DNA of 64,000 bases from Marinilongibacter aquaticus (GTDB lineage: Bacteria; Bacteroidota; Bacteroidia; Cytophagales; Spirosomataceae). Below are positions 1 to 64,000 of this stretch, piece after piece. The stretch is taken from the NCBI RefSeq assembly GCF_020149935.1, contig NZ_CP083757.1, positions 3,559,501 to 3,623,500 of the forward strand, written 5' to 3'. The position numbers and the translations under genes were made by a program. Below the pieces are notes generated by a model. That model saw only the letters and a program-made list of their open reading frames with translations, searched no databases and was not told the DNA's origin. Within the stretch, counting starts at the first letter, position 1, and every line of letters starts with the position of its first letter.

Positions 1-924
1 AGTTATGTCTTGGCCAATCGCGAAGCCCTGAAAAAGAGCCTTTCGCAATTGTTTACGCAATACAATGTGTCTTCGGTGAGCGAATACCCCGCCGCATTGC
101 TGAGTGTTTTGCGATCGGTTACGCCCAAGCATGTCGACAACCCGGTGTGTGTGGTGCTTACGCCAGGCTCTTTCAATTCGGCCTATTATGAACACACGTT
201 TTTGGCTCAAACGATGGGCGTGCCTTTGGTTGAAGGCAACGACTTGTTTGTCGAGAATGATTTTGTGTACATGAAAACCGTGTACGGCCCGAAACGGGTG
301 GATGTGATTTACAGACGCATCGATGATGCCTTTATCGATCCCGAAGTTTTTCGCGAAGATTCGGTTTTGGGTATTCCGGGTATAATGCGGGCCTACAGGA
401 AGCACAATATAACTTTGGTGAATGCTCCGGGAACCGGTGTGGCCGACGACAAAGCCGTGTATGCCTTTGTGCCCGATTTCATTCGGTTTTATTTGAAGGA
501 AGAACCTATACTTCGGAATGTGCCCACCTACCGATGCGGAGAACCAGAAGATTGCAAATATGTGATAGACAACCTGAAAGATTTGGTTGTAAAGCCCGTG
601 GATCAGTCGGGTGGATACGGCATTTTTATTGGGAAAACGGCTACAGAAGAAGAAGTAGAAGAACAGAAGGCCCTTATCTTGGGCGATCCGCGAGAGTATA
701 TAGCTCAGCCCATTATGAACCTTTCGGTACATTCTACGTTTATTGAAGGCAAGAATAAATTCGAGCCAAGACACATCGACTTACGTGCTTTCACACTTAT
801 GGGCAAAGGAGTAGAATATGTGCTCGCGGGCGGTTTGTCTCGTGTGGCCTTGAAAGAAGGGAGTTTGGTGGTGAACTCATCCCAAGGTGGGGGTTCGAAA
901 GACACATGGATTTTTGAAGATTAA
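1..924 (+). CDS. Circularly permuted ATP-grasp family protein (COG2308 type), 5' truncated by window edge
   Basis: The reading frame is open from base 1 (S-Y-V-L-A-N-R...), so the N-terminal part of the gene lies outside the window and 307 C-terminal residues are visible. The visible part matches the circularly permuted ATP-grasp proteins that sit beside alpha-E genes. It has an ATP-binding lysine in DLVVKPVDQSGGYG (around visible residue 198), the RHIDLRAF segment and the terminal NSSQGGGSKDTW motif. The family is predicted to form amide or peptide bonds on a small peptide or metabolite; the substrate is unknown. The alpha-E gene follows after 21 nt, so the two are probably one operon, with the Anbu protease and a transglutaminase next. 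Family assignment is firm; function is inferred from the family. Confidence 0.9.
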   Translation, partial: SYVLANREALKKSLSQLFTQYNVSSVSEYPAALLSVLRSVTPKHVDNPVCVVLTPGSFNSAYYEHTFLAQTMGVPLVEGNDLFVENDFVYMKTVYGPKRVDVIYRRIDDAFIDPEVFREDSVLGIPGIMRAYRKHNITLVNAPGTGVADDKAVYAFVPDFIRFYLKEEPILRNVPTYRCGEPEDCKYVIDNLKDLVVKPVDQSGGYGIFIGKTATEEEVEEQKALILGDPREYIAQPIMNLSVHSTFIEGKNKFEPRHIDLRAFTLMGKGVEYVLAGGLSRVALKEGSLVVNSSQGGGSKDTWIFED

Positions 925-945
925 GCACAAAAGCAAGACGTATTT

Positions 946-1881
946 ATGTTATCAAGAATTGCGAACAATATGTTCTGGATGGGCCGTTATTTGGAAAGAA
1001 CGGACCACCTCGCACGCTATATAAATGTAGAATATTTTTCATCGCTCGATAGTCCCGACCCACTCTTCCACACGTTTGCCCTGAAGTCGATTATCGATAT
1101 GGTAGGCTTGCCCGAGCCCAGTGTGCCCGAGCCGAATGAAGAACAGATTTTGGTTTCGGCGGCTTTGGATCACGACAACCCGGTGTCGATTCTTTCGTCG
1201 CTTTATTCGGCCCGCGAAAACGCCCGAGGAGTACGGGAGCACTTGTCTTCCGAATTGTGGGATGCCATAAACAATTACTATCATTTCGTTTCGAATTATC
1301 CCATTGAAGTGTACAAAACACGTGGATTGTTTGATTTTACCACAGGTGTGATGCAGTACTTTTCCAATGTGCGGGGCCGTATCATGTATTCGCTTTTGAA
1401 AGATGTGAGTTGGCAGTTTATCCAAATGGGTATGCACATCGAACGGTCGGTGCAAACTGCCCGAATTTTGATCAGCAAACTGACGGATATCGAACGCATT
1501 GAGCAATTGAAAATTGGAGGCCCGGTAAAAGCACAGCAATGGAATGTATTGTTGGATTGCCTGGAGGCGAAAGACATGTGTCGGCGGTTTTATGCGAGTG
1601 TACCCGACAGAAACACCACCTTGGATTTCCTGCTGTTCAATCCGTATTTCCCCAAATCTGTGGTGAACAACCTGAACGAATTGCGGGCTTCGCTCAACAG
1701 CATAGAAAACAAACTGATGGCCGAGCGAAATAGCTTGGCGTTTAAAGTAGGCAAAGTGATCGGGCCATTGGAATACATGGGGGTGGAAGACATTAAAGAC
1801 GGTACGATTCAGTTTTTGGAAGAAACCTTGAAAAAGATATACACTGTAAGCGAGATGATCGAGACGGAGTATTTTTCTTGA
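946..1881 (+). CDS. Alpha-E domain protein (DUF403 / COG2307)
   Basis: This 311-residue protein opens with MLSRIANNMFWMGRYLERTD, the typical start of alpha-E proteins, and is full length for the family. It is predicted to be almost all alpha-helical and has no signal peptide. Alpha-E proteins are nearly always encoded directly after the permuted ATP-grasp protein, as here (21 nt gap), and are thought to act with it in a peptide-ligation or modification pathway with transglutaminase and proteasome-like partners. No catalytic residues can be named. The identification is secure and the biochemical role is unknown. Confidence 0.9.
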   Translation: MLSRIANNMFWMGRYLERTDHLARYINVEYFSSLDSPDPLFHTFALKSIIDMVGLPEPSVPEPNEEQILVSAALDHDNPVSILSSLYSARENARGVREHLSSELWDAINNYYHFVSNYPIEVYKTRGLFDFTTGVMQYFSNVRGRIMYSLLKDVSWQFIQMGMHIERSVQTARILISKLTDIERIEQLKIGGPVKAQQWNVLLDCLEAKDMCRRFYASVPDRNTTLDFLLFNPYFPKSVVNNLNELRASLNSIENKLMAERNSLAFKVGKVIGPLEYMGVEDIKDGTIQFLEETLKKIYTVSEMIETEYFS

Positions 1882-1917
1882 TTATTTTGCTTAAAACCTG
1901 AATATTTTTGGCATGAA

Positions 1918-1949
1918 TTGTTTCAATGTCTGAATTAAGAATAAATTTG
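1918..1949 (+). promoter_or_regulatory. Predicted Bacteroidota promoter for the Anbu gene
   Basis: TTG at 1918-1920, a 21 nt spacer, then TAAATTTG at 1942-1949 fit the Bacteroidota consensus (TTG, 17-23 nt, TAnnTTTG). The start codon at 1973 is 23 nt further on. It suggests the protease gene can be transcribed apart from the two genes before it. Confidence 0.55.
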
Positions 1950-1972
1950 CTTTTTCAAAAAAAGAGAGACAG

Positions 1973-2710
1973 ATGACCTATTGTCTGGGAATTAGGCTGA
2001 AAAAAGGTTTGGTGGCCATCGCCGACACACGTATCACCTCAGGATCTGAAACAACTTCGGCAAAGAAGGTATTTGTGCACAAGTACGGTAAATACCCTTT
2101 GTTCATTATGACGTCCGGTCTGCGGTCGGTTCGCGATAAGGTGATCACCTACTTTCAGGAATTGGTAGACGAGAACGAGAATTTCGATAAAATGTACAAG
2201 GCTGTAAACGCGATTGGTGATTTGATCAAACGTGTGGCCAATGAAGATCACGATGCTTTGCGGAGGTCGGGTATTAATTTCAATCTGTTCACCATTGTGG
2301 GCGGGCAAATGGAAAAGGACAAGGAGCCCAAACTGTATTTGCTTTATCCCGAAGGCAATTGGATTGAAGTAGGAGAGGGTACTCCTTTCATCATTATCGG
2401 AAATTCGGGTTATGGCAAACCTGTTTTGCAGCGTACCGTGACGTACAACTCTTCGCTTGAATATGCTTTGAAAACGGGTTTTCTTTCTTTTGATTCTACA
2501 CGTGTCAGTGCCAACGATGTCGGTTATCCGATCGATGTATTGATTTTCAACTCGGAAACTTTTGAACTGGAAGAACACAGGCTACAAGAAGAGGACCTGA
2601 AAGAGATTACGACTTTTTGGGCCGATCGCCTGCGGGAGTCGGTAAATCACATTCCAGACGATTTGGTTGATCGTATTCTGAAAAAGTCGCCCTTGTTCGA
2701 TTTGAACTAA
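1973..2710 (+). CDS. Anbu (ancestral beta-subunit) proteasome-type protease
   Basis: The 245-residue protein starts M-T-Y-C-L-G-I and continues with AIADTRITSG, the pattern of Anbu / COG3484 proteins related to HslV and the proteasome beta subunit. Thr2 would be the N-terminal nucleophile after methionine removal; Asp in ADTR and Lys in the KKVFVHK segment fit the supporting active-site residues. No unfoldase gene of the HslU type is in the window. The gene follows ATP-grasp and alpha-E genes and faces the transglutaminase gene, the conserved Anbu neighbourhood. It has its own promoter-like sequence, and its stop overlaps the opposing gene's stop by 4 nt. Family is secure; the substrate is unknown. 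Confidence 0.9.
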   Translation: MTYCLGIRLKKGLVAIADTRITSGSETTSAKKVFVHKYGKYPLFIMTSGLRSVRDKVITYFQELVDENENFDKMYKAVNAIGDLIKRVANEDHDALRRSGINFNLFTIVGGQMEKDKEPKLYLLYPEGNWIEVGEGTPFIIIGNSGYGKPVLQRTVTYNSSLEYALKTGFLSFDSTRVSANDVGYPIDVLIFNSETFELEEHRLQEEDLKEITTFWADRLRESVNHIPDDLVDRILKKSPLFDLN

Positions 2711-5700
2711 ACTTTTTTCTTGAGTCGTCTCAAGTCAATTGTGTTGCTCAATTCCATAATGTTCTCTTGCAATGGAATTTGCACCGGTTTCACTGTTCGG
2801 TTTTCTTCAAAGAAACGGCCCACGGCCGCAAATTCGTGTACAGTTTTCACAGAGCCTTGTGTATGCCCTTCAGAATAGAATCGGGTATTTCTCCGCGATT
2901 CGGCTTCATAACTGTTTACAGGAACGGTATCATAATTTCGGCCTCCTGGGTGTGCCACATGATAGGTGAAACCACCAATTGATTTGTTATTCCAATTGTC
3001 GATCACATCAAAAACAAGGGGTGTGTCGGTGCCGATGGTGGGGTGCAATGCAGACGGCGGAGCCCAAGCTTTGTAGCGTATGCCTGCCAAGTATTCTCCG
3101 GGCAAAACCGTAGATTTCATCGGAATGCTCGCTCCATTGCAGGACAAAGTATAGCGATCTTTCACCCAATTTTTTACTTTTATTTGCACACGTTCTACCG
3201 ACGAGTCGACGTAGCGTGCCGTGCCTTGTGAAGTGGATTCTTCGCCCAATACGTGCCAAGGTTCTATGGCCCAACGCAATTCCAATTCCATGTCTTCGAT
3301 TTGTGCCCGCCCGAGTACAGGAAAACGGAATTCGATGAAGGCATCGAACCACCTGCGGTCGAAGACATAACCGTGGGCACTGAGCTCATCGAGTACGGCA
3401 TAAAAATCCTTTCTGACGTAATGCTCCAACATGAATTTGTCGTGCAATTCGGCACCCCAATGCACAAGTTTTTTCTCGTAGGGTTTGGTCCAGAAGTAAG
3501 CGACCAAGGCTCGGATCAGCAGGTTTTGCACCAAGCTCATGCGGGCATGCGGAGGCATATCAAAACCTCGGAACTCTAAAATGCCCTGTCGGCCTGAACT
3601 CCCAAAAGGTGAATAGAGCTTGTCTATGCACATTTCAGCCCGATGGGTATTTCCTGTCACATCGACCAAAAGATTTCGGAAAAGGCGATCGGCAATCCAC
3701 ATGGGTGGGTTTTCCGATTCAGGAACTTGAGAAAATGCGAGTTCCAGTTCATAAAGCACATCGTCCCGTCCTTCGTCCACCCTTGGAGCTTGGGATGTGG
3801 GCCCAATAAAGGGCCCACTGAACAAATACGACAAAGAAGGGTGATGTTGCCAATAGGTAATGAGGCTTTGCAGGAGTTTCGGCCTACGCAGCAGTGGACT
3901 GTCTTGTGGGGTGGTTCCACCAATGGTAATGTGGTTTCCGCCCCCAGTGCCCGTATGCCGTCCATCGATCATGAATTTTTCCGTACCCAAACGCGATTGT
4001 TTCGCTTCTTCGTACAGAGCAAGCGTGGTTTGCACCAAGTCTTGCCAATTGTGAGAAGGGTGTACATTTACTTCGATGACGCCGGGGTCGGGCGTAACAA
4101 ATATTTTATTCAATTTGCCTTCTGAAGGAGGTTCGTATCCTTCGAGCAATACAGGCATTTTGCAAGATTTGGCGGTAAGGTGTATGGCTGCAACGAGTTC
4201 AAGATAGTTTTCCAACAAATCTTGAGGAGGTAAAAACAGATGAATCCGTCCGTCTTTTATTTCGAGGCAAAGGGCTGTTTTGAAACAAATATCGGTTCGG
4301 ACAGGATGGACTTTTCCTTGTTTTTCTAGAATGTCTTTTTCGAAATCGGCCAAATCCGGTTGCACATCCATTGGATCGCGAGGGAAATACTCTTCCACAC
4401 TGTTGGGTAGCGAATTCAGCGGCAGACGATAGCCCAAAGACGAATTGCCAGGAACCAAAAAAAGGTGATTCAACCTGAAAGGCCATCGGCAAGATTCCCA
4501 ACTCTGCGAAGCCCTGTTTTTGCGAATGGGCAAAACCAAACCGGCGGGTGTGTCCAAGCCCTTCTCCAGTACGCTGGTCAGGGTTTTTCGTTCGATGCCG
4601 TCCTTCAATTTCAATTTCAAAGGGTCTTTGTCAATCGGAAGGTTTTGTTCGGCCCAAGCGAAATAAAAGGCATCTTCATAAGCCTTGATGCTCGCATCTG
4701 GGGCAATGTTCAAATAATTGCACAATTGCTCGAGAAAGGCCTGTCCGTCCGAAAGTGTAAATGTGCCCTTTTGACTTGGATTGGCCAACAGCTCGTTTTC
4801 TGCCCAAATGGCTTTTCCGTCTTTTCGCCAAAAACAGCCGTACTGCCAGCGGGGCAAGATTTCGCCCGGATAAAGTTTGCCTTGGCCGTAGTGTAACATG
4901 CCTGTTGGGGCAAATCTATTGCGAATACGGAGGGTGAGATTTTGAGCCAATTTACGTTTATGCGGCCCATCGGCAGCGGTATTCCATTCTGGAGATTCCA
5001 TGTCGTCTATGGATACGAATGTGGGTTCGCCGCCCATGGTCAATCGTACGTCCAAACGCTCGAGATCGGCATCGATTTTGTTGCCCAATTGCAATACAGA
5101 TTCCCAGTCTTCATCAGAGTAGGGTTTGGTAACCCGTGGTTCTTCGTGAATGCGGAAGACCTCATTTTTATAACTGAATTTGGTTTCGCAAACTTCGATC
5201 ATGCCCGTAATTGGAGCGGCACTTACAGGATCGGGTGTACACGAAAGTGGAATGTGGCCTTCGCCTGCGAGAAGTCCAGAGGTCGGATCGAGACCAATCC
5301 AGCCTGCTCCTGGTACAAATACTTCGGTCCAGGCATGCAAATCCGTGAAATCTTCTTCGGTGCCCGATGGACCATCCAAGGATTTTTCATCGGCTTTGAG
5401 CTGCACCAAATAGCCAGAAACGAAACGTGCGGCCAAGCCAAGGCGACGAAAGGCCTGTACCAAAACCCAGGCACTGTCGCGGCAAGAGCCTGAAGCTTGC
5501 GAAAGCGTAAACTCGCAAGTCTGTATGCCCGGCTCTAACCGGATTGTATAATTGACGAGTTCATTGAGTCTTCTATTGACATTCACCAAAAAATCGACAA
5601 TCTGAATGTCTTTTTCGGCTTTGAATGTATCGACAAAGGCTTCGAGGTTTTCGCCGCCTTCCAAAATTTCAAAATAAGGGCTCAGCTCTTTTCTGAGTTG

Positions 5701-6024
5701 CTTTTCGTAGGTGAACGGAAAATGTTCGGCATAGTCATCCACAAAAAAATCGAACGGATTGATGACGATCATGTCGGCGATGACTTCTACCTCGACATGC
5801 AGCTTCTCGATTTTTTCCGGAAAAACCACTCTGGCCAAAAAATTCCCGAAAGGATCTTGTTGCCAGTTTATGAAATGATTTTCGGGAAATACTTTGAGTG
5901 AATAGGCACTAATGGGCGTGCGGGAGTGTACTGCGGGTTTTAGCCGGATAACTTGTGGAGACACAGAGATTGCACCGTCGTAGTCGTAATGCATCTCATG
6001 CCGAATAGCCACTTTTATTGCCAT
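2707..6024 (-). CDS. Transglutaminase-like protein with C-terminal DUF2126
   Basis: This 1105-residue protein has an N-terminal beta-rich domain (1-130), a transglutaminase-like core with Cys181 (SGSCRDSAW), His230 (DLHAWTEV) and Asp246 (GLDPTSG) as an intact triad, and a long C-terminal DUF2126 region containing DGRHTGTGGGNH. There is no signal peptide, so it is predicted to be cytoplasmic. This two-domain architecture belongs to the ATP-grasp / alpha-E / Anbu gene group. Transglutaminase folds there could act as peptidases or amide-exchange enzymes. It lies convergent to the Anbu gene with stops overlapping by 4 nt, so here it is a separate transcription unit. Which reaction it performs is not known. 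Confidence 0.9.
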   Translation of the reverse strand: MAIKVAIRHEMHYDYDGAISVSPQVIRLKPAVHSRTPISAYSLKVFPENHFINWQQDPFGNFLARVVFPEKIEKLHVEVEVIADMIVINPFDFFVDDYAEHFPFTYEKQLRKELSPYFEILEGGENLEAFVDTFKAEKDIQIVDFLVNVNRRLNELVNYTIRLEPGIQTCEFTLSQASGSCRDSAWVLVQAFRRLGLAARFVSGYLVQLKADEKSLDGPSGTEEDFTDLHAWTEVFVPGAGWIGLDPTSGLLAGEGHIPLSCTPDPVSAAPITGMIEVCETKFSYKNEVFRIHEEPRVTKPYSDEDWESVLQLGNKIDADLERLDVRLTMGGEPTFVSIDDMESPEWNTAADGPHKRKLAQNLTLRIRNRFAPTGMLHYGQGKLYPGEILPRWQYGCFWRKDGKAIWAENELLANPSQKGTFTLSDGQAFLEQLCNYLNIAPDASIKAYEDAFYFAWAEQNLPIDKDPLKLKLKDGIERKTLTSVLEKGLDTPAGLVLPIRKNRASQSWESCRWPFRLNHLFLVPGNSSLGYRLPLNSLPNSVEEYFPRDPMDVQPDLADFEKDILEKQGKVHPVRTDICFKTALCLEIKDGRIHLFLPPQDLLENYLELVAAIHLTAKSCKMPVLLEGYEPPSEGKLNKIFVTPDPGVIEVNVHPSHNWQDLVQTTLALYEEAKQSRLGTEKFMIDGRHTGTGGGNHITIGGTTPQDSPLLRRPKLLQSLITYWQHHPSLSYLFSGPFIGPTSQAPRVDEGRDDVLYELELAFSQVPESENPPMWIADRLFRNLLVDVTGNTHRAEMCIDKLYSPFGSSGRQGILEFRGFDMPPHARMSLVQNLLIRALVAYFWTKPYEKKLVHWGAELHDKFMLEHYVRKDFYAVLDELSAHGYVFDRRWFDAFIEFRFPVLGRAQIEDMELELRWAIEPWHVLGEESTSQGTARYVDSSVERVQIKVKNWVKDRYTLSCNGASIPMKSTVLPGEYLAGIRYKAWAPPSALHPTIGTDTPLVFDVIDNWNNKSIGGFTYHVAHPGGRNYDTVPVNSYEAESRRNTRFYSEGHTQGSVKTVHEFAAVGRFFEENRTVKPVQIPLQENIMELSNTIDLRRLKKKV

Positions 6025-6164
6025 ATATCTGTTGTATTTCTGAGTTTACAAGATATACATAAATTGGGTAAAAAAGTATAACTATAAAATATTGTGTAAG
6101 TATAAATTGGTTTATAACAACTTATGTTCTGTAAAGTGCTAAAATTTTACAATGTGGATGTATA

Positions 6165-6198
6165 AAAAAGGGGGAAGCTGTGATGCATCCCCCTTTTT
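6165..6198 (-). terminator. Intrinsic terminator downstream of the TPR gene
   Basis: AAAAAGGGGG at 6165-6174 pairs with CCCCCTTTTT at 6189-6198, with one more A-T pair, around a 12 nt loop. Both flanks are A/T runs, so it can act in both directions, but only the TPR gene at 6212-7552 reads into it directly. Confidence 0.7.
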
Positions 6199-6211
6199 AG
6201 CTCAGAAAAAA

Positions 6212-7552
6212 TCAATTGCAGTAATCTTTTATTACATCGTAGGCTTGTACAAAGCCCAATTCGCCGGCACGGCTAAGGTCTAGGCAGCCCACGTTTTTGA
6301 TGCCCATCGACATGTTGATTAAGCCTCTTAGATAATAGGCTTCTTTATAGTCTGGGTTTAGTTCGATGGCATTTGTCAAATCAACCATCGCTTCTTTTTG
6401 TAGCCCATTGGCCGAACGCACAATTCCTCTGGAAAAGTGAGCAGGAGCAAATACAGGGTTCAATTCGATGGCTCTGTTCAAATCGTCCATTGCATCTTTG
6501 TTTTTGCCGTTTTTGTATTCCGCCACACCTCTTAGATAATAGGCCTCAGCTCGGTTTTCAGAGAAAAACGGAATGGTGATGTCTTCTTGGATGGCTGCTC
6601 GCAATGCCGCTAGTTTTTTCTCATCCAAATCCAGTGAATACGTCACTTTCGAGTCCAGATTCGGATTGCCAATTTCTATGGATTTGCTCAAATCGTTGAT
6701 CGCGTTTCTTTGGTTGTTCAATTTGCTGAGGCAGAAACCGCGGCCAAAATAGGCTCGGATATTGTTTGGGTCGATTCGCAAAGTGGCGTCGAAGTCGGCC
6801 AAAGCACCTGAGTAATCTTCCATTCGGGCTTTTGAAAAACCTCTGAAATAAAAGCTTTTGGCATCTTGCGGATCCAGTTCCAAGGCCTTGTTGAAATCGG
6901 CTACAGCGTCTTCATAGTCGCCAATTTGCGTGTGCGAGAAACCGCGTTCGGCAAATGTTTGAGCTCTTTTAGGATTGATTTCAATCGATTTGGTGTAATC
7001 TACGATACTGCCTTTGAAGTCTTCCAATTTCGATTTGCACAGACCGCGAGAAAAATAGGCCTGATATTTTGTGCGGCTATCTGGAGCGATGTCTACTACT
7101 TTATTGAAATCGGAAATGGCCCTCGGGTAATTTTCGAGCTTGGCCAAAGTGAAGCCACGTTGGAGGTAGGCATAATCGTCTTTTGGGTTCAATTCAATGG
7201 CCCGGTTATAATCTTGCGTTGCAGTGCGAAGATCGCCTTGCTCGGCATAGCTCATGCCGCGGTAAAGGTAGGCCGCAGATTCACGAGGGTTCAGTTCGAT
7301 GGTACGGCTGAAATCAAGAATTGCACCGCGGTGATCTTTCAGCACTTGCTTGGTGAGCCCGCGATTGAAATAGCTTTTCGAATTTTCAGGATTCATGGCA
7401 ATTGAACGGCTGAAATCGCTCAATGCACCAGTGTAATCGTTTGATTTGCTTTTCTTGATACCCAGCTCGAAATAGTCTTCGGCTGTTTGTTGGGCAAAAA
7501 GGCTAGAGGCAATAAAAAGGAGGCTTAAGAGAGAATAAAGTTTTTGTTTCAT
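6212..7552 (-). CDS. Secreted tetratricopeptide-repeat protein
   Basis: The start at 7552 gives 446 residues with a clean signal peptide, MKQKLYSLLSLLFIASSLFA, cleaved before QQ. An upstream in-frame start would add about 91 residues of non-protein-like sequence, so it was rejected. The rest is a string of about ten TPR units with recurring patterns such as AIELNPxxxxAYxxRG and YxGALxDFxxAI. It is predicted to be a periplasmic scaffold for protein-protein contacts. A terminator follows it, and the menA gene upstream lies 62 nt away on the same strand. A specific partner cannot be named. Confidence 0.85.
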   Translation of the reverse strand: MKQKLYSLLSLLFIASSLFAQQTAEDYFELGIKKSKSNDYTGALSDFSRSIAMNPENSKSYFNRGLTKQVLKDHRGAILDFSRTIELNPRESAAYLYRGMSYAEQGDLRTATQDYNRAIELNPKDDYAYLQRGFTLAKLENYPRAISDFNKVVDIAPDSRTKYQAYFSRGLCKSKLEDFKGSIVDYTKSIEINPKRAQTFAERGFSHTQIGDYEDAVADFNKALELDPQDAKSFYFRGFSKARMEDYSGALADFDATLRIDPNNIRAYFGRGFCLSKLNNQRNAINDLSKSIEIGNPNLDSKVTYSLDLDEKKLAALRAAIQEDITIPFFSENRAEAYYLRGVAEYKNGKNKDAMDDLNRAIELNPVFAPAHFSRGIVRSANGLQKEAMVDLTNAIELNPDYKEAYYLRGLINMSMGIKNVGCLDLSRAGELGFVQAYDVIKDYCN

Positions 7553-7614
7553 TTCAAATATTTTGTAGGCTCTGCCAAAATTATGATAAGATGATTTGAA
7601 AACATAATTTGATT

Positions 7615-8493
7615 TCAGAATAGCAAGGAAATACCCGTCAACAACACGAAAATTAATGTGCTCAAAGCCAGTTGTTTGAGTAGGGGGTCTGGGTTTTCGA
7701 TGCGTTTGATGCGAATCGCATTGATGAGAAACAATGGAAAGGCCAAGAGGAAATAATAACTGACATGATCGGCAATTTGAGCGAAGACCAATATGCTCAA
7801 AAGAGCGATTGCAAGCAGCAACCAATGGTACAAAATGGCTTTGTTTTTGCCAATACGTGTAGGGATTGTCAATTTACCGGCGGCTTTGTCTGAATTGATG
7901 TCGCGGATATTGTTCAAATTTAAAACCCCCGTAGAAAGCAGTCCGCAGCTAATGGCGGGCAGGATAATGAGCCAATCGAGTTGTTTTGTGAAAAGGTAAT
8001 AACTGCCCAATACACCCACAAGGCCGAAGAAAATGAAGACCGAAATGTCGCCAAATCCCGCGTAGCCGTAAGGCTTTTTGCCTGCGGTATAGGTGTATGC
8101 GGCCAAAATGCAAAGCAGTCCCAAGGCCAAAAATCCTCCAAATTGAGAAATGGAAAAATCCCTGAAGGCAAAATAAAGGAGCAGCAGCCCACTGAGTAGA
8201 GCGAGTACGCCACAAATCACAATGCCTTTCCACATTTGTTGTGCGGTGATCTCTCCACTTTGTACGGCTCGGGCAGGACCTATACGGTCAGCAGAGTCAG
8301 CTCCATTTTGCGTATCTCCGTAATCGTTGGCGAAATTCGATAAAACTTGAAGCAAGATAGTGGTGAGGCAGGCCAGTCCGAAAATCAATCCGTTGAATTG
8401 ATTTTGGTAAGCGGCCAAAAAGCCGCCCATAAAGATGCTCGCCAGGGCCAAGGGCAATGTTCTGGGGCGAGCGGCGGAAATCCAGGGGTTCAT
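7615..8493 (-). CDS. menA: 1,4-dihydroxy-2-naphthoate polyprenyltransferase
   Basis: The 292-residue membrane protein begins MNPWISAARPRTLPLALASI and carries the UbiA-type prenyl-diphosphate site NFANDYGDTQNGADS and a second Asp-rich motif, DINSDKAAGK, as expected for MenA. About eight or nine transmembrane helices are visible. MenA attaches the polyprenyl chain to 1,4-dihydroxy-2-naphthoate to form demethylmenaquinone, the quinone precursor used by complex I encoded later in the window. It starts 9 nt after the glutathione peroxidase gene, so the two are probably co-transcribed. Confidence 0.92.
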   Translation of the reverse strand: MNPWISAARPRTLPLALASIFMGGFLAAYQNQFNGLIFGLACLTTILLQVLSNFANDYGDTQNGADSADRIGPARAVQSGEITAQQMWKGIVICGVLALLSGLLLLYFAFRDFSISQFGGFLALGLLCILAAYTYTAGKKPYGYAGFGDISVFIFFGLVGVLGSYYLFTKQLDWLIILPAISCGLLSTGVLNLNNIRDINSDKAAGKLTIPTRIGKNKAILYHWLLLAIALLSILVFAQIADHVSYYFLLAFPLFLINAIRIKRIENPDPLLKQLALSTLIFVLLTGISLLF

Positions 8494-8502
8494 AATGTAT
8501 GC

Positions 8503-9105
8503 TTAAATGCCAACGGCTTTTTTGAATTCTTCGTTATCGGGCGTGATTTTGGATGCGAAAAAGTGCGTCAATTCTCCTTTTTCGTTGACTACATATTTGC
8601 AGAAATTCCAAGTTGGGGCCTTGTCGTTCCAGCCGTTCAATTCTTTTTGGCTCAACCATTTGTACAAAGGATGCTGATTTTCGCCGATGACGTCGATTTT
8701 AGAAAACATTTGAAATTTAACACCGTAATTTTTTTCGCAGAAAGTCGCAATTTCTTCGTCGCTTCCGGGTTCTTGTGCTCCAAAATTATTGGCCGGAAAG
8801 CCCAAAACTTCGATGTCTTTTCCGTATTGCTCATGGAATTTTTCCCAATCGGCATATTGCGGAGTAAAGCCGCATTTGGAGGCTACATTGAGCAAAACCA
8901 CTTTTTTGCCTTTGTATTTCGAAAGGTCAATTTCTTGGCCTTCCAAGCTCGTCATCTTGAAATCGTATAAAGAGCCTTTTACAGTAACCGCAGAGGGTTT
9001 GATTTGAATGGCTTTTTTGTCCGAAAGGAGATTTTTCACTGTATTGAAATTGGCTACGACAGCAATCACGAGGATTGTTATGGCGGCGAGTATTGCTATT
9101 TTCAT
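8503..9105 (-). CDS. Glutathione peroxidase-family thiol peroxidase, membrane anchored
   Basis: This 200-residue protein has an N-terminal hydrophobic segment (3-20) that is probably an uncleaved membrane anchor, then a full GPx fold. The peroxidatic residue is Cys78 in NVASKCGFTPQY, a cysteine rather than selenocysteine. Gln111 in FGAQEP and Trp166-Asn167 in TWNF complete the tetrad. Cys123 in FCEKNYG fits the resolving cysteine of thioredoxin-dependent GPx enzymes, so the reductant is more likely thioredoxin than glutathione. A further Cys169 lies beside the catalytic Trp-Asn. It reduces hydroperoxides at the membrane. It lies directly upstream of menA, and a TAACTTTG element at 9126-9133 is a possible -7 box. 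Confidence 0.9.
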   Translation of the reverse strand: MKIAILAAITILVIAVVANFNTVKNLLSDKKAIQIKPSAVTVKGSLYDFKMTSLEGQEIDLSKYKGKKVVLLNVASKCGFTPQYADWEKFHEQYGKDIEVLGFPANNFGAQEPGSDEEIATFCEKNYGVKFQMFSKIDVIGENQHPLYKWLSQKELNGWNDKAPTWNFCKYVVNEKGELTHFFASKITPDNEEFKKAVGI

Positions 9106-9191
9106 ATCTATAATTTATTGGAATTCAAAGTTAGGAATAAAATCGATAGACTGCGTGTACGGGGAGAAAGCGGAGAAGTGCAAAGCAAAAA

Positions 9192-9217
9192 AAACGCCTT
9201 CGAGAATGAAGGCGTTT
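9192..9217 (-). terminator. Intrinsic terminator of the transhydrogenase operon
   Basis: AAACGCCTTC at 9192-9201 pairs with GAAGGCGTTT at 9208-9217 around a 6 nt loop. On the minus strand the stem is followed by a run of T. It lies 31 nt after the pntB stop. Confidence 0.8.
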
Positions 9218-9247
9218 GGGAATATTTGTTTTCAAAGAAGGGTGGGC

Positions 9248-10633
9248 TTACATCTCCTTCATTTCCGAAACCACTTTGGTGATGGTTTGTTTGGCATCTC
9301 CGAAAAGCATAAGGCAGTTGTCGTAACCAAAAAGCTCGTTTTGGATTCCGGCGTAGCCTTTGCCCATACTTCTTTTGCTCACAATTACCGTACGGGCTTT
9401 GTCGGCATTCAGAATAGGCATGCCGTAGATTGGGCTTTGCGGGTTGTTTCGAGCCGCCGGATTGACCACATCGTTGGCTCCTACCACGAAAACCAAATCG
9501 GTATTGGGGAAATCGTCATTGATCTGTTCCATTTCGATCAATTTGTCGTAGGGGATATTGGCTTCGGCCAACAATACGTTCATATGCCCGGGCATTCTAC
9601 CCGCCACCGGGTGTATGGCGAATCGGAATTCTATGTTGCGTTTTTCGCATTGTTCGGCCAGTTCGCGAATCACGTGCTGTGCTTGGGCCACGGCCATGCC
9701 GTACCCGGGCACCACAATTACAGATGAAGCGGAGTCGAACAACATTGCAGCTTCTTCTACGCCTACTTCTTTGACCACCATTTCTTCACCATCGCCAGAG
9801 CTGGTCGTACCGGTTTGGCCAAAACCACCTAGAAGTACATTCAGCAAAGAACGGTTCATGGCTTTACACATGATTTGCGTCAGTATAATGCCCGAAGCCC
9901 CCACCAAAGCTCCAGAGACGATAAGTACATTGTTGTTCAGAACAAAACCCGTAGTACAAGCCGCCATTCCTGAATAAGAATTCAACAAAGAAATGACCAC
10001 CGGCATATCTGCTCCTCCAATCGGTATTACAGTAAGAATGCCCAAAAGCAGGGCAATGCCCACCAATATGAGAATATACATGGGATCGGATTGGTGCATT
10101 AAAGCCACAACCGCCATGGTGATAGCTCCTATAAGCAAGACAAGGTTTAAGGCGTGTTGGCCTTTAAACATAATGGGCTGGCCATTGATTTTGCCGTTCA
10201 GTTTGAGAAAGGCAATGAGCGATCCCGTGAAGGTGAGTCCACCGATAAATATACTTAATGCGGCAGAAGTACCTATAATTACACCGACATGCTCTTGAAG
10301 TCCTTGGGTTTTCAACCAAAAGTCGGATAAGGCAACAGACAAGGAAGCTAAGCCGCCAAAGCCATTGAAAAGGGCAACCATTTCGGGCATTTGGGTCATT
10401 TCGACTTTGAAAGCTATAAAGAGGCCAATGGCCGATCCGATGACAATGCAAATGAGAATATCGCTCAGCGAGAGCACATCGATTTGAACAACTGTGGCCA
10501 AAATGGCGATAAGCATACCCAAGGCCGAAAGTTGGTTTCCGCTTCGGGCTTCCTTGGTTTTGTTCATTTTTTTGATCCCGATGATAAACAGGATCGAGGC
10601 AATAAGGTAGGCTAATTGTATAGTTATACTCAT
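9248..10633 (-). CDS. pntB: NAD(P) transhydrogenase subunit beta
   Basis: The 461-residue protein has an N-terminal membrane domain of about nine helices and a C-terminal NADP(H)-binding domain (dIII). The dIII domain shows VVPGYGMAVAQAQH, the HPVAGRMPGHMNVLLAEA segment, NDVVNPAA and VSKRSMGKGYAG, all hallmarks of PntB. With the two alpha polypeptides it forms the inner-membrane pump that couples hydride transfer from NADH to NADP+ with proton flow, supplying NADPH. It is the last gene of a pntAA-pntAB-pntB operon, 15 nt after the small membrane subunit. Confidence 0.95.
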   Translation of the reverse strand: MSITIQLAYLIASILFIIGIKKMNKTKEARSGNQLSALGMLIAILATVVQIDVLSLSDILICIVIGSAIGLFIAFKVEMTQMPEMVALFNGFGGLASLSVALSDFWLKTQGLQEHVGVIIGTSAALSIFIGGLTFTGSLIAFLKLNGKINGQPIMFKGQHALNLVLLIGAITMAVVALMHQSDPMYILILVGIALLLGILTVIPIGGADMPVVISLLNSYSGMAACTTGFVLNNNVLIVSGALVGASGIILTQIMCKAMNRSLLNVLLGGFGQTGTTSSGDGEEMVVKEVGVEEAAMLFDSASSVIVVPGYGMAVAQAQHVIRELAEQCEKRNIEFRFAIHPVAGRMPGHMNVLLAEANIPYDKLIEMEQINDDFPNTDLVFVVGANDVVNPAARNNPQSPIYGMPILNADKARTVIVSKRSMGKGYAGIQNELFGYDNCLMLFGDAKQTITKVVSEMKEM

Positions 10634-10648
10634 GATTTCTTTTCGGGC

Positions 10649-10936
10649 TTATTTTTTACGAAACATTTTCAACATGCGGTCGGTCACGGCATAGCCGCCC
10701 ACCACATTGATTGTGGCCAAAATGAGGGCCAACATCCCCAACCATTTGCTGATGGTGGTATAGCCCAGTTCATTACTGGCCAAAATGGCCCCAACGATCG
10801 TGATGCCCGAAATGGCGTTTGAGCCAGACATGAGCGGTGTGTGCAAGGTAGGCGGTACTTTGGCGATCAGTTCGAAGCCCAGATAGCTGGCCAATACCAA
10901 GACATAGAATAGGATAATGAGTGATTCTAATGACAT
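10649..10936 (-). CDS. pntAB: NAD(P) transhydrogenase subunit alpha part 2 (membrane domain)
   Basis: I place the start at 10936 (MSLESLIILFYVLVLASYLG), giving 95 residues with about three transmembrane helices and the family segment TPLMSGSNAISGITIVGA. A longer in-frame start at 11017 overlaps the upstream pntAA gene and adds a hydrophilic leader not seen in the family. The polypeptide supplies the dII helices that single-chain PntA carries at its C-terminus, so alpha is split in two here, as in Rhodospirillum. The gap to pntAA is 19 nt and to pntB 15 nt. Confidence 0.92.
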   Translation of the reverse strand: MSLESLIILFYVLVLASYLGFELIAKVPPTLHTPLMSGSNAISGITIVGAILASNELGYTTISKWLGMLALILATINVVGGYAVTDRMLKMFRKK

Positions 10937-10955
10937 GTGTTTAGGGTTGAAAAGG

Positions 10956-12095
10956 TTAAACGGTTTGTGTTTTTTCCAGAATGGTTTTTGTGAAGGCGTG
11001 TACTGTTTCGCCACCATGTGTAATCAACGATCCTTTGGTGATTTCTTCTTCCATTTCCCATTTGAAGCCATCTTTATCTGCCAAATGGAGCAACAATGTG
11101 CTGATGTTTGTAGCATAAAGTTGACTGGCGTTTACTGGAAGCAAAGAAGGTAAATTGGCTTCACCAATGATAGTTACCTTGTGTTTGACCACGCTGCTGT
11201 TGATTTCCGAAATCTCGCAATTGCCGCCAGATTCTACCGCCATGTCCACAATAACCGAACCGGCTTTCATGCTTTTTACCATTTCTTCCGTAACGAGCAC
11301 AGGGGCTTTTTTTCCGATGACCAAAGCGGTTGTAATCACCAAATCGGCTTCTTTTATTCGTTCTTGTACCAGCTCTTTTTGTTTTTGAAGAAACTCTTTC
11401 GACACTTCTTTGGCGTAGCCGCCTTCAGTCTCTACTCCTTCGGCTCCTTCTACTGTAAGAAAACGGCCACCCAGCGACTCCACTTGCTCTTTTGTTTCTG
11501 GGCGAACATCGGTAACCTCAACCACGGCCCCCAATCTTTTGGCGGTGGCAATGGCCTGCAAACCCGCCACGCCCGCTCCGAAAATGAGTACTTTGGCTGG
11601 CGTGATGGTACCCGCGGCGGTCATCATCAAAGGGAAGATTTTGCCCAAAGCATTGGCTCCCAACAAAACAGTTTTGTAGCCCGCAAGATTGGCCTGCGAA
11701 CTCAGGGCATCCATTTTCTGGGCACGCGAAATGCGAGGGACGGCGTCCATGGCAAAGGCCGAAATTTTCTTGGCATTGAAAGCTTCTAGCGTTTCAGGAA
11801 TGGTGTAGGCGTAAAGGAAAGAAATACACACGGCTTCCTCGGGCATTTCGGTGATTTCTTCCGGTGTAAAGGCGTTCACCTTGAGCAGAATCTGGGCTTG
11901 GCAGGCATCCTTTTTATTGGCGGCTATACTTGCTCCCACTAGGGTGTAGTCTTCGTCGCTAAAAGACGAGGCCAAACCGGCTCCACTTTCGATTTTTACC
12001 TGAAAACCTTTTTTGATGAGTTGCTTGCTTACCTCAGGGCTTAGGGCCACGCGATTCTCCCGCGGTTTGGATTCTTTGAGAATAGAAATCTGCAT
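10956..12095 (-). CDS. pntAA: NAD(P) transhydrogenase subunit alpha part 1 (NAD-binding)
   Basis: The 379-residue soluble protein begins MQISILKESKPRENRVALSP, typical of the PntA/alanine dehydrogenase family. It has a Rossmann motif, VLIFGAGVAGLQAIATAKRLGA, followed by VTDVRPE for NAD binding. It forms the dI domain that binds NADH. The membrane part is encoded by the next gene. It is the first gene of the operon, and a TACTTTTG element at 12130-12137 may be its -7 box. Confidence 0.94.
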   Translation of the reverse strand: MQISILKESKPRENRVALSPEVSKQLIKKGFQVKIESGAGLASSFSDEDYTLVGASIAANKKDACQAQILLKVNAFTPEEITEMPEEAVCISFLYAYTIPETLEAFNAKKISAFAMDAVPRISRAQKMDALSSQANLAGYKTVLLGANALGKIFPLMMTAAGTITPAKVLIFGAGVAGLQAIATAKRLGAVVEVTDVRPETKEQVESLGGRFLTVEGAEGVETEGGYAKEVSKEFLQKQKELVQERIKEADLVITTALVIGKKAPVLVTEEMVKSMKAGSVIVDMAVESGGNCEISEINSSVVKHKVTIIGEANLPSLLPVNASQLYATNISTLLLHLADKDGFKWEMEEEITKGSLITHGGETVHAFTKTILEKTQTV

Positions 12096-12129
12096 TTTTT
12101 GTATTAAAAGGGTTCATAGAATAGGTGCT

Positions 12130-12137
12130 CAAAAGTA
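12130..12137 (-). promoter_or_regulatory. Possible -7 element of the transhydrogenase operon
   Basis: On the minus strand this reads TACTTTTG, a match to TAnnTTTG, 34 nt before the pntAA start. No TTG lies at the proper distance upstream, so the call is weak. Confidence 0.3.
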
Positions 12138-12325
12138 GACAAAATTATGGAAAGTTTGTGTTGAAATGATATTTTCTAAATAGGAAAGCGATTTTCTCAA
12201 GCCGAAAATAAACAGAAGAAATTTGAATTTTTTTTAATAAATACAAAGCGTGCAAAAGCTTTCCATTCGATACTGGAATTGTACCGCGGAGCAGAAATTT
12301 GTCTTGGTGGAAATGTGTGTGGGAT

Positions 12326-12745
12326 TTAGTGTCCTTTGCCGAGGAGGCTGTCCAGTTCCAGGTGTTTTTCTTTCATTGTGCCTAAGGCAAAGGCTGCCGC
12401 CGAAGCGGTAAAGACGGAGAAGTCGAAAGCTCCTTTTATACCGGTTGAAAAGGTCATAGACAGGGCAAATAGTAAAATCAAGAAGCCGCTTAATTTGGCA
12501 AACAATTCTGTTTTGAATCCGACAAGCAAGAAAATCCCAAAAATTATCTCGGCTGCGGTGGCTAGCATTCCGGCTGCGGGAATCAGGGCAGTTGGAAGCC
12601 AAGGGTTGATCGTTTGCGTATAGTCGAGGAAATTGTCCCAATTCCCCCAAACCGAGACCGTTTTACTCCAAAGGCCCAAGCGGTCGGCTACGGCGGATAA
12701 AAAACCGATCGAAATGGCCAGACGCAAAAAGAGTTTTGTATACAT
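12326..12745 (-). CDS. DoxX-like integral membrane protein
   Basis: The protein is 139 residues from MYTKLFLRLAISIGFLSAVADRLG; an in-frame start 24 nt upstream (MKTKPEYN...) is also possible. It has four hydrophobic segments, a helix-1 pattern and AAEIIFGIFLLVGFKTELFAKLSGFLI, which resembles the DoxX/DoxD family. DoxX-type proteins are small membrane proteins associated with redox or quinone functions in some bacteria; the role here is not known. Its neighbours are a lipoprotein gene on the same strand (gap 74 nt) and the pnt operon downstream. Confidence 0.75.
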   Translation of the reverse strand: MYTKLFLRLAISIGFLSAVADRLGLWSKTVSVWGNWDNFLDYTQTINPWLPTALIPAAGMLATAAEIIFGIFLLVGFKTELFAKLSGFLILLFALSMTFSTGIKGAFDFSVFTASAAAFALGTMKEKHLELDSLLGKGH

Positions 12746-12819
12746 ATTGTATTCGGGTTTTGTTTTCAATAAGGCTGTTTGTGCTGCGAACTACGGTATT
12801 TTTTAATTTTTCGCCTATT

Positions 12820-13293
12820 TTAATCAATTCTTTCGAATTCGAAGTCTATCTCCAAAGCGTCTCCCGAAACTTTAGCATTGATTTTCCGACCGTTTTTCCA
12901 ATATTTTATTTGTTTGGGAAAATCCAAAGTGTCGTTTGTGCAAAGAAATGCGTCGCTTTTCAGCTCGGTAACGGGGAAGGCGATGGATTCCTTTTCTTCT
13001 GGAACTTTCACGCTCAGCACCCAGTGATCGCTTTGTCGAAGAAGTCGGATTTTCTCTTGTTTTATCGTGTCGCCGTTTTGCATGGTGAAGCTTATTCCAG
13101 TGTATTCGTTTTTACTTACTTTTTCCCAGTTTTCAAAAGTATGTTTACCTTTTTCTTCGTGCATTCTTTCCCAATTTCCAAGTAGCCAATCAAAGGTTTC
13201 AGACTGATTTTCTGAGTCGGCCAGTTCTTTTTTCGTGGCCGAATGGCAGGAGCTCAAGAGTATTGTCACCAAGGCGAAATGTATTGTCTTCAT
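12820..13293 (-). CDS. Small lipoprotein of DUF6265 type
   Basis: The 157-residue protein has a lipoprotein signal, with lipobox LLSSC and acylated Cys16. The body has FDWLLGNWERMHEEKGKHTFENWEK, a pattern shared by DUF6265-like Bacteroidota lipoproteins that probably form a small beta-barrel. It begins 4 nt after the sigma factor gene's stop, so it is likely the third gene of the YCII-sigma operon and perhaps a periplasmic output of that regulator. No enzymatic motif is visible. Confidence 0.7.
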   Translation of the reverse strand: MKTIHFALVTILLSSCHSATKKELADSENQSETFDWLLGNWERMHEEKGKHTFENWEKVSKNEYTGISFTMQNGDTIKQEKIRLLRQSDHWVLSVKVPEEKESIAFPVTELKSDAFLCTNDTLDFPKQIKYWKNGRKINAKVSGDALEIDFEFERID

Positions 13294-13297
13294 CGTC

Positions 13298-14500
13298 TTA
13301 TAAATTGATAAATTTGTTTTCGAGCAAATATCTTTTGCGTATTTCTTGGTTCATTTTTGTAATCATTTGTGCGGTTATTTCTTGCGATTCTTTCGGCTTG
13401 CTCTCGCTCAATAAAGAGGCTTTTAGAAGAGACAGATACGTGTGTTCGGTGGCCAGTTGGCCTTCGAGTTTTTCGAGTAAACCCATGGCCTCTTCTTTTC
13501 TTTCGGCCTTGAACAAACAAAAGCAATAATTGATTTCTACGATTGGCGAAGGCGAAATCTGCAAGAGTATTTCGTAAAGGCGAATGATGTCCTTCCAAAA
13601 ATCCAGGTCAAATGAAGGGGCAGACATGTATTTACTGACGATCAGGGCTTCGATATAAAACTTATCGATTTTGTTGGGCTTTTTCAAATAATGAAAACCG
13701 AGGTTTATCATTTCCTTGTTCCATTTGTTTTGGTCTTGTTTGAAAAAGGAGATCAAATTGTCCGCATCTACTTTGGCTTCGAGCCTGGCAATGTGAAAAC
13801 AGAAAAGCGAGAGCAAGTTGCTCGTGGATTCCTGTGAATAATCTTTGAGTAATATTTTAGCCAAAGCGAAAGATTCCAAGCACAAATCTTCATTTACAAT
13901 GGACTTGTTTTTCTCACTGAAGGAATCGAACCCCGTATTGAAAACGGCATACAATACCTCTTCAACGGTACGCAATGCCTCGCTGCTCATGCTTTTTAGC
14001 GTATCGGAAACAAGGCGGCTTTTGTATTCCGTTTGCAGCGAATTCTTGGCTCTTCGGACAATCTTGTAAATGGCTTCTTCACGGAGTAAAGTGTTCTCCG
14101 CAATTTCCGGCACACTCAGCCCGAAGATATTTTTTAAGACAAAAACAATTTTCGCCTGTTTCGTAAGGGTAGACGAAGAAGTCACCATGCAGACGGTTTC
14201 CAGCCTCAAATCGCTTGTTTCGGTTTCCGAAAAATCTGCCGTTTGCTCGCTTTCTAAATCCGTGACTTTGTTGTTTTTCTTCAATTGATTCAGCAGATCG
14301 TTCTTGGCTGTGATGAAAAGCCAGTCCTCTTTCCTTTTGGGCGAACTGTCTGGTTTCCATTTTTTTACGGCCTTTAGAAAGCTGTTTTGGATGGCGTCCT
14401 CAATCTCCGAAAAACGATGCACACCGTATTGGCGGGTAAGAGCGGCAAAAAGCTTGCCATACAAAACCCGGAAATTGGTTTCAGCAATTGGATTCGGCAT
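13298..14500 (-). CDS. ECF42-type RNA polymerase sigma factor with C-terminal TPR-like extension
   Basis: This 400-residue protein has sigma region 2 near the N-terminus (EIEDAIQNSFLKAVKKW, WLFITAKNDLLNQLKK), sigma region 4 with a helix-turn-helix (FGLSVPEIAENTLLREEAIYKIVRRAKNSL), and a long helical C-terminal domain of the DUF6596/SigJ-like kind. ECF42 sigma factors lack an anti-sigma factor and are encoded with a DGPF (YCII) protein, exactly as here: the 5' end overlaps the YCII gene by 20 nt. The C-terminal domain is thought to control activity. The inducing signal is unknown. Confidence 0.88.
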   Translation of the reverse strand: MPNPIAETNFRVLYGKLFAALTRQYGVHRFSEIEDAIQNSFLKAVKKWKPDSSPKRKEDWLFITAKNDLLNQLKKNNKVTDLESEQTADFSETETSDLRLETVCMVTSSSTLTKQAKIVFVLKNIFGLSVPEIAENTLLREEAIYKIVRRAKNSLQTEYKSRLVSDTLKSMSSEALRTVEEVLYAVFNTGFDSFSEKNKSIVNEDLCLESFALAKILLKDYSQESTSNLLSLFCFHIARLEAKVDADNLISFFKQDQNKWNKEMINLGFHYLKKPNKIDKFYIEALIVSKYMSAPSFDLDFWKDIIRLYEILLQISPSPIVEINYCFCLFKAERKEEAMGLLEKLEGQLATEHTYLSLLKASLLSESKPKESQEITAQMITKMNQEIRKRYLLENKFINL

Positions 14501-14846
14501 AATCTTCCATATCCATAATTTGTCTTATTTCGGTAGTTCCGCCCCAGATATGACAAGGGCAGCCCTTGGCTATTTCTAAAATCGTGTCCATGTTTTCTGC
14601 TTGCAGAAGATAATAGCCACCAATAATCTCTTTCGATTCCATATATGGCCCGTCTTTGACCACCGCATTTTCACCCGAAATCAGTACGGCTTTTTCTTGC
14701 AGGCCATCGCCCGAAATCAAATGCCCCGATTCGGCTAATTTTTCGGCCCAGGCCATGTGAGCATTGGCCAAATCTTCCATTTCTTTTGGCGAAAGCTCAC
14801 CCATTTTTTCAATGTCTTCGTGCAGCAGTAATAAAAATTGTTTCAT
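14481..14846 (-). CDS. YCII/DGPF-domain protein, ECF42 partner
   Basis: The 121-residue protein begins MKQFLLLLHEDIEKMGELSP and contains the family signature VKDGPYMESKEIIGGYYLLQA (the DGPF region, here DGPY). Several such proteins are encoded with ECF42 sigma factors and are thought to be their targets or signalling partners. It overlaps the sigma gene by 20 nt, which suggests translational coupling. It is the first gene of the operon. Confidence 0.88.
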   Translation of the reverse strand: MKQFLLLLHEDIEKMGELSPKEMEDLANAHMAWAEKLAESGHLISGDGLQEKAVLISGENAVVKDGPYMESKEIIGGYYLLQAENMDTILEIAKGCPCHIWGGTTEIRQIMDMEDYAESNC

Positions 14847-15226
14847 GTTCTATATTGTTTTTTTCTAAAGACAATTGAGCCTTTCGGTTTTGGACAAATT
14901 TGTCATTTTATTTTTTTGCTCAAACAGTTTTAGAAATTAGGAGTATCAAATTTCTTTAGCAGGAGAATTTATTTGCCGATTCCAAATGCACAAAAACTTA
15001 CAGTCCTTCTTGTGAATGAAGTCGAACATGGCGATACGTCGTGGCCTGAAAAATAATTTCAGGAAGCGATTCAAGCTGTTTTTTCTTTTGCAGATGTTAA
15101 TCGGGTATTCATTTGAACATCCACAGAAGAGTCACTTTTCTGCTCACCGAAGCGATTGCCGATGCATTGTTCTGTTTGTGGGCTGTACCGAATTGCCTAG
15201 CTTGCATACCGAAAACCAAATCAGGA
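14847..15226 (+). other. 380 nt intergenic region between divergent operons
   Basis: This region separates the YCII-sigma operon (minus) from the metal-response regulator (plus). It carries a 12 nt palindrome at 14893-14904, listed separately. No convincing coding sequence, RNA gene or complete promoter was recognised in it. An in-frame upward extension of the regulator from 15113 lacks protein-like character. Confidence 0.5.
14893..14908. promoter_or_regulatory. Palindrome resembling half of a CusR box
   Basis: GACAAATTTGTC at 14893-14904 is a perfect palindrome, followed by ATTT. The right half, TTGTCATTTT, is identical to the right half of the E. coli CusR box; the left half matches in GACAA. 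It lies 47 nt upstream of the YCII gene and about 320 nt upstream of the response regulator gene. Confidence 0.35.
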
Positions 15227-15910
15227 ATGGAAAATATTCTTTTGCTTGAAGATGATCCCGTGCTTTCGAAAGAGATCAGCCAATTTCTCGACAGCAATGA
15301 TTTCAAGTGCGATTGCGTGTACGATGGTTCTTTGGCCAGCAAACAGGCAAAACTGAAAGAATATGACCTCGCAGTTTTGGACATCAACGTGCCCGGAATG
15401 AACGGCTTGGAAGTCTGCCAATTGCTTAGGCAAGACAACGGCAAAATGCCGATTTTAATGCTCACGGCTTACGGTGAAATTGAAGACAAGATGGAGGCTT
15501 ACAACAAAGGAGCCGACGACTATTTGGTGAAACCTTTTCATCTTGAAGAATTGCTGATTAGGATAAAGTCCTTGCTTCGGCGTAAGGATATTCCGCAAGT
15601 GGAAACACAAGAAATAGAAGTGGCTGATCTGCGGATCAATACCTATACTATGCAAGTGTTCAGGGCGGAAAAAGAAGTGGCTTTGAGCCCAAAGGAGTTC
15701 AAACTGCTTTCGATTTTGGCCAAAGCAAATGGCCGCGTGCTTTCTAAAATGCAGATTGCCGACGAACTGTGGGATTTCCGTATCGAAACCAACCAGAATA
15801 CCATCGAGGTGTACATCAATTTCCTGCGTAAGAAAATCGATAAAGATTTCGAACAAAAGTTAATCCACACCAAAGTGGGTTACGGTTATTATTTAAAAGA
15901 TGAGGCCTGA
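15227..15910 (+). CDS. OmpR-family response regulator (metal efflux)
   Basis: I chose the ATG at 15227 (MENILLLEDDPVLSK), giving 227 residues. The upstream in-frame extension is not protein-like. The receiver domain has the acidic pocket E8-D9-D10, phospho-acceptor Asp52 (LAVLDINVPG) and Lys102 (LVKPFH). A winged-helix DNA-binding domain follows, with SPKEFKLLSILAKANGRVLSK and IEVYINFLRKKID, typical of OmpR/PhoB regulators. It overlaps the histidine kinase gene by 11 nt, and the pair stands directly upstream of the RND pump it most likely controls. Its closest known roles are the CusR/CzcR type. Confidence 0.93.
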   Translation: MENILLLEDDPVLSKEISQFLDSNDFKCDCVYDGSLASKQAKLKEYDLAVLDINVPGMNGLEVCQLLRQDNGKMPILMLTAYGEIEDKMEAYNKGADDYLVKPFHLEELLIRIKSLLRRKDIPQVETQEIEVADLRINTYTMQVFRAEKEVALSPKEFKLLSILAKANGRVLSKMQIADELWDFRIETNQNTIEVYINFLRKKIDKDFEQKLIHTKVGYGYYLKDEA

Positions 15911-17264
15911 GATGACTTTGAAGACCAAAATATCGCTCTTGGTTTCGCTTTTGTTCACCTTTATTTACGCCGTTTCGGCCACGGTGGTGTATGTGCTTTT
16001 TGCTGATTTCCGGAAAGACGAATTTGAAAACCGACTGAAAGACAAGGCCATCACTTCGATCAAATTGCTGGTGGAGGTGGAGGAAGTGGATTCTCGATTG
16101 CTCGAAACCATCGATACGGTAAGTATCAACAATCTGTATTCGGAAAAAACCTTGATTTTCGATTCGGATTTCAACCTGATCTACAGCAGTCTGGACGATA
16201 CGCGTATTGAATGGGATCAAAGCGATTTGGAATATCTGAAAAAGAACAAAACTTTTTTCAGAAGAGAAAACAACCTCGAAGTGTACGGTTTTTTCTACGA
16301 TACCAACCAAGAGGATTTTTACGCCCTGATCTCGGCCAATGACAGCTACGGAAACCGCAAGCTGGAATACCTTTTGGTCATTCTTATTTTCAGTTATTTT
16401 TTGTTCACGGCGGCAGCTTGGGTGGCCACTTCATATTTGGTGAAAAAGCTTTTCCGGCCGCTCGACAATTTTCACACCAAGGTGAAAAGCATCAATGAGA
16501 ACAATTTGGATACACGGATTGCGGTAAAAAGGGCGAAAGATGAAATCGACCTTTTGGCCAACGAGTTCAACCAAATGCTTTTACGGATCGAAACTTCGTA
16601 TACCAAACAAAAGGAGTTTGCGGCTCAGGCTTCGCATGAATTGCGTACCCCCGTGACACGCATAACCGCACAATTGGAAAACAGGATGCGGAACGAGAAG
16701 GAGCCAGAAATGCTGCATTTCATGGAGAATCTGCTGAAGGACGTCAATCAGCTTTCCGACCTCATCAATTCATTGTTGCTTCTTTCTAAGCTGGAAAAAG
16801 ACGATAGGGCATCGGAAAGGCTTTGCCGCATCGACGAGGTGGTTTTCGAAGCCTGTGAAATTGTAAACCGCACTTTCCCCGACTTTAAACTGCAATTGGA
16901 GATTCTGGAAAGCGAACACGAGGATTTTCTCGAATTGAAAGCAAACAAGGCTTTGATGGTCATTGTGTTCGTCAATCTTTTGAAGAATGCGTATGTGCAT
17001 TCGGAAAGCAAAAAGGCGATTTTGACGATTGCGGAAGAGGGGCAAAAGCTAAAAGTGGAAGTGTCGAACGATGGCCAAACGTTGAGCGAAAAGGAGCAGG
17101 AAGAGCTTTTTCAGCCTTTTATGCGGGGCGAAAATTCCAAGAATAAGTCGGGTTTGGGTCTGGGCTTGCGAATTGTTTGGCGAATTTTAAGTCAGCAAAA
17201 CGGAGAAATACGCTATAGGGTAGAAGACGGGCAAAATGTCTTCGAGCTAAAATTCAGGTCTTAA
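15900..17264 (+). CDS. Sensor histidine kinase (metal efflux)
   Basis: The protein is 454 residues from 15900; the ATG at 15912 (MTLKTKISLLV), one base after the regulator's stop, is an equally good start. It has two membrane helices (10-34 and 155-180) around a periplasmic sensor domain of about 120 residues, then a HAMP segment, a HisKA domain with His246 in QASHELRTPVTRI, and an ATPase domain with the N-box VNLLKNAYVHS and G-box SGLGLGLRIV. It should autophosphorylate and pass the phosphate to the regulator encoded just upstream. The periplasmic domain shows no obvious Cys/His metal cluster. Confidence 0.93.
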   Translation: MRPEMTLKTKISLLVSLLFTFIYAVSATVVYVLFADFRKDEFENRLKDKAITSIKLLVEVEEVDSRLLETIDTVSINNLYSEKTLIFDSDFNLIYSSLDDTRIEWDQSDLEYLKKNKTFFRRENNLEVYGFFYDTNQEDFYALISANDSYGNRKLEYLLVILIFSYFLFTAAAWVATSYLVKKLFRPLDNFHTKVKSINENNLDTRIAVKRAKDEIDLLANEFNQMLLRIETSYTKQKEFAAQASHELRTPVTRITAQLENRMRNEKEPEMLHFMENLLKDVNQLSDLINSLLLLSKLEKDDRASERLCRIDEVVFEACEIVNRTFPDFKLQLEILESEHEDFLELKANKALMVIVFVNLLKNAYVHSESKKAILTIAEEGQKLKVEVSNDGQTLSEKEQEELFQPFMRGENSKNKSGLGLGLRIVWRILSQQNGEIRYRVEDGQNVFELKFRS

Positions 17265-17288
17265 GCCATTTTTAAGGTGAACCTTAAG
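17261..17288 (+). promoter_or_regulatory. Candidate response-regulator operator (TTAAG repeats)
   Basis: TTAAG occurs at 17261-17265, 17272-17276 and 17284-17288, with start-to-start spacings of 11 and 12 nt, about one helical turn. The last two also form an inverted repeat, TTAAGGT-GA-ACCTTAA (17272-17287). The site lies 56 nt before the TolC-like gene and just after the kinase stop, where an OmpR-type regulator could bind. Confidence 0.5.
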
Positions 17289-17343
17289 CTAGACTAAAGA
17301 TGGGCTGATTTGCTTTGCGACCATTAATAAATATGTGTCGCGA

Positions 17344-18588
17344 ATGAAATACTTTGCATGTCTGGTTTTCCTTTTTCAGTCGCTTGTGGGTTTGGCTCAA
17401 ACACCCTTGACTTTACAGGAAGCCGGAGAGCTTCTTCAGAAGAACAACTTGCTTTTATTGGCTGAGCAGTACAATATCTCAGCGGCCCAAGCGGCCACAA
17501 TTCAAGCCAAAATATGGGACTTGCCTTATCTTTCTGCCGAACTAAACGCCCTCAATCCTTCACAAAACAGGCTGTTTGATATGGGTGGCAAAGGCCAGAA
17601 AGCCTTTGCTATCGAGCAGATCATTTATTTGGGTGGCAAAAAGAAAAGCGAAGTGGAGGTGGCCAAAGGAAACGAGGCCCTTGCGGCATTGCAATTCGAG
17701 CAATTGCTACGCAACCTAAAATACACCCTGGCCCAGAATTTTTACGAAATGTATTACGACGGGCAACGTGTCGAAAATCTCGATTTGCAGATTAGCCGTT
17801 TGGATACCTTGTTGGCCAATTACGGAAAGCAAGTTGAAAAGGGAAACATTGCCCTCAAAGAGCAAGTGCGTTTGCAAGCTTTCGATTTTGAACTGAAAAG
17901 CGAGAAAAATACGCTCGAACAAAACATTTTGGGCTATCGCCAAAATTTGGCCTTGTTGACCGGAGTTGACGGAACCATTGAACCAATTTTGAACGAGAAT
18001 GAGGTCATTCGAAAAGTGACCGAGCGATTTGGCTCAAAAGAACACATTCTTCAAGAGGCACTCGACAATAATTTGGACTACCGAATGGCCAATAAATTGT
18101 CGGAGAACCAGGCTTTGATGATTCAATGGCAAAAAGCCTTGGCCAAACCCGACCTCACGGCGGGCCTTTCCTACGATCAACGTGGCGGAGCATTTAACAA
18201 CCAGGTGAACCTTACCTTGGGTATTCCATTGCCCTTTTGGAACAAAAACAAAGGGAATATTCAATTGGCCGAGGCACAAGCCAAGCAAATGGGCCTGAAT
18301 ACAGCCTACGAAAAGCGGAATATCGAAACGCAAACAGAGAGCCTTTGGGCGGCGTGGATGCAACAGCAATCGCGTTTGAAATCGGTCGATCCTGCAACTG
18401 AAAACAATTTGCAAGAAGTCTACGAAGGCGTATTGAGCAATTTTCAAAAACGCAACATCTCTTTTCTCGAGTTTGTGGATTTCATGGAAAGCTACAACCA
18501 AACGGTATTGCAGCTCAACGAGATTAAGAAATCTTGGATACTCTCTAGTTTAAATCTGGATCATTTGACCAACAATGAAAGCTTCTAA
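17344..18588 (+). CDS. TolC-family outer-membrane efflux protein
   Basis: The ATG at 17344 (MKYFACLVFLFQSLVGLAQ) gives 414 residues with a signal peptide; a GTG 9 nt upstream is less likely. The mature part has the two outer-membrane-efflux repeats rich in coiled coil, including LTLQEAGELLQKNN near the start and LAQNFYEMYYDGQRVENLD. It should be the outer-membrane channel of the tripartite metal pump. It overlaps the adaptor gene by 14 nt. An OmpR-type operator candidate lies upstream. Confidence 0.9.
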   Translation: MKYFACLVFLFQSLVGLAQTPLTLQEAGELLQKNNLLLLAEQYNISAAQAATIQAKIWDLPYLSAELNALNPSQNRLFDMGGKGQKAFAIEQIIYLGGKKKSEVEVAKGNEALAALQFEQLLRNLKYTLAQNFYEMYYDGQRVENLDLQISRLDTLLANYGKQVEKGNIALKEQVRLQAFDFELKSEKNTLEQNILGYRQNLALLTGVDGTIEPILNENEVIRKVTERFGSKEHILQEALDNNLDYRMANKLSENQALMIQWQKALAKPDLTAGLSYDQRGGAFNNQVNLTLGIPLPFWNKNKGNIQLAEAQAKQMGLNTAYEKRNIETQTESLWAAWMQQQSRLKSVDPATENNLQEVYEGVLSNFQKRNISFLEFVDFMESYNQTVLQLNEIKKSWILSSLNLDHLTNNESF

Positions 18589-19675
18589 AATGAATATAAA
18601 TTTGAAAATTGTGGCCTTGTTTGGCCCTTTGCTTTTGGCCGCATGCCACAGCGAAAAGAAAGAAACTGTAGCGAAGGAAAGTTTCGCCTTGAGTGATAAG
18701 ATGCTTGCCAGCACAAAAACAGCCAACGCTGAATGGCGTCCATTGATCAATGAACTGAATTATTACGGCAAGATCACGGCCGATAACAACAAGATCATCG
18801 AGGTGTTTCCGGTAGTGGGTGGAAGCGTGACGCAAGTGTATGTAGAGCTGGGCGATTATGTAAAAAAAGGACAGCTTTTGGCTACGATAAAAAGTACAGA
18901 AGTGGCCACATATGCACAAGAGTTGGAAGATGCCCAGAACGATGTGTTGGTGGCCAAGAACAATCTGAAAGTAGCCCAAGAGCTTTTCGAAGGGAAACTG
19001 AGTGCCGAACGTGATGTGATCGAGGCGAAAGGACAATTGGAGAAGGCTTTGTCTGAATTGCGACGCATTCAGGAGATTTACAAAATCTACAACATCAAAG
19101 GAAGCTCCACTTTTGAGGTGCGGTCGCCACTCAATGGCTTCATTGTGCAGAAAAACATCAATCAGGATATGCTTTTGCGGAGCGATAAAACAGACAATAT
19201 ATTCGATATCGCCCAAATTGACGACGTATGGGCCATAGCCAACGTAAATGAAAGCGACATCAATCAGGTGAAACTCGGTATCAATGCCGAGATCAGCACG
19301 TTGAGCTATGCGGATAAGAAGTTTTACGGCAAAGTTGATAAGATTTTCAATATCATCGATCCCGAAACAAAGGCGATGAAAGTGCGAATCAAATTGGACA
19401 ATCCCGGCTATTTGCTGAAGCCCGAAATGCGAGCCACGATACGCCTGTCTTACACCGAAGATTCTTCGATGATTGCGGTGCCCTCTAAGGCGGTGGTGTT
19501 CGACAAAAGCCGAAACTACGTGATGGTATTCAAAGACCGAAACAATATCGACACACGCGAAGTCGAGATTTTCAGGCAAGTAGGCGACGTGACCTTTATT
19601 TCTTCGGGTCTAAACGCCGATGAAAAAGTGGTGACCGAAAACCAATTGCTTATCTACGACGCACTAAACGACTGA
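18575..19675 (+). CDS. RND periplasmic adaptor lipoprotein (HlyD/CusB-CzcB type)
   Basis: The protein is 366 residues from 18575; the ATG at 18590, just after the TolC stop, is an alternative and gives the standard lipoprotein leader MNINLKIVALFGPLLLAAC. The lipobox LLAAC places it in a membrane. The biotinyl-lipoyl-like half motif VVGGSVTQVYVELGDYVKKGQLLATI, a helical hairpin with ELEDAQNDVLVAKNNLKVAQ and a beta-barrel region are typical of membrane-fusion proteins. It links the pump to the outer-membrane channel. No Met/His-rich metal-binding N-terminus like CusB's is seen. Confidence 0.92.
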   Translation: MKASKMNINLKIVALFGPLLLAACHSEKKETVAKESFALSDKMLASTKTANAEWRPLINELNYYGKITADNNKIIEVFPVVGGSVTQVYVELGDYVKKGQLLATIKSTEVATYAQELEDAQNDVLVAKNNLKVAQELFEGKLSAERDVIEAKGQLEKALSELRRIQEIYKIYNIKGSSTFEVRSPLNGFIVQKNINQDMLLRSDKTDNIFDIAQIDDVWAIANVNESDINQVKLGINAEISTLSYADKKFYGKVDKIFNIIDPETKAMKVRIKLDNPGYLLKPEMRATIRLSYTEDSSMIAVPSKAVVFDKSRNYVMVFKDRNNIDTREVEIFRQVGDVTFISSGLNADEKVVTENQLLIYDALND

Positions 19676-19679
19676 GGCC

Positions 19680-22600
19680 ATGAACAAAATGATTCGGAAT
19701 ATTATAGCCTTTTCCCTGAAGAATAAGGCCTTCACATTCTTTTGGGTGGGTATGCTTGTGATCGGTGGTTTTGTGGCTTTCAGAAATATGGCCATCGAGG
19801 CCTTTCCCGATGTCACGAACACACAAATTATTATTGTAACCGAATGGAGCGGTCGAAGTGCAGAGGAAATCGAGCGTTTCGTAACCACACCGATAGAAAT
19901 TGCGATGAACCCCGTACAAAAGAAAACCAGCGTGCGGAGCATCACGATGTTCGGGCTTTCGGTGATCAAGATCATTTTCGACGACGATGTAGATGATTTT
20001 TTTGCCCGACAACAGGTCAATAACCTGCTCCGAAATGTATCTCTACCCGAGGATGTGGTGCCCGATGTGCAACCACCTTATGGTCCAACTGGCGAGATTT
20101 TTCGGTATACACTGAAAAGTGAAAAAAGAGATTCAAGGGAACTGCTCACTTTACAAAATTGGGTGATCGACAGGCAATTGCGGGCCGTGCCCGGGGTGGC
20201 AGACCTTGTGGCTTTTGGTGGGCAAGAGAAAATCTACGAAATACGGGTTGATCCCAACCGTCTGGCCAAATACAACATTACTCCTCTTCAGGTTTTCGAT
20301 GCCGTGAACCAAAGTAACATAAACGTAGGTGGCGATGTGATTGAAAAGAATGATCAAGCCTATGTGGTTCGCGGTGTGGGCTTGCTGGGCAGTATCGAAG
20401 ACATCGAGAATATAATTGTGGATCAGGTGGGAGGAAACCCAGTGTTGGTCAAAAGTGTAGGCGACGTGGCCGAAAGCTCCATGCCGCGAGTGGGGCAGGT
20501 GGGCCTGAACGACCGCGACGATGTGGTGGAAGGGATTGTTGTGATGCGAAAAGGAGAGAACCCCAAAGAAGTGTTGGCTCGAGTAAAGGAAAAAATCGAA
20601 GAGCTGAACACCAAGGTGTTGCCCAAAGATGTGAAGATGGAAACTTTTTACGATCGCGACAATTTGATGGATTATACCACCCATACCGTAATGCACAATA
20701 TGGTGGAGGGGATCATATTTGTTACGGTAATCGTATTCCTTTTCATGGCCGATTGGCGTACCACGGTCACGGTCTCGATCATCATTCCCCTTTCGCTCTT
20801 GTTCGCTTTTTTATGTTTGAAATTGAAAGGGATGAGTGCCAACCTGCTTTCTCTTGGAGCGGTAGATTTTGGGATAATCATCGACGGGGCCGTGGTGATG
20901 GTAGAGGGGCTTTTCGTCACACTCGATCACATGGCTCAAAAGCGTGGGCTTTCGGCCTACAATAAACTGGCCATTGGCAGCACGATCAAAAAAACAGGGG
21001 CCGGTTTGGGCAAGGCCATTTTCTTTTCCAAATTGATTATCATCATGGCCTTGATGCCCATTTTTGCTTTTCAGAAAGTGGAGGGCAAAATGTTTTCTCC
21101 TTTGGCCTATACCTTGGGCTTTGCACTTTTGGGGGCATTGATTTTCACTCTCACGCTGGTGCCGGTCCTTTGCCATGTGTTGTTGAACAAGAATGTGCGG
21201 GAAAAGCACAACCCTTTCGTGAATTTTTGGAACAGAATTGTCGAGAGGGGTTTTCGCTACACGTTCAGGCATAAACGTAAAACGCTGAGTCTGTCTTTGG
21301 TTCTAATTTTGCTTGTACTGTTTTCGGCTAAATTTCTGGGCACCGAATTTTTGCCACAATTGAACGAAGGGGCTCTTTGGGTGGAAGCCAAATTTCCAAT
21401 GAGCCAGAGTTTGAGTGAAACGGTGGGAAAAACTGCAGAATTACGGAAGGAAATTCGAGCTTTTCCCGAAGTCAACGGGGTTTTGAGCCAAGTGGGACGA
21501 AGCAACGACGGGACTGACCCGAGCGGCTTCTATTATGTGCAGATGCAGGTGAATTTGAAGCCAAAAGAAGAGTGGTCGCGAAAGATTTCTATGGACGATT
21601 TGATTCGGGAAATGGACGATTCGCTGAGCAAATACCAAGGGATTGGGTACAATTATTCGCAACCCATTATCGATAATGTGGCAGAAAGTGTAGCGGGTAT
21701 AAATGCCTCGAATGCCGTGAAAATTTACGGGGAAGATTTGGATGTGCTGAACAATTTGGCCGATGAGGTAATCAAGGAAATCGAGCACGTAGAGGGGATA
21801 AAGGATGTGGGCATTTTGCGAAATATTGGTCAACCCGAGGTTAGCGTGATTCTCGACAGAGAGAAAATGGCGGCTTATGGCGTAAAAGTGGCCGATGCCC
21901 AGGCGGTTTTGGAAATGGCCTTTGGCGGGAAAACGGCTACGCAGAAGTACGAAGGAGAGCGAAAATTTGACATACGCGTGCGTTATCCACAAGAATATCG
22001 GAAAGATGAGAAGGATATGGCCAATTTGAAAGTACCCACTATTGATGGCTTCAAAATTCCTATCAAAGAAATCGCCACTATCAAAAAAGTGACGGGCCCA
22101 GCCTTCATTTACCGCGACAACACCAAACGCTTCATTGGGGTCAAATTTTCTGTGCGTGATCGCGACTTGGGCAGTACAATTGCCGATGCCCAAAAAAAGG
22201 TGGAGAAGAACATAAAATTGCCCCAAGGCTACAGCATTGGCTGGACGGGCGAGTTTGAAAATCAAGTGCGTGCCACTGCCCGTTTGGGGCAAATGGTGCC
22301 GATCAGTTTGGCGGGAATATTTATTCTGCTTTTCATTATGTTCGGTAATTTGAAAGATTCGCTCTTGGTTTTGACCAACGTACCTTTCTCGATTATCGGG
22401 GGGATTTTGGCCTTGCACATTACGGGTACCAACTTCGGTATCTCGGGCGGGGTGGGCTTTATCGCCCTGTTTGGCATTTGTATTCAAAACGGGGTGATTT
22501 TGATTTCCGAATTCCATGCGAACATGAAAAGGAAAATGCGTATCGATTCAGCGATTCTGGAGGCAGTTAAAGTGCGTACGCGACCGGTGGTGATGACAGC

Positions 22601-22778
22601 CCTGATGGCTTCAATCGGCCTTTTGCCTGCGGCTTTGAGCACGGGAATCGGCTCTGAATCGCAAAAGCCTTTGGCCATCGTGATTATCGGCGGCTTGATC
22701 ACGGCCACGATTCTGACTTTGCTTGTTTTCCCCATCGTATTTTATGTTTTCAACAGAAGAGGGCATGCCATCGATTAG
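19680..22778 (+). CDS. CzcA/CusA-family heavy-metal RND efflux pump
   Basis: This 1032-residue protein has the RND layout: a helix after MNKMIRNIIAFSLKNKAF, a large periplasmic loop, six helices, a second loop and six more helices. In helix 4 the motif DFGIIIDGAVVMVE carries Asp396, Asp402 and Glu409. This DFG...DGA...E signature is known for divalent-cation pumps (Zn, Co, Cd, Ni) rather than the Cu/Ag CusA group, so I favour a divalent substrate. Residue 410 is Gly where Asn is usual. It follows the adaptor gene by 4 nt and is the last gene of the operon. The precise metal is not determinable by eye. Confidence 0.93.
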   Translation: MNKMIRNIIAFSLKNKAFTFFWVGMLVIGGFVAFRNMAIEAFPDVTNTQIIIVTEWSGRSAEEIERFVTTPIEIAMNPVQKKTSVRSITMFGLSVIKIIFDDDVDDFFARQQVNNLLRNVSLPEDVVPDVQPPYGPTGEIFRYTLKSEKRDSRELLTLQNWVIDRQLRAVPGVADLVAFGGQEKIYEIRVDPNRLAKYNITPLQVFDAVNQSNINVGGDVIEKNDQAYVVRGVGLLGSIEDIENIIVDQVGGNPVLVKSVGDVAESSMPRVGQVGLNDRDDVVEGIVVMRKGENPKEVLARVKEKIEELNTKVLPKDVKMETFYDRDNLMDYTTHTVMHNMVEGIIFVTVIVFLFMADWRTTVTVSIIIPLSLLFAFLCLKLKGMSANLLSLGAVDFGIIIDGAVVMVEGLFVTLDHMAQKRGLSAYNKLAIGSTIKKTGAGLGKAIFFSKLIIIMALMPIFAFQKVEGKMFSPLAYTLGFALLGALIFTLTLVPVLCHVLLNKNVREKHNPFVNFWNRIVERGFRYTFRHKRKTLSLSLVLILLVLFSAKFLGTEFLPQLNEGALWVEAKFPMSQSLSETVGKTAELRKEIRAFPEVNGVLSQVGRSNDGTDPSGFYYVQMQVNLKPKEEWSRKISMDDLIREMDDSLSKYQGIGYNYSQPIIDNVAESVAGINASNAVKIYGEDLDVLNNLADEVIKEIEHVEGIKDVGILRNIGQPEVSVILDREKMAAYGVKVADAQAVLEMAFGGKTATQKYEGERKFDIRVRYPQEYRKDEKDMANLKVPTIDGFKIPIKEIATIKKVTGPAFIYRDNTKRFIGVKFSVRDRDLGSTIADAQKKVEKNIKLPQGYSIGWTGEFENQVRATARLGQMVPISLAGIFILLFIMFGNLKDSLLVLTNVPFSIIGGILALHITGTNFGISGGVGFIALFGICIQNGVILISEFHANMKRKMRIDSAILEAVKVRTRPVVMTALMASIGLLPAALSTGIGSESQKPLAIVIIGGLITATILTLLVFPIVFYVFNRRGHAID

Positions 22779-22840
22779 CCTTTGTAATTGTGCCGAAGGA
22801 ATTGCTGCGGCGAAGCAGATGAAATTGAGCCTTATTTTTT

Positions 22841-22848
22841 TAGCTTTG
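22841..22848 (+). promoter_or_regulatory. Possible -7 element of the DPP IV gene
   Basis: TAGCTTTG matches TAnnTTTG and lies 26 nt before the start codon at 22875. The nearest TTG upstream (22825-22827) is only 13 nt away, so the -33 part is not convincing. Confidence 0.4.
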
Positions 22849-22874
22849 TGATCATCAACATTTAAACTAGAACT

Positions 22875-25067
22875 ATGTTTAGACGATTAACGGCTATTCT
22901 CTGTCTTGTGTGCTTTGCTTTTGGCACGGCTTCGGCACAACCTGGCTCGGGTACAAAATGGACGCCCGATGGCAACGGATATTACATGATCGACGGTCAT
23001 GATATCGTACGTTTTGATTTGAAATCCCAGAAAACGTCGGTCGTGATCCCGGCTTCGGAAATGACACCGGCCAATGCAAATGCTCCTTTGGATGTAGAGA
23101 ATTTTGTCTTTACGCCTAATCAGAAAATGCTTTTAATTTATACCAATTCGCAACGCGTATGGCGGTACAACACACGTGGAGATTATTGGTTGTTGGATAG
23201 AGAGAGCAAAAGCCTGAAAAAACTTGGAGCGGGTTTCGAACCGGGCACACTGATGTTTGCCAAGGTTTCTCCCGATGGCCAAAACGTAGCCTATGTGCAG
23301 CAGCGTAATATTTATGTCGAGAACCTGAAAACAGGTAAGATCGAAAAAATTACGGAAACTGGGGGGAACCCGAGATTGATCAACGGTACATTCGATTGGG
23401 CTTATGAAGAAGAGTTTAGCTGTTACGATGGGTTCCGCTGGAATGCCGACGGGAAGCAGATCGCGTATTGGCAATTGGATGCCTCGGGCATCAAGGATTT
23501 CAACATCATTAATTATACCGACGATATTTATTCGAAGGTCATTCCGATTGAATACCCCAAAGTGGGGCAGTCGCCTTCGGTATGCAAGATCGGTGTGGTG
23601 GATATCAAAAGAAAGAAAACGGTTTGGATGAATGTGCCGGGCGATCCGCAACAGCACTACATTCCTCGCATGGAATGGGCCCCCAATGGCAAAGTGATGC
23701 TGCAACAGTTGAACCGAAAACAACAGGTTTCGAAATTGTTTTATGCCGATCCGAAAAACGGTGAAGTGGAAAAGATTTTTGAAGAATCGGACGAAGCATG
23801 GGTTGATGTGAGAACCATTTGGCACGACGACAATCCAGCGGGTTGGGAGTGGATCAACGACGGAAGAGAGTTTCTGTGGGTTAGCGATAAGGACGGCTGG
23901 AACCATATCTACAGAATTTCGCAAGACGGAAAGGAAGTGCGTACGGTAACCGATGGAGATTACGATGTGATCGATCCCTTGCTTTACGATGAAAATACAG
24001 ACCAGATCTACTTTACCGCCTCGCCGGATAATGCGATGCAACGTTATTTGTATGCCATAAAGGTGGGTACGAAAGCCGATGCTCAACGGATTACGCCTGC
24101 CAAAGAAGAGGGCACCAATGGATACAATATTTCTACCAATGGGGTATATGCACAACATGCATTCAACAATTATTACACGCCGCGTTGCTCCGAGTGGATC
24201 ACCCTGCCCGATCACAAATCTTTGGATCCTGCCAATGGGGTGGATACCAAAATTCTTGAGGCCAATAAGGCGGCTTCGAATGTAGAGTTTGTGCATGTGA
24301 AAACAGCCAGCGGCGTAGATGTGGCTGGCTGGATGGCTTATCCTACGAATTTTGATCCTGCGAAGAAATACGCCACGGTATTCTATGTGTACGGCGAGCC
24401 CGCCGGGCAGACCGCTTTAGACAATTTCAATGCAGGAAAAAACCGTTTGTACAATGGCAGTATGGCCGATGATGGGTACATCTACATTTCAGTGGATGGT
24501 CGAGGTTCACCTGCTCCCAAAGGTAGAGTTTGGCGGAAAGCGATTTACAAAAACATTGGGATAATCAATATCAAAGACCAAGCCGAAGCGGCTCAGGCTT
24601 TGATGCAGAAATATCCGTTTATCGATAAGGAACGTATAGCCGTACATGGATGGAGTGGCGGAGGAAGCAGCACACTGAATTTGCTGTTTCAATACCCCGA
24701 AATCTATCAAACGGGCATTGCGGTAGCGGCCGTGGCCAATCAACTGACTTACGACAATATTTATCAGGAGCGTTATATGGGTGTGCCTCCGGCAGATTTG
24801 GACGCTTTCGTACAAGGCTCGCCAATTACGCACGCCAAAAATTTGAAAGGAAATCTCTTGTATATTCACGGTACGGGCGATGACAATGTGCATTATCAGA
24901 ATGCCGAAATGCTATTGAACGAGCTCATCAAATACAACAAGCAATTTCAATTTATGGCCTATCCGAACAGGACCCACGGGATTTTTGAAGGTGAAGGGAC
25001 ACGCAAGCATTTGAATACCTTGTTTACCAATTACTTGAAGTCGCACTGCGTGCCTGGGGCAAAGTAA
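22875..25067 (+). CDS. Exported S9B dipeptidyl peptidase IV-like peptidase
   Basis: The 730-residue protein has a signal peptide (MFRRLTAILCLVCFAFGTASA), a beta-propeller domain and a C-terminal alpha/beta hydrolase domain. The propeller carries the substrate N-terminus anchor, DWAYEEEF with Glu178-Glu180. The catalytic triad is Ser594 (GWSGGGS), Asp669 (HGTGDDNVH) and His701 (NRTHGIFE). It should remove dipeptides, typically X-Pro or X-Ala, from the N-termini of peptides in the periplasm. It is a single-gene unit ended by a strong terminator. Confidence 0.93.
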   Translation: MFRRLTAILCLVCFAFGTASAQPGSGTKWTPDGNGYYMIDGHDIVRFDLKSQKTSVVIPASEMTPANANAPLDVENFVFTPNQKMLLIYTNSQRVWRYNTRGDYWLLDRESKSLKKLGAGFEPGTLMFAKVSPDGQNVAYVQQRNIYVENLKTGKIEKITETGGNPRLINGTFDWAYEEEFSCYDGFRWNADGKQIAYWQLDASGIKDFNIINYTDDIYSKVIPIEYPKVGQSPSVCKIGVVDIKRKKTVWMNVPGDPQQHYIPRMEWAPNGKVMLQQLNRKQQVSKLFYADPKNGEVEKIFEESDEAWVDVRTIWHDDNPAGWEWINDGREFLWVSDKDGWNHIYRISQDGKEVRTVTDGDYDVIDPLLYDENTDQIYFTASPDNAMQRYLYAIKVGTKADAQRITPAKEEGTNGYNISTNGVYAQHAFNNYYTPRCSEWITLPDHKSLDPANGVDTKILEANKAASNVEFVHVKTASGVDVAGWMAYPTNFDPAKKYATVFYVYGEPAGQTALDNFNAGKNRLYNGSMADDGYIYISVDGRGSPAPKGRVWRKAIYKNIGIINIKDQAEAAQALMQKYPFIDKERIAVHGWSGGGSSTLNLLFQYPEIYQTGIAVAAVANQLTYDNIYQERYMGVPPADLDAFVQGSPITHAKNLKGNLLYIHGTGDDNVHYQNAEMLLNELIKYNKQFQFMAYPNRTHGIFEGEGTRKHLNTLFTNYLKSHCVPGAK

Positions 25068-25097
25068 AGAATGAGAAATTGAGGTGTAAAAATAAGG

Positions 25098-25133
25098 GAG
25101 CCGCCACGAAATTGCGTGGCGGCTCGACTTTTT
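25098..25133 (+). terminator. Strong intrinsic terminator after the DPP IV gene
   Basis: GAGCCGCCACG at 25098-25108 pairs perfectly with CGTGGCGGCTC at 25115-25125 around a 6 nt loop, followed by a T run. Confidence 0.9.
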
Positions 25134-25171
25134 ACCCATTTAGTTTATCTCATACATTTACATAGCCAAGA

Positions 25172-25289
25172 ATTAAGTCTCGCCTATAAAAGACCTTGTT
25201 CAATTTTTTGCGAATAATACTCCGATTTTAGCCGGCCTTTTCAAGAAGGAATGTTTTACTCAGAAAAAGGTCAAAGGTTCAGACTTAAT
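25172..25289. repeat. Imperfect inverted repeat at the edge of the AT-rich region
   Basis: ATTAAGTCT at 25172-25180 and AGACTTAAT at 25281-25289 are exact inverted copies. A second weaker pair, AGACCTT (25191-25197) and AAGGTC (25268-25273), lies inside. It could be the remains of a small mobile element or a chance hairpin. The surrounding 25134-25362 holds no gene that I can see. Confidence 0.3.
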
Positions 25290-25362
25290 GTAGGTCGAAA
25301 GTACTGATTATTGGGTTTAAATGTAAATAAAGCCCGATTAATTTTATTTAATGGTCAAAAAT

Positions 25363-25725
25363 TTACGAAAAATTCGTTTTGACCTCTTCGATTTTATGTG
25401 CTTGTATCTCGGTTAGATACACTTTTTGTCCTGCCTTGTTCTCATACTGGCGATAATTGATCTTTCCTTCGATTTTCAAAAACTTTCCTTTTTTTACCAT
25501 TTCTTCACAAAGGGTGGCCAGGTTTCCCCAAACAGCAATTTTATGCCATATTGTAGCTTGTTTTACCTTATTCCTCTGGAGCGGGTAACTCTTTATATGC
25601 TTAATACCGAAGTGAATGGTGCCGGCATTGTACGATGTAGGGGATGAATATTTGGGAATCGGAGGTTGGTGTTTTTTCCTTAAAGTAGTTTGGCTCCCTA
25701 TTGGAAACATATCCTTTTTAGCCAT
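25363..25725 (-). CDS. Divergent single-stranded DNA-binding-like protein
   Basis: The 120-residue protein ends with a recognisable SSB OB-fold half: ATIWHKIAVWGNLATLCEEM, KGKFLKIEGKINYRQYENKAGQKVYLTEIQA. The first 60 residues (MAKKDMFPIGSQTTLRKKHQ...) match SSB poorly, though the frame is continuous. There is no acidic C-terminal tail of the DDDIPF kind, so it probably does not recruit the usual SSB partners. It may be an accessory or decaying paralog; two more SSB-like genes lie 4-5 kb away. Confidence 0.65.
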   Translation of the reverse strand: MAKKDMFPIGSQTTLRKKHQPPIPKYSSPTSYNAGTIHFGIKHIKSYPLQRNKVKQATIWHKIAVWGNLATLCEEMVKKGKFLKIEGKINYRQYENKAGQKVYLTEIQAHKIEEVKTNFS

Positions 25726-25793
25726 GTGGCAATCTTTGCTTTGACGAGTATATTCAATTTTAATCCGACCGCAATCCTGTTTGGAGAGCTTCT

Positions 25794-25970
25794 ATGAAAG
25801 TCAATTGTTTAGCTAACTTGGGCTTCTACCACGAAATGGAGCGAATGAGTTTTCAAAAAACGGTCCAGAAATATGTACATAATCATCCAAACCTTATCAA
25901 TAACTTGAACCTAGAAGTTCGCCCTGTTAATGGCTTCGATAAAACACCTCGGTGCCTTCGGAATTATTGA
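25794..25970 (+). CDS. Possible small ORF (58 aa) upstream of the nuclease-like gene
   Basis: ATG at 25794 has a GGAG sequence at 25782-25785 and opens a 58-residue frame (MKVNCLANLGFYHEMERMSF...NY) ending at 25970, 41 nt before the nuclease-like start. The sequence is protein-like in composition, but nothing recognisable is present. It may be a remnant. Confidence 0.25.
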   Translation: MKVNCLANLGFYHEMERMSFQKTVQKYVHNHPNLINNLNLEVRPVNGFDKTPRCLRNY

Positions 25971-26011
25971 TTCAATATGTCTATCTTGAAGTATTAATTC
26001 CCAATCCAATA

Positions 26012-26617
26012 ATGCTACACACTTTTATTAACATTCCGGTATTCCAAAAACTCTACGAAAAAACGAGCCTTTTTAAAACCAGAGTTCAAAAAATCTCAGA
26101 TGAGGTATTAAAAAGTGATTCTGTTCTTAAAGGTGAGAAATTTGAAAATTTCGTTGAGTCCCGTCTTTTCCCTGATAAGGACTACGTTCTGGTAAAGCGT
26201 ACAGATAATTTCGAACGAAATAAGAATCGGTTTTCTGAATCGACAAACGATCCGGATTTTATCTTCAGAAACAGAACAACAGGAATTGAGTTTTGTGTTG
26301 AGGCTAAATACAGGTCTAAGTTAGGAAGGCATATAGTAGATAATAAGCCGACTATCTCTTGGTGCAAAGATTATCAACTGGAACGATACCGGTTTATTGA
26401 CCAGAATAACATTCCGGTTCTCATCGCAGTCGGATTGGGAGGCGTGTGCACACATCCTCGCTCCATTTACCTATTCCGGGTAAGAAAAGTTAGATATTAC
26501 GACATATACGAAGATGTGGCTCAGCCATATATTTTGGATAGGAGATTCTGGAATGGTGTACCTCAGAATATGACGACGAGAATTATCAATAGTGAACCCT
26601 TGAATAAGTTTATTTAG
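26012..26617 (+). CDS. PD-(D/E)xK nuclease-like protein
   Basis: The start MLHTFINIPVFQKLYEKTSL at 26012 gives 201 residues; an in-frame ATG at 25952 adds 20 residues and is less likely. It has GEKFENFVESRLFP, then DPDFIF (Asp80, Asp82) and EFCVEAKYRS (Glu97, Lys99), the layout of a restriction-endonuclease-like active site (D...ExK). A C-terminal region with YYDIYEDVAQPYILDRRFW follows. No methyltransferase, specificity subunit or toxin-antitoxin partner is adjacent. It is likely an orphan nuclease or Mrr-like enzyme. The family fold is an inference from the motif spacing. Confidence 0.55.
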   Translation: MLHTFINIPVFQKLYEKTSLFKTRVQKISDEVLKSDSVLKGEKFENFVESRLFPDKDYVLVKRTDNFERNKNRFSESTNDPDFIFRNRTTGIEFCVEAKYRSKLGRHIVDNKPTISWCKDYQLERYRFIDQNNIPVLIAVGLGGVCTHPRSIYLFRVRKVRYYDIYEDVAQPYILDRRFWNGVPQNMTTRIINSEPLNKFI

Positions 26618-26679
26618 AGAATCCCTGGTCATCTTTGACCTATTCATTATATTTCATATTAAACTAAAAAACACAACTA

Positions 26680-28401
26680 ATGAAAACTTTTTATTTCTAT
26701 CTCGTACTTTCGTCTTTTTTGCTCGTTGATTCAAAAGTCTGTTTTGGCCAGCACGATTTGGAATTGGTTTTGGAGAAAGATGATTTTCAAATGAACAAGG
26801 ATAATGCTGCGGATGAATTTGAACTCTCGAATACTTTCCACGTGATGTCATCGGTTGATTTTCATGCAATTAAATACATGGAAGAATTTGATATAAGCAT
26901 TCGTGCTTTGGAGAAAAAGTTTATTGGGAAAGTTGAAAAAGTTAAAATACCCGAATATGCATTGGAGCATAGTGAAAGCTCCATCGATACTGTCCATTTG
27001 GATAATTTTATTGCTTTACGAGGTGAATTGTCGTCTGAAAAGGGAAGTATTAGAATATTGTTATTTGATGATAATAATATTGAAGGAGTAATTTCGACTG
27101 AAAGTGAGCAATTCACATTTGAATATCTAGGTGAACCAAGAAGAGGAGCTCAAACCCTTTTCTATTCAGGGAGCATGCAAGAGTTAGTTCCTAATAGCTG
27201 CACATTGGAAAATTCAGCTAAGGGTTCGTTATCTAAAATTGACCAAAGTAACTTGAAGCTCCTTTCGGGTACTTGTGGCAATATCAATATAGCCGTAACA
27301 GCGGATTACGAATTTTATAGTACTTATGGAAGTCAAAGTGCTAGTAAAATGATTAGTAATATTAATTCTGCAGAAGCAGGCTACCATGGCATTTATAACC
27401 CATTTAATCTTTATTTCAGTATTACCAATGTGAGTTACTGGACTACTTCAAGTGATCCATATCCAAATACTAATGATGCTCAGACAGCCTTAAATTACTT
27501 TAGGAACTACTGGAACGCCAATAAAGGAAATATTCCCCGAGATTACGCTCAGCTTTTTTCTGGTAAAACTTTTAATGGGACTTCGCCTCAAGTTCTTGGT
27601 ATTACCGGAACAATTGGTTCGGCCTGCACAGATCCAACGAATAGTTATATAGTGGTGGCTCACAGAACAAATATTCCTGCACTTCAGCAAACGAACGTAA
27701 CTATTCATGAAATAGGCCACTATTTGGGTGCTCAACATTACAATAATTTATGTGGTTATCAGGGTTTGGGTTCTATTATGTGCAATGGAATTTATGACCA
27801 GCAATGGGTGTGGTATTCTCCCTCCATTAATGAAATAAACACAAAGCTAAATTCTACTACATGTTTGACGCAGCCAAACATATTCCCAACAGTTAATGGT
27901 ACTCCATATACGGGGACTACAACATTGTGTGGATATAATACGATTCTTTCGCTAAACAATAATACAGGATCTAGCTATTCGTGGTATGTTGACCCCTCTA
28001 ATCTTTCTGGAAATGGCTCTTTTACAGCATATGGTGATAATGCTACAGTTAATATTACAGGCTTTTATATACTTGCTGGAAAAATGTTTGATAATTGCTC
28101 ATACTCATCAAGTAATCACTTTTATCTCAACCCATGTGCCTATTCCTCAAACATCAGTGTATATCCGAACAGAGCAATTGATTTCATAGATGTAGAAATA
28201 AATGATCGAATTGCAAATCGCAAGGAATCGATCTTCGTATTTGATTCAATAGGCAATCGAGTAGAGGTGATTTCTGAAGTCGAAAAAATTTCTCAAAATA
28301 AAATAAGACTCCATTTAAAGAATAATTTGGATGGGATCTACTACTTACATATCCTCAATAACAATAAATTTAACTCATTTAGGGTACTAATACAGCAGTA
28401 A
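26680..28401 (+). CDS. Secreted zinc metalloprotease (HExxHxxGxxH, M12B-like)
   Basis: This 573-residue protein has a signal peptide (MKTFYFYLVLSSFLLVDSKVCFG), a propeptide-like region of about 170 residues, and a metzincin-like catalytic domain. The zinc site HEIGHYLGAQH (His343, Glu344, His347, His353) is complete, and SIMCNG about 23 residues later fits a Met-turn. Cysteines near the site suggest disulfide stabilisation. The C-terminus, ending in YYLHILNNNKFNSFRVLIQQ, resembles a type IX secretion sorting domain. The stop lies one base before the next gene's ATG, so the two are likely translated together. It is in AT-rich DNA with no housekeeping neighbours, which suggests acquisition by transfer. 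Confidence 0.85.
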   Translation: MKTFYFYLVLSSFLLVDSKVCFGQHDLELVLEKDDFQMNKDNAADEFELSNTFHVMSSVDFHAIKYMEEFDISIRALEKKFIGKVEKVKIPEYALEHSESSIDTVHLDNFIALRGELSSEKGSIRILLFDDNNIEGVISTESEQFTFEYLGEPRRGAQTLFYSGSMQELVPNSCTLENSAKGSLSKIDQSNLKLLSGTCGNINIAVTADYEFYSTYGSQSASKMISNINSAEAGYHGIYNPFNLYFSITNVSYWTTSSDPYPNTNDAQTALNYFRNYWNANKGNIPRDYAQLFSGKTFNGTSPQVLGITGTIGSACTDPTNSYIVVAHRTNIPALQQTNVTIHEIGHYLGAQHYNNLCGYQGLGSIMCNGIYDQQWVWYSPSINEINTKLNSTTCLTQPNIFPTVNGTPYTGTTTLCGYNTILSLNNNTGSSYSWYVDPSNLSGNGSFTAYGDNATVNITGFYILAGKMFDNCSYSSSNHFYLNPCAYSSNISVYPNRAIDFIDVEINDRIANRKESIFVFDSIGNRVEVISEVEKISQNKIRLHLKNNLDGIYYLHILNNNKFNSFRVLIQQ

Positions 28402-28402
28402 A

Positions 28403-28864
28403 ATGAAGACCAAAATAATACTTATAGGATTGCTATTTTGCCTCCTATTCTCATGCGGAAAGAATACGATTGTGGGCGAAAACAGTGATAGCACTTCATG
28501 TACGGGAGTGCGGTGTAAACCTTTGATTGTTGTGAAAGGTGGGCTTTTCGATATTAATTCTTCCATTTTGCCTAATGGCAAACCATATGTATCTGTTGGG
28601 TATATTGGCGACAAGGACTTTGTTGAGGTTGAATATGCACTGAAAGAGGCTCGCGATCGATTTCCAATAGTTTTTAATGTTAGTAACCCGGATGAACGTA
28701 TCAAAGATCTCTCAACTGTGAGAATATGGGGTGAGGTATTGGTGGAAAGTGATTCCCGCCTTTTAGATAAGGCTTATTATAGTGAAGAAACCAAGGAAGG
28801 CGATCCGATTATTGGATATGCTCCCCTCGTTATTACAATTTCGAAGTTTGAGGAAGTTGAATAG
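28403..28864 (+). CDS. Lipoprotein of unknown function paired with the metalloprotease
   Basis: The 153-residue protein has a lipoprotein signal with lipobox LLFSC (Cys18). The body is hydrophilic and contains a CTGVRC pair of cysteines near the N-terminus of the mature form. No domain was recognised. The ATG follows the protease stop with a single base between, so co-translation is likely. It could be an inhibitor, a chaperone or a surface anchor for the protease; there is no sequence evidence for any of these. Confidence 0.6.
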   Translation: MKTKIILIGLLFCLLFSCGKNTIVGENSDSTSCTGVRCKPLIVVKGGLFDINSSILPNGKPYVSVGYIGDKDFVEVEYALKEARDRFPIVFNVSNPDERIKDLSTVRIWGEVLVESDSRLLDKAYYSEETKEGDPIIGYAPLVITISKFEEVE

Positions 28865-28875
28865 CATTTTTAATT

Positions 28876-29181
28876 TTAATAGATGCAGTTTGAGTTTGGT
28901 ACATAGGATTCTGTAACAATGTGATAGTTAACTGTCCATTTTGGCACGCATTGTAAAATTTGGATGTTTAATTTTTGTTGGCAAAACTTCGTCAGTCGCA
29001 CTGAATCCTTAATGTTATATTCTATTGCATTTTCGGGAGTCCTATAAACTCTTCCGTTTGACTTTGTGATATGATAAAAGATAGACAGTGTCCGTTTTTT
29101 TGCCGCAATATGAATACGGCCGTGCAAGGTCATTGTAGGCGACAGTCGGGCTGTTTTCTTTTTTGTAAAAAGGGTAGCCAT
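28876..29181 (-). CDS. Hypothetical small ORF in the AT-rich region
   Basis: A 101-residue frame starts MATLFTKKKTARLSPTMTLH and is lysine-rich and protein-like at the N-terminus; the C-terminal part is less convincing. I do not recognise a family. It lies on the same strand as the SSB gene, 225 nt downstream of it. It could be a fragment of a DNA-binding or recombinase protein. Confidence 0.3.
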   Translation of the reverse strand: MATLFTKKKTARLSPTMTLHGRIHIAAKKRTLSIFYHITKSNGRVYRTPENAIEYNIKDSVRLTKFCQQKLNIQILQCVPKWTVNYHIVTESYVPNSNCIY

Positions 29182-29406
29182 TTAGCAAATGGTTTGGGTT
29201 GAGAGGAAGAAATCAACGCTCCCGAAACCCCGATAAGCGAGTTGAAAATTATAGGGAAGGACGAAATGTTTCTTAATAATATTCTGTCTTTTTCATTAGC
29301 GGCCAGAGAAAAAGCATTGCTTTGATCAAAGCGTTAGAATTATCCGAAATAAGACTCCGAAGTAGATTGTCCTTCCGAGTCTTATTAATGGGTTCGATCT
29401 TCAATT

Positions 29407-29748
29407 TTACGATTGGGCAGACTTTGACAATTTCTGGATAGAGGTAGCACGCACTTTCCAGCCCTGCCTTTCCTGACCACTTGAATCCGTCCATTTTTCA
29501 GAGCGTAACTTTCCTTCAACATAGAGGCTGTCACCTTTCTTTAGATATTTCTCCGAAAAGATTGCAGGGGCATCCCATAATTCTATCCGGTGCCATTCCG
29601 TCTGTTCTACGAGTTCTCCTTTGCTGTTTTTGTAATTTTCGTTGGTAGCCAGAGTCAACTGAGCCACTTTGCTGCCGCTATTTAACTGACGTATTTCTGG
29701 GTCAGTTCCAAGGTTTCCAATAAGGGTAATTCTATTTAATGTTGCCAT
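29407..29748 (-). CDS. ssb: Single-stranded DNA-binding protein, short form
   Basis: The 113-residue protein begins MATLNRITLIGNLGTDPEIR and contains TEWHRIELWD and KKGDSLYVEGKLRSEKWTD, a complete SSB OB-fold. It ends without the acidic tail that housekeeping SSBs use to bind partners, so it is probably a secondary copy carried in this accessory region. A truncated SSB start lies 188 nt upstream on the same strand. Confidence 0.9.
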   Translation of the reverse strand: MATLNRITLIGNLGTDPEIRQLNSGSKVAQLTLATNENYKNSKGELVEQTEWHRIELWDAPAIFSEKYLKKGDSLYVEGKLRSEKWTDSSGQERQGWKVRATSIQKLSKSAQS

Positions 29749-29935
29749 GATGATATATTGATTTAATGATTATGAAATTGTTTATTCTATACGAATGCAC
29801 AGTACCAGATTTCTGGTTTCGATGGAGAGGGGCTAAACAGCTCTGTGCCGAGCAACAGATCGGGGGTTAGTCCATTGCCCTGAAAGAACTGGATATAAGT
29901 TGGAGTCTTTTGTGCGTATTTAGTGTGGTGGTATT

Positions 29936-30082
29936 TCAGTTGTTCGAGCAAAATGGCAGATAGCCAATACCGTAATGCCATTCCGTTTTTGTGGCCAAGC
30001 TGAAACTGGCCTTTTTGCCATTCTCAAAAGTTCTGATCTCTGCGTCGCTTCCTGCATTTCCGATTAGCGTAACTGTATTCAT
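29936..30082 (-). pseudogene. Truncated SSB remnant
   Basis: ATG at 30082 starts MNTVTLIGNAGSDAEIRTFE, then NGKKASFSLATKTEWH, a clear SSB N-terminus in which the usual stretch between LAT and TEWH is deleted. It then runs into an unrelated 12-residue end and stops at 29936. The OB-fold cannot be completed, so this is a broken copy. A second frame, 29787-29981, on the same strand encodes 64 residues of no known family and may be another fragment. Confidence 0.7.
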
Positions 30083-30220
30083 GATTTTGTGTGTTTATGT
30101 GTAATAGACAATCTGCGTTTCAGATATCGGCTGCAATTTGGAAGAGGGAGTAGAATAAATTTCAAGAATAAACAATTGTATGCGTATGTAAGTGATTGTA
30201 AGCGTTTGTTGTCGATAAAA

Positions 30221-30244
30221 AATAGGGGCCAGAGACCCCCTATT
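30221..30244 (-). terminator. Terminator of the AhpD-like/receptor operon
   Basis: AATAGGGG at 30221-30228 pairs with CCCCTATT at 30237-30244 around an 8 nt loop. On the minus strand a T run follows. It lies 26 nt after the last gene of the operon. Confidence 0.75.
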
Positions 30245-30270
30245 TTCATCTACCATTAACCAATTTTACT

Positions 30271-30843
30271 TTACTTTTTAATCAATTTTTTTGGGTCGAA
30301 ATTGGCATAACCATCTCGTTTAATGCGTTCTCCGCTCTCATCATACGCTTCTTGATTTTGCGGTGCCCAGGTGTTCAAGCCGTCGACGTAACGATTGAAC
30401 ATGCAAAATGCGGCGGCAATGAGTACGGTGTCGTGAATATCGTTGTCTGTGGAACCCAATGAGCGAGCGAGGTCAATTTGATCTTGACTTACATTTTTTC
30501 CTCCTTTTTGTACGGCGGCGGCGATGTGGAGCAGGGCCTTTAGTTTGTCGGGTATTTCGGCTTGATCTACGTTTTTCTTCACTTGAGAAAAAGCAGTACC
30601 GCCGTCTTCAAACTGGCAGCTTGCAGCCGCTCCGTGTACATTTTGGCAAAAATGGCAATCGTTTAAATAGGAGGTGTACGCTCCGATCAATTCCCTGTCA
30701 CCTTTGCTCAAGGTGCCTCTTTCTGGACGGCAGAGCAGGGTGTCGGCCAATAAATTCATGGGCTTCGACGTGTCCGGACTGAAAGCCATTAGACCACGGA
30801 TTCCCGGTAAATATTCTTCGTTTTCAAGTTTGATATAGGCCAT
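30271..30843 (-). CDS. AhpD/carboxymuconolactone-decarboxylase-like peroxidase-related protein (copy 3)
   Basis: This 190-residue all-helical protein has the full AhpD-type active-site spacing: Glu51, Cys63, Cys66 and His70 (ELIGAY...NDCHFCQNVH). The 12-3-4 residue spacing is that of M. tuberculosis AhpD. The second half has the conserved NDIHDTVLIAAAFCMFNRYVDG pattern. It should be a CxxC disulfide/thiol redox enzyme of the CMD superfamily, possibly acting on peroxides. It is the last gene of the five-gene operon, 9 nt after the MFS gene. Confidence 0.9.
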   Translation of the reverse strand: MAYIKLENEEYLPGIRGLMAFSPDTSKPMNLLADTLLCRPERGTLSKGDRELIGAYTSYLNDCHFCQNVHGAAASCQFEDGGTAFSQVKKNVDQAEIPDKLKALLHIAAAVQKGGKNVSQDQIDLARSLGSTDNDIHDTVLIAAAFCMFNRYVDGLNTWAPQNQEAYDESGERIKRDGYANFDPKKLIKK

Positions 30844-30852
30844 TTTTTGATC

Positions 30853-32076
30853 TTATTTTTTTTGAATAAACAAGGCGACAAAAGCCACCAAGAATGTGAA
30901 TGAGAAACTGAAAAGGGCATTTCCGAAACCTCCGAAAATGGTTACTAGACTGCCGATGAAAAATACCGCTGTGGCGGTAAACAGACGGCCGATATTGAAG
31001 CAGAAGCCGGTGGCGGTTCCTCGAACCGAGGCCGGAAACAAACCCGGAATGTACACAGACAAAGCCCCTTGACTAATGCCCAAGAAAAGAGAAAGGAAGG
31101 CGGTTTGCAAATAGATTATTCGGGTGAATTGAGTATTGAGCAAGAAGAGAATAAAACAGGCCAAAATGCAGCCGAGAAATGTGCCCAATAGGGTTTTTCT
31201 TTCACCAAATATTTTGATGAGCCAACCCGAAAGTATGCCCCCGACAATCCCTCCGATTCCCAGAAGCATCATCACCATACCGCGTTCGTCGTTTCCGGCC
31301 ACGCCTTCGGGCAGTAAACTTTGAATCCAAGTCGGTAGCCAAGAGAAAATTCCCCAAAGGCCAATAAGTACGGTGCCGTAAATCACGGCCCCACGAATCA
31401 ATGTCGATTTGTGGTTTACCGAGAAAATGGATTTGTCTTCGGGTTTGTAACCCATCTCATTGCCTTCTTCCCAATAGGGCGATTCCCGCATGAAAAGTGT
31501 GAGCAGTCCAGTGATTAACAAGGGAATCAGACCTATCCAAAAGGCATTTCGCCAAGAATCGGCCAACAGGTTGAGCATGCCCGAGGACACAATGCCGATA
31601 GGAAAGGAAACGGCCATGATGCCCATCGCTATTGGGCGGGTTTTCTTGGGCCACACTTCAGAGATGTACACGGTCGAAATCAGAATGACGCCACCAATGC
31701 CGGCTCCCGCAAAGAAACGGTATATCATGAGCCATTGCCAATTGGGCACGAATACGGTAACGAGTGTAGACAGACCACAAATCGTAGTCACGGCCAAGAG
31801 TATGGGTTTACGCCCGAAACGGTCGCTTAGTTTCCCGAAGAGCAGACCGCCCGCCATCCATCCGTATAAAAAGGTGGCGTTCACAAAGGCACTGATTTCG
31901 CTAACTTGGCTTTGGTCGGATACCAGTTGCGGAATGGCCACGGGTAAAAAGCCGGACATCATCGTGGCGATCGTTCCGCAGAGCATATAGGCCATGATAC
32001 AGAGCAAAAAGGTGAAAGTAACCTGTTGCCGCGGTATAGATAGAGGCCTTTCCATTTGTAATTCGAGCGTATTCAT
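30853..32076 (-). CDS. Major facilitator superfamily permease
   Basis: The 407-residue protein has twelve predicted helices with motif A, GKLSDRFGRKP, and the AGIGGVILISTVYISEVWP segment. It looks like sugar or aromatic-acid:H+ symporters of the MFS, but the substrate cannot be read from the sequence. It starts 3 nt after the TonB receptor gene and is followed after 9 nt by the third AhpD-like gene, so the receptor, permease and redox proteins are one transcription unit. It is most likely the inner-membrane step of uptake for whatever the receptor brings in. Confidence 0.92.
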   Translation of the reverse strand: MNTLELQMERPLSIPRQQVTFTFLLCIMAYMLCGTIATMMSGFLPVAIPQLVSDQSQVSEISAFVNATFLYGWMAGGLLFGKLSDRFGRKPILLAVTTICGLSTLVTVFVPNWQWLMIYRFFAGAGIGGVILISTVYISEVWPKKTRPIAMGIMAVSFPIGIVSSGMLNLLADSWRNAFWIGLIPLLITGLLTLFMRESPYWEEGNEMGYKPEDKSIFSVNHKSTLIRGAVIYGTVLIGLWGIFSWLPTWIQSLLPEGVAGNDERGMVMMLLGIGGIVGGILSGWLIKIFGERKTLLGTFLGCILACFILFLLNTQFTRIIYLQTAFLSLFLGISQGALSVYIPGLFPASVRGTATGFCFNIGRLFTATAVFFIGSLVTIFGGFGNALFSFSFTFLVAFVALFIQKK

Positions 32077-32079
32077 AAT

Positions 32080-34830
32080 TTAGTTGAAATTCAGGCTGAT
32101 ATAATAAAGACCTCCCACGGCCGGCGAACCGAAAGCTTGTATCACATACTTGTTCGTGATGTTCGAGCCTCCTAATTTAATCGTGGTTTTAATCTGTGGA
32201 ATGTGATATGAAATTTGGGCGTCGAGTAGACTATAAGCATCGATACGTCCGGGGTTTAGTCCATTGAAAGTGCCGTACCAATCGAATGCGTTTTGCCAAT
32301 GCCAAGCCAAATTAAAGCCAATGTGATCGGTTAGCTTGGGGTTGCCGAATGTCAAATTGGTTTTCCAAGTAGGCGTATTGAATGCCGGGATATTGCTTGG
32401 GTCGGCATTTTGCAAGTTGAATTGTGTCCACGTGGCGTTTCCTGCAAGCTTATAATGTTTGGGCAAATTGTAGGAAAGACCCATGCTGGCACCTTGAATA
32501 GATACCTTGTCCGAGGCATTGGTGTACAATTGATAGGCCTGCGTATTGCCCGATAGAATGTCGCTGGCGGCCTCGAAATTGATATTTCCTTCGGTATCCA
32601 AAACCGAACTGTTCGGGCTGATCACCACGGTGTTGATGATGAAGTCCGTGTATTGGCTGATAAAATAATTGAGGTCGACAAAAAGGTTTTGTGTCAACAA
32701 TGTTTTGTAGCCCAATTCAATACTTTTTACTTTTTCAGGTTTGATGTACGGCACATTCGATTTCTGAAGCTTATCCTTATTGTTGGCCACGGCTTGCGGG
32801 AATGGCACGCCTTGAGCCACCTCAGCTCCAAACGAGGAAGCGAATTGCCCTACAGAAGCGGCCGTAAATGAATTTGGATATGCACTTAAGCCTTCCGAAT
32901 TGACAGGAACGCCGCCTAAAATAATTATCGGCCCTACGTTCAACTTAATGTATTGGTCGCCAATGGTGGGGTTGCGAAAGCCCGTTTGGTACGAAGCACG
33001 AAAGTGGTGACGGTCGTTGGGCGAGAATACTGCCGAGGCTCTTGGAGTAAATCGGCCTGTAAAGTTCATGTTCTTATCGTATCGCACAGAGGCCGTCAGT
33101 TTCAACTTTTCGGATAAAAGGTTTTTGCTGGCTTGAACAAAGGTTCCGTATTCTTCATTGGTCAAGTTTTTCCCTTTATCGTCGAAAAGCGTGCCTTGTG
33201 TATTCAGGAAATACTTTCTGTAATTTCCGCCCACTTGCAAACCCATAAAACCAATTTGGGAGCTGAGGTCGTATACGCCACCAATGTGCATAAGGCCACA
33301 TTTACTGAAAATCCCTGCTCCTTGCAGGCCTTGTGTATGGATCAACTGGTCTTTGGCTTCGTCGAAAGCCTTGGTGCCCGGTAAAAGGCGGCCTTCATCG
33401 GCAAAAGCCCTTGCTGCAGTATGGTCGTTTCCGCCTACTCCATTGATGTTTCCATAAAAAGCTTGGGTATAGCGTTGAAACCATGTGGCGTCGGCTTGGC
33501 TAGGGTCCACAGTGTTTCCATTCAGGTCTTTCACCCAAGTTTTGTTGATCAACAGTCCGAGCGATCGCGAATTGTAAGAATCTTCTGAGTTTTCTCGGCT
33601 GGTATAAGCTCGAACAAAGAAATTGGCTCCTTTCAGTTCGACACGGTGTTGCATCAAACGAAAACCGTTGATAACGAAACGGCTGCTTCCGGTATATTGA
33701 GCTACACCTTGGCTATAGTTGGCTTGATAAATGGCCTCCAATTTGTCGTTGATCCGGTAATGCAGGGCTCCGTTCAATTTTAGGCTATATACATTGTAAT
33801 TCACCAAGTCTTTTTCTTCGTAACCTGTCCGCGAAACTCGACCGATTCCATCGATGGTCTGAGCTACCTCATCACCATATACGTTTAGCTGGTTTTTCCC
33901 AGGATTGTTCGGTCCTCTTTGATTGACAGGCGTATTGGGGTCGATGTCGCTGTAGTTGTTGGCGTACCAATCTGTACCGCCGAGGTAAGATGCATTTACT
34001 TTAAAAGCAAAGCGGTTGTTGAATGCTTTGGCATAGCGTACCGCAAAATCACCCATGGGTTTAGCTCCGAGTCCTGTGCCGTCGTTCAGGTGATTCATGG
34101 CAACTTTGGTTTGCACGCTCAAACCTTGGTAGTCGAATGGGTTTTTGGTATACATCTGCAACATACCGTTGAAGGCCACCGGGCCATACAAGGCAGAAGC
34201 GGCTCCGGGAACCAACTCCACACTGGCAATGTCGATATCGTGTGGGCCAAAAAGATTGCCCATTGCAAAACCCAAACCCGCAGACTGGTTGTCTACGCCG
34301 TCGACCATTTGCAGAAAACGACTGTTGCTCGTGTCGTTGAAACCGCGAGTGTTTATGCGTTTATACGTAAGGCTGCTGGTGACCATATCCAAGCCTTTCA
34401 GGTTGTTTAGGGCATCGTAGAAATTGGCAGCCGGACTTCTCTTGATCTGCAACTCGTCCATTTTTTCAACGGTAACAGGCGAAGTCAGAATGCTCTCTTT
34501 TACTCTGGAGGCCGAAACGACCACTTGGTCGAGGTTTTGGTTGTCGACAGCCAAGGCCACTTGAATTTCGTTGTTCGCGTTGACCCGTATCTCCTGTTCG
34601 GTATAGCCAATCATACCGATTTGTAAAACGGCCGGCAATTTGGTATTGAGCGAGAAAAGGCCTTCTTCATTCGAGATTGTTCCAATGACTTTGCCTTTGA
34701 CTCTGATTATTGCCCCTTCAAGTGGCTTTCCTGTTTCCAGGTCGCTAACTTTTCCTCGAATGTCGTCTTGAGCATTCGCGAATGTCAGGACACAGAGGTT
34801 TAAAAATATAATGGTAAAGATTTTTTTCAT
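32080..34830 (-). CDS. TonB-dependent outer-membrane receptor
   Basis: This 916-residue protein has a signal peptide (MKKIFTIIFLNLCVLTFANA), a carboxypeptidase-regulatory-like domain (about 22-100, RGKVSDLETGKPLEGAIIRV), a plug domain and a long beta-barrel. There is no SusD-like partner, so it is not a glycan SusC/D pair. It lies 36 nt after the second AhpD-like gene and 3 nt before the MFS gene. It should import a bulky or scarce compound with energy from TonB. The ligand is unknown; the neighbours suggest a redox-active or aromatic compound. Confidence 0.93.
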   Translation of the reverse strand: MKKIFTIIFLNLCVLTFANAQDDIRGKVSDLETGKPLEGAIIRVKGKVIGTISNEEGLFSLNTKLPAVLQIGMIGYTEQEIRVNANNEIQVALAVDNQNLDQVVVSASRVKESILTSPVTVEKMDELQIKRSPAANFYDALNNLKGLDMVTSSLTYKRINTRGFNDTSNSRFLQMVDGVDNQSAGLGFAMGNLFGPHDIDIASVELVPGAASALYGPVAFNGMLQMYTKNPFDYQGLSVQTKVAMNHLNDGTGLGAKPMGDFAVRYAKAFNNRFAFKVNASYLGGTDWYANNYSDIDPNTPVNQRGPNNPGKNQLNVYGDEVAQTIDGIGRVSRTGYEEKDLVNYNVYSLKLNGALHYRINDKLEAIYQANYSQGVAQYTGSSRFVINGFRLMQHRVELKGANFFVRAYTSRENSEDSYNSRSLGLLINKTWVKDLNGNTVDPSQADATWFQRYTQAFYGNINGVGGNDHTAARAFADEGRLLPGTKAFDEAKDQLIHTQGLQGAGIFSKCGLMHIGGVYDLSSQIGFMGLQVGGNYRKYFLNTQGTLFDDKGKNLTNEEYGTFVQASKNLLSEKLKLTASVRYDKNMNFTGRFTPRASAVFSPNDRHHFRASYQTGFRNPTIGDQYIKLNVGPIIILGGVPVNSEGLSAYPNSFTAASVGQFASSFGAEVAQGVPFPQAVANNKDKLQKSNVPYIKPEKVKSIELGYKTLLTQNLFVDLNYFISQYTDFIINTVVISPNSSVLDTEGNINFEAASDILSGNTQAYQLYTNASDKVSIQGASMGLSYNLPKHYKLAGNATWTQFNLQNADPSNIPAFNTPTWKTNLTFGNPKLTDHIGFNLAWHWQNAFDWYGTFNGLNPGRIDAYSLLDAQISYHIPQIKTTIKLGGSNITNKYVIQAFGSPAVGGLYYISLNFN

Positions 34831-34866
34831 TTCAGATTTCTGAAGAATTGGTTAATTATTTCTGGT

Positions 34867-35406
34867 TTACTGCGGCTGCCGCATATAGCTTTTCGAAATG
34901 CGTGCAGCGAGTGTTTGATAGTAGTCTGTATCTTCCGGAAGGCGGGTGTTTAGGCCATCCACATAGCGGTTGTACAGGCAAAAAAGAGCGGCGATCAGCA
35001 CAGTATCGTGAATTTCTCTGTCGCTTGCTTCAGCTTTTTTGGCTCTATCAATTTGGCCTTTGCTCACTTGTTTTCCGTTTTCTTGCACACTGGCCGCTAT
35101 TTGAAGCAAGGCTTTCATTTTCTCGCTTATTTTCGCCTCTTCCACATTGGCCACAATTTCTGCGGCACTTTGGGGGCCATGTAAAAGATGATCGGCCACG
35201 GTGGTATGGGCAGCGGTACAAAAGGCCGTGCAGTTTTTTGTGGAAACGATGGCCGCAATGAGCTCACGCTCTCCCTCGCTTAGACTTGAAGGCCCGCGGA
35301 GGAGCGACTGAGTGAGTACCCGAATAGGTTCGGCGGTGTCAAGACGATACTCCAACAAGCTCGTGATACCGAAAAGGTTTTCCGGCAGATCAATATAGGG
35401 TGTCAT
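34867..35406 (-). CDS. AhpD-like protein with displaced active-site cysteine (copy 2)
   Basis: The ATG at 35406 (MTPYIDLPENLFGITSL) gives 179 residues; the longer in-frame start overlaps the gene before it and is rejected. It aligns with its two neighbours over the full length, including DREIHDTVLIAALFCLYNRYVDG. In the active-site loop it reads STKNCTAFCTAAH: Cys63 and His67 align with the second Cys and the His, but Thr60 stands at the first Cys position and a Cys lies one residue earlier (Cys59). The motif is CxxxC, not CxxC. It may have altered or lost redox activity. It begins 11 nt after copy 1. Confidence 0.88.
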   Translation of the reverse strand: MTPYIDLPENLFGITSLLEYRLDTAEPIRVLTQSLLRGPSSLSEGERELIAAIVSTKNCTAFCTAAHTTVADHLLHGPQSAAEIVANVEEAKISEKMKALLQIAASVQENGKQVSKGQIDRAKKAEASDREIHDTVLIAALFCLYNRYVDGLNTRLPEDTDYYQTLAARISKSYMRQPQ

Positions 35407-35417
35407 GAAATTGAAGC

Positions 35418-35969
35418 TTAACGTTGACGTAAATATCCTTCGAATGCCATTTTTTGCCCCATTTCCTGATAGGCCTCTTTGGGTACTGGAGCCCAAGTAC
35501 TAAGGCCGTCCACATAACGGTTGTACATGCAGAAAGCCGCAGCGATCAGTACGGTATCGTGAATTTCCTTGTCGCTGGCTCCTTCTTTTTTTGCGGCATC
35601 AATCGCTTCTGGTGTCACGAAACGGCCACCTTTTTGCACCAAAGCAGCAATATCGAGTAGCTTACGCAACTTGGAAGAGATTTCCATTTTTTGAAAATCG
35701 TTTTTGATGTCGTCGATCATTTCGATGTCGCATCCCAAATGAGCGATTGCCGCTGCCGCATGGGAAGTATGACAGAAATGGCAATTATTTAGGTAAGAAA
35801 CACGAGCCGCAATAAGCTCACGTTCTCCGGGGCTAAGTGTCGATTCGCTTCTGAGTAAAGCTTCGGCCAATTGCAAAAGAGGTTGGGCGGTTTCTGGGCT
35901 GTATGCAAGCAATCCAGTGATTCCCGGTAGGTTTTCGTCGTTAAGTTCTATATATGAAGATTGTCTCAT
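35418..35969 (-). CDS. AhpD/carboxymuconolactone-decarboxylase-like protein (copy 1)
   Basis: The ATG at 35969 (MRQSSYIELNDENLPGITG) gives 183 residues; the in-frame extension to 36089 is not protein-like. It has Glu51, Cys63, Cys66 and His70 (ELIAAR...NNCHFCHTSH) with AhpD spacing, and DKEIHDTVLIAAAFCMYNRYVDG in the second half. It is the first gene of the operon, followed by copy 2, receptor, permease and copy 3. A thiol-redox or peroxide-related role is inferred from the family. No clear promoter was found upstream. Confidence 0.9.
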   Translation of the reverse strand: MRQSSYIELNDENLPGITGLLAYSPETAQPLLQLAEALLRSESTLSPGERELIAARVSYLNNCHFCHTSHAAAAIAHLGCDIEMIDDIKNDFQKMEISSKLRKLLDIAALVQKGGRFVTPEAIDAAKKEGASDKEIHDTVLIAAAFCMYNRYVDGLSTWAPVPKEAYQEMGQKMAFEGYLRQR

Positions 35970-36278
35970 GTCGATATACGTTTCTTGAAAACGGCATTGT
36001 GCCGCTTTGTTTGAATAAATTGAGAAAGGGGTGTGCCGCAAGTGTAAAAGCATGAGGGCCCGATGCATTGAGCACCAATAAAGGTGCAATCAAAATCACC
36101 AATTAGCCCAGCGAAATTTAACCGGCAAACACGAAATGGTTTTCCTTCGAGCAGTATTCCCTATGTATTCGGGGCTGTTTATGCCAATTTGGATAAGCGT
36201 ATACAATCTTTGTCAAGCATATGCTTTGCAAAGGCTGATATAGGCCACGAATGGACAGAAAAATTGCAGAAAGGATGT

Positions 36279-36860
36279 TTAAGAAAGTATATCGACTTGC
36301 GGAGGTGGCGAGTCTAGGAGTAGGTATGGAGCGGTGTAGTCAGTAGATTCTCCCGTGAAGGCCACGCATTTCAAGCAGAGTTCTATGCTTTGCTTATCAA
36401 GGGCTATTTTATTGGAGAAAGGGAAGTAATGTTGGGTCAATAATTTCAGAATGTCCGTCTTTTGACTTTTATCCATCCCCTGATTGCCCTCGGTGTAATT
36501 ATCTACATAATCGGAGAGCAAATTGAAAATTTCCTTTGCGTTTCCGTTTTGAAGGCATTCTACATAAAGCGTATCGCTGTGGTAGTTTTTACTGATAATC
36601 GTATAGAATTTGCCCTCGTGCTGAATCAAACCTTCTGCTTCTTTGGGCGATTCCCAGTTTCCCGAATACGGCAAGGCAATCGGGATTTTCAACGTAAGTT
36701 TTTCGTTGGAAGCAATGTTTACAGAAGAACTTGAAGAGCTGGGTCGCCAAGAGGCCTGTTGTTCCAATAAGTATATGTACCTCAACGGGATTACCGTAGA
36801 GGTGAGCACGAATAAAATCGCTATACCTATGGTTATGAGTCTCTTCAAAATTTTGGGCAT
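36279..36860 (-). CDS. Small membrane-anchored protein of unknown function
   Basis: The start ATG at 36860 (MPKILKRLITIGIAILFVLTS) gives 193 residues; an in-frame TTG lies 9 nt upstream. One hydrophobic helix (about 8-30) anchors it, and the rest is a hydrophilic domain with a serine run (PSSSSSSVN) after the membrane. There is no recognisable domain. A promoter matching both Bacteroidota boxes ends 6 nt before this ATG. It lies between the AhpD-like operon and the NIPSNAP gene, with spacing too wide for either operon. Confidence 0.6.
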   Translation of the reverse strand: MPKILKRLITIGIAILFVLTSTVIPLRYIYLLEQQASWRPSSSSSSVNIASNEKLTLKIPIALPYSGNWESPKEAEGLIQHEGKFYTIISKNYHSDTLYVECLQNGNAKEIFNLLSDYVDNYTEGNQGMDKSQKTDILKLLTQHYFPFSNKIALDKQSIELCLKCVAFTGESTDYTAPYLLLDSPPPQVDILS

Positions 36861-36866
36861 GAAGCC

Positions 36867-36898
36867 CAAAGGTAAATAAAATAGGATTAATTAAACAA
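36867..36898 (-). promoter_or_regulatory. Predicted promoter overlapping the start of the small membrane protein
   Basis: On the minus strand TTG (36898-36896), a 21 nt gap and TACCTTTG (36874-36867) match both consensus boxes. Only 6 nt separate the -7 element from the ATG at 36860, which implies a leaderless or almost leaderless transcript. Confidence 0.5.
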
Positions 36899-37010
36899 AA
36901 TCTTTCTAAATTAAAATTTAGTAAAATATTGTCGTAAAATGTAGATTGATCCCCAGAAAAGCCCTTCTGAGGACTGAAGAGCTCAATTTTAAGAGAAAAA
37001 TGAATGAAAA

Positions 37011-37041
37011 ACACTGGGAAATTTTATTCATTCCCCAGTGT
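37011..37041 (-). terminator. Probable terminator after the NIPSNAP gene
   Basis: ACACTGGG at 37011-37018 pairs with CCCAGTGT at 37034-37041 around a 15 nt loop, with T-rich sequence following on the minus strand. It lies 11 nt after the NIPSNAP stop. Confidence 0.5.
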
Positions 37042-37052
37042 ACGAAGCTTTT

Positions 37053-37796
37053 TTAAAGTTCGGAATACGCTAACCTTTTCAAGAATACGCGATCGATGTT
37101 GATCAATAAATTGGCATATTCTTCCTCGCCCGAAAGGCTTTTCCAAGCGGGAGATTTCACAAACTTGTCCCAATTCGCATCGCGTTCGGCCATATCTTTA
37201 AAACCCAACATATAGGTAAGCGAAGGCATTTGCGGTCCCGCAATTCTCGAACCAAAAAACACAGAGTACAAGCCAGTGTCATTGAAAATGTCCAATTCAC
37301 CTTCATTGAACATTTTCACCTTGCGGATAGCAGCTTCTTCAATGCCGCTTTGATACGTTCGCAGCTCAAACAATTCGGCGTCTTTTCTCGGTTTTGTTAG
37401 TTTGGGGTGGCCGTCGAAAGCCGTAAAAAAGGCAACCGTAAGGCTGGCGTAAGGGGTCTTTCCGTAATCCAGGCTGTGGTACTTTTCAGCAGCGGCAGCA
37501 AATTGACTGTCCTTTTTCAGGGCATTTTGCACCTGCTCGTATTGGCTCATGCTGGCATAGGGCACAAAAAGATAGACCTTTCCGGGCAAGCTTTGCCCTT
37601 GTTCTTCGAAGGCTCCAATATTTTGCACACCCTGTCGGTTGAGTGCGGGAATGAGTGCCTCTTCCAAATATTGATGCAGTGCATTGGCCGAGCTACCAAA
37701 CTTCAATGTGTAAGTGCTGAGGCTGTAAAATTCGTTTTGCGAAAATGCTTGGAGGCTTAGTCCAAACAGAAACAAGAATAGGATATTTCTTTTCAT
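37053..37796 (-). CDS. Secreted NIPSNAP-family protein
   Basis: The start at 37796 (MKRNILFLFLFGLSLQAFS) gives 247 residues with a signal peptide. The mature part holds two ferredoxin-like NIPSNAP repeats: YSLSTYTLKFG... and FELRTYQSGIEEAAIRKVKMF..., ending in KSPAWKSLSGEEEYANLL. NIPSNAP proteins have no settled biochemical role; Bacteroidota exported versions are common. Divergent to the zinc-ribbon gene, with a 54 nt gap. Confidence 0.85.
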   Translation of the reverse strand: MKRNILFLFLFGLSLQAFSQNEFYSLSTYTLKFGSSANALHQYLEEALIPALNRQGVQNIGAFEEQGQSLPGKVYLFVPYASMSQYEQVQNALKKDSQFAAAAEKYHSLDYGKTPYASLTVAFFTAFDGHPKLTKPRKDAELFELRTYQSGIEEAAIRKVKMFNEGELDIFNDTGLYSVFFGSRIAGPQMPSLTYMLGFKDMAERDANWDKFVKSPAWKSLSGEEEYANLLINIDRVFLKRLAYSEL

Positions 37797-37850
37797 TCGA
37801 ATAAATTTGTTTAGGGTTGACAGTAATCCATGTGGACTCAAATATACTAA

Positions 37851-38246
37851 ATGCACACACGAATGTCTTTAGACGAAGGAAGAAAATGTGCCGAATGCGG
37901 CAAGTCGATTGTAGGGAGAGCGGACAAGCGTTTCTGCTCCGATTTCTGCCGAAACACATTCAATAACCGTCAAAATGCCGAGGCGACAAACTTGATCCGG
38001 AATATAAACAGGCAGCTGAAGAAAAACCGCCGCATTCTCAAACAACTGTGCACAGGCGATAAAACCAAAACTAACCGTTCGCGATTGCTGTTGGCCGGAT
38101 TCGATTTCAAACAGATTACGCATTTGCGGAAAACCAAAAAGGGAAGCATTTATTATTTTGTGTACGACTTTGCATATCTCGAACTTGAAAACGATTTTTT
38201 CCTGATTGTACGAGACAGACCTTTTGTAAAATCAGATTGGAATTGA
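37851..38246 (+). CDS. Small zinc-ribbon protein (DUF2116-like)
   Basis: The protein is 131 residues; the ATG at 37863 (MSLDEGRKCAEC) is an alternative start. The N-terminus has a four-cysteine zinc ribbon, CAECGKSIVGRADKRFCSDFC, followed by a basic helix (RNINRQLKKNRRILKQL) and a beta-rich end. Proteins with this pattern are widespread in Bacteroidota and are probably nucleic-acid- or ribosome-associated; no function is established. It stands alone between divergent genes. Confidence 0.65.
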   Translation: MHTRMSLDEGRKCAECGKSIVGRADKRFCSDFCRNTFNNRQNAEATNLIRNINRQLKKNRRILKQLCTGDKTKTNRSRLLLAGFDFKQITHLRKTKKGSIYYFVYDFAYLELENDFFLIVRDRPFVKSDWN

Positions 38247-38328
38247 GCATATTTATGCAGGAAAACGAGTATATATTCCGATTTTCTTCAATTATTCCTT
38301 TATAATTTTGGATAAAATATATCAACCC

Positions 38329-39843
38329 ATGAGAAGTCTTCTTTTATTCTTGCTTGTTCCGCTGTTTTTGCCCAATACACCAGCTAAAAAAGTCAAGAAG
38401 CCCAATATCGTATATATACTTGCCGATGATTTAGGTTACGGCGAATTGGGCGTATACGGTCAAGAGCTGATCGAAACCCCGAATATAGATGCTTTGGCGG
38501 CCGAGGGCATGCGTTTCACTCAAAACTATTCTGGTGCTCCTGTATGTGCCCCTGCCCGCTGTACTTTGATGACCGGCAAACATGCGGGACACAATTCGGT
38601 GCGGGGCAATTCTGAAATGCGTGAGCGAGGAAATGTATGGAGCGTGAAGGCCATGATGGAAGACCCTTATTTGGAAGGCCAAGGGCCCATGACGGAAACT
38701 TTTACTTTGCCCAGTTTTTTGAAAGAAAACGGTTACCGTACGGGAATGATCGGAAAATGGGGGCTGGGTGGGCCAACCACCGAGAGCTTGCCGGGAACTC
38801 GCGGATTTGACTACTTTTTGGGTTACAATTGCCAACGGATGGCCCATACGTATTATCCACCGTTTTTGTGGAAAAACAAGGAGCGAATACTGCTGGATAA
38901 CAGATTGGTAGAAATTCATGCCAATTTAGCGGAAGGGGCAGACCCCAATGATCCGGAATCGTATAAGGATTTCGAACTGACAAGCTACTCGCCCGATGTG
39001 ATGCACGAAGGGGCCTTGAATTTTATCCGTGAAAATAAGGATGAGCCATTTTTCCTTTATTATGCATCTCCGCTTCCACATGTGCCTTTGCAGGCTCCCA
39101 AGCGTTGGGTCGAGTATTATGAAAAGAAACTTGGTCGAGAAGAGCCTTTCACAGGCAAAAGTTATTATCCCAACCGCACGCCGCATGCAACCTACGCGGC
39201 GATGATTTCTTATTTGGATGAAGAGGTAGGGGAGTTGGTTGCGGAATTGAAAAAACAAGGTTTGTATGAAAACACCTTAATCATTTTCACCAGCGACAAT
39301 GGACCAACCTATACCGGAGGCGTGGATGCGAGCTATTTCAAAAGTGCAGCTCCTTTTGGCAAGGGCTTTGGCAAAACCAAAGGTTTTGTGTACGAAGGAG
39401 GGATACGCGTTCCAATGATCGCCGTATGGCCAAATAAAATTGAGGCCGGAAGCACTTCAGATCTGATGACCTCATTTCCGGATGTTTTGCCTACTTGTGC
39501 CGATTTGTTGGGCGAGAAATTGGGCGGAAAGGTTGATGGGCTTAGCTTTTTGCCCACCCTTTTGGGCAAAAAGGGGCAAGAGAAACACGCCTACTTATAC
39601 TGGGAATTTCCGCAAAATCAAGGTCAGCAGGCCCTGAGAATGGGCCACTGGAAGGCGGTAAGAAAGGATATTCAAAAAGGGAATATGCACATCGAACTGT
39701 ATGACCTCGATAAAGATATTAAAGAGCAATACGATGTCTCTGCCGAGCATCCTGAACTGGTGGATGAAATTGCGGCTATTTTTGTGAAAGAACACGAAAC
39801 CCCTGAAAATGATGATTTTATGATGAAGGCTTTAGAACAATAA
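38329..39843 (+). CDS. Exported sulfatase (S1 family)
   Basis: The ATG at 38329 (MRSLLLFLLVPLFLPNTPA) gives 504 residues with a signal peptide. The core has the metal-binding ADDLGYGELG (Asp33-Asp34) and the sulfatase signature CAPAR at Cys73, the residue converted to formylglycine, plus GKWGLGG later. It should hydrolyse sulfate esters on polysaccharides or other substrates outside the inner membrane. A TAATTTTG element at 38303-38310 is a possible -7 box. The substrate is not assignable. No maturation enzyme for formylglycine is in the window. Confidence 0.9.
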   Translation: MRSLLLFLLVPLFLPNTPAKKVKKPNIVYILADDLGYGELGVYGQELIETPNIDALAAEGMRFTQNYSGAPVCAPARCTLMTGKHAGHNSVRGNSEMRERGNVWSVKAMMEDPYLEGQGPMTETFTLPSFLKENGYRTGMIGKWGLGGPTTESLPGTRGFDYFLGYNCQRMAHTYYPPFLWKNKERILLDNRLVEIHANLAEGADPNDPESYKDFELTSYSPDVMHEGALNFIRENKDEPFFLYYASPLPHVPLQAPKRWVEYYEKKLGREEPFTGKSYYPNRTPHATYAAMISYLDEEVGELVAELKKQGLYENTLIIFTSDNGPTYTGGVDASYFKSAAPFGKGFGKTKGFVYEGGIRVPMIAVWPNKIEAGSTSDLMTSFPDVLPTCADLLGEKLGGKVDGLSFLPTLLGKKGQEKHAYLYWEFPQNQGQQALRMGHWKAVRKDIQKGNMHIELYDLDKDIKEQYDVSAEHPELVDEIAAIFVKEHETPENDDFMMKALEQ

Positions 39844-39937
39844 TTTTTGGATTTTGTATTTATTTTAATGCAACTTTAGGACACCCAGAGTTAAACCCTA
39901 ATCTTAGTGGAATAAAACCCACCTCTGATAACCTATT

Positions 39938-42900
39938 ATGCACGCGAACAAATATACTCTAATCACATTTTTCAGTTTTTTATTTCTTTTTTCTCAATGG
40001 GTTCAGGCTCAAAGTAATACGATACAATTTCATTTCGATTCAGCCGATACTCCCCTCGAAATCTGTGAAAACAGGCCATTGTGGGTTAGCGTTTTTCCAG
40101 TCGACGGCAATTTGCCCATAGTTTGGGTGATGGATGGGAAAGAAGAAGAACCCAGTCTCAATTTGCGACGAAAGATAGAGAATCCAGGACGATATCAGAT
40201 TCTTCAATATATTGGAAACCATCGAGTGGAATCGCAGCTCTTTGAGGTAGGTGCCTGTATCCAAAGCACTGAAAACTTAGAAGTGAAAGGAGAGGGGTCT
40301 GGTAAAGAAAATGCCGAGATTAGTGCAGTATTGCCTACAATTACATCTGAAAGCAGTTCTACCTGTAACGGCACCAAAAGTATTACCATGCAGGCTTCAC
40401 CTGTTGGTCAAGGGTATTTGTACAAATGGTTTAAATGGAATTTCGGCACTGGAGATTATGAAATAATCTCTGGAGCCAAAAGTAGCACATATACTACTAA
40501 TATGTGGGGCTACTACGAAGTGTCGGTGGATGACGGTGTAAACCTGCCGGGATCGTCTAATCCATATTATCTGTCCAATTCTAGTTTTTTTGATATCAGT
40601 GACCCCAATGGTTCGTCATTGGTTTATGGATCACCAGGGGAGTCTATACAATTGCAGTTAAATGTGGATGGGCCTGATGGGCCTTATGAAGATGTGGCTA
40701 TCCGGGCGGCTCACGGCTATGCAGCCGTTTTGAATGGAAATACAAGCCCTTTGCCTTTCACGGTGAAACCAATTGTAAATACGGTATATAAAGTGGAGCC
40801 AAATGCTTCCGTAGACTGTGAAGGAGGGACCAGTCAATCATATGCACAAGTAGTGGTGGATCCGAATACTTCGGTCGACATCGGCATTCCGGCGTCGCTC
40901 AATGTTTGTGCAGGAGGCTCTGTGGATATCCCATACACTACATTGGGAACTTGGCCTCCTTCGGGAGAGAGAAAGATGTACTTGGATATTAGTTCCAGTG
41001 ATTTTCAATATAGAACATATGCGAATAGTGGACATGCAGGCTATTTGACGGCCAATATTCCAAGTAATGTCCCATTGAATACCGAATTGAATGTAAGGAT
41101 TAGCGGAGATTTTCCTTATTTCGGGTCTAACGCTGCTAGTTATAAGTTAAAAGTGACGCAAACGGGCTGTACTCCCAAGGCCTATATTCAATATGCCGAA
41201 TCTAATTTTGGTTGTCAGTCGGTTGAATTGAGTGCCAGACCTTACATTTATCCGAACACAGATGGGAATGTGTACCAGTGGTATTTTAATGATTCTCCGA
41301 TTGATGGGGCAGATCAGTATACCTATTTGGCCACACAAACGGGAAATTACAAGCTGAAGGTTACTCAACCGAGCTATAGCTCTATTTCAGATAACCATTA
41401 TATTGAAATCACTGGTTTTGAGGCTAAAATCACCTCGCCTAATCCCAGTTTGTGCGATCAGCAGTCTGTTATCTTAAATGCGGAGCCGCAAGGCTCGAAT
41501 CAGATTTACCGCTGGTCTTATTCTAAGTTTGACAGTTACGGGTTTTCGCCTTTAGAAGGGGCTACTTCTGCCAGCCATATTGCGAAAGTTGAGGGCTATT
41601 ATAAAGTGAAAGTATTCGAACCCGGAGGCTGTTTCGTTGAATCGGAAGCGTTTTATGTGTCAGAAGGTGCAAGCGTTAAACTCACTGGAATGGATGGTTC
41701 AACAGATCCCGTGCAGATTGATTCTTGGGAAAATGCTAATTTGAAAGTAAGCCTTTACGGAAGCAGTTCCCCCTTTACTTTCAGATATTACGATGGAATA
41801 AAGTATTCTGATTTCCTCACGTCTTCAAATAGCGAGTATGTGTTGTCTGTTTCACCAGATGTTTCAAGAACATATCATGTTGAGGTGGAGGGCCGGGCCT
41901 GTGTAAACAGTATTCCGCCTTCAAACGATTTGAAAGTGATAGTGAACCAAAGCCCCAACCTTGGTTTGCCAGAACCTGTATCACTAAATTACTGCGTAGG
42001 GGAGATTCTAGAGATTCCCATTTCGAATCTGCCCACGAGTGATGTCCACATAAGTGTGTATCTGCGGGGAGTTTCATCTATTGAAAGGATATTTTTGGGC
42101 CAGTGGAGAAGTGCTTCGCCCGGAAGGTTTATCATTCCCGAAGTGTCGGCAGGTGAATATAAAGTAGTAGTGAACACTTTTGTGCCTGATGCTGGTGATA
42201 TGGAAAGCACTTATAGTTTGAATATTAGCAACAGTTCTGCATGCAGTCTGGTTAATGCTCAAATACTGGCTGAAATAGAGCCTTGTGCACGGGAGGTTAG
42301 AATGTTAGCCTATCCCAGAGGACCTGGTTATTCTTACACGTGGTACAGAGATGATGTAATTATCCAAAATGTTTCGCTCAACTATTGTTTTGGCTATTCC
42401 AATGGCGATTATAAAGTGAAAGTAATTGGCCCCAATGGTTATAGTTCTACCAGTGAAGTGCATAATGTCGACTATCTCCTTGATGACTTTTATTTCTACA
42501 ACACTACCTTGGATTGTGAAGACGGGCAGATAGGTATTCAAAGGGCGGGCAACTCTGCGGTTGGGGATTCCTATCAATGGTATTTTTCCGAATTGGGAGA
42601 CAGTTATTCACCGTTGAATGGAGAGACCAATGTGTCGCTTACTGGCGGAAATGTAGGGTTCTACTTTTGCTCGATTCAAAAGGGAGCCTGTAATCTGAAA
42701 AGTTCCGTTATTCAAAGCTGTCCATTTGTTACGACATTTAATGAAATACAGACGTGCAAAGGAACGAATTTAGAGCTCCCAGTTAGTCTCGAATCTTATA
42801 TTGGGTATTATACGCTGAGTTTGGTAGATGCTTCGAATGAAGACAATGTAATTCTTCCCGCTTTCCATTCAGAGAACTTTAACATAGGACAAAAAGAACA

Positions 42901-43816
42901 AATTGTTAACCTGCAAGTGCCGGATGATTTAGCGGCGGGGCAGTACAAGATAAAGATGAGTATGGCTAATAGGGATGTAGTAGGTGAGGGTATAATAAAC
43001 GTATCCAATAATACGGCTACAGATCCTCCAGTAATAACGGCTTCGCCCTATTACTACAAAGAGGGGGATACGCTTACTTTGACGGCGACAGGTTGCACAG
43101 GGGATTATTTATGGGATAATGGGTTTGAAGGGGCCGAGAGGATGGTGAATCAAAGTATATCTTATGGCTTTTGGGTTACATGTCAATCTGGCTTAGGTTT
43201 GTGCCCAACTGAAAAAACGTACATTTGGCCTCAAAAGGCCTGCGATGCAATTGAGCCAAATGATTTGAGTGAAGAGGCTTTCCATTTTGAAGAGGAAAGC
43301 TATACGAGCCCAGGTTTGTGTTTTGGTTCTGCTAAAGATGAAGATTGGTTTTCGTTCATTGTAGATGGCTCTTTGTATTTCATTCGGATTATGTCTGCTT
43401 CGACCGACCTGTCAGGCAGACAGTATAGACTGGTTTTTTCGAAGTCTGGAACAAGCATCACCTTGAAAACAGAAAGTGTGATTGCATCAGATTACTTGCC
43501 TGTTTACATGGAATTGTACGATGTAGGGGAAAACCTATTATCATTCAATAGTTATGGCAGTGAGAATGGGCATGCAAAAATTGTTTACGACCTGGAACAT
43601 CCATGTCCCTTGCAAATGAGCATGTATTCGAATTTGTTTGATGTTTCAGGAATGAGCAGTCCACAAGCCGAGCATATAGAAGCAACAAATGCAATTTTGA
43701 ATGGGGCAGAAGCAGGCTACAGTGCCGAAAAGAGTATTGAGCTAAACCCCGGATTCAAAACGGAGATTAGTGATTCGGGTTATTTCAAAGCAGAGATTAA
43801 AAACTGTGTAGATTAA
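39938..43816 (+). CDS. Large secreted repeat protein with 3-coathanger-stack C-terminus
   Basis: This 1292-residue protein has a signal peptide (MHANKYTLITFFSFLFLFSQ) and then many beta-sandwich, Ig-like modules. The modules repeat patterns such as YKWFKWNFGTGDYEIISGA, YQWYFNDSPIDGADQYTYLA and YRWSYSKFDSYGFSPLEGAT, each followed by GYYKVKV-type strands. The last about 50 residues (IEATNAILNGAEAGYSAEKS, ELNPGFKTEI) match the 3-coathanger-stack domain found in Bacteroidota secreted proteins. It is probably an adhesin or matrix protein. It sits 94 nt after a sulfatase gene on the same strand and is followed by a strong terminator. Confidence 0.8.
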   Translation: MHANKYTLITFFSFLFLFSQWVQAQSNTIQFHFDSADTPLEICENRPLWVSVFPVDGNLPIVWVMDGKEEEPSLNLRRKIENPGRYQILQYIGNHRVESQLFEVGACIQSTENLEVKGEGSGKENAEISAVLPTITSESSSTCNGTKSITMQASPVGQGYLYKWFKWNFGTGDYEIISGAKSSTYTTNMWGYYEVSVDDGVNLPGSSNPYYLSNSSFFDISDPNGSSLVYGSPGESIQLQLNVDGPDGPYEDVAIRAAHGYAAVLNGNTSPLPFTVKPIVNTVYKVEPNASVDCEGGTSQSYAQVVVDPNTSVDIGIPASLNVCAGGSVDIPYTTLGTWPPSGERKMYLDISSSDFQYRTYANSGHAGYLTANIPSNVPLNTELNVRISGDFPYFGSNAASYKLKVTQTGCTPKAYIQYAESNFGCQSVELSARPYIYPNTDGNVYQWYFNDSPIDGADQYTYLATQTGNYKLKVTQPSYSSISDNHYIEITGFEAKITSPNPSLCDQQSVILNAEPQGSNQIYRWSYSKFDSYGFSPLEGATSASHIAKVEGYYKVKVFEPGGCFVESEAFYVSEGASVKLTGMDGSTDPVQIDSWENANLKVSLYGSSSPFTFRYYDGIKYSDFLTSSNSEYVLSVSPDVSRTYHVEVEGRACVNSIPPSNDLKVIVNQSPNLGLPEPVSLNYCVGEILEIPISNLPTSDVHISVYLRGVSSIERIFLGQWRSASPGRFIIPEVSAGEYKVVVNTFVPDAGDMESTYSLNISNSSACSLVNAQILAEIEPCAREVRMLAYPRGPGYSYTWYRDDVIIQNVSLNYCFGYSNGDYKVKVIGPNGYSSTSEVHNVDYLLDDFYFYNTTLDCEDGQIGIQRAGNSAVGDSYQWYFSELGDSYSPLNGETNVSLTGGNVGFYFCSIQKGACNLKSSVIQSCPFVTTFNEIQTCKGTNLELPVSLESYIGYYTLSLVDASNEDNVILPAFHSENFNIGQKEQIVNLQVPDDLAAGQYKIKMSMANRDVVGEGIINVSNNTATDPPVITASPYYYKEGDTLTLTATGCTGDYLWDNGFEGAERMVNQSISYGFWVTCQSGLGLCPTEKTYIWPQKACDAIEPNDLSEEAFHFEEESYTSPGLCFGSAKDEDWFSFIVDGSLYFIRIMSASTDLSGRQYRLVFSKSGTSITLKTESVIASDYLPVYMELYDVGENLLSFNSYGSENGHAKIVYDLEHPCPLQMSMYSNLFDVSGMSSPQAEHIEATNAILNGAEAGYSAEKSIELNPGFKTEISDSGYFKAEIKNCVD

Positions 43817-43825
43817 TGAAAAAGA

Positions 43826-43860
43826 GGTTGGGTGGAATAATTTTCCGCCCAACCCTTTTT
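43826..43860. terminator. Bidirectional terminator between convergent genes
   Basis: GGTTGGGTGGAA (43826-43837) pairs with TTCCGCCCAACC (43843-43854), one G-T pair included, around a 5 nt loop. T runs on both strands flank it. Confidence 0.85.
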
Positions 43861-43861
43861 G

Positions 43862-44443
43862 TTACAAAATCCCTTCGAGCATATTGAGTGAAGAGCCCAA
43901 TTTCTTTCCAATTACTTTTTTGGCGATTTTTGCGGTTAATCCACTGGAATCCAATTTGCTGCTCCGCTTACTTACCGCTCCCAAAAGTTTGCCAATTCGC
44001 GACACTTCAGGTTTGTCGCCTCCGATCAAACTCAGCCCTTGGCTCAATAAATTGGTGTTGTCTCCAACCAATTTTCCTTTGCCCAATAAGCTTCCGCCGC
44101 CGAGCATTTTCTTTAAGCGGTTGGCTGCTACCAAAGTTTTGATGGTGTTGATGACCTTTTGAAGGCCTCCCACATTCGTTTTTCCAGACGAAAGCCCAGG
44201 AATCATGCCCGATAAATTACCCAATTGGCTGGCAATTTTCGGAGCGAAGGCTGTGTTCGAGCCTTTTACTTCCTTACTTATGCCCGAAATCGCGTCTGTG
44301 AGCAAATTGCTAGCCTGTTTGTTGTTGCCTTGGTTGACCATTCCTATCGCATTGTCGAGAATGGAGAGGTCAAAGCCTTGTGCAGATGAAGAGCCTACGG
44401 TGAACAAAAGGAAAGCGATAACAATAAATCCGATCTTTTTCAT
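43862..44443 (-). CDS. Secreted helical protein of unknown function
   Basis: The 193-residue protein has a signal peptide (MKKIGFIVIAFLLFTVGSSSA) and a low-complexity helical body rich in Gly, Leu and Lys, with GKGKLVGDNTNLLSQGLSLI and internal GSSL patterns. I do not recognise the family with confidence; it resembles small DUF2780-like secreted proteins. It shares a terminator with the repeat protein gene and lies 75 nt downstream of a sulfatase-lipoprotein gene on the same strand. A cell-envelope role is inferred from export only. Confidence 0.6.
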   Translation of the reverse strand: MKKIGFIVIAFLLFTVGSSSAQGFDLSILDNAIGMVNQGNNKQASNLLTDAISGISKEVKGSNTAFAPKIASQLGNLSGMIPGLSSGKTNVGGLQKVINTIKTLVAANRLKKMLGGGSLLGKGKLVGDNTNLLSQGLSLIGGDKPEVSRIGKLLGAVSKRSSKLDSSGLTAKIAKKVIGKKLGSSLNMLEGIL

Positions 44444-44517
44444 GTGTATTTATTTTTCTATTAAGACCAAATTCTTGCTATAAGTAACGCAGGCACTATC
44501 TACTTTTTTAGAAAGGT

Positions 44518-46092
44518 TTATTCAGGCAATACGGCCGTGTCGTCGTCGTATTTTTTGATCAGGTTTTTCAATTCCGTTTTCAGCCTTTCGGTTGTTTCTT
44601 CCATGCCTTCTTTTCCGTAAAGGTTATGCAATTCGTTCGGATCGTTGTCCAAATCAAATAGCTCCCAATCCTTTATGTCGTAGTAATACATGAGCTTGTA
44701 ACGATTGGTGCGTACGCCCAAATGACGTGGCACGTGGTGCCAACCTCCACCTTGATAATAATGATAGTAAATGGAGTTTCGCCATTCTAGATTGGGGTCT
44801 ACGGTAAGCATTTTTTTCAATGACTCGCCTTGCATGTCTTCGGGAACCGGCTGGCCGACAAAATCGAGTATTGTGGGAGCCAAATCCACATTTTGCACCA
44901 ATTTCGATGTACGCTGACCCGCTTTGATATGTTCGGGGTAGCGAACAATAAGCGGTGTCGTAAAGGAAGGTTCGTACATGAAGCGTTTGTCATACCAACC
45001 GTGTTCGCCAGTGTAAAAACCTTGGTCTGAGGTATAGATGACAATTGTGTTTTTATCCAGTCCGTTTTCTTTCAGGTAGTCCATTACACGGCCGATGTTG
45101 TCATCCACAGATTGCACCGTTCTCGTGTAGTCGTTCATGTAGCGGTTGTACATCCATTGGGCTAGGTCTTTGCCTTTGGGCTTTTTTTCATAAAAATCTT
45201 TTATGATTGGTTCATAATATTCGTCCCAAGTGGCTTTTTGTTCAGGAGTAAGGTCTTCGTACATGTTTTTCCATGCACCGGCCATATTGGCTTCGGCCAA
45301 TCCACCTGTGCCGGGGTCTTCGGCTTTTGTGAAAACCGGAAGTTTCATGTCCGACGACCAATACATATTTTCCACTCGCATATCTTGTCCTTTTGCTCCT
45401 TCACGTCCTTCGTAATCATCGAAGAAAGTTTCTGGCAATGGGTAGAATTTTTCGGTATACGCTTTTAAGTATTTCGCTTCGGGCATCCAGTTGCGGTGCG
45501 GAGCTTTGTGATGGAGCATCAAGAAAAAGGGTTTTTTCTCTTCTTTTTTCCGGCCGATAAAATCCAAAGCGAGATCGGTAATCAAATTTGTGGCATAGCC
45601 CTCCACTTTCGTGGTGTCTTCGTTTGAATTGACAAATCGGGGATTGTAATATTCGCCTTGTCCTAATAAAATATTGTATTCGTCGAAACCTTGGGGTTTG
45701 GAAACCAAATGCCATTTTCCCATTACTGCGGTAGCGTAACCCGCCTTTTGCATGTATTTGGCCAATGTCGCTTGGTCGCCATTGAAAGTATCGTGATTGG
45801 ATTTGAATCCATTTTTATGGCTGAATTTTCCTGTCAGAAATACGGCTCGGCTCGGTCCGCAAATCGAATTCGTTACATACGCTCTGTCGAAAAGCACACC
45901 TTCATGTGCCAGTTCATCGAGATGAGGAGTCTGCATCAGCGTGTCTCCATAGGCACTGATTGCTCTTTTGGCATGGTCATCGCTCATGATGAACAAAATA
46001 TTGGGCTTTTCGGCTTCTTCCGCTGTCTCTTGGCAGGAGAAAAAAGCAAAAACACCGCACACAAGGCAGAGTAAGGCTATAGGTTTTATCAT
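44518..46092 (-). CDS. Sulfatase lipoprotein (S1 family)
   Basis: The 524-residue protein has a lipoprotein signal (MIKPIALLCLVCGVFAFFSC, Cys20) and a complete sulfatase core. Metal-binding residues are in IMSDDHAKRA, and the formylglycine signature is CGPSR at Cys78. Later segments GKWHLVSK, HHKAPHRNWMPE and SDQGFYTGEHGWYDKRFMYE are typical of sulfatases in the N-acetylglucosamine-6-sulfatase neighbourhood (S1_11-like), but the substrate is only a guess. It is anchored by a lipid, unlike the soluble sulfatase at 38329. No sulfatase-maturing enzyme gene is nearby. Confidence 0.9.
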   Translation of the reverse strand: MIKPIALLCLVCGVFAFFSCQETAEEAEKPNILFIMSDDHAKRAISAYGDTLMQTPHLDELAHEGVLFDRAYVTNSICGPSRAVFLTGKFSHKNGFKSNHDTFNGDQATLAKYMQKAGYATAVMGKWHLVSKPQGFDEYNILLGQGEYYNPRFVNSNEDTTKVEGYATNLITDLALDFIGRKKEEKKPFFLMLHHKAPHRNWMPEAKYLKAYTEKFYPLPETFFDDYEGREGAKGQDMRVENMYWSSDMKLPVFTKAEDPGTGGLAEANMAGAWKNMYEDLTPEQKATWDEYYEPIIKDFYEKKPKGKDLAQWMYNRYMNDYTRTVQSVDDNIGRVMDYLKENGLDKNTIVIYTSDQGFYTGEHGWYDKRFMYEPSFTTPLIVRYPEHIKAGQRTSKLVQNVDLAPTILDFVGQPVPEDMQGESLKKMLTVDPNLEWRNSIYYHYYQGGGWHHVPRHLGVRTNRYKLMYYYDIKDWELFDLDNDPNELHNLYGKEGMEETTERLKTELKNLIKKYDDDTAVLPE

Positions 46093-46168
46093 GATTTTGA
46101 AAAAGGTTTAGAAGATAAAAGTAGCAATACTCAATTTGAAATGAAAATCGAGAGGGTGATGGAATGCA

Positions 46169-46756
46169 TTAAACCAGAGATTCGGTCTTTTTTCGCCGAT
46201 ACAGTCTTCGCCATATCCAGATCACGAAATACAAAATGATTATCCCTATAAAAATGGGCAGAAGAAAGGCGAGGATCGATAAGGTAGCCGAAAAGATGTT
46301 TTCAATGCTTGTCAGTATATTGTTGCCCAAACCTCCCGTGAATTTGGTGCTTCCCAAACGGAGCAGCGAAGTGCCAGCTTGAAAAGTGCCGGCCACGCTG
46401 CCGCCGGCTATGAGGGCGAGGCCCCATTTCCACATGGGGTCGTCGATTTGCAGAAAAGTGCCGGTCAACAGCGTACCCGCTACCACGGCCGATGGCATGG
46501 CGAGGGTATCGAGGAGGTTGTCGAGCACAGGAATATAATAAGCCCCCAGTTCGAGCAGGGTGGCAATGAGTAAAACCACTGTTGCGGGGGTATCGCTGAG
46601 CCAGGCCATGTTTTCGGCCACAGGGAACACGCCAAATTTTCCGGCTAAATTGGCTACCAACAAGGGCAAAAATACCCTGAAACCTGAAGCGGCACTCAAG
46701 GCGATTCCCAAACAGAGGGAGGGGAGGAATTGAAAAAGTTCGGTAGATTCGTTCAT
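46169..46756 (-). CDS. DUF4126-family integral membrane protein
   Basis: The ATG at 46756 (MNESTELFQFLPSLCLGIAL) gives 195 residues; a longer in-frame start would overlap the dnaX start region. It has about five hydrophobic helices and the AASGFRVFLPLLVANLAGKFG segment of DUF4126 proteins, with a basic tail. The family is of unknown function, and nothing in its neighbours indicates a role. It is divergent from dnaX, with a 122 nt gap that holds the dnaX promoter. Confidence 0.8.
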   Translation of the reverse strand: MNESTELFQFLPSLCLGIALSAASGFRVFLPLLVANLAGKFGVFPVAENMAWLSDTPATVVLLIATLLELGAYYIPVLDNLLDTLAMPSAVVAGTLLTGTFLQIDDPMWKWGLALIAGGSVAGTFQAGTSLLRLGSTKFTGGLGNNILTSIENIFSATLSILAFLLPIFIGIIILYFVIWIWRRLYRRKKTESLV

Positions 46757-46864
46757 GATAGGCGAATTTATGCTTTTATATGTAATATGTGTTAATGCTT
46801 GAATGGAAGTGGCGTATATTTTCCTTTGTTGAAAATTACTTTCAATAGACAAGCCATTCTTTCC

Positions 46865-46872
46865 TATCTTTG
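46865..46872 (+). promoter_or_regulatory. Predicted -7 element of dnaX
   Basis: TATCTTTG matches TAnnTTTG and ends 6 nt before the ATG at 46879, implying a leaderless or near-leaderless mRNA. No exact TTG is present at the right distance. Confidence 0.45.
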
Positions 46873-46878
46873 TCGGCA

Positions 46879-48563
46879 ATGGAACAATTCGTTGTATCAG
46901 CTCGCAAGTACCGTCCCGCCACCTTCGATTCTGTGGTAGGACAAGGGCACATCACCACTACTCTGAAAAATGCCATCAAGACAGGGCATTTGGCTCAAGC
47001 GTTTTTGTTTTGTGGTCCAAGAGGGGTAGGTAAAACCACCTGTGCTCGTATTTTGGCCAAAACCATAAATTGCCAGCAGGTGACAGAGGATACTGAACCT
47101 TGCAACGAATGTACAAATTGCAAGAATTTCGGTTTGAATGCCTCTTTCAATATTCATGAATTGGATGCAGCTTCAAACAATTCGGTCGAAGATATCCGTA
47201 ACTTGATCGATCAGGTGCGATTTCCACCACAGGACGGTAAGTTTAAAGTGTACATCATCGATGAGGTGCACATGCTGTCTTCGGCTGCATTCAACGCCTT
47301 CTTGAAAACCTTGGAAGAGCCTCCTTCCTATGCCATATTCATTTTGGCGACCACGGAGAAGCATAAGATACTGCCTACAATCTTGAGTAGATGCCAAGTT
47401 TTTGATTTCAACCGTATCCAGATTAAGGATATGGCGGGGCATTTGCAAAACATTGCCGAAAAGGAAGGCATAGAGGCTGAACCCGAAGCCTTGGAGTTGA
47501 TCGCTCAAAAGGCAGACGGTGGGCTACGGGATGCCTTGAGTATGTTTGACCTGAATGTGACATTTTCGACGGACAAAAAGCTGGTTTATACCGAGGTTCT
47601 CGAGAATTTGCATGTATTGGATTATGATTATTATTTCAAACTGACCGAAGCACTGTATTCCGCAGACTTGTCGGAAGCCTTGCTCTTGTTCAATGAGATT
47701 TTGAACAAAGGTTTCGATGGACATCAGTTTGTGACAGGCTTGAACGAGCACTTCAGAAATTTATTGGTCAGTAAAGACAGCCGTACAGTCGACTTGATGG
47801 AAGTGCCCGAATCTGTGAAGCAGAAATACATTGAACAGAGTAAAAAAGTATCTACATCTTATTTGCTCTCGGCTTTGAGCGTCGGGAATGCCATTGATCT
47901 GCATTATAAAGCCGCCAAAAATCAAAGGTTGCATGTGGAAATTGGGCTGATGAAAATGGCCAGTATTTCTAAGGTCTTGGATTTGAACAACATTCAAGAA
48001 GAGGGGGAGGAGAAAAAAAAAAGCCTGAGCCAAACGGTATAAAATCAGCACCGGAGCAAAGCAGCCAATCTCGACCGCTGAGGAAAAAGCCTAAAATTTC
48101 ACGTTTAAAATCTACAGTCGATTTGGAAATCGAGCCTGCAGCACGCGAAGCTGTTGGGCAAACGACGGCACAGCCTTCGGAAAGTTTACAGGTACAGGAG
48201 AAAGATGAAATTGAATTTGGCGAAGCCCAAGTCTCGATGGCCTTGAAAGCCTGTGGAAAGATTTTCAAGAAGCAAACCGAACAGCAAATTTTAAAGAGTG
48301 CTTTTGTGCTCGAAAATAAACGGGTAACTCTGCAATTGGTAAACCAGACGCTTCTGGATTTTTACCAAGAAATGAAACAGGACATTCTCGATTTTCTGAG
48401 AAAAGAAATAGGTTCTTCACAGCTTCAAATTGAAGCAATTTTGGTGGCCGCGAAATCTGAAGCAAAGCCGAGAACAGAGCAGGAAAAATTCACAGCTATG
48501 GTAGAGAAAAATCCAGCCCTCAAATTGCTCAAAGACGAGCTGGGACTGGATTTGATATACTAA
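46879..48563 (+). CDS. dnaX: DNA polymerase III gamma/tau subunit, two frames joined at an A10 run
   Basis: From ATG 46879 the first frame encodes 387 residues and stops at 48042. It holds the AAA+ clamp-loader domains: Walker A GPRGVGKT (46-53), zinc cysteines Cys65, Cys75, Cys78, Cys81, and DEVH (128-131). Just before the stop is a run of ten A (48013-48022) after a purine-rich GAGGGGGAGGAG. In the -1 frame the sequence reads KKKKPEPNGIKSAP and stays open to 48563, ending LKLLKDELGLDLIY, a plausible tau C-terminus. A slip of one base at the A run would give about 561 residues. So a short (gamma-like) and a long (tau-like) product are likely, as in E. coli and Thermus dnaX; a sequencing error in the A run is the alternative. 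Confidence 0.9.
48001..48023 (+). promoter_or_regulatory. dnaX: Slippery A10 run and SD-like enhancer in dnaX
   Basis: GAGGGGGAGGAG at 48001-48012 is directly followed by A10 (48013-48022) and G. It resembles the E. coli dnaX arrangement, in which an AGGGAG element lies upstream of A AAA AAG. The zero frame ends at TAA 48040-48042; the -1 frame is open to 48563. Slippage could be translational or transcriptional. Confidence 0.65.
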
Positions 48564-48687
48564 CTTAACTAACCAAAACTGTATGAAGATTAATTTGTGA
48601 CCCGAAGCGTCAAACTAAAATCCCCAGTTCTCAATTATTTATATATCCGAGACAGATTTGGTTTTGTAACCTTTTCCAGAAAAAAAA

Positions 48688-50412
48688 TTATTGATTTTCA
48701 TTTTGCCCGTATCGCACGCGTATCAAAATGCCCTCGTCGAGTGTGTATTCGCCCTTTTCAGTCTTAAAAGGAAGTTTGTAATGTCCTTCGGTCAGCACCC
48801 CTAATTTGAAAGTATTTCCGAAATGTGGATACGAGGGCGTATCGCCCAGCAGCATCGGTACGTGCATATCGCCTTGATATGTATTGACGGTTACGCTGTG
48901 GTCTGCTTCGCGAGTGAAGGTTGTTGTTACGGTAAAATGCCCGCCAGTCGAATTTCTTGTCACAATGTAGCGATCAATGGTTTGTCCGGCATCTTGAGTG
49001 AAATCCATGATGAAATCTTTCGGAGCACTGAAATAATCGATTTTTGTCGCTTCTACATACCGGTTGCTGTATTCTTCATTGAATCGACCCGAAGAGACAT
49101 TGTATTGCCACGAGCCGCCATTGATGCGGTAGCCGAGGTTGGGCAGGTCTTCTTTAAGATACATCAAATAGGTGTCGTAGTTTGTACTTACGTTGCCGCC
49201 AATAAATGTGGCCAAGAAAAAGGGGCTATCGATATTGGCATAATTTGTAATCGGGCTTAGCGTTGGAAGATACGTGTCTTCTTCTCCGATATAGCTCTTG
49301 ATTTCGGATGTGCGTACATCGGCGTAAATGGGGCAACCTTCTGCCGTACGCAGAGATACGTTTACTGGATTTTCGTAGGCTTCTCTATAGGCCCAGAGGT
49401 AGCGGTCCGAATCGTCGTCTTTGCCAATTTTGGTCATTTTCTTCCAACCTTCGCTATCAAAAGTTTTGTACTCGGGCTGGGTCACGGCGAAAACTGTGCC
49501 CACCAATTCGTTTTGATACGCATTGGCATACAAATGCGGGATGTTACCGGTATGGTTTTGAAAATCTTCACATTGCACTTGTTCAGAAGGCGACGTATAG
49601 TCTTCTGAGGTATTTAGACAAACTTGAATATTGGCTTCGAAAACATCGGAGCTTTCGGTCTCAAAGCCGGGCAACAATACGATGTTGTGTCCACCAATCG
49701 CAGAAAATGTTTTTGATGAGCCATCTGGATTCACAGTTTCGGCCGTCAATTTGGTGCTGAGCGTGACAGAGTTAGAAGCGTTTTGGTTTTGTTCCGTTAT
49801 AGTTGACTGATCCAAGTTGATGTCGTCTGGGCAGAAGTACGAATACCGCACTTTTCCACCCGTCGGTTGCCGCAATTGCACGGTCGTATGAGCGTTGGAA
49901 AAGTTCGTAATTAAGAGCAAGTAGTATTCTCCTACTTGGGCATTTTCGATCGTCAGTTCGGTATGGTTGGCCGTATAGTCGCAGCTTACTGGGAAATTGC
50001 TGAGCGTTTCGCAGCTGTTGGTGAGGTCCTGGTCAGCTATTGGCCCCCAAATGGCCGCATCGATATCGTAGTTTTCCGAATTGCTGATTTTAAAATCCAA
50101 AGTCCCGCCTTCCGTAATACGGACCAACACCCACTTCTGGTTGTAGTATTTCAATAAGCAACCGGCTTCGAAGTCCGCAGGCATCGTATAGCATTGAGCG
50201 TTATCTACGATGGCCTCAAAATCGAAATTATTGGTGGCAATCAAATGGTCGCGATTGACAGGAAATAGATTACAGGCCAACTGGCAAGAATCGTAAATGG
50301 TCTGTACAAATTGAGTATCGCGAATCGGAACTTTTTTATCTTGAGCGTGGACTTGAAAAAATACAAAATTGGCGAGCACAAGCAGCCAAGTAAATAAGCC
50401 TTTATATTTCAT
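48688..50412 (-). CDS. Secreted protein with 3-coathanger-like domain
   Basis: The 574-residue protein has a signal peptide (MKYKGLFTWLLVLANFVFFQVHA), an early module with Ca/carbohydrate-type beta strands, a segment VTLSTKLTAETVNPDGSSKT, then GGHNIVLLPGFETESSDVFE, that resembles the coathanger-stack domain, and a C-terminal half of unknown fold with YWAYRE-like and VTTTFTREADHSVTV patterns. It is probably a surface or extracellular protein. It stands alone, convergent with dnaX and divergent from the sigma-factor gene. Confidence 0.65.
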   Translation of the reverse strand: MKYKGLFTWLLVLANFVFFQVHAQDKKVPIRDTQFVQTIYDSCQLACNLFPVNRDHLIATNNFDFEAIVDNAQCYTMPADFEAGCLLKYYNQKWVLVRITEGGTLDFKISNSENYDIDAAIWGPIADQDLTNSCETLSNFPVSCDYTANHTELTIENAQVGEYYLLLITNFSNAHTTVQLRQPTGGKVRYSYFCPDDINLDQSTITEQNQNASNSVTLSTKLTAETVNPDGSSKTFSAIGGHNIVLLPGFETESSDVFEANIQVCLNTSEDYTSPSEQVQCEDFQNHTGNIPHLYANAYQNELVGTVFAVTQPEYKTFDSEGWKKMTKIGKDDDSDRYLWAYREAYENPVNVSLRTAEGCPIYADVRTSEIKSYIGEEDTYLPTLSPITNYANIDSPFFLATFIGGNVSTNYDTYLMYLKEDLPNLGYRINGGSWQYNVSSGRFNEEYSNRYVEATKIDYFSAPKDFIMDFTQDAGQTIDRYIVTRNSTGGHFTVTTTFTREADHSVTVNTYQGDMHVPMLLGDTPSYPHFGNTFKLGVLTEGHYKLPFKTEKGEYTLDEGILIRVRYGQNENQ

Positions 50413-50970
50413 TTTGGTACTCAGTGAAGCCCACGCCGACCTAAATAGGACCGACTGGCCTCAATACTTTTTAACTTTAGAGGAAATCATTGCCGCAAAA
50501 GTAGTGCATTCTATTGAAATTCAATAGCTTTATGATTCCCTAACCGTGATGCATATATGACCTAAAAGTCGAAAAGGCTGTGAAAAATATTCCGCATTTG
50601 TAATCGGTAATTTGTTCGCTGTCGCAAAAGTTTTAATCTTGCACTTGGAAAAGTTCAATTTTTTTTGATCCATCAAATGGACTTCTATTTTGTGCCAAAC
50701 AGAGCCTGAAAGCTTGTCTGTTGTGCTTTTCTTCATTTGCAGATTTCAGAAAAAAGGTATGATGATATAGAAAAATAAGGGGAGGAGAATTTGTGGGGAA
50801 ATTGTTCCTCACAGGGATTGTGAATTGTTGATAAGAGAATCGTTAATTTTTCTTAAAAAAGTTTTCCACAGGTGTTTTTTGTCGCCCGTGTAGTAGAAAA
50901 AATGCTTTTTGCTTTTAATTCCATTTCCTTTAAATTTAATTTATTTAGCCATTAACTCTAGGCAGTTGAA
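50413..50970. other. 560 nt intergenic region upstream of the sigma factor gene
   Basis: AT-rich, with no convincing gene or complete promoter. A short minus-strand frame (50530-50736) encodes 68 residues with no recognisable features and is not called. The region probably carries the control sequences of the secreted-protein gene and the sigma operon. Confidence 0.4.
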
Positions 50971-51558
50971 ATGAAAATGACAGATTCGGAGCTTGTTGAG
51001 GCGATTTTGAAAGGCGGGATTGACCAAAACAAGGCTATAGAATTCTTGTACGAGTCTTCCCGAGGGCAAATAGTCTCCTTTTTGGAAAAAGCTCGGTCTG
51101 TCGAATCTTCAAAAGAGCCTGAAGATGTGATCTGGGAAGGGATGGAAGCCTTAGTCGGCAATATATTGGAAGGGAAATTTGAAAAACGCCCCGGAACATC
51201 GATCCAAGGCTACTTTGCCACGATTGTCAAGAATATTTGGTACAAACACCTCAGTTCGGAAAAGGCCAGAAATAACCGCCAAAACATATACGGAGAAGAA
51301 ATGGATGGGGCAGAAGATGACGTGTCTTCACTCATTGCAGAGCACGAAACTTGGAACGAATACCTTGCCACATTTGATCTCGCAGGAAAAAACTGCAAGC
51401 GTATATTACAAATGGTCTACGGACTCGGATATACTATAAAAGAAACCGCTGAAGAGCTTGTTGCGGAAGGACTGTACGACAATGAACAGGTTGTACGAAA
51501 TGCGAAAAGCAAATGCTTAAAGAAAGTAGCCTTTCGATTGGCTCAGGTCAAGAAATAG
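50971..51558 (+). CDS. ECF-type RNA polymerase sigma factor
   Basis: This 195-residue protein has sigma region 2 (around KNKAIEFLYESSRGQIVSF and GYFATIVKNIWYKHLSSEK) and a region 4 helix-turn-helix (YTIKETAEELVAEGLYDNEQ, VRNAKSKCLKKV). It is a short ECF sigma without an extra domain. The next gene starts 3 nt after its stop and encodes a membrane protein of anti-sigma type, so an ECF/anti-sigma pair controlled by an envelope signal is likely. The genes it controls are not known; the convergent CHAT-protease operon is a candidate. Confidence 0.85.
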   Translation: MKMTDSELVEAILKGGIDQNKAIEFLYESSRGQIVSFLEKARSVESSKEPEDVIWEGMEALVGNILEGKFEKRPGTSIQGYFATIVKNIWYKHLSSEKARNNRQNIYGEEMDGAEDDVSSLIAEHETWNEYLATFDLAGKNCKRILQMVYGLGYTIKETAEELVAEGLYDNEQVVRNAKSKCLKKVAFRLAQVKK

Positions 51559-51561
51559 CTT

Positions 51562-52230
51562 ATGAAAGAAAGAGACGAAACCGAACTACTAGAGAATTAT
51601 CTTTTTGGTCGCTTGGCCGAAGATAAAAGAGCAGACCTAGAAAGCCGCTTGGATACGGAAAGCGAGCTAGCCACCCAGTTGGAAGATTTGAGGCGGTTGC
51701 GTGCGGTAGCCCAACGATTCGATCTTCGACAAAGAATTAAAGCGGTTCAGGCTGAAAAACTCAGAGAGTGGTCTGAGCCGGCTGTGAAAATTCATCGGTC
51801 CAAAGGGAAATTGCTAAAACTTTGGCCTCAATTGGTGGGTTCAGCAATAGCGGCAAGTGTAATTTTTACCCTGTATATGGGGCAGGCGGATTTCCAACTA
51901 CCTGATACGGTAAGCCTAAAAATGCGGGGTACTACAGACAATGACGAGCTTGCACAGTCTTTGGCGTTTCAGCAATATCTTCATGCTCAAGAGGCTTTAT
52001 TGAATGGTCAATTTGAGACGGCAGCCGAAAACTTCGATCATGTAAAAGACAGCCCAGAAATTCGACGATATTATAAAGATGCTTCTTTGTGGTTTGAAGC
52101 AGTGGCTACCTCAGAATTCGACGAAGAGAAAAGCGAGGCACTGTTGCAGGAAATTGAAAGCCGCACCGATTTTGAATACCCGCTTTCTTGGGTAGAAAAA
52201 ATGAAATTGAAAGTGCGACTTTGGTTTTAA
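51562..52230 (+). CDS. Membrane protein, probable anti-sigma factor
   Basis: The 222-residue protein has a charged cytoplasmic N-terminal part (1-85) with ENYLFGRLAEDKRADLESRL, one transmembrane helix (about 88-106) and a periplasmic helical part (110-222) resembling TPR units (QYLHAQEALLNGQFETAAEN). The layout and 3 nt spacing after an ECF sigma gene fit a membrane anti-sigma factor. No zinc-binding HxxxCxxC signature is seen. A terminator follows. Confidence 0.65.
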   Translation: MKERDETELLENYLFGRLAEDKRADLESRLDTESELATQLEDLRRLRAVAQRFDLRQRIKAVQAEKLREWSEPAVKIHRSKGKLLKLWPQLVGSAIAASVIFTLYMGQADFQLPDTVSLKMRGTTDNDELAQSLAFQQYLHAQEALLNGQFETAAENFDHVKDSPEIRRYYKDASLWFEAVATSEFDEEKSEALLQEIESRTDFEYPLSWVEKMKLKVRLWF

Positions 52231-52256
52231 AAAAAGGGTTTTAAGCCCTTTTTTTT
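52229..52256. terminator. Bidirectional terminator between the sigma operon and the CHAT gene
   Basis: AAAAAAAGGG (52229-52238) pairs with CCCTTTTTTT (52246-52255) around a short loop. The stem contains the last codons and stop of the CHAT gene and begins at the anti-sigma stop codon. Confidence 0.75.
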
Positions 52257-54937
52257 CTGACCACAAACGCGGCAATCAATACAAAAACCAAAATACTGCA
52301 GCTGATGATGGAGTATTTGTATGCCACCCAAAACGGCAACCTGAGCCCCTGATCGTTTCCAATTAGAATGAAATTCGCCCAATAATACGGATGGTTGAAT
52401 TCTTGACCAGTCGCCGATTTCCTGAAATCCAATTTGGCCTGTCGTAAAGCATCCGCTTTGTTCCATCCCTTTTCCAGATAATGATAAAGACGCGAAGCCA
52501 ACCAAGCTGAACTTTCGTCGTGGGCTTTCCATAGCGTAGTGATCGTGGAAGGGCAACCGGCATAGGCAAAGCCGCGGGCAAGGGAAATCAACCCTTCGCC
52601 TTTTTGCAGTTTTCCGTTTCCAGCTTCGCAAGCCGAAAGCACCACAAGCTCGGTATTTTGCAAAGAAAGACTGTACAGTTCTTCTGTATACAATTTGTAA
52701 TCCGTACTGTCTGGATAAAAGGCAATAAAGGATTTTCCAGGTTCTTCGTCGTCCATTTGAGCATGCGTAGCAAAATGGATAATGCCATATTCTTGATACT
52801 CTTCGAAGAAATTGTTTTTCGAGGCCGATTGGTTTTTATAGGATACGCCTCCTATTTTATCAACTTCTTGGCTCGAAAAAGGCAATTGGCCTAAATTTCG
52901 GTCGCGGTTTTCGGAAAGTAAAAAGGCGTTGTCGGCATAAGGTGCAATGGCCAATGCTTTTTCTTGCGGCCTTGAAAACTTCTTTTGTTTCGAGCGGAAA
53001 TATGTGAGGAAAGAATAATCGTAGAATATTGAAAAACGGTCGATCAAGTAGGCTTTGTTTTCGTCTTGCAATACCTCAAAAGGGATGAGGTTCAATTGTG
53101 AATCCCGGATAATCAGCAAATGGTGTATGCCTTTCAAGTGCGGCTCCAATGGCTCGAAAATCGTTTTGTAAATTTCGAAAGCCGCCTGAGCACCTTGGTA
53201 TTTTCCCAAGCCGGGATTGGTATAAAGGGCATTTTTCAATTCTTCGATTTGATCGAGAAAAGAAGAAGGCAAGTTGATTTTCAGGTTCAAATATTCGCGG
53301 CGATCGATCAAACTCACGTAAGCCACAGAATCGGTGAGGAAATAGCTGAGAGCTGCTGCATCGTTTGCGAGCGTTTTTTTCAATTCTTCGCTCGACACCT
53401 CATTCGTTTGGTATTTCAGTGCAAAATAGGCTTCGTTCTTTTCTTCCAATTGCCTTTTCAAAAAGCCCATCTCTATTTTGAGCTCGTTCAGCTTTTGGTC
53501 CAAAGCACTGTCTGTTTTGCCCGCGTTGGCTTGTGCAATCCACACGGAATTCAATTCTTGTTGCAGCAATTTCTCTTTGATAATCAAAGAATCGTCTTGA
53601 AACTGCGGTTTTATTTTCTGGTCCCACAAGGCTTCGTTTAGCGATGCCGCCTGGATTTTATTGATCCAAGGCAGAAAATCCGGAGAATTGCTGTGGGTGT
53701 TCAGGTCGAGAATTTGAGAAACCATTGGCCGAATGGTGGCGTCAAGCTCAAATTTCGATTCTTGAAAAGGATAGTTCTTTTTCAAATCGGTGGCCAGACG
53801 CACAGCTTCGGATAAGCTTTTCAGGGCTTTTTCGTCGGGTTCGTGTTGTGCCCTTTTCTGCAAAGCCTCAAGGTATTGGATTGGAAAGAGAATTTCGGAA
53901 AAATTCACCTTTTCTCCATTCGAAGCATTGGAGCACAATGCCAAAGCCTTGTTGTACAGTTTTTTAGCTTCCTGAGCGTTTTCAGAAAGATCGCCCAATA
54001 GAATAATCGCTTCTGCTAAATATTTTGAAGGCTTTTGGTATTCGCTTATGGTTTTTGCCAGAACATTTTTTGCCGCTGCCTTTTTATCTTCATGAATGGC
54101 GAGTTTGGCTTCGAGTGTCTGGAGTTTGACATGTTGCCATTCCACGCCATTTTTTATTTTGGGCAAACCATTTTTGGCTTTTTGCAAATACTGGGCGGCT
54201 TCGTGCCATTGGCCACTGGCAATCAAGGCATCGACCAAATGCAGTGTACGTGGTAAAATGTCGAAGTCGCTTCGACTATTCTGAATGGCCAACTTGAAAT
54301 AATCAATCGCTTTGTCGAATTGCTTGTCTTCTGCATAAAGCAAACCGAGCCGATTGTATAGCGAAGAGCTGATCAACGGCCTGTTCAATTTCTTCGACAA
54401 CTTTTCGGCCGTTTGAAGGATAAGCAAATTCAATTGCTTTTCGCCCAGATATTGGAGCAAATAGCTGTAATTGAGATAAAAAGAATAAACCTCGAGCGGA
54501 TTGTTTTCGGCAATTTGCGGCTTTTCCATGAGATGGGCATAGCCGATATCGAAATAATGTTGGGCCGAGTCGAGCTTGTTTTCTTCTCTGTACAGAGAAG
54601 CCAGCATGGCTTCGAACTTAAAGCAAATCGAGTCGTTTTTCGTCAAGACGTCCAGTCTGCCAAGCTTGAGGATTTTGAAAGCTTCGGCATTATTTTTGGC
54701 ATAGAACTCTATTGCTCCTACAAATAGGGGAGTCTCGTATTTTAAGACTTGCTTATCGCCTTTCTCGAATTCGGCATGAATCGCCTTTAGTTTTGATAAG
54801 GCATCCTGTTTTGAAAGTTCTCCACTGAGGAATTTGGCAAAGGCTCGGTTTCTTTGATTTTCGAGGCCGATTTTTTGAGCATCAACCGGCCTCGAAAGAA
54901 TCATAGCCAAAAGTGTAAAACAGCACAGTATACGCAT
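52241..54937 (-). CDS. Exported TPR-CHAT domain protease with C-terminal membrane anchor
   Basis: The 898-residue protein has a signal peptide (MRILCCFTLLAMILSRPVDA), a long TPR superhelix (about 25-450), a coiled-coil linker and a CHAT peptidase domain (about 610-865). The catalytic pair is His725 (IIHFATHAQMDDEEP) and Cys770 (LVVLSACEAGNGKLQKGEG). The family member ends with a hydrophobic helix (about 870-890) and a basic tail, RKKRA. The caspase-like domain should therefore face the periplasm, unlike cytoplasmic TPR-CHAT. It follows a lipoprotein gene by 6 nt and converges with the sigma/anti-sigma genes. Confidence 0.9.
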   Translation of the reverse strand: MRILCCFTLLAMILSRPVDAQKIGLENQRNRAFAKFLSGELSKQDALSKLKAIHAEFEKGDKQVLKYETPLFVGAIEFYAKNNAEAFKILKLGRLDVLTKNDSICFKFEAMLASLYREENKLDSAQHYFDIGYAHLMEKPQIAENNPLEVYSFYLNYSYLLQYLGEKQLNLLILQTAEKLSKKLNRPLISSSLYNRLGLLYAEDKQFDKAIDYFKLAIQNSRSDFDILPRTLHLVDALIASGQWHEAAQYLQKAKNGLPKIKNGVEWQHVKLQTLEAKLAIHEDKKAAAKNVLAKTISEYQKPSKYLAEAIILLGDLSENAQEAKKLYNKALALCSNASNGEKVNFSEILFPIQYLEALQKRAQHEPDEKALKSLSEAVRLATDLKKNYPFQESKFELDATIRPMVSQILDLNTHSNSPDFLPWINKIQAASLNEALWDQKIKPQFQDDSLIIKEKLLQQELNSVWIAQANAGKTDSALDQKLNELKIEMGFLKRQLEEKNEAYFALKYQTNEVSSEELKKTLANDAAALSYFLTDSVAYVSLIDRREYLNLKINLPSSFLDQIEELKNALYTNPGLGKYQGAQAAFEIYKTIFEPLEPHLKGIHHLLIIRDSQLNLIPFEVLQDENKAYLIDRFSIFYDYSFLTYFRSKQKKFSRPQEKALAIAPYADNAFLLSENRDRNLGQLPFSSQEVDKIGGVSYKNQSASKNNFFEEYQEYGIIHFATHAQMDDEEPGKSFIAFYPDSTDYKLYTEELYSLSLQNTELVVLSACEAGNGKLQKGEGLISLARGFAYAGCPSTITTLWKAHDESSAWLASRLYHYLEKGWNKADALRQAKLDFRKSATGQEFNHPYYWANFILIGNDQGLRLPFWVAYKYSIISCSILVFVLIAAFVVRKKRA

Positions 54938-54943
54938 TGTGTT

Positions 54944-55981
54944 TTATCCATTTGAAATAATTGGCAAAGGTGGAGCGGCATCGTTTTCACCCTCACCTCT
55001 CAGGCTTTTCACGCTACAGGCATTGCATTTGTAGCCGTGAACAATTTTTTGTTTTTTATAACTTGGAATAACTTCTTTTCTCAAATACTGGAGCCACGCA
55101 TTGTCTGAGTTGGCTTTCAAGTCTGCCTGGAAATTACCCGTTACTGTTCTGCGGTATTGATCGGCAATTCTTTCAATATCGTTCAAATCGCAAGATTTTC
55201 CATCGGGGCAAAAGTATTTTTGCAGCACTTTTTCATCGTGTTTGAGATACACATAACGTAAACGGTATTTCACTCTTTTGTCGTTGCGTTTTTCAAAAGA
55301 AACCTGATCCATTTCTCCTTTTTTGGTATACTCCAACTGCTTGTAATCCAATGCACTTTTGTCGATAATCTTATCGTTGTAGTACATTTGATATTCGCTG
55401 GGGTTTAGTCCTAGGGCTTTGTACAGATCTTCGGGGGGCGAAGTGGCTCTTAGGTACTCGTGATCCTGCAATAGTTTACTGTAATCTTCGATAATGTAGC
55501 GGTTCCAGTAACGGTATACTTTGTTTCCGCCAATTTCGGCCAATTCTCTTGGGTATTCACCCTTTTCGCGTACGTAGTATGTCCAATTGGCTTCGTCGAT
55601 ACAAATTTCTGCATCGTTTTTCAAGGTGTACACGTAATCTTGTTTCCAAGAAGCCGCATCCAATTCTTTGCTCTTTTCTTCAAGAGAGAGAGCCTCAAAT
55701 TTGGCGGGCACTTCGCTACCTTCGAAAATATAGAGGTAGCCTTCGCTATCCAGGTAGGCGTTGAACGATTTGGCACAACCGGAAGAATCGATTGAGCCCA
55801 AAGCCGGATCACTGGCATTGAATGCATTACTGCTAATAAAATTTGTGTTTCCCGTTAGCTTTCCGCTATCGACGTAAACTTTTGTGAGCGTTTTTTGGGG
55901 TGAGAGAAAACTGCCTCCATTTTCACTACAGGCTAGTACGAGAGAATAAAGAGCAATTAAGCCTGAGATTATGTTTTTCAT
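54944..55981 (-). CDS. Lipoprotein of unknown function encoded with the CHAT protease
   Basis: The 345-residue protein has a lipoprotein signal with LVLAC (Cys18) and a hydrophilic mature part rich in Lys, Glu and Tyr. Four cysteines near the end (FCPDGKSCDL, YKCNACSV) may form disulfides or bind metal. No domain was recognised. It is the first gene of a two-gene operon with the TPR-CHAT protease (6 nt gap). It could be a substrate, a sensor or a partner of that protease; this rests only on gene order. Confidence 0.7.
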   Translation of the reverse strand: MKNIISGLIALYSLVLACSENGGSFLSPQKTLTKVYVDSGKLTGNTNFISSNAFNASDPALGSIDSSGCAKSFNAYLDSEGYLYIFEGSEVPAKFEALSLEEKSKELDAASWKQDYVYTLKNDAEICIDEANWTYYVREKGEYPRELAEIGGNKVYRYWNRYIIEDYSKLLQDHEYLRATSPPEDLYKALGLNPSEYQMYYNDKIIDKSALDYKQLEYTKKGEMDQVSFEKRNDKRVKYRLRYVYLKHDEKVLQKYFCPDGKSCDLNDIERIADQYRRTVTGNFQADLKANSDNAWLQYLRKEVIPSYKKQKIVHGYKCNACSVKSLRGEGENDAAPPLPIISNG

Positions 55982-56248
55982 TTTATGGCTTGTTTATGGG
56001 TAAATACTGGTTGATTACTGTTCTGTAACCAAGCTAATTGAAATTGTTTAAAAAATGATGATGCATGATAAATCAATATACGAAATTGAGATTGAAGGCA
56101 AACCAAAACACGCATCTTTCTATTTATCGGACAGGCAAAATAGGACAGTTCTTTTAAAGAGAACAGCCCTCATTCGCATCCAAGGAGAAAGACCCCAGAG
56201 CAGAATAAATCAGTCTTCAGTTGGTTCGATTAGCCTATAATCTATACT

Positions 56249-58900
56249 TTAGAAAAGTCCTAGTTGAGACTTGTCATCCTTGTCTTCGTCTCTACTTTTC
56301 GACTTTTCCTTTTTCGTCGTATTTTCTTCTGTTTTGGTTTCTCCGCCTGTCCCGTTTTCAGTCTCATCGTCGTCGATCGATTCTTCTTCCTCTTCTTCGG
56401 GTTCAGGTTTTTCGGGTTCCAACCATTTTACATCCATCACTTTCATAAATGGCAGCTTGCTACCCATGGCTTTCCATCCTTTTACGCTCTCGAGCTCTTC
56501 AATTTTGAATTCAAGCTTCTCGATATTCGTTTTCCGATCTTTCTTCACTTTGAATTCGGCCCTTGGAAGATCATCGTACGATACGGCCAAAAGCTCAGAG
56601 CGATGATGGTCTGATATGAAACTAAAACGTTTATCCATCGTAGAAGTTTCAATCACAAAGCGTTTTATGTGAAAAACACGGCTTTCGCCATCGTAATAAA
56701 TTGCCGAAATGATGCCTTCTTCTTGATACTGCGTAATCATCATTACCTGACGGGCATCGTAGTGATTGGTCAATTCGAAATTCGTCAGTTCGTACTCGCC
56801 TGTTTTGTACACCACCAAAACCTTGTCTTCCGCCTCGAAATTGCCCAGATAGTCGCCATGTTCATCGCGGTTCAATCGACCTAAATTCGGAGTGTACCAA
56901 ATATCAACGCCGCCAAGCGTAGAAACGCCAGCCGATTTCAGTACGACTTTTCGCACGGGATATTTTGAAACCAAATTTCCCATGGCCGAGCGGCCTTTTA
57001 TGATGAGTTCGGCGAAATCGTATTCGAATTGCTTTTTCTTGGCTGTACAAGAGGCTGTTAGGCTCACACTTACAATTTCTGCCTCGCCGTTTTCATTGTC
57101 CGAGAAATAGAGGATTTTCGATTTGGGCGTGCCTTTCGTCACATTGTACTCTTTGTCTCGCGTAATGCTCGTGACATTGAAACGCTTGGCAAAGGTTTTG
57201 CCCGATTTGCCGTCGAAATAAATCACATTGTAAATGCGTCGTTCGTCGTTTTTGCGGAATACGGAGCAATGCAGAATGTCTTTGCCCACAAAGTTTTTCT
57301 CCTGGATTTTCGAAATGTTGTATGAACCGTCTTTTCGGAAAACAATGATATCGTCGATATCCGAGCAATCCATTACGTATTCATCCTTTTTCAGGCTGTA
57401 GCCCACAAAACCGCCTTGGCGATCAACGTACAGTTTTTGGTTGTTGGCGGCAACAATATGGGCTTGCACATCGCCAAACTCCATAATCTCCGTTTGCCTT
57501 TCTCTGCCTTTCCCATATTTGTTCATCAGGTTTTGGAAGAAGGCAATGGCGTAATCCGTAAGGTTTTCGAGGTGGTGGTTGACTTCCTGCAAATTCTCTT
57601 CGAGCTTCCGCATCAACTCATCGGCTTTGAAAGAGTCGTATTTCGAAATCCGTTTAATCCTGATTTCGGTCAGGCGAAGGATGTCTTCTCTACCGATTTC
57701 ACGGTAAAAGTCGGCCTTGAAAGGGTCAAGTCCCTTGTCTATGGTATCAATTACCGCCTCAAAAGTTTCGCATTCCTCAATGTCGCGGTAAATTCTATTT
57801 TCAATGAATATTTTTTCTAATGAGCTGTAGAGTAATTTTTCCATCAACTCGTGCCGCTTTATTTCAAGTTCGCGTTTCAGCAAATGCACGGTTTGTTGGG
57901 TCGAAGACTTCAGAATGTCGCTCACACTTACAAAGTGAGGTTTTTCGTCTTCGATAATTACGGCATTCGGCGAAATGGAGACCTCGCATTGCGAAAAAGC
58001 ATAAAGGGCGTCCATGGTAATGTCGGGCGAGGTATTTGTGCCCAAATGCACCAGGATTTCCACATCTCTTGCCGTATTGTCTTCTACCTTTTTGACCTTT
58101 ATTTTTCCTTGATCATTGGCTTTCAAGATCGAATCGATCAAGCCGCCCGTGGTTGTGCCGTATGGGATTTCGGATATCTTTAAGGTCTTTTTGTCCACTT
58201 CCGAAATTTTGGCCCGCACTTTAATTCTGCCGCCTCGTGCTCCGTCGTTGTAGTTGCTCACATCGACCATGCCACCCGTCATGAAATCGGGATAAAGCGT
58301 AAATTTTTGACCTTTCAAAAAGCGAATGCTGGCTTCGCAAAGCTCGATGAAATTGTGCGGCATTATTTTCGTAGAAAGCCCAACGGCTATGCCTTCCACA
58401 CCCATTTCCAGAAGCAACGGAAATTTTGCGGGCAAGGTTACGGGCTCTCTTTTTCTGCCGTCATATGACATCTGCCACTCGGTGGTGTCTTCATTGAAGA
58501 GCACTTCGTTGGCAAATTTGGAAAGACGTACTTCGATATACCTCGGGGCGGCCGCACTGTCACCTGTACGTACATCTCCCCAGTTTCCCTGAGTGTCCAG
58601 AAGCAATTCTTTTTGACCGATGGTCACAATGGCATCGCCAATCGATGCGTCACCATGCGGGTGATACTGCATGGTGGCCCCGATCACATTCGCGACCTTG
58701 TTGAAACGCCCGTCGTCCATTTCTTTCAGGGCGTGCAACAATCTCCTCTGTACGGGCTTCAACCCGTCCTCCTGTGCAGGAACGGCCCTTTCCAAAATTA
58801 CATACGAAGCATACTCAAGGAAATAATCCTCGAACATGTCATCCAGTATGTCGTTTTGCTGTGTTGGGTCGTAAGCTTCTTGTTTCTTTTTGTTGCTCAT
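56249..58900 (-). CDS. parC: DNA topoisomerase IV subunit A (GyrA/ParC family)
   Basis: The 883-residue protein has the breakage-rejoining domain with catalytic Tyr121 (AAPRYIEVR), the quinolone-region segment YHPHGDASIGDA (Ala85, Ser86, Asp89) and a beta-pinwheel-like C-terminal domain, ending in a Glu/Asp/Lys-rich tail (EPEPEEEEEESIDDDE...). It lacks the GyrA box and fits Bacteroidota ParC. With ParE, which is not in the window, it decatenates chromosomes. The Ala at the position of E. coli GyrA Ser83 is probably lineage-typical. Single gene with a well-formed promoter upstream. Confidence 0.92.
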   Translation of the reverse strand: MSNKKKQEAYDPTQQNDILDDMFEDYFLEYASYVILERAVPAQEDGLKPVQRRLLHALKEMDDGRFNKVANVIGATMQYHPHGDASIGDAIVTIGQKELLLDTQGNWGDVRTGDSAAAPRYIEVRLSKFANEVLFNEDTTEWQMSYDGRKREPVTLPAKFPLLLEMGVEGIAVGLSTKIMPHNFIELCEASIRFLKGQKFTLYPDFMTGGMVDVSNYNDGARGGRIKVRAKISEVDKKTLKISEIPYGTTTGGLIDSILKANDQGKIKVKKVEDNTARDVEILVHLGTNTSPDITMDALYAFSQCEVSISPNAVIIEDEKPHFVSVSDILKSSTQQTVHLLKRELEIKRHELMEKLLYSSLEKIFIENRIYRDIEECETFEAVIDTIDKGLDPFKADFYREIGREDILRLTEIRIKRISKYDSFKADELMRKLEENLQEVNHHLENLTDYAIAFFQNLMNKYGKGRERQTEIMEFGDVQAHIVAANNQKLYVDRQGGFVGYSLKKDEYVMDCSDIDDIIVFRKDGSYNISKIQEKNFVGKDILHCSVFRKNDERRIYNVIYFDGKSGKTFAKRFNVTSITRDKEYNVTKGTPKSKILYFSDNENGEAEIVSVSLTASCTAKKKQFEYDFAELIIKGRSAMGNLVSKYPVRKVVLKSAGVSTLGGVDIWYTPNLGRLNRDEHGDYLGNFEAEDKVLVVYKTGEYELTNFELTNHYDARQVMMITQYQEEGIISAIYYDGESRVFHIKRFVIETSTMDKRFSFISDHHRSELLAVSYDDLPRAEFKVKKDRKTNIEKLEFKIEELESVKGWKAMGSKLPFMKVMDVKWLEPEKPEPEEEEEESIDDDETENGTGGETKTEENTTKKEKSKSRDEDKDDKSQLGLF

Positions 58901-58938
58901 AGGGTGTCGAAAAGCGAGTCCATGTTTTTGGAAGAATG

Positions 58939-58967
58939 CAAATATAAAGAATTAGATTTTCAGACAA
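58939..58967 (-). promoter_or_regulatory. Predicted Bacteroidota promoter for parC
   Basis: On the minus strand TTG (58967-58965), an 18 nt gap, then TATATTTG (58946-58939). The start codon is 38 nt downstream of the -7 element. It matches both consensus boxes. Confidence 0.55.
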
Positions 58968-59184
58968 GAGCCACTTGAAGAATAGACTGGAGATTTTTGC
59001 GATACTTTACGGCAAAAAGGAGGGTGCTGAACGCTCCGCCTTACCCGTATTTTCTGGATTTTGTTTTTGGCTCGAAAATGAAGGTTTTTCTGCTAAAATG
59101 TACGTTTTTGAGGCTTTTTGAGGAATTAAATTGGCAAATTGATGGTTGAAAAGGTGTATAAAGTTATAATCTAAAACAACACAA

Positions 59185-59658
59185 ATGGGAAATTTGAATG
59201 CCATCGGGCTGCAAGCCGACAAAGCCAATGATTTGGCCGAAAAATTGAATGTTTTATTGGCCAACTATTCTATCTTTTATCAGAATACAAGAGGGTATCA
59301 TTGGAACATCAAAGGCGATAAGTTTTTCGAATTGCATGTGAAATTTGAAGAGCTATACGACGACCTTCGTCTTAAAATTGATGAGATCGCGGAGCGGATT
59401 CTTACTTTGGGTGAAAGTCCGGCACACAACTATTCGGCTTATGCTGCGGTGTCATTGATCAAAGAAAGCGATAAAGTATCGGATGGCGTTGAGGCGGTGA
59501 AGGGCATTTTGGAGTCTTTCAAAACGTTGATCATTTTGCAACGTGAATTGTTGGATCTTTCGGGTGATGCCGACGATGAGGGAACAAATGCTTTGATGAG
59601 CGATTACATTCGCGAGCAAGAGAAACTTGTATGGATGTACTCTGCTTTCTTGAAATAA
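59185..59658 (+). CDS. dps: Dps-family ferritin-like DNA-protecting protein
   Basis: The 157-residue protein is a four-helix bundle with the Dps ferroxidase ligands: His39 (RGYHWNIKG), His51, Asp66 and Glu70 (ELHVKFEELYDD, KIDEIAERI). The His-His spacing of 12 and the D-E pair match other Dps proteins; position 55 is Glu where Asp is frequent. It should oxidise ferrous iron with peroxide, store it in a dodecamer and protect DNA. It sits alone and ends in a shared terminator. Confidence 0.93.
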   Translation: MGNLNAIGLQADKANDLAEKLNVLLANYSIFYQNTRGYHWNIKGDKFFELHVKFEELYDDLRLKIDEIAERILTLGESPAHNYSAYAAVSLIKESDKVSDGVEAVKGILESFKTLIILQRELLDLSGDADDEGTNALMSDYIREQEKLVWMYSAFLK

Positions 59659-59686
59659 CGGTTTTTCGAGATCAGGAAATATTGAC

Positions 59687-59712
59687 AAAAGGCACTCTTT
59701 GCAGTGCCTTTT
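59687..59712. terminator. Bidirectional terminator between dps and the NUDIX gene
   Basis: AAAAGGCACT (59687-59696) pairs with AGTGCCTTTT (59703-59712) around a 6 nt loop, with T-rich flanks. The stem touches the stop of the NUDIX gene. Confidence 0.8.
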
Positions 59713-60331
59713 ATTTTTCTAACATTTCCATCAATTCCCACACCATCAGGGCTGTAGCTCCCCAAATCCAATTGCCGTTCGCCTCGAAACCAAAAGCGAC
59801 CAGTCTGTTTCCTCTCACATCAATCACTCTTTTTTCCAGCTTTTCGTGTTTCAATTGAGACAGGGGCACTTCGATAACTTCGGCCACTTCACGCTCATCG
59901 GGGTAAAAAACGGGGCGGTAATTCATGTAACCCACAAAAGGTTTCACCAGGAAATTGGAAGGCGGAATGTACACGGGGCTCAATTCGCCAAGAATGGTGA
60001 CATCCAAGGATTTAATGCCGATTTCTTCTTCGGCTTCACGCAGTGCAGTACGTTCGAAAGATTCGTCCACTTCCTCCATTCTTCCGCCGGGAAACGAAAT
60101 TTGACCGCCATGTGTGCCGTCGTATGGGGGTCTCAGTATAAAAGGCAAATAGATTTCATTTTTATCGGGGTAGAGCATGAGCAAAACCGCACTTTTTCGG
60201 GAATTGCTCAATTCTTCGGGTTTGCGGATAATTTCAGTTTTGCGGATATGTGTATAGAAATTCTGGTGGCCGGGAGGGCCTGCAGAAAGCCTTTGTTTTA
60301 AAATTTCGTTTGTTTGATAAAAAGTGTTCAT
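59711..60331 (-). CDS. NUDIX hydrolase, CoA pyrophosphatase-like
   Basis: The 206-residue protein has a Nudix box in PGGRMEEVDESFERTALREA followed by EEEIGI (Glu99, Glu102 and Glu103 as metal ligands) and the upstream GTHGGQISFPGG segment that marks the NudL/PCD1 group, which cleaves coenzyme A and oxidised CoA to 3',4'-type products. It starts 5 nt after the FAD-dependent oxidoreductase gene, so the two share an operon. Substrate assignment is by family resemblance. Confidence 0.88.
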   Translation of the reverse strand: MNTFYQTNEILKQRLSAGPPGHQNFYTHIRKTEIIRKPEELSNSRKSAVLLMLYPDKNEIYLPFILRPPYDGTHGGQISFPGGRMEEVDESFERTALREAEEEIGIKSLDVTILGELSPVYIPPSNFLVKPFVGYMNYRPVFYPDEREVAEVIEVPLSQLKHEKLEKRVIDVRGNRLVAFGFEANGNWIWGATALMVWELMEMLEK

Positions 60332-60336
60332 TGTCT

Positions 60337-61926
60337 TTAAAAAGGTTTTAGGGCATACAGTTCGGCCAAGGCTTCGGCACAGCGTTCTCCGTCGATGGCG
60401 GCACTGACAATTCCACCCGCATATCCCGCCCCTTCACCGCAAGGAAAGAGCCCTTTTATTTCTTCATGCTCTAAATTTTCTCTGTTTCTCGGGATACGCA
60501 CGGGCGAAGAAGTCCTGCTTTCCAAACCAATCAATTGCCCGTGATTGCTGGTGTAGCCTTTCATCCTCTTTCCGAATTGCTTTAAGCCGTCATGCAAAGG
60601 TTTGGCAATGAAATTAGGCAAAACTTCATTCATATCCATGGACAGCAGCCCGGGCTGGTACGAACTGCGATTCAATTGTGGACTGGTTTTCCCGTTTAAA
60701 AAATCGGAAATGCCTTGTGCAGGTGCAATTTGCGAATCTATTTCGGTATTGGGCTTCTGGATTTTTACGGTTTTTTGCCAAACGGTGGTTTCGACATTTT
60801 TTTGCAATTCCAAAGCCGCGAGTTCACCGAAATGTGCATAAGGTTGCCAATCGGGTTCGTTTATTGCTACCACCACACCCGAATTGGCAAATTCAGAATT
60901 CCTTTTGGAGGGCGACATTCCGTTGACAACCAGTTCACCAGGAGCCGTGCTGGCGGGCACGATAAAACCGCCGGGGCACATGCAGAAACTGAAAACGCCC
61001 CTTTGAATTCCCTCGAATTGCGTTTGGGCTACCAGCGAATACGCTGCAGCAGGCAGCAAGCCCCTTTCGCTTTGCCCGTATTGGCAGCGGTCCACGAAGG
61101 CTTGCGGATGCTCGATACGCACGCCCATGGCAAAGGGTTTGGCTTCAATTTTTACGGCACGCTTGTGCAACAATTCAAAGATGTCTCTAGCCGAATGCCC
61201 TGTGGCCAAAATTACGCCGAGACCCAAATATTCCTGCCCATCGGCCAGGCGAACACCCCGCATGTGCTCATCTTGAATGATAAAATCGGTCACTTTCGCA
61301 TTGAAATGCACTTCTCCTCCCGAGTGTAATATACGCTGACGAAGGGCTTCGACAACCTTGGGAAGTTTATTGGTGCCGATGTGCGGATGTGCGTCCACTA
61401 AGATTTCGGAAGTAGCCCCATGCGATACAAGTATTTCGAGAATGCGACGGACATCGCCTCGCTTTTTCGATCGCGTATACAGTTTTCCATCTGAATAAGT
61501 ACCGGCCCCACCTTCACCAAAACAGTAATTGGATTCGGGGTTGACAATTTGTTTTTGGTTGATTGCGGCCAGATCTCGACGTCTTGATTTGACATCCTTT
61601 CCGCGTTCGAAAACCAGTGGTTTTAAACCGAGTTCGATCAAACGTAAAGCCGCAAAAAGTCCGGCCGGGCCTGCTCCGACCACAATCACGGGTTTGGCAT
61701 TTTCTACGAATGGGTAGATTCTTTCGAAGGCGATGTCCTCGTCGATTGGTTCGGAGGAAACACAAAGCGAAATGTTGATTTTGATTTGCTTTTTTCGGGC
61801 GTCAATAGATCTTCTGAGGATCTTGTGAAAGGTTTTGGCTCCGAATTTTTGAGCAATATGGTCGGTCAATTTTTGCTGATCAAGACCGATCTCCACAGGC
61901 AATGTCAAATTGATTTCTTTGTGCAT
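60337..61926 (-). CDS. FAD-dependent oxidoreductase (COG2509 type)
   Basis: The 529-residue protein has an N-terminal 80-residue domain, then a Rossmann FAD motif VIVVGAGPAGLFAALRLIELG and FERGKDVKSRRRD, and the C-terminal FAD motif GLFPCGEGAGYAGGIVSAAIDG. This is the uncharacterised dehydrogenase group COG2509, related to geranylgeranyl-reductase and BaiN-like flavoproteins. No signal peptide. It is the first gene of an operon with the NUDIX hydrolase. The reaction is unknown. Confidence 0.88.
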   Translation of the reverse strand: MHKEINLTLPVEIGLDQQKLTDHIAQKFGAKTFHKILRRSIDARKKQIKINISLCVSSEPIDEDIAFERIYPFVENAKPVIVVGAGPAGLFAALRLIELGLKPLVFERGKDVKSRRRDLAAINQKQIVNPESNYCFGEGGAGTYSDGKLYTRSKKRGDVRRILEILVSHGATSEILVDAHPHIGTNKLPKVVEALRQRILHSGGEVHFNAKVTDFIIQDEHMRGVRLADGQEYLGLGVILATGHSARDIFELLHKRAVKIEAKPFAMGVRIEHPQAFVDRCQYGQSERGLLPAAAYSLVAQTQFEGIQRGVFSFCMCPGGFIVPASTAPGELVVNGMSPSKRNSEFANSGVVVAINEPDWQPYAHFGELAALELQKNVETTVWQKTVKIQKPNTEIDSQIAPAQGISDFLNGKTSPQLNRSSYQPGLLSMDMNEVLPNFIAKPLHDGLKQFGKRMKGYTSNHGQLIGLESRTSSPVRIPRNRENLEHEEIKGLFPCGEGAGYAGGIVSAAIDGERCAEALAELYALKPF

Positions 61927-62058
61927 TGGAAAGGTTTTTATCCTTTAATTCAACAAAGTTACTTGATTTCTATCTGATCTTTTTACTTTGTGTATAGGAA
62001 TACAAAATTATTACCCTACCAATTTGGTAGATTAATCTAAAAAACATCGCTTTTCTTC

Positions 62059-62066
62059 TATCTTTG
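62059..62066 (+). promoter_or_regulatory. Predicted -7 element in front of nuoI
   Basis: TATCTTTG ends only 4 nt before the ATG at 62071, which would make the transcript nearly leaderless. No TTG is found at the proper distance. Confidence 0.4.
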
Positions 62067-62070
62067 CACC

Positions 62071-63465
62071 ATGTCATATTTCGGCGATATAAAACGAGGG
62101 ATCAGGACGACGGCACAGGGCATGAAGCTGACTTGGAAGCACCTTGTGCAAGCTCGTGTTTCGCGTGCCGCTAAGGATATCCGAAAGGAAGGCTACTTTT
62201 CTTTGGATAAAGGCACGGTAACCATTCAATACCCTCACCAAAGCATTCCTGTACCCGACAACGGTCGATACCAGCTCGATTGTGAAATCGACGATTGTAT
62301 TGTGTGCGACAAATGTGCCAAGGTTTGTCCCGTCAACTGTATCGATATCGAGGCGATAAAGTCTTCTGAGGTCATTCGACATACTTCCGACGGCTCGGCT
62401 GTGCGTCTTTATGCCGCCAAGTTCGATATCGACATGGCCAAGTGTTGCTTTTGCGGACTTTGCACAACGGTTTGTCCAACGGAGTGTTTGACCATGAATA
62501 GTGAATATGACTATTCTGTGATCGATATTCGTGACCTTAATTTTGCTTTCGCGAATTTGACTCAGGAGGAGGCGACGGAAAAACGCGAGCTTTACGAGCA
62601 ATTCGTTGCCGAAAAGGAAGCTTTGAAAAAAGAAGCGGCTCAAGCTGCCAAGCCTGCCGTTACAGGTAAAAAGCCCGTTTTTGCTCCGAAAAAGGCAAGT
62701 CCGAAAGCGGATGTCGAGACAAGCCCCAGTGCCAAACCGAAGCCTGTTTTCAAGCCCAAAGCTCCACAAACGAAAGATACAGAAGCAAAACGACCAGTAT
62801 TCAAGCCCAATATCAAACCGAAATCGTCGGAAGAAGAGGGGGCTAAGCCAAAACCTGTGTTTAAACCTACTGTAAAACCAAAGTCCTCGGAAGGAGAGAC
62901 TAAGGCGAAGGCCGCTTTCAAGCCTACGATAAAGCCGAAAGCGGAGAGTGAAGAAACGGTCAATAAACCTGTTTTTAAGCCAAGCATAAAACCAAAGTCC
63001 TCGGAAGGAGAGACTAAGGCGAAGGCCGCTTTCAAGCCTACGATAAAGCCGAAAGCGGAGAGTGAAGAAACGGTCAATAAACCTGTTTTTAAGCCAAGCA
63101 TAAAACCAAAGTCCTCGGAAGGAGAGACTAAGGCGAAGGCCGCTTTCAAGCCTACGATAAAGCCGAAAGCGGAGAGTGAAGAAACGGTCAATAAACCTGT
63201 TTTTAAGCCAAGCATAAAACCAAAGTCCTCGGAAGGAGAGGCTAGGGCGAAGGCCGCTTTCAAGCCTACGATAAAGCCGAAAGCGGAGAGTGAAGAAACG
63301 GCGAACAAGCCTGTTTTTAAGCCAAGTATAAAACCTAAGTCTTCGGAAGGGGAAGCTAAGGCAAAGCCTGCTTTCAAGCCTACGATAAAGCCGAAGTCTT
63401 CAGAAGAAGGTGCGGAGAAACCTAAGCCTGCTTTCAAGCCGACCATTAAACCCAAACAGAAATAG
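62071..63465 (+). CDS. nuoI: NADH-quinone oxidoreductase subunit I with long repeat tail
   Basis: The first 180 residues are a normal NuoI: two 4Fe-4S motifs, Cys76-Cys79-Cys82-Cys86 (CIVCDKCAKVCP) and Cys125-Cys128-Cys131-Cys135 (CCFCGLCTTVCP). They carry electrons in the peripheral arm of complex I. After residue 185 comes a 280-residue extension rich in Lys, Pro, Ser and Glu built from repeats (KPVFKPSIKPKSSEGE, AKAAFKPTIKPKAESEE). Usual NuoI proteins are 160-180 residues, so the tail is extraordinary. It is very probably disordered and on the cytoplasmic side. nuoJ starts directly after the stop. A frameshift is not needed to explain the tail. Confidence 0.93.
   Translation: MSYFGDIKRGIRTTAQGMKLTWKHLVQARVSRAAKDIRKEGYFSLDKGTVTIQYPHQSIPVPDNGRYQLDCEIDDCIVCDKCAKVCPVNCIDIEAIKSSEVIRHTSDGSAVRLYAAKFDIDMAKCCFCGLCTTVCPTECLTMNSEYDYSVIDIRDLNFAFANLTQEEATEKRELYEQFVAEKEALKKEAAQAAKPAVTGKKPVFAPKKASPKADVETSPSAKPKPVFKPKAPQTKDTEAKRPVFKPNIKPKSSEEEGAKPKPVFKPTVKPKSSEGETKAKAAFKPTIKPKAESEETVNKPVFKPSIKPKSSEGETKAKAAFKPTIKPKAESEETVNKPVFKPSIKPKSSEGETKAKAAFKPTIKPKAESEETVNKPVFKPSIKPKSSEGEARAKAAFKPTIKPKAESEETANKPVFKPSIKPKSSEGEAKAKPAFKPTIKPKSSEEGAEKPKPAFKPTIKPKQK
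62881..63420 (+). repeat. nuoI: Tandem 114 nt repeats in the nuoI tail
   Basis: Unit starts at 62881, 62995, 63109, 63223 and 63337, each 114 nt (38 codons) apart. The first three units are almost identical in sequence; the later ones carry substitutions, mostly silent or conservative. The array keeps the reading frame and encodes the Lys/Pro-rich tail. Such identity suggests recent slippage or unequal recombination, so copy number may vary between strains. Confidence 0.92.
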
Positions 63466-63996
63466 ATGAATATGGGTTTTTCAGAATTGGTTTGGTTAAA
63501 TTATTTCGTGTTCGGCCTCTTTAGTGCAGGGGCTTTGGGCGGAGGTTTGTATTTGTTCTTCACGAAAAATATTTTGCATGGGGCCTATGGTCTCATGGTG
63601 TCCTTAGTTTCGATAGCGGGCCTGTTTCTCGTGTGTCATGCCGAGTTTGTAGCCATATCGCAGGTCATGATTTATGTTGGGGGAATTCTTATTCTCATAA
63701 TGTTCAGCATTATGTTGTCGGCGAAGGGAAAGTACAAACGCGATGCCCTTGAAGTACGGAACGTAAACAGCCTGCCTTCTTTGTTGTTGGCCCTGATTTT
63801 GGGCAGTGGGCTGGTTTTTTTTGTCAGTCAGTTAAAATGGTTTGGCGAAGGTTTGGAGATGCAGGAAGAACACAACGCCATTCGTGACCTGGGACTTAGT
63901 CTGATGACCAATCAAGTGCTCATTCTCGAACTTGTCGGCATATTACTTTTGTTGGTTTTGATAGGGGCCTCTTATATTGCAAAGAACCATGAATAG
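63466..63996 (+). CDS. nuoJ: NADH-quinone oxidoreductase subunit J
   Basis: The 176-residue membrane protein has five hydrophobic helices and the conserved MIYVGGILILIMFSIML segment of NuoJ. It begins at the base after the nuoI stop (TAG-ATG), and its stop overlaps the next start. It is part of the proton-pumping membrane arm of complex I. The gene order I-J-K matches nuo operons. Confidence 0.93.
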   Translation: MNMGFSELVWLNYFVFGLFSAGALGGGLYLFFTKNILHGAYGLMVSLVSIAGLFLVCHAEFVAISQVMIYVGGILILIMFSIMLSAKGKYKRDALEVRNVNSLPSLLLALILGSGLVFFVSQLKWFGEGLEMQEEHNAIRDLGLSLMTNQVLILELVGILLLLVLIGASYIAKNHE

Positions 63997-64000
63997 TACT
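63989..64000 (+). CDS. nuoK: Start of nuoK (partial, window edge)
   Basis: An ATG at 63989 overlaps the nuoJ stop by 8 nt and opens M-N-S-T before the window ends. Position and overlap fit nuoK in nuo operons, but only four codons are visible. Confidence 0.45.

Follow-up and report, generated by a model that had tools for sequence, protein, structure and literature searches.

In Escherichia coli, a single dnaX gene gives rise to both tau and gamma, which are related by a -1 frameshift at an A-rich site. The slippery sequence A_AAA_AAG is accompanied there by a Shine-Dalgarno (SD) element and a stem-loop, and the shifted frame makes gamma (PMC3711429, PMC5009743). In Thermus thermophilus, the two products are separated by RNA polymerase slippage on an A9 run, and both other frames meet a stop close by; tau comes from the zero frame and gamma from slippage (Larsen et al. 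2000, as described in PMC1088944 and PMC5009743). A new dnaX type was reported by Antonov et al. 2013 using GeneTack (PMC3711429). It consists of two ORFs in a -1 relation, such that recoding is needed for tau, and was represented by 17 genes of 12 genera, of which 12 had poly-A and nine had A10; transcriptional realignment was proposed. A 2014 paper refers to this type (PMC4066793). Slippage is likewise required for the longer product of mxiE in Shigella flexneri, an unrelated gene in which the run is of U (PMC1088944). Two further papers had no bearing on the dnaX site: PMC3017870 concerns a Blochmannia frameshift further downstream and PMC3971599 offers a table entry.

Thus, the inverted type and even the idea of its reversal are known. 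Beyond a remark in PMC5009743, an incomplete literature search of partly accessible sources found no report of dnaX polarity switching within a family. Nor did this search find a within-family record of reversals with both signal types.

The dnaX locus described here lies in a 64,000-nt stretch of Marinilongibacter aquaticus DNA (contig NZ_CP083757.1; hereafter, the window), from a 4.64-Mb genome in one contig. The original prediction, made from the sequence of the window, held that dnaX is read in two frames around an A10 run and that slippage is needed to make the long form. The extent of the zero frame, the exact position of the run and the -1 frame open through it were all recovered as predicted (Table 1). 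The run has a G on either flank. The zero frame through it reads GAG AAA AAA AAA AGC CTG AGC CAA ACG GTA TAA, and the -1 frame continues after the run as AAG CCT GAG and stays open until its own stop. The computed masses are 43.4 kDa for the 387-aa product and 63.0 kDa for a 561-aa product with four Lys residues at the junction.

Table 1. Features of the dnaX locus, numbered from the first nucleotide of the window
Feature	Position	Strand	Remarks
Zero frame of dnaX, coding for a gamma-type product with AAA+ ATPase, lid and domain III	46879-48042	+	387 aa; ATG at 46879
Zero-frame TAA (gamma stop)	48040-48042	+	
Putative slippage run, A10	48013-48022	+	zero-frame codons GAG AAA AAA AAA AGC
Purine-rich SD-like stretch, GGGGGAGGAG	48003-48012	+	not conserved in the genus
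TGA closing the third (+1) frame, one codon past the run	48026-48028	+	same pattern in relatives
tau-specific part in the -1 frame (linker and C-terminal domain)	48023-48563	+	stop at 48561-48563
tau C-terminal domain	48207-48560	+	single copy found in the genome

The layout is inverted relative to E. coli, as had been proposed, since the zero frame of the window is the short one and in E. coli it is the shifted frame that makes gamma. It differs similarly from that of T. thermophilus, having A10 instead of A9 and gamma instead of tau in the zero frame. The features of the inverted type, namely a zero-frame stop shortly past the run, tau encoded in -1 and poly-A at the junction, are all shared by the window, and no difference in the gene itself was found relative to the accessible description of that type; the present data add the occurrence of either polarity, and of a second type of signal, in a single family. 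A search of both strands of the 4.64-Mb genome matched the A10 pattern six times, and its occurrence in dnaX is more than chance. Of the five other places, one lies shortly upstream of a groES-like ORF, two fall within ORFs of 264 and 127 aa, a fourth within a 57-aa ORF and the fifth outside any ORF. A tRNA scan of the window found none.

Both parts of the gene were matched to the same protein model. The zero-frame part aligned with positions 1-382 of the full-length gamma/tau model NF011531 of NCBIfam (E 6e-219) and with TIGR02397 (E 2.9e-129), both over the cut-off, as were PF13177, PF22608 and PF12169. The -1 part aligned with positions 448-613 of 614 of NF011531 (E 1.7e-14), the final quarter of that model, although as a fragment it scores below the model cut-off by itself. 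The tau C-terminal domain that had been suspected in the -1 frame was further confirmed by a profile of 58 sequences, which matched it with an E value of 1.1e-33 and matched nothing else in the genome at E<=10. A Pfam search of the tau part gave no match, and a sequence search of solved structures returned viral nucleoproteins at best (E 0.68). The fold predicted for the C-terminal domain (mean pLDDT 79.8, pTM 0.57) gave weak matches, none at E<=0.001. The best was a chain of the SirA-DnaA domain I complex (0.010). The others included DciA (0.071), 5fku_E from the E. coli polymerase complex (0.086), tau domain V of E. coli (2aya, 0.37) and unrelated proteins such as an FKBP and RbfA. Resemblance of the predicted fold to DnaA domain I, to DciA and to tau domain V of E. 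coli is weak.

Homopolymers are error-prone, and in L004, a close relative whose N part is 86% identical, dnaX is in one frame with an A10. The frameshift might accordingly be a sequencing error or a recent mutation of the A run, in a gene that is really one frame or is broken. This we find hardly conceivable, since a short zero frame, an A9 or A10 run and tau in the -1 frame were present in 3/3 genomes of the genus, the two others being an isolate and a MAG. The dnaX stretches of these congeners are those of Jiulongibacter sediminis (L091, the same as L003) and of a Cytophagales MAG (L092, the same as L002), which assigns the window to Jiulongibacter (Spirosomaceae, Cytophagales). Another 40 of 80 named loci, mostly of Algoriphagus and its relatives, share the poly-A interruption at the same place, with tau in -1. 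Thus, the run and frame relation anticipated for related genomes was seen in both congeners and further afield; an uninterrupted ORF was found in L004, but with the A10 retained.

The codons after the interruption also argue against this explanation. Over the last 100 codons of the -1 part, the three pairs of genus sequences showed 84, 48 and 182 differences at positions 1, 2 and 3, respectively. Mean pN/pS of the -1 tau part was 0.24 in the genus, as compared to 0.23 (g22), 0.17 (g36) and 0.30 (seven Algoriphagus loci) in other inverted groups and 0.15 and 0.18 in two single-frame control genera; these ratios are rough because pS is near saturation. Read in the -1 frame, the tau part shows purifying selection, and this together with the shared layout in the genus led us to reject a sequencing error at the window.

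To place the site in a wider context, we collected dnaX from the family, in which 145/150 genomes gave a match, at 147 places. Ninety loci were examined, which took in every short frame apart from three partial matches (two from G011 and one from G140) and a selection of the long ones; shares within the family are therefore not unbiased, the long-frame loci having been a choice. With the 80 named loci this made 170, of which 158 were distinct, mostly from Cytophagales. An A run of at least 8 was present at the site in 136/158 distinct loci (A10 in 125, A9 in 8 and A11 in 3). Of these, 80 encode the tau domain in frame 0, 53 in -1 and one in +1; two had no assigned frame. Among the 22 loci without a run, 21 had a site of ribosomal type and one, L065, had neither. 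In contrast, the conserved N parts of these genes, 161,193 nt in total, held only seven A7 and one A8. Long A runs were commoner in the tau part (84,503 nt; 46 A7, four A8 and one A10) than in the N part. As an illustration, because the loci share ancestry and were selected for having the run, the share of AAA among Lys codons in the N part (64%) would give about 44/136 loci with AAA throughout. All three phases of the run were found among the loci. A homopolymer of at least 8 kept in relatives whatever its phase is what programmed transcriptional realignment calls for, and this is what was observed.

It is very probable, judging from these comparisons, that this dnaX is functional and that RNA polymerase slippage on A10 separates its two products. 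Unslipped A10 mRNA would be translated in the zero frame to yield gamma of 387 aa. Transcripts lengthened by one A (A11) or shortened by two (A8) would bring the tau frame into register and yield 561 or 560 aa, respectively, and A9 or A12 transcripts would be read in the third frame, which stops one codon on, to yield another gamma-like product. The original prediction was undecided between transcriptional slippage and ribosomal shifting; the comparative data favor the former.

Further evidence comes from the frames in which tau is not encoded. A ribosomal -1 shift visits two frames and RNA polymerase slippage visits three, so under the latter both non-tau frames should end early. We counted a stop within 12 codons as early and used as a control the same frame started 20-90 codons downstream. 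Where tau is in frame 0, early stops were found in 72/80 loci for tau+1 (control 0.48) and in 77/80 for tau-1 (0.42). Where tau is in -1, both frames stopped early in 53/53 loci (controls 0.54 and 0.54). A sample of the class behaved similarly, with 12/12 and 12/12 for tau+1 and tau-1 when tau is in 0 (controls 0.60 and 0.63), and 22/22 and 21/22 when tau is in -1 (controls 0.52 and 0.66). These locus counts overstate independence because the loci are related. Counted by genus and polarity in the family, the third frame ended early in 24.2/25 groups, with 11.3 expected, and 0/100,000 simulations exceeded 21. The exception was Spirosoma (g5), in which 1/6 loci had the early third-frame stop and 5/6 lacked it. 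The sequence, its conservation, selection on the tau part and the early stops in both non-tau frames are observations, and from the whole we infer that slippage occurs in transcription, with a rate that is itself inferred, and that both products are used.

An alternative is that tau is made from unslipped mRNA by a ribosomal -1 frameshift at A_AAA_AAA, aided by the SD-like stretch, with gamma made in-frame. In favor of this, A_AAA_AAA does occur in the zero frame of the window with the SD-like stretch just upstream, in 21 loci of relatives the dnaX site is of ribosomal type and is preceded at 12-17 nt by an SD-like element, and in some bacteria tau seems to arise by ribosomal frameshifting, according to a review (PMC5009743). 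The purine-rich stretch noted by the original prediction is indeed present directly upstream of the run, but the corresponding positions of the two congeners do not resemble an SD, and it is probably incidental. Ribosomal shifting also leaves unexplained a run longer than 7, its varying phase and the third-frame stops. The TGA that closes the third frame at the window is expected under RNA polymerase slippage and unneeded for a ribosomal -1 shift.

Two elements known from E. coli were missing at the window, where there is neither an in-frame A_AAA_AAG nor a predicted downstream hairpin that might serve as a stem-loop stimulator (z 0.57; 141/200 shuffles fold at least as well). The heptamer A_AAA_AAG was in the zero frame of 16/78 inverted and 20/92 normal poly-A loci, and was absent there in 134/170. 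Its general absence, the varying phase and the early stops in both frames are more the marks of RNA polymerase slippage. Sequences meeting a strict definition of SD-like were found upstream of 16/170 poly-A sites, in contrast to 20/20 ribosomal-type sites. Control positions gave 1.6% by this definition and 2.8% by a loose one, which 29/170 poly-A sites satisfied, and this enrichment suggests that ribosomes may contribute in some. Mean downstream hairpin z of the 78 inverted poly-A loci was -0.35, with eight at z < -2 as compared to two in the downstream control. Ribosomal-type loci averaged -1.43 (8 inverted) and -1.02 (12 normal), with controls of -0.67 and -0.28, a hint only of more stable structure. 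A ribosomal share of the frameshifting may exist, but we regard ribosomal shifting as an unlikely source of tau at the window.

Ribosomal-type loci provided a comparison for the third-frame test. The 12 of normal polarity showed no excess of early third-frame stops (5/12, control 0.51), as a ribosomal mechanism predicts, and their -1 frame ended within 5 codons. However, the eight inverted ones also stopped early in the third frame (8/8, control 0.52), so this test is not a clean separator.

The tau C-terminal domain could also be produced separately, by reinitiation after the gamma stop. A TTG-started ORF at 48123-48563 would permit this, and some ATG precedes the C-terminal domain in the tau frame of 53/86 inverted loci. 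However, only 2/86 of these loci had a tau-frame ATG between -30 and +60 nt relative to the gamma stop, and 19/86 had any ATG, GTG or TTG there. Reinitiation would also leave the conserved A run unexplained. With starts near the gamma stop so scarce, separate translation of the domain was disfavored and appears very improbable.

The 21 ribosomal-type loci (L031-L038, L042, L043, L051-L053, L064, L071-L076 and L088) all belong to the family of the window. Their sites combine G_GGA_AAG or A_AAA_AAG with an SD-like element and were found in both polarities; GGA AAG or GGA AAA AAG was in phase in 21/21, with GGAGG, GAGGG or AGGAG 12-17 nt upstream. The anti-SD is reportedly occluded in the phylum Bacteroidota, and the prfB case described in PMC8710568 parallels these SD-like sites. 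One inverted ribosomal-type locus, L034, has a strong predicted hairpin 60 nt past the slippery codons (z -5.3); in the other loci of g36, hairpin z lay between -1.9 and +0.8.

On a quick tree of the 158 N parts, polarity changed 12 times, or nine times without four doubtful rows (L039, L040, L162 and L041). When branches with support below 80, 90 and 95 were collapsed, the changes numbered at least 11, 9 and 9, respectively, or at least 8, 6 and 6 without the doubtful rows. Polarity cases confined to a single genome could be sequencing errors. Some differences go with run length, such as those between two A9 and eight A10 loci of g22, and between the A9 of the two congeners and the A10 of L004. 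Others go with the flanks at constant A10, as in Dyadobacter versus the Algoriphagus group. The signal itself switched type, between poly-A and ribosomal, at least once; the quick tree suggested that the ribosomal-type site arose twice independently, but this was not upheld, since a tree holding the 21 rows together was not rejected (AU p 0.623).

These patterns make it reasonably likely that dnaX of Bacteroidia carries an old slippage site whose polarity is near-neutral and flips often, and that in part of the Spirosomaceae the poly-A was replaced by an SD-assisted ribosomal -1 site. Polarity would be near-neutral because slipping on A10 fills all three frames, and small indels in or beside the run would then flip it repeatedly. 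If this is true, each of the two signals occurs in either polarity within a single family, and all four combinations serve the same protein pair. Natural pairs of opposite polarity, such as those within g22, would allow a test of whether selection maintains the tau:gamma ratio and not the template frame. Because dnaX supplies the clamp loader of the replicase, tau that depends on slippage would stake chromosome replication on the error rate of decoding.

In a survey of the class, 88/90 genomes gave a match. The frame was short or partial in 28/88, namely the window, two cut or partial matches (G172 and G162) and 25 loci that were fetched. Of those fetched, 24/25 had A9-A11 with the tau domain in -1 (22) or +1 (2). 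The remaining locus, L200, from a 0.49-Mb genome, had no A run of at least 8 and no recognized tau domain, and perhaps makes gamma only. Among 60 long-frame loci, 15 were fetched, of which 12 had A9-A10 with tau in frame 0 and three had no run. The poly-A site is therefore widespread in the class and, from its presence in 136/158 distinct loci, old. About 25/86 assessable class genomes are inverted, if the 45 unfetched long frames are normal. This carries a warning for annotation, as dnaX in these genomes looks truncated by open-frame length; in the 24 fetched besides the window, the tau domain is in another frame.

Two further configurations were also noted. Four loci with a long-frame dnaX (L065, L209, L214 and L215) had no A run of at least 8 at the site; they possibly make tau only, or reach gamma by another route. 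In a third configuration, seen in L162, L180 and L185, a poly-A of 10 or 11 is followed by the tau domain in the +1 frame.
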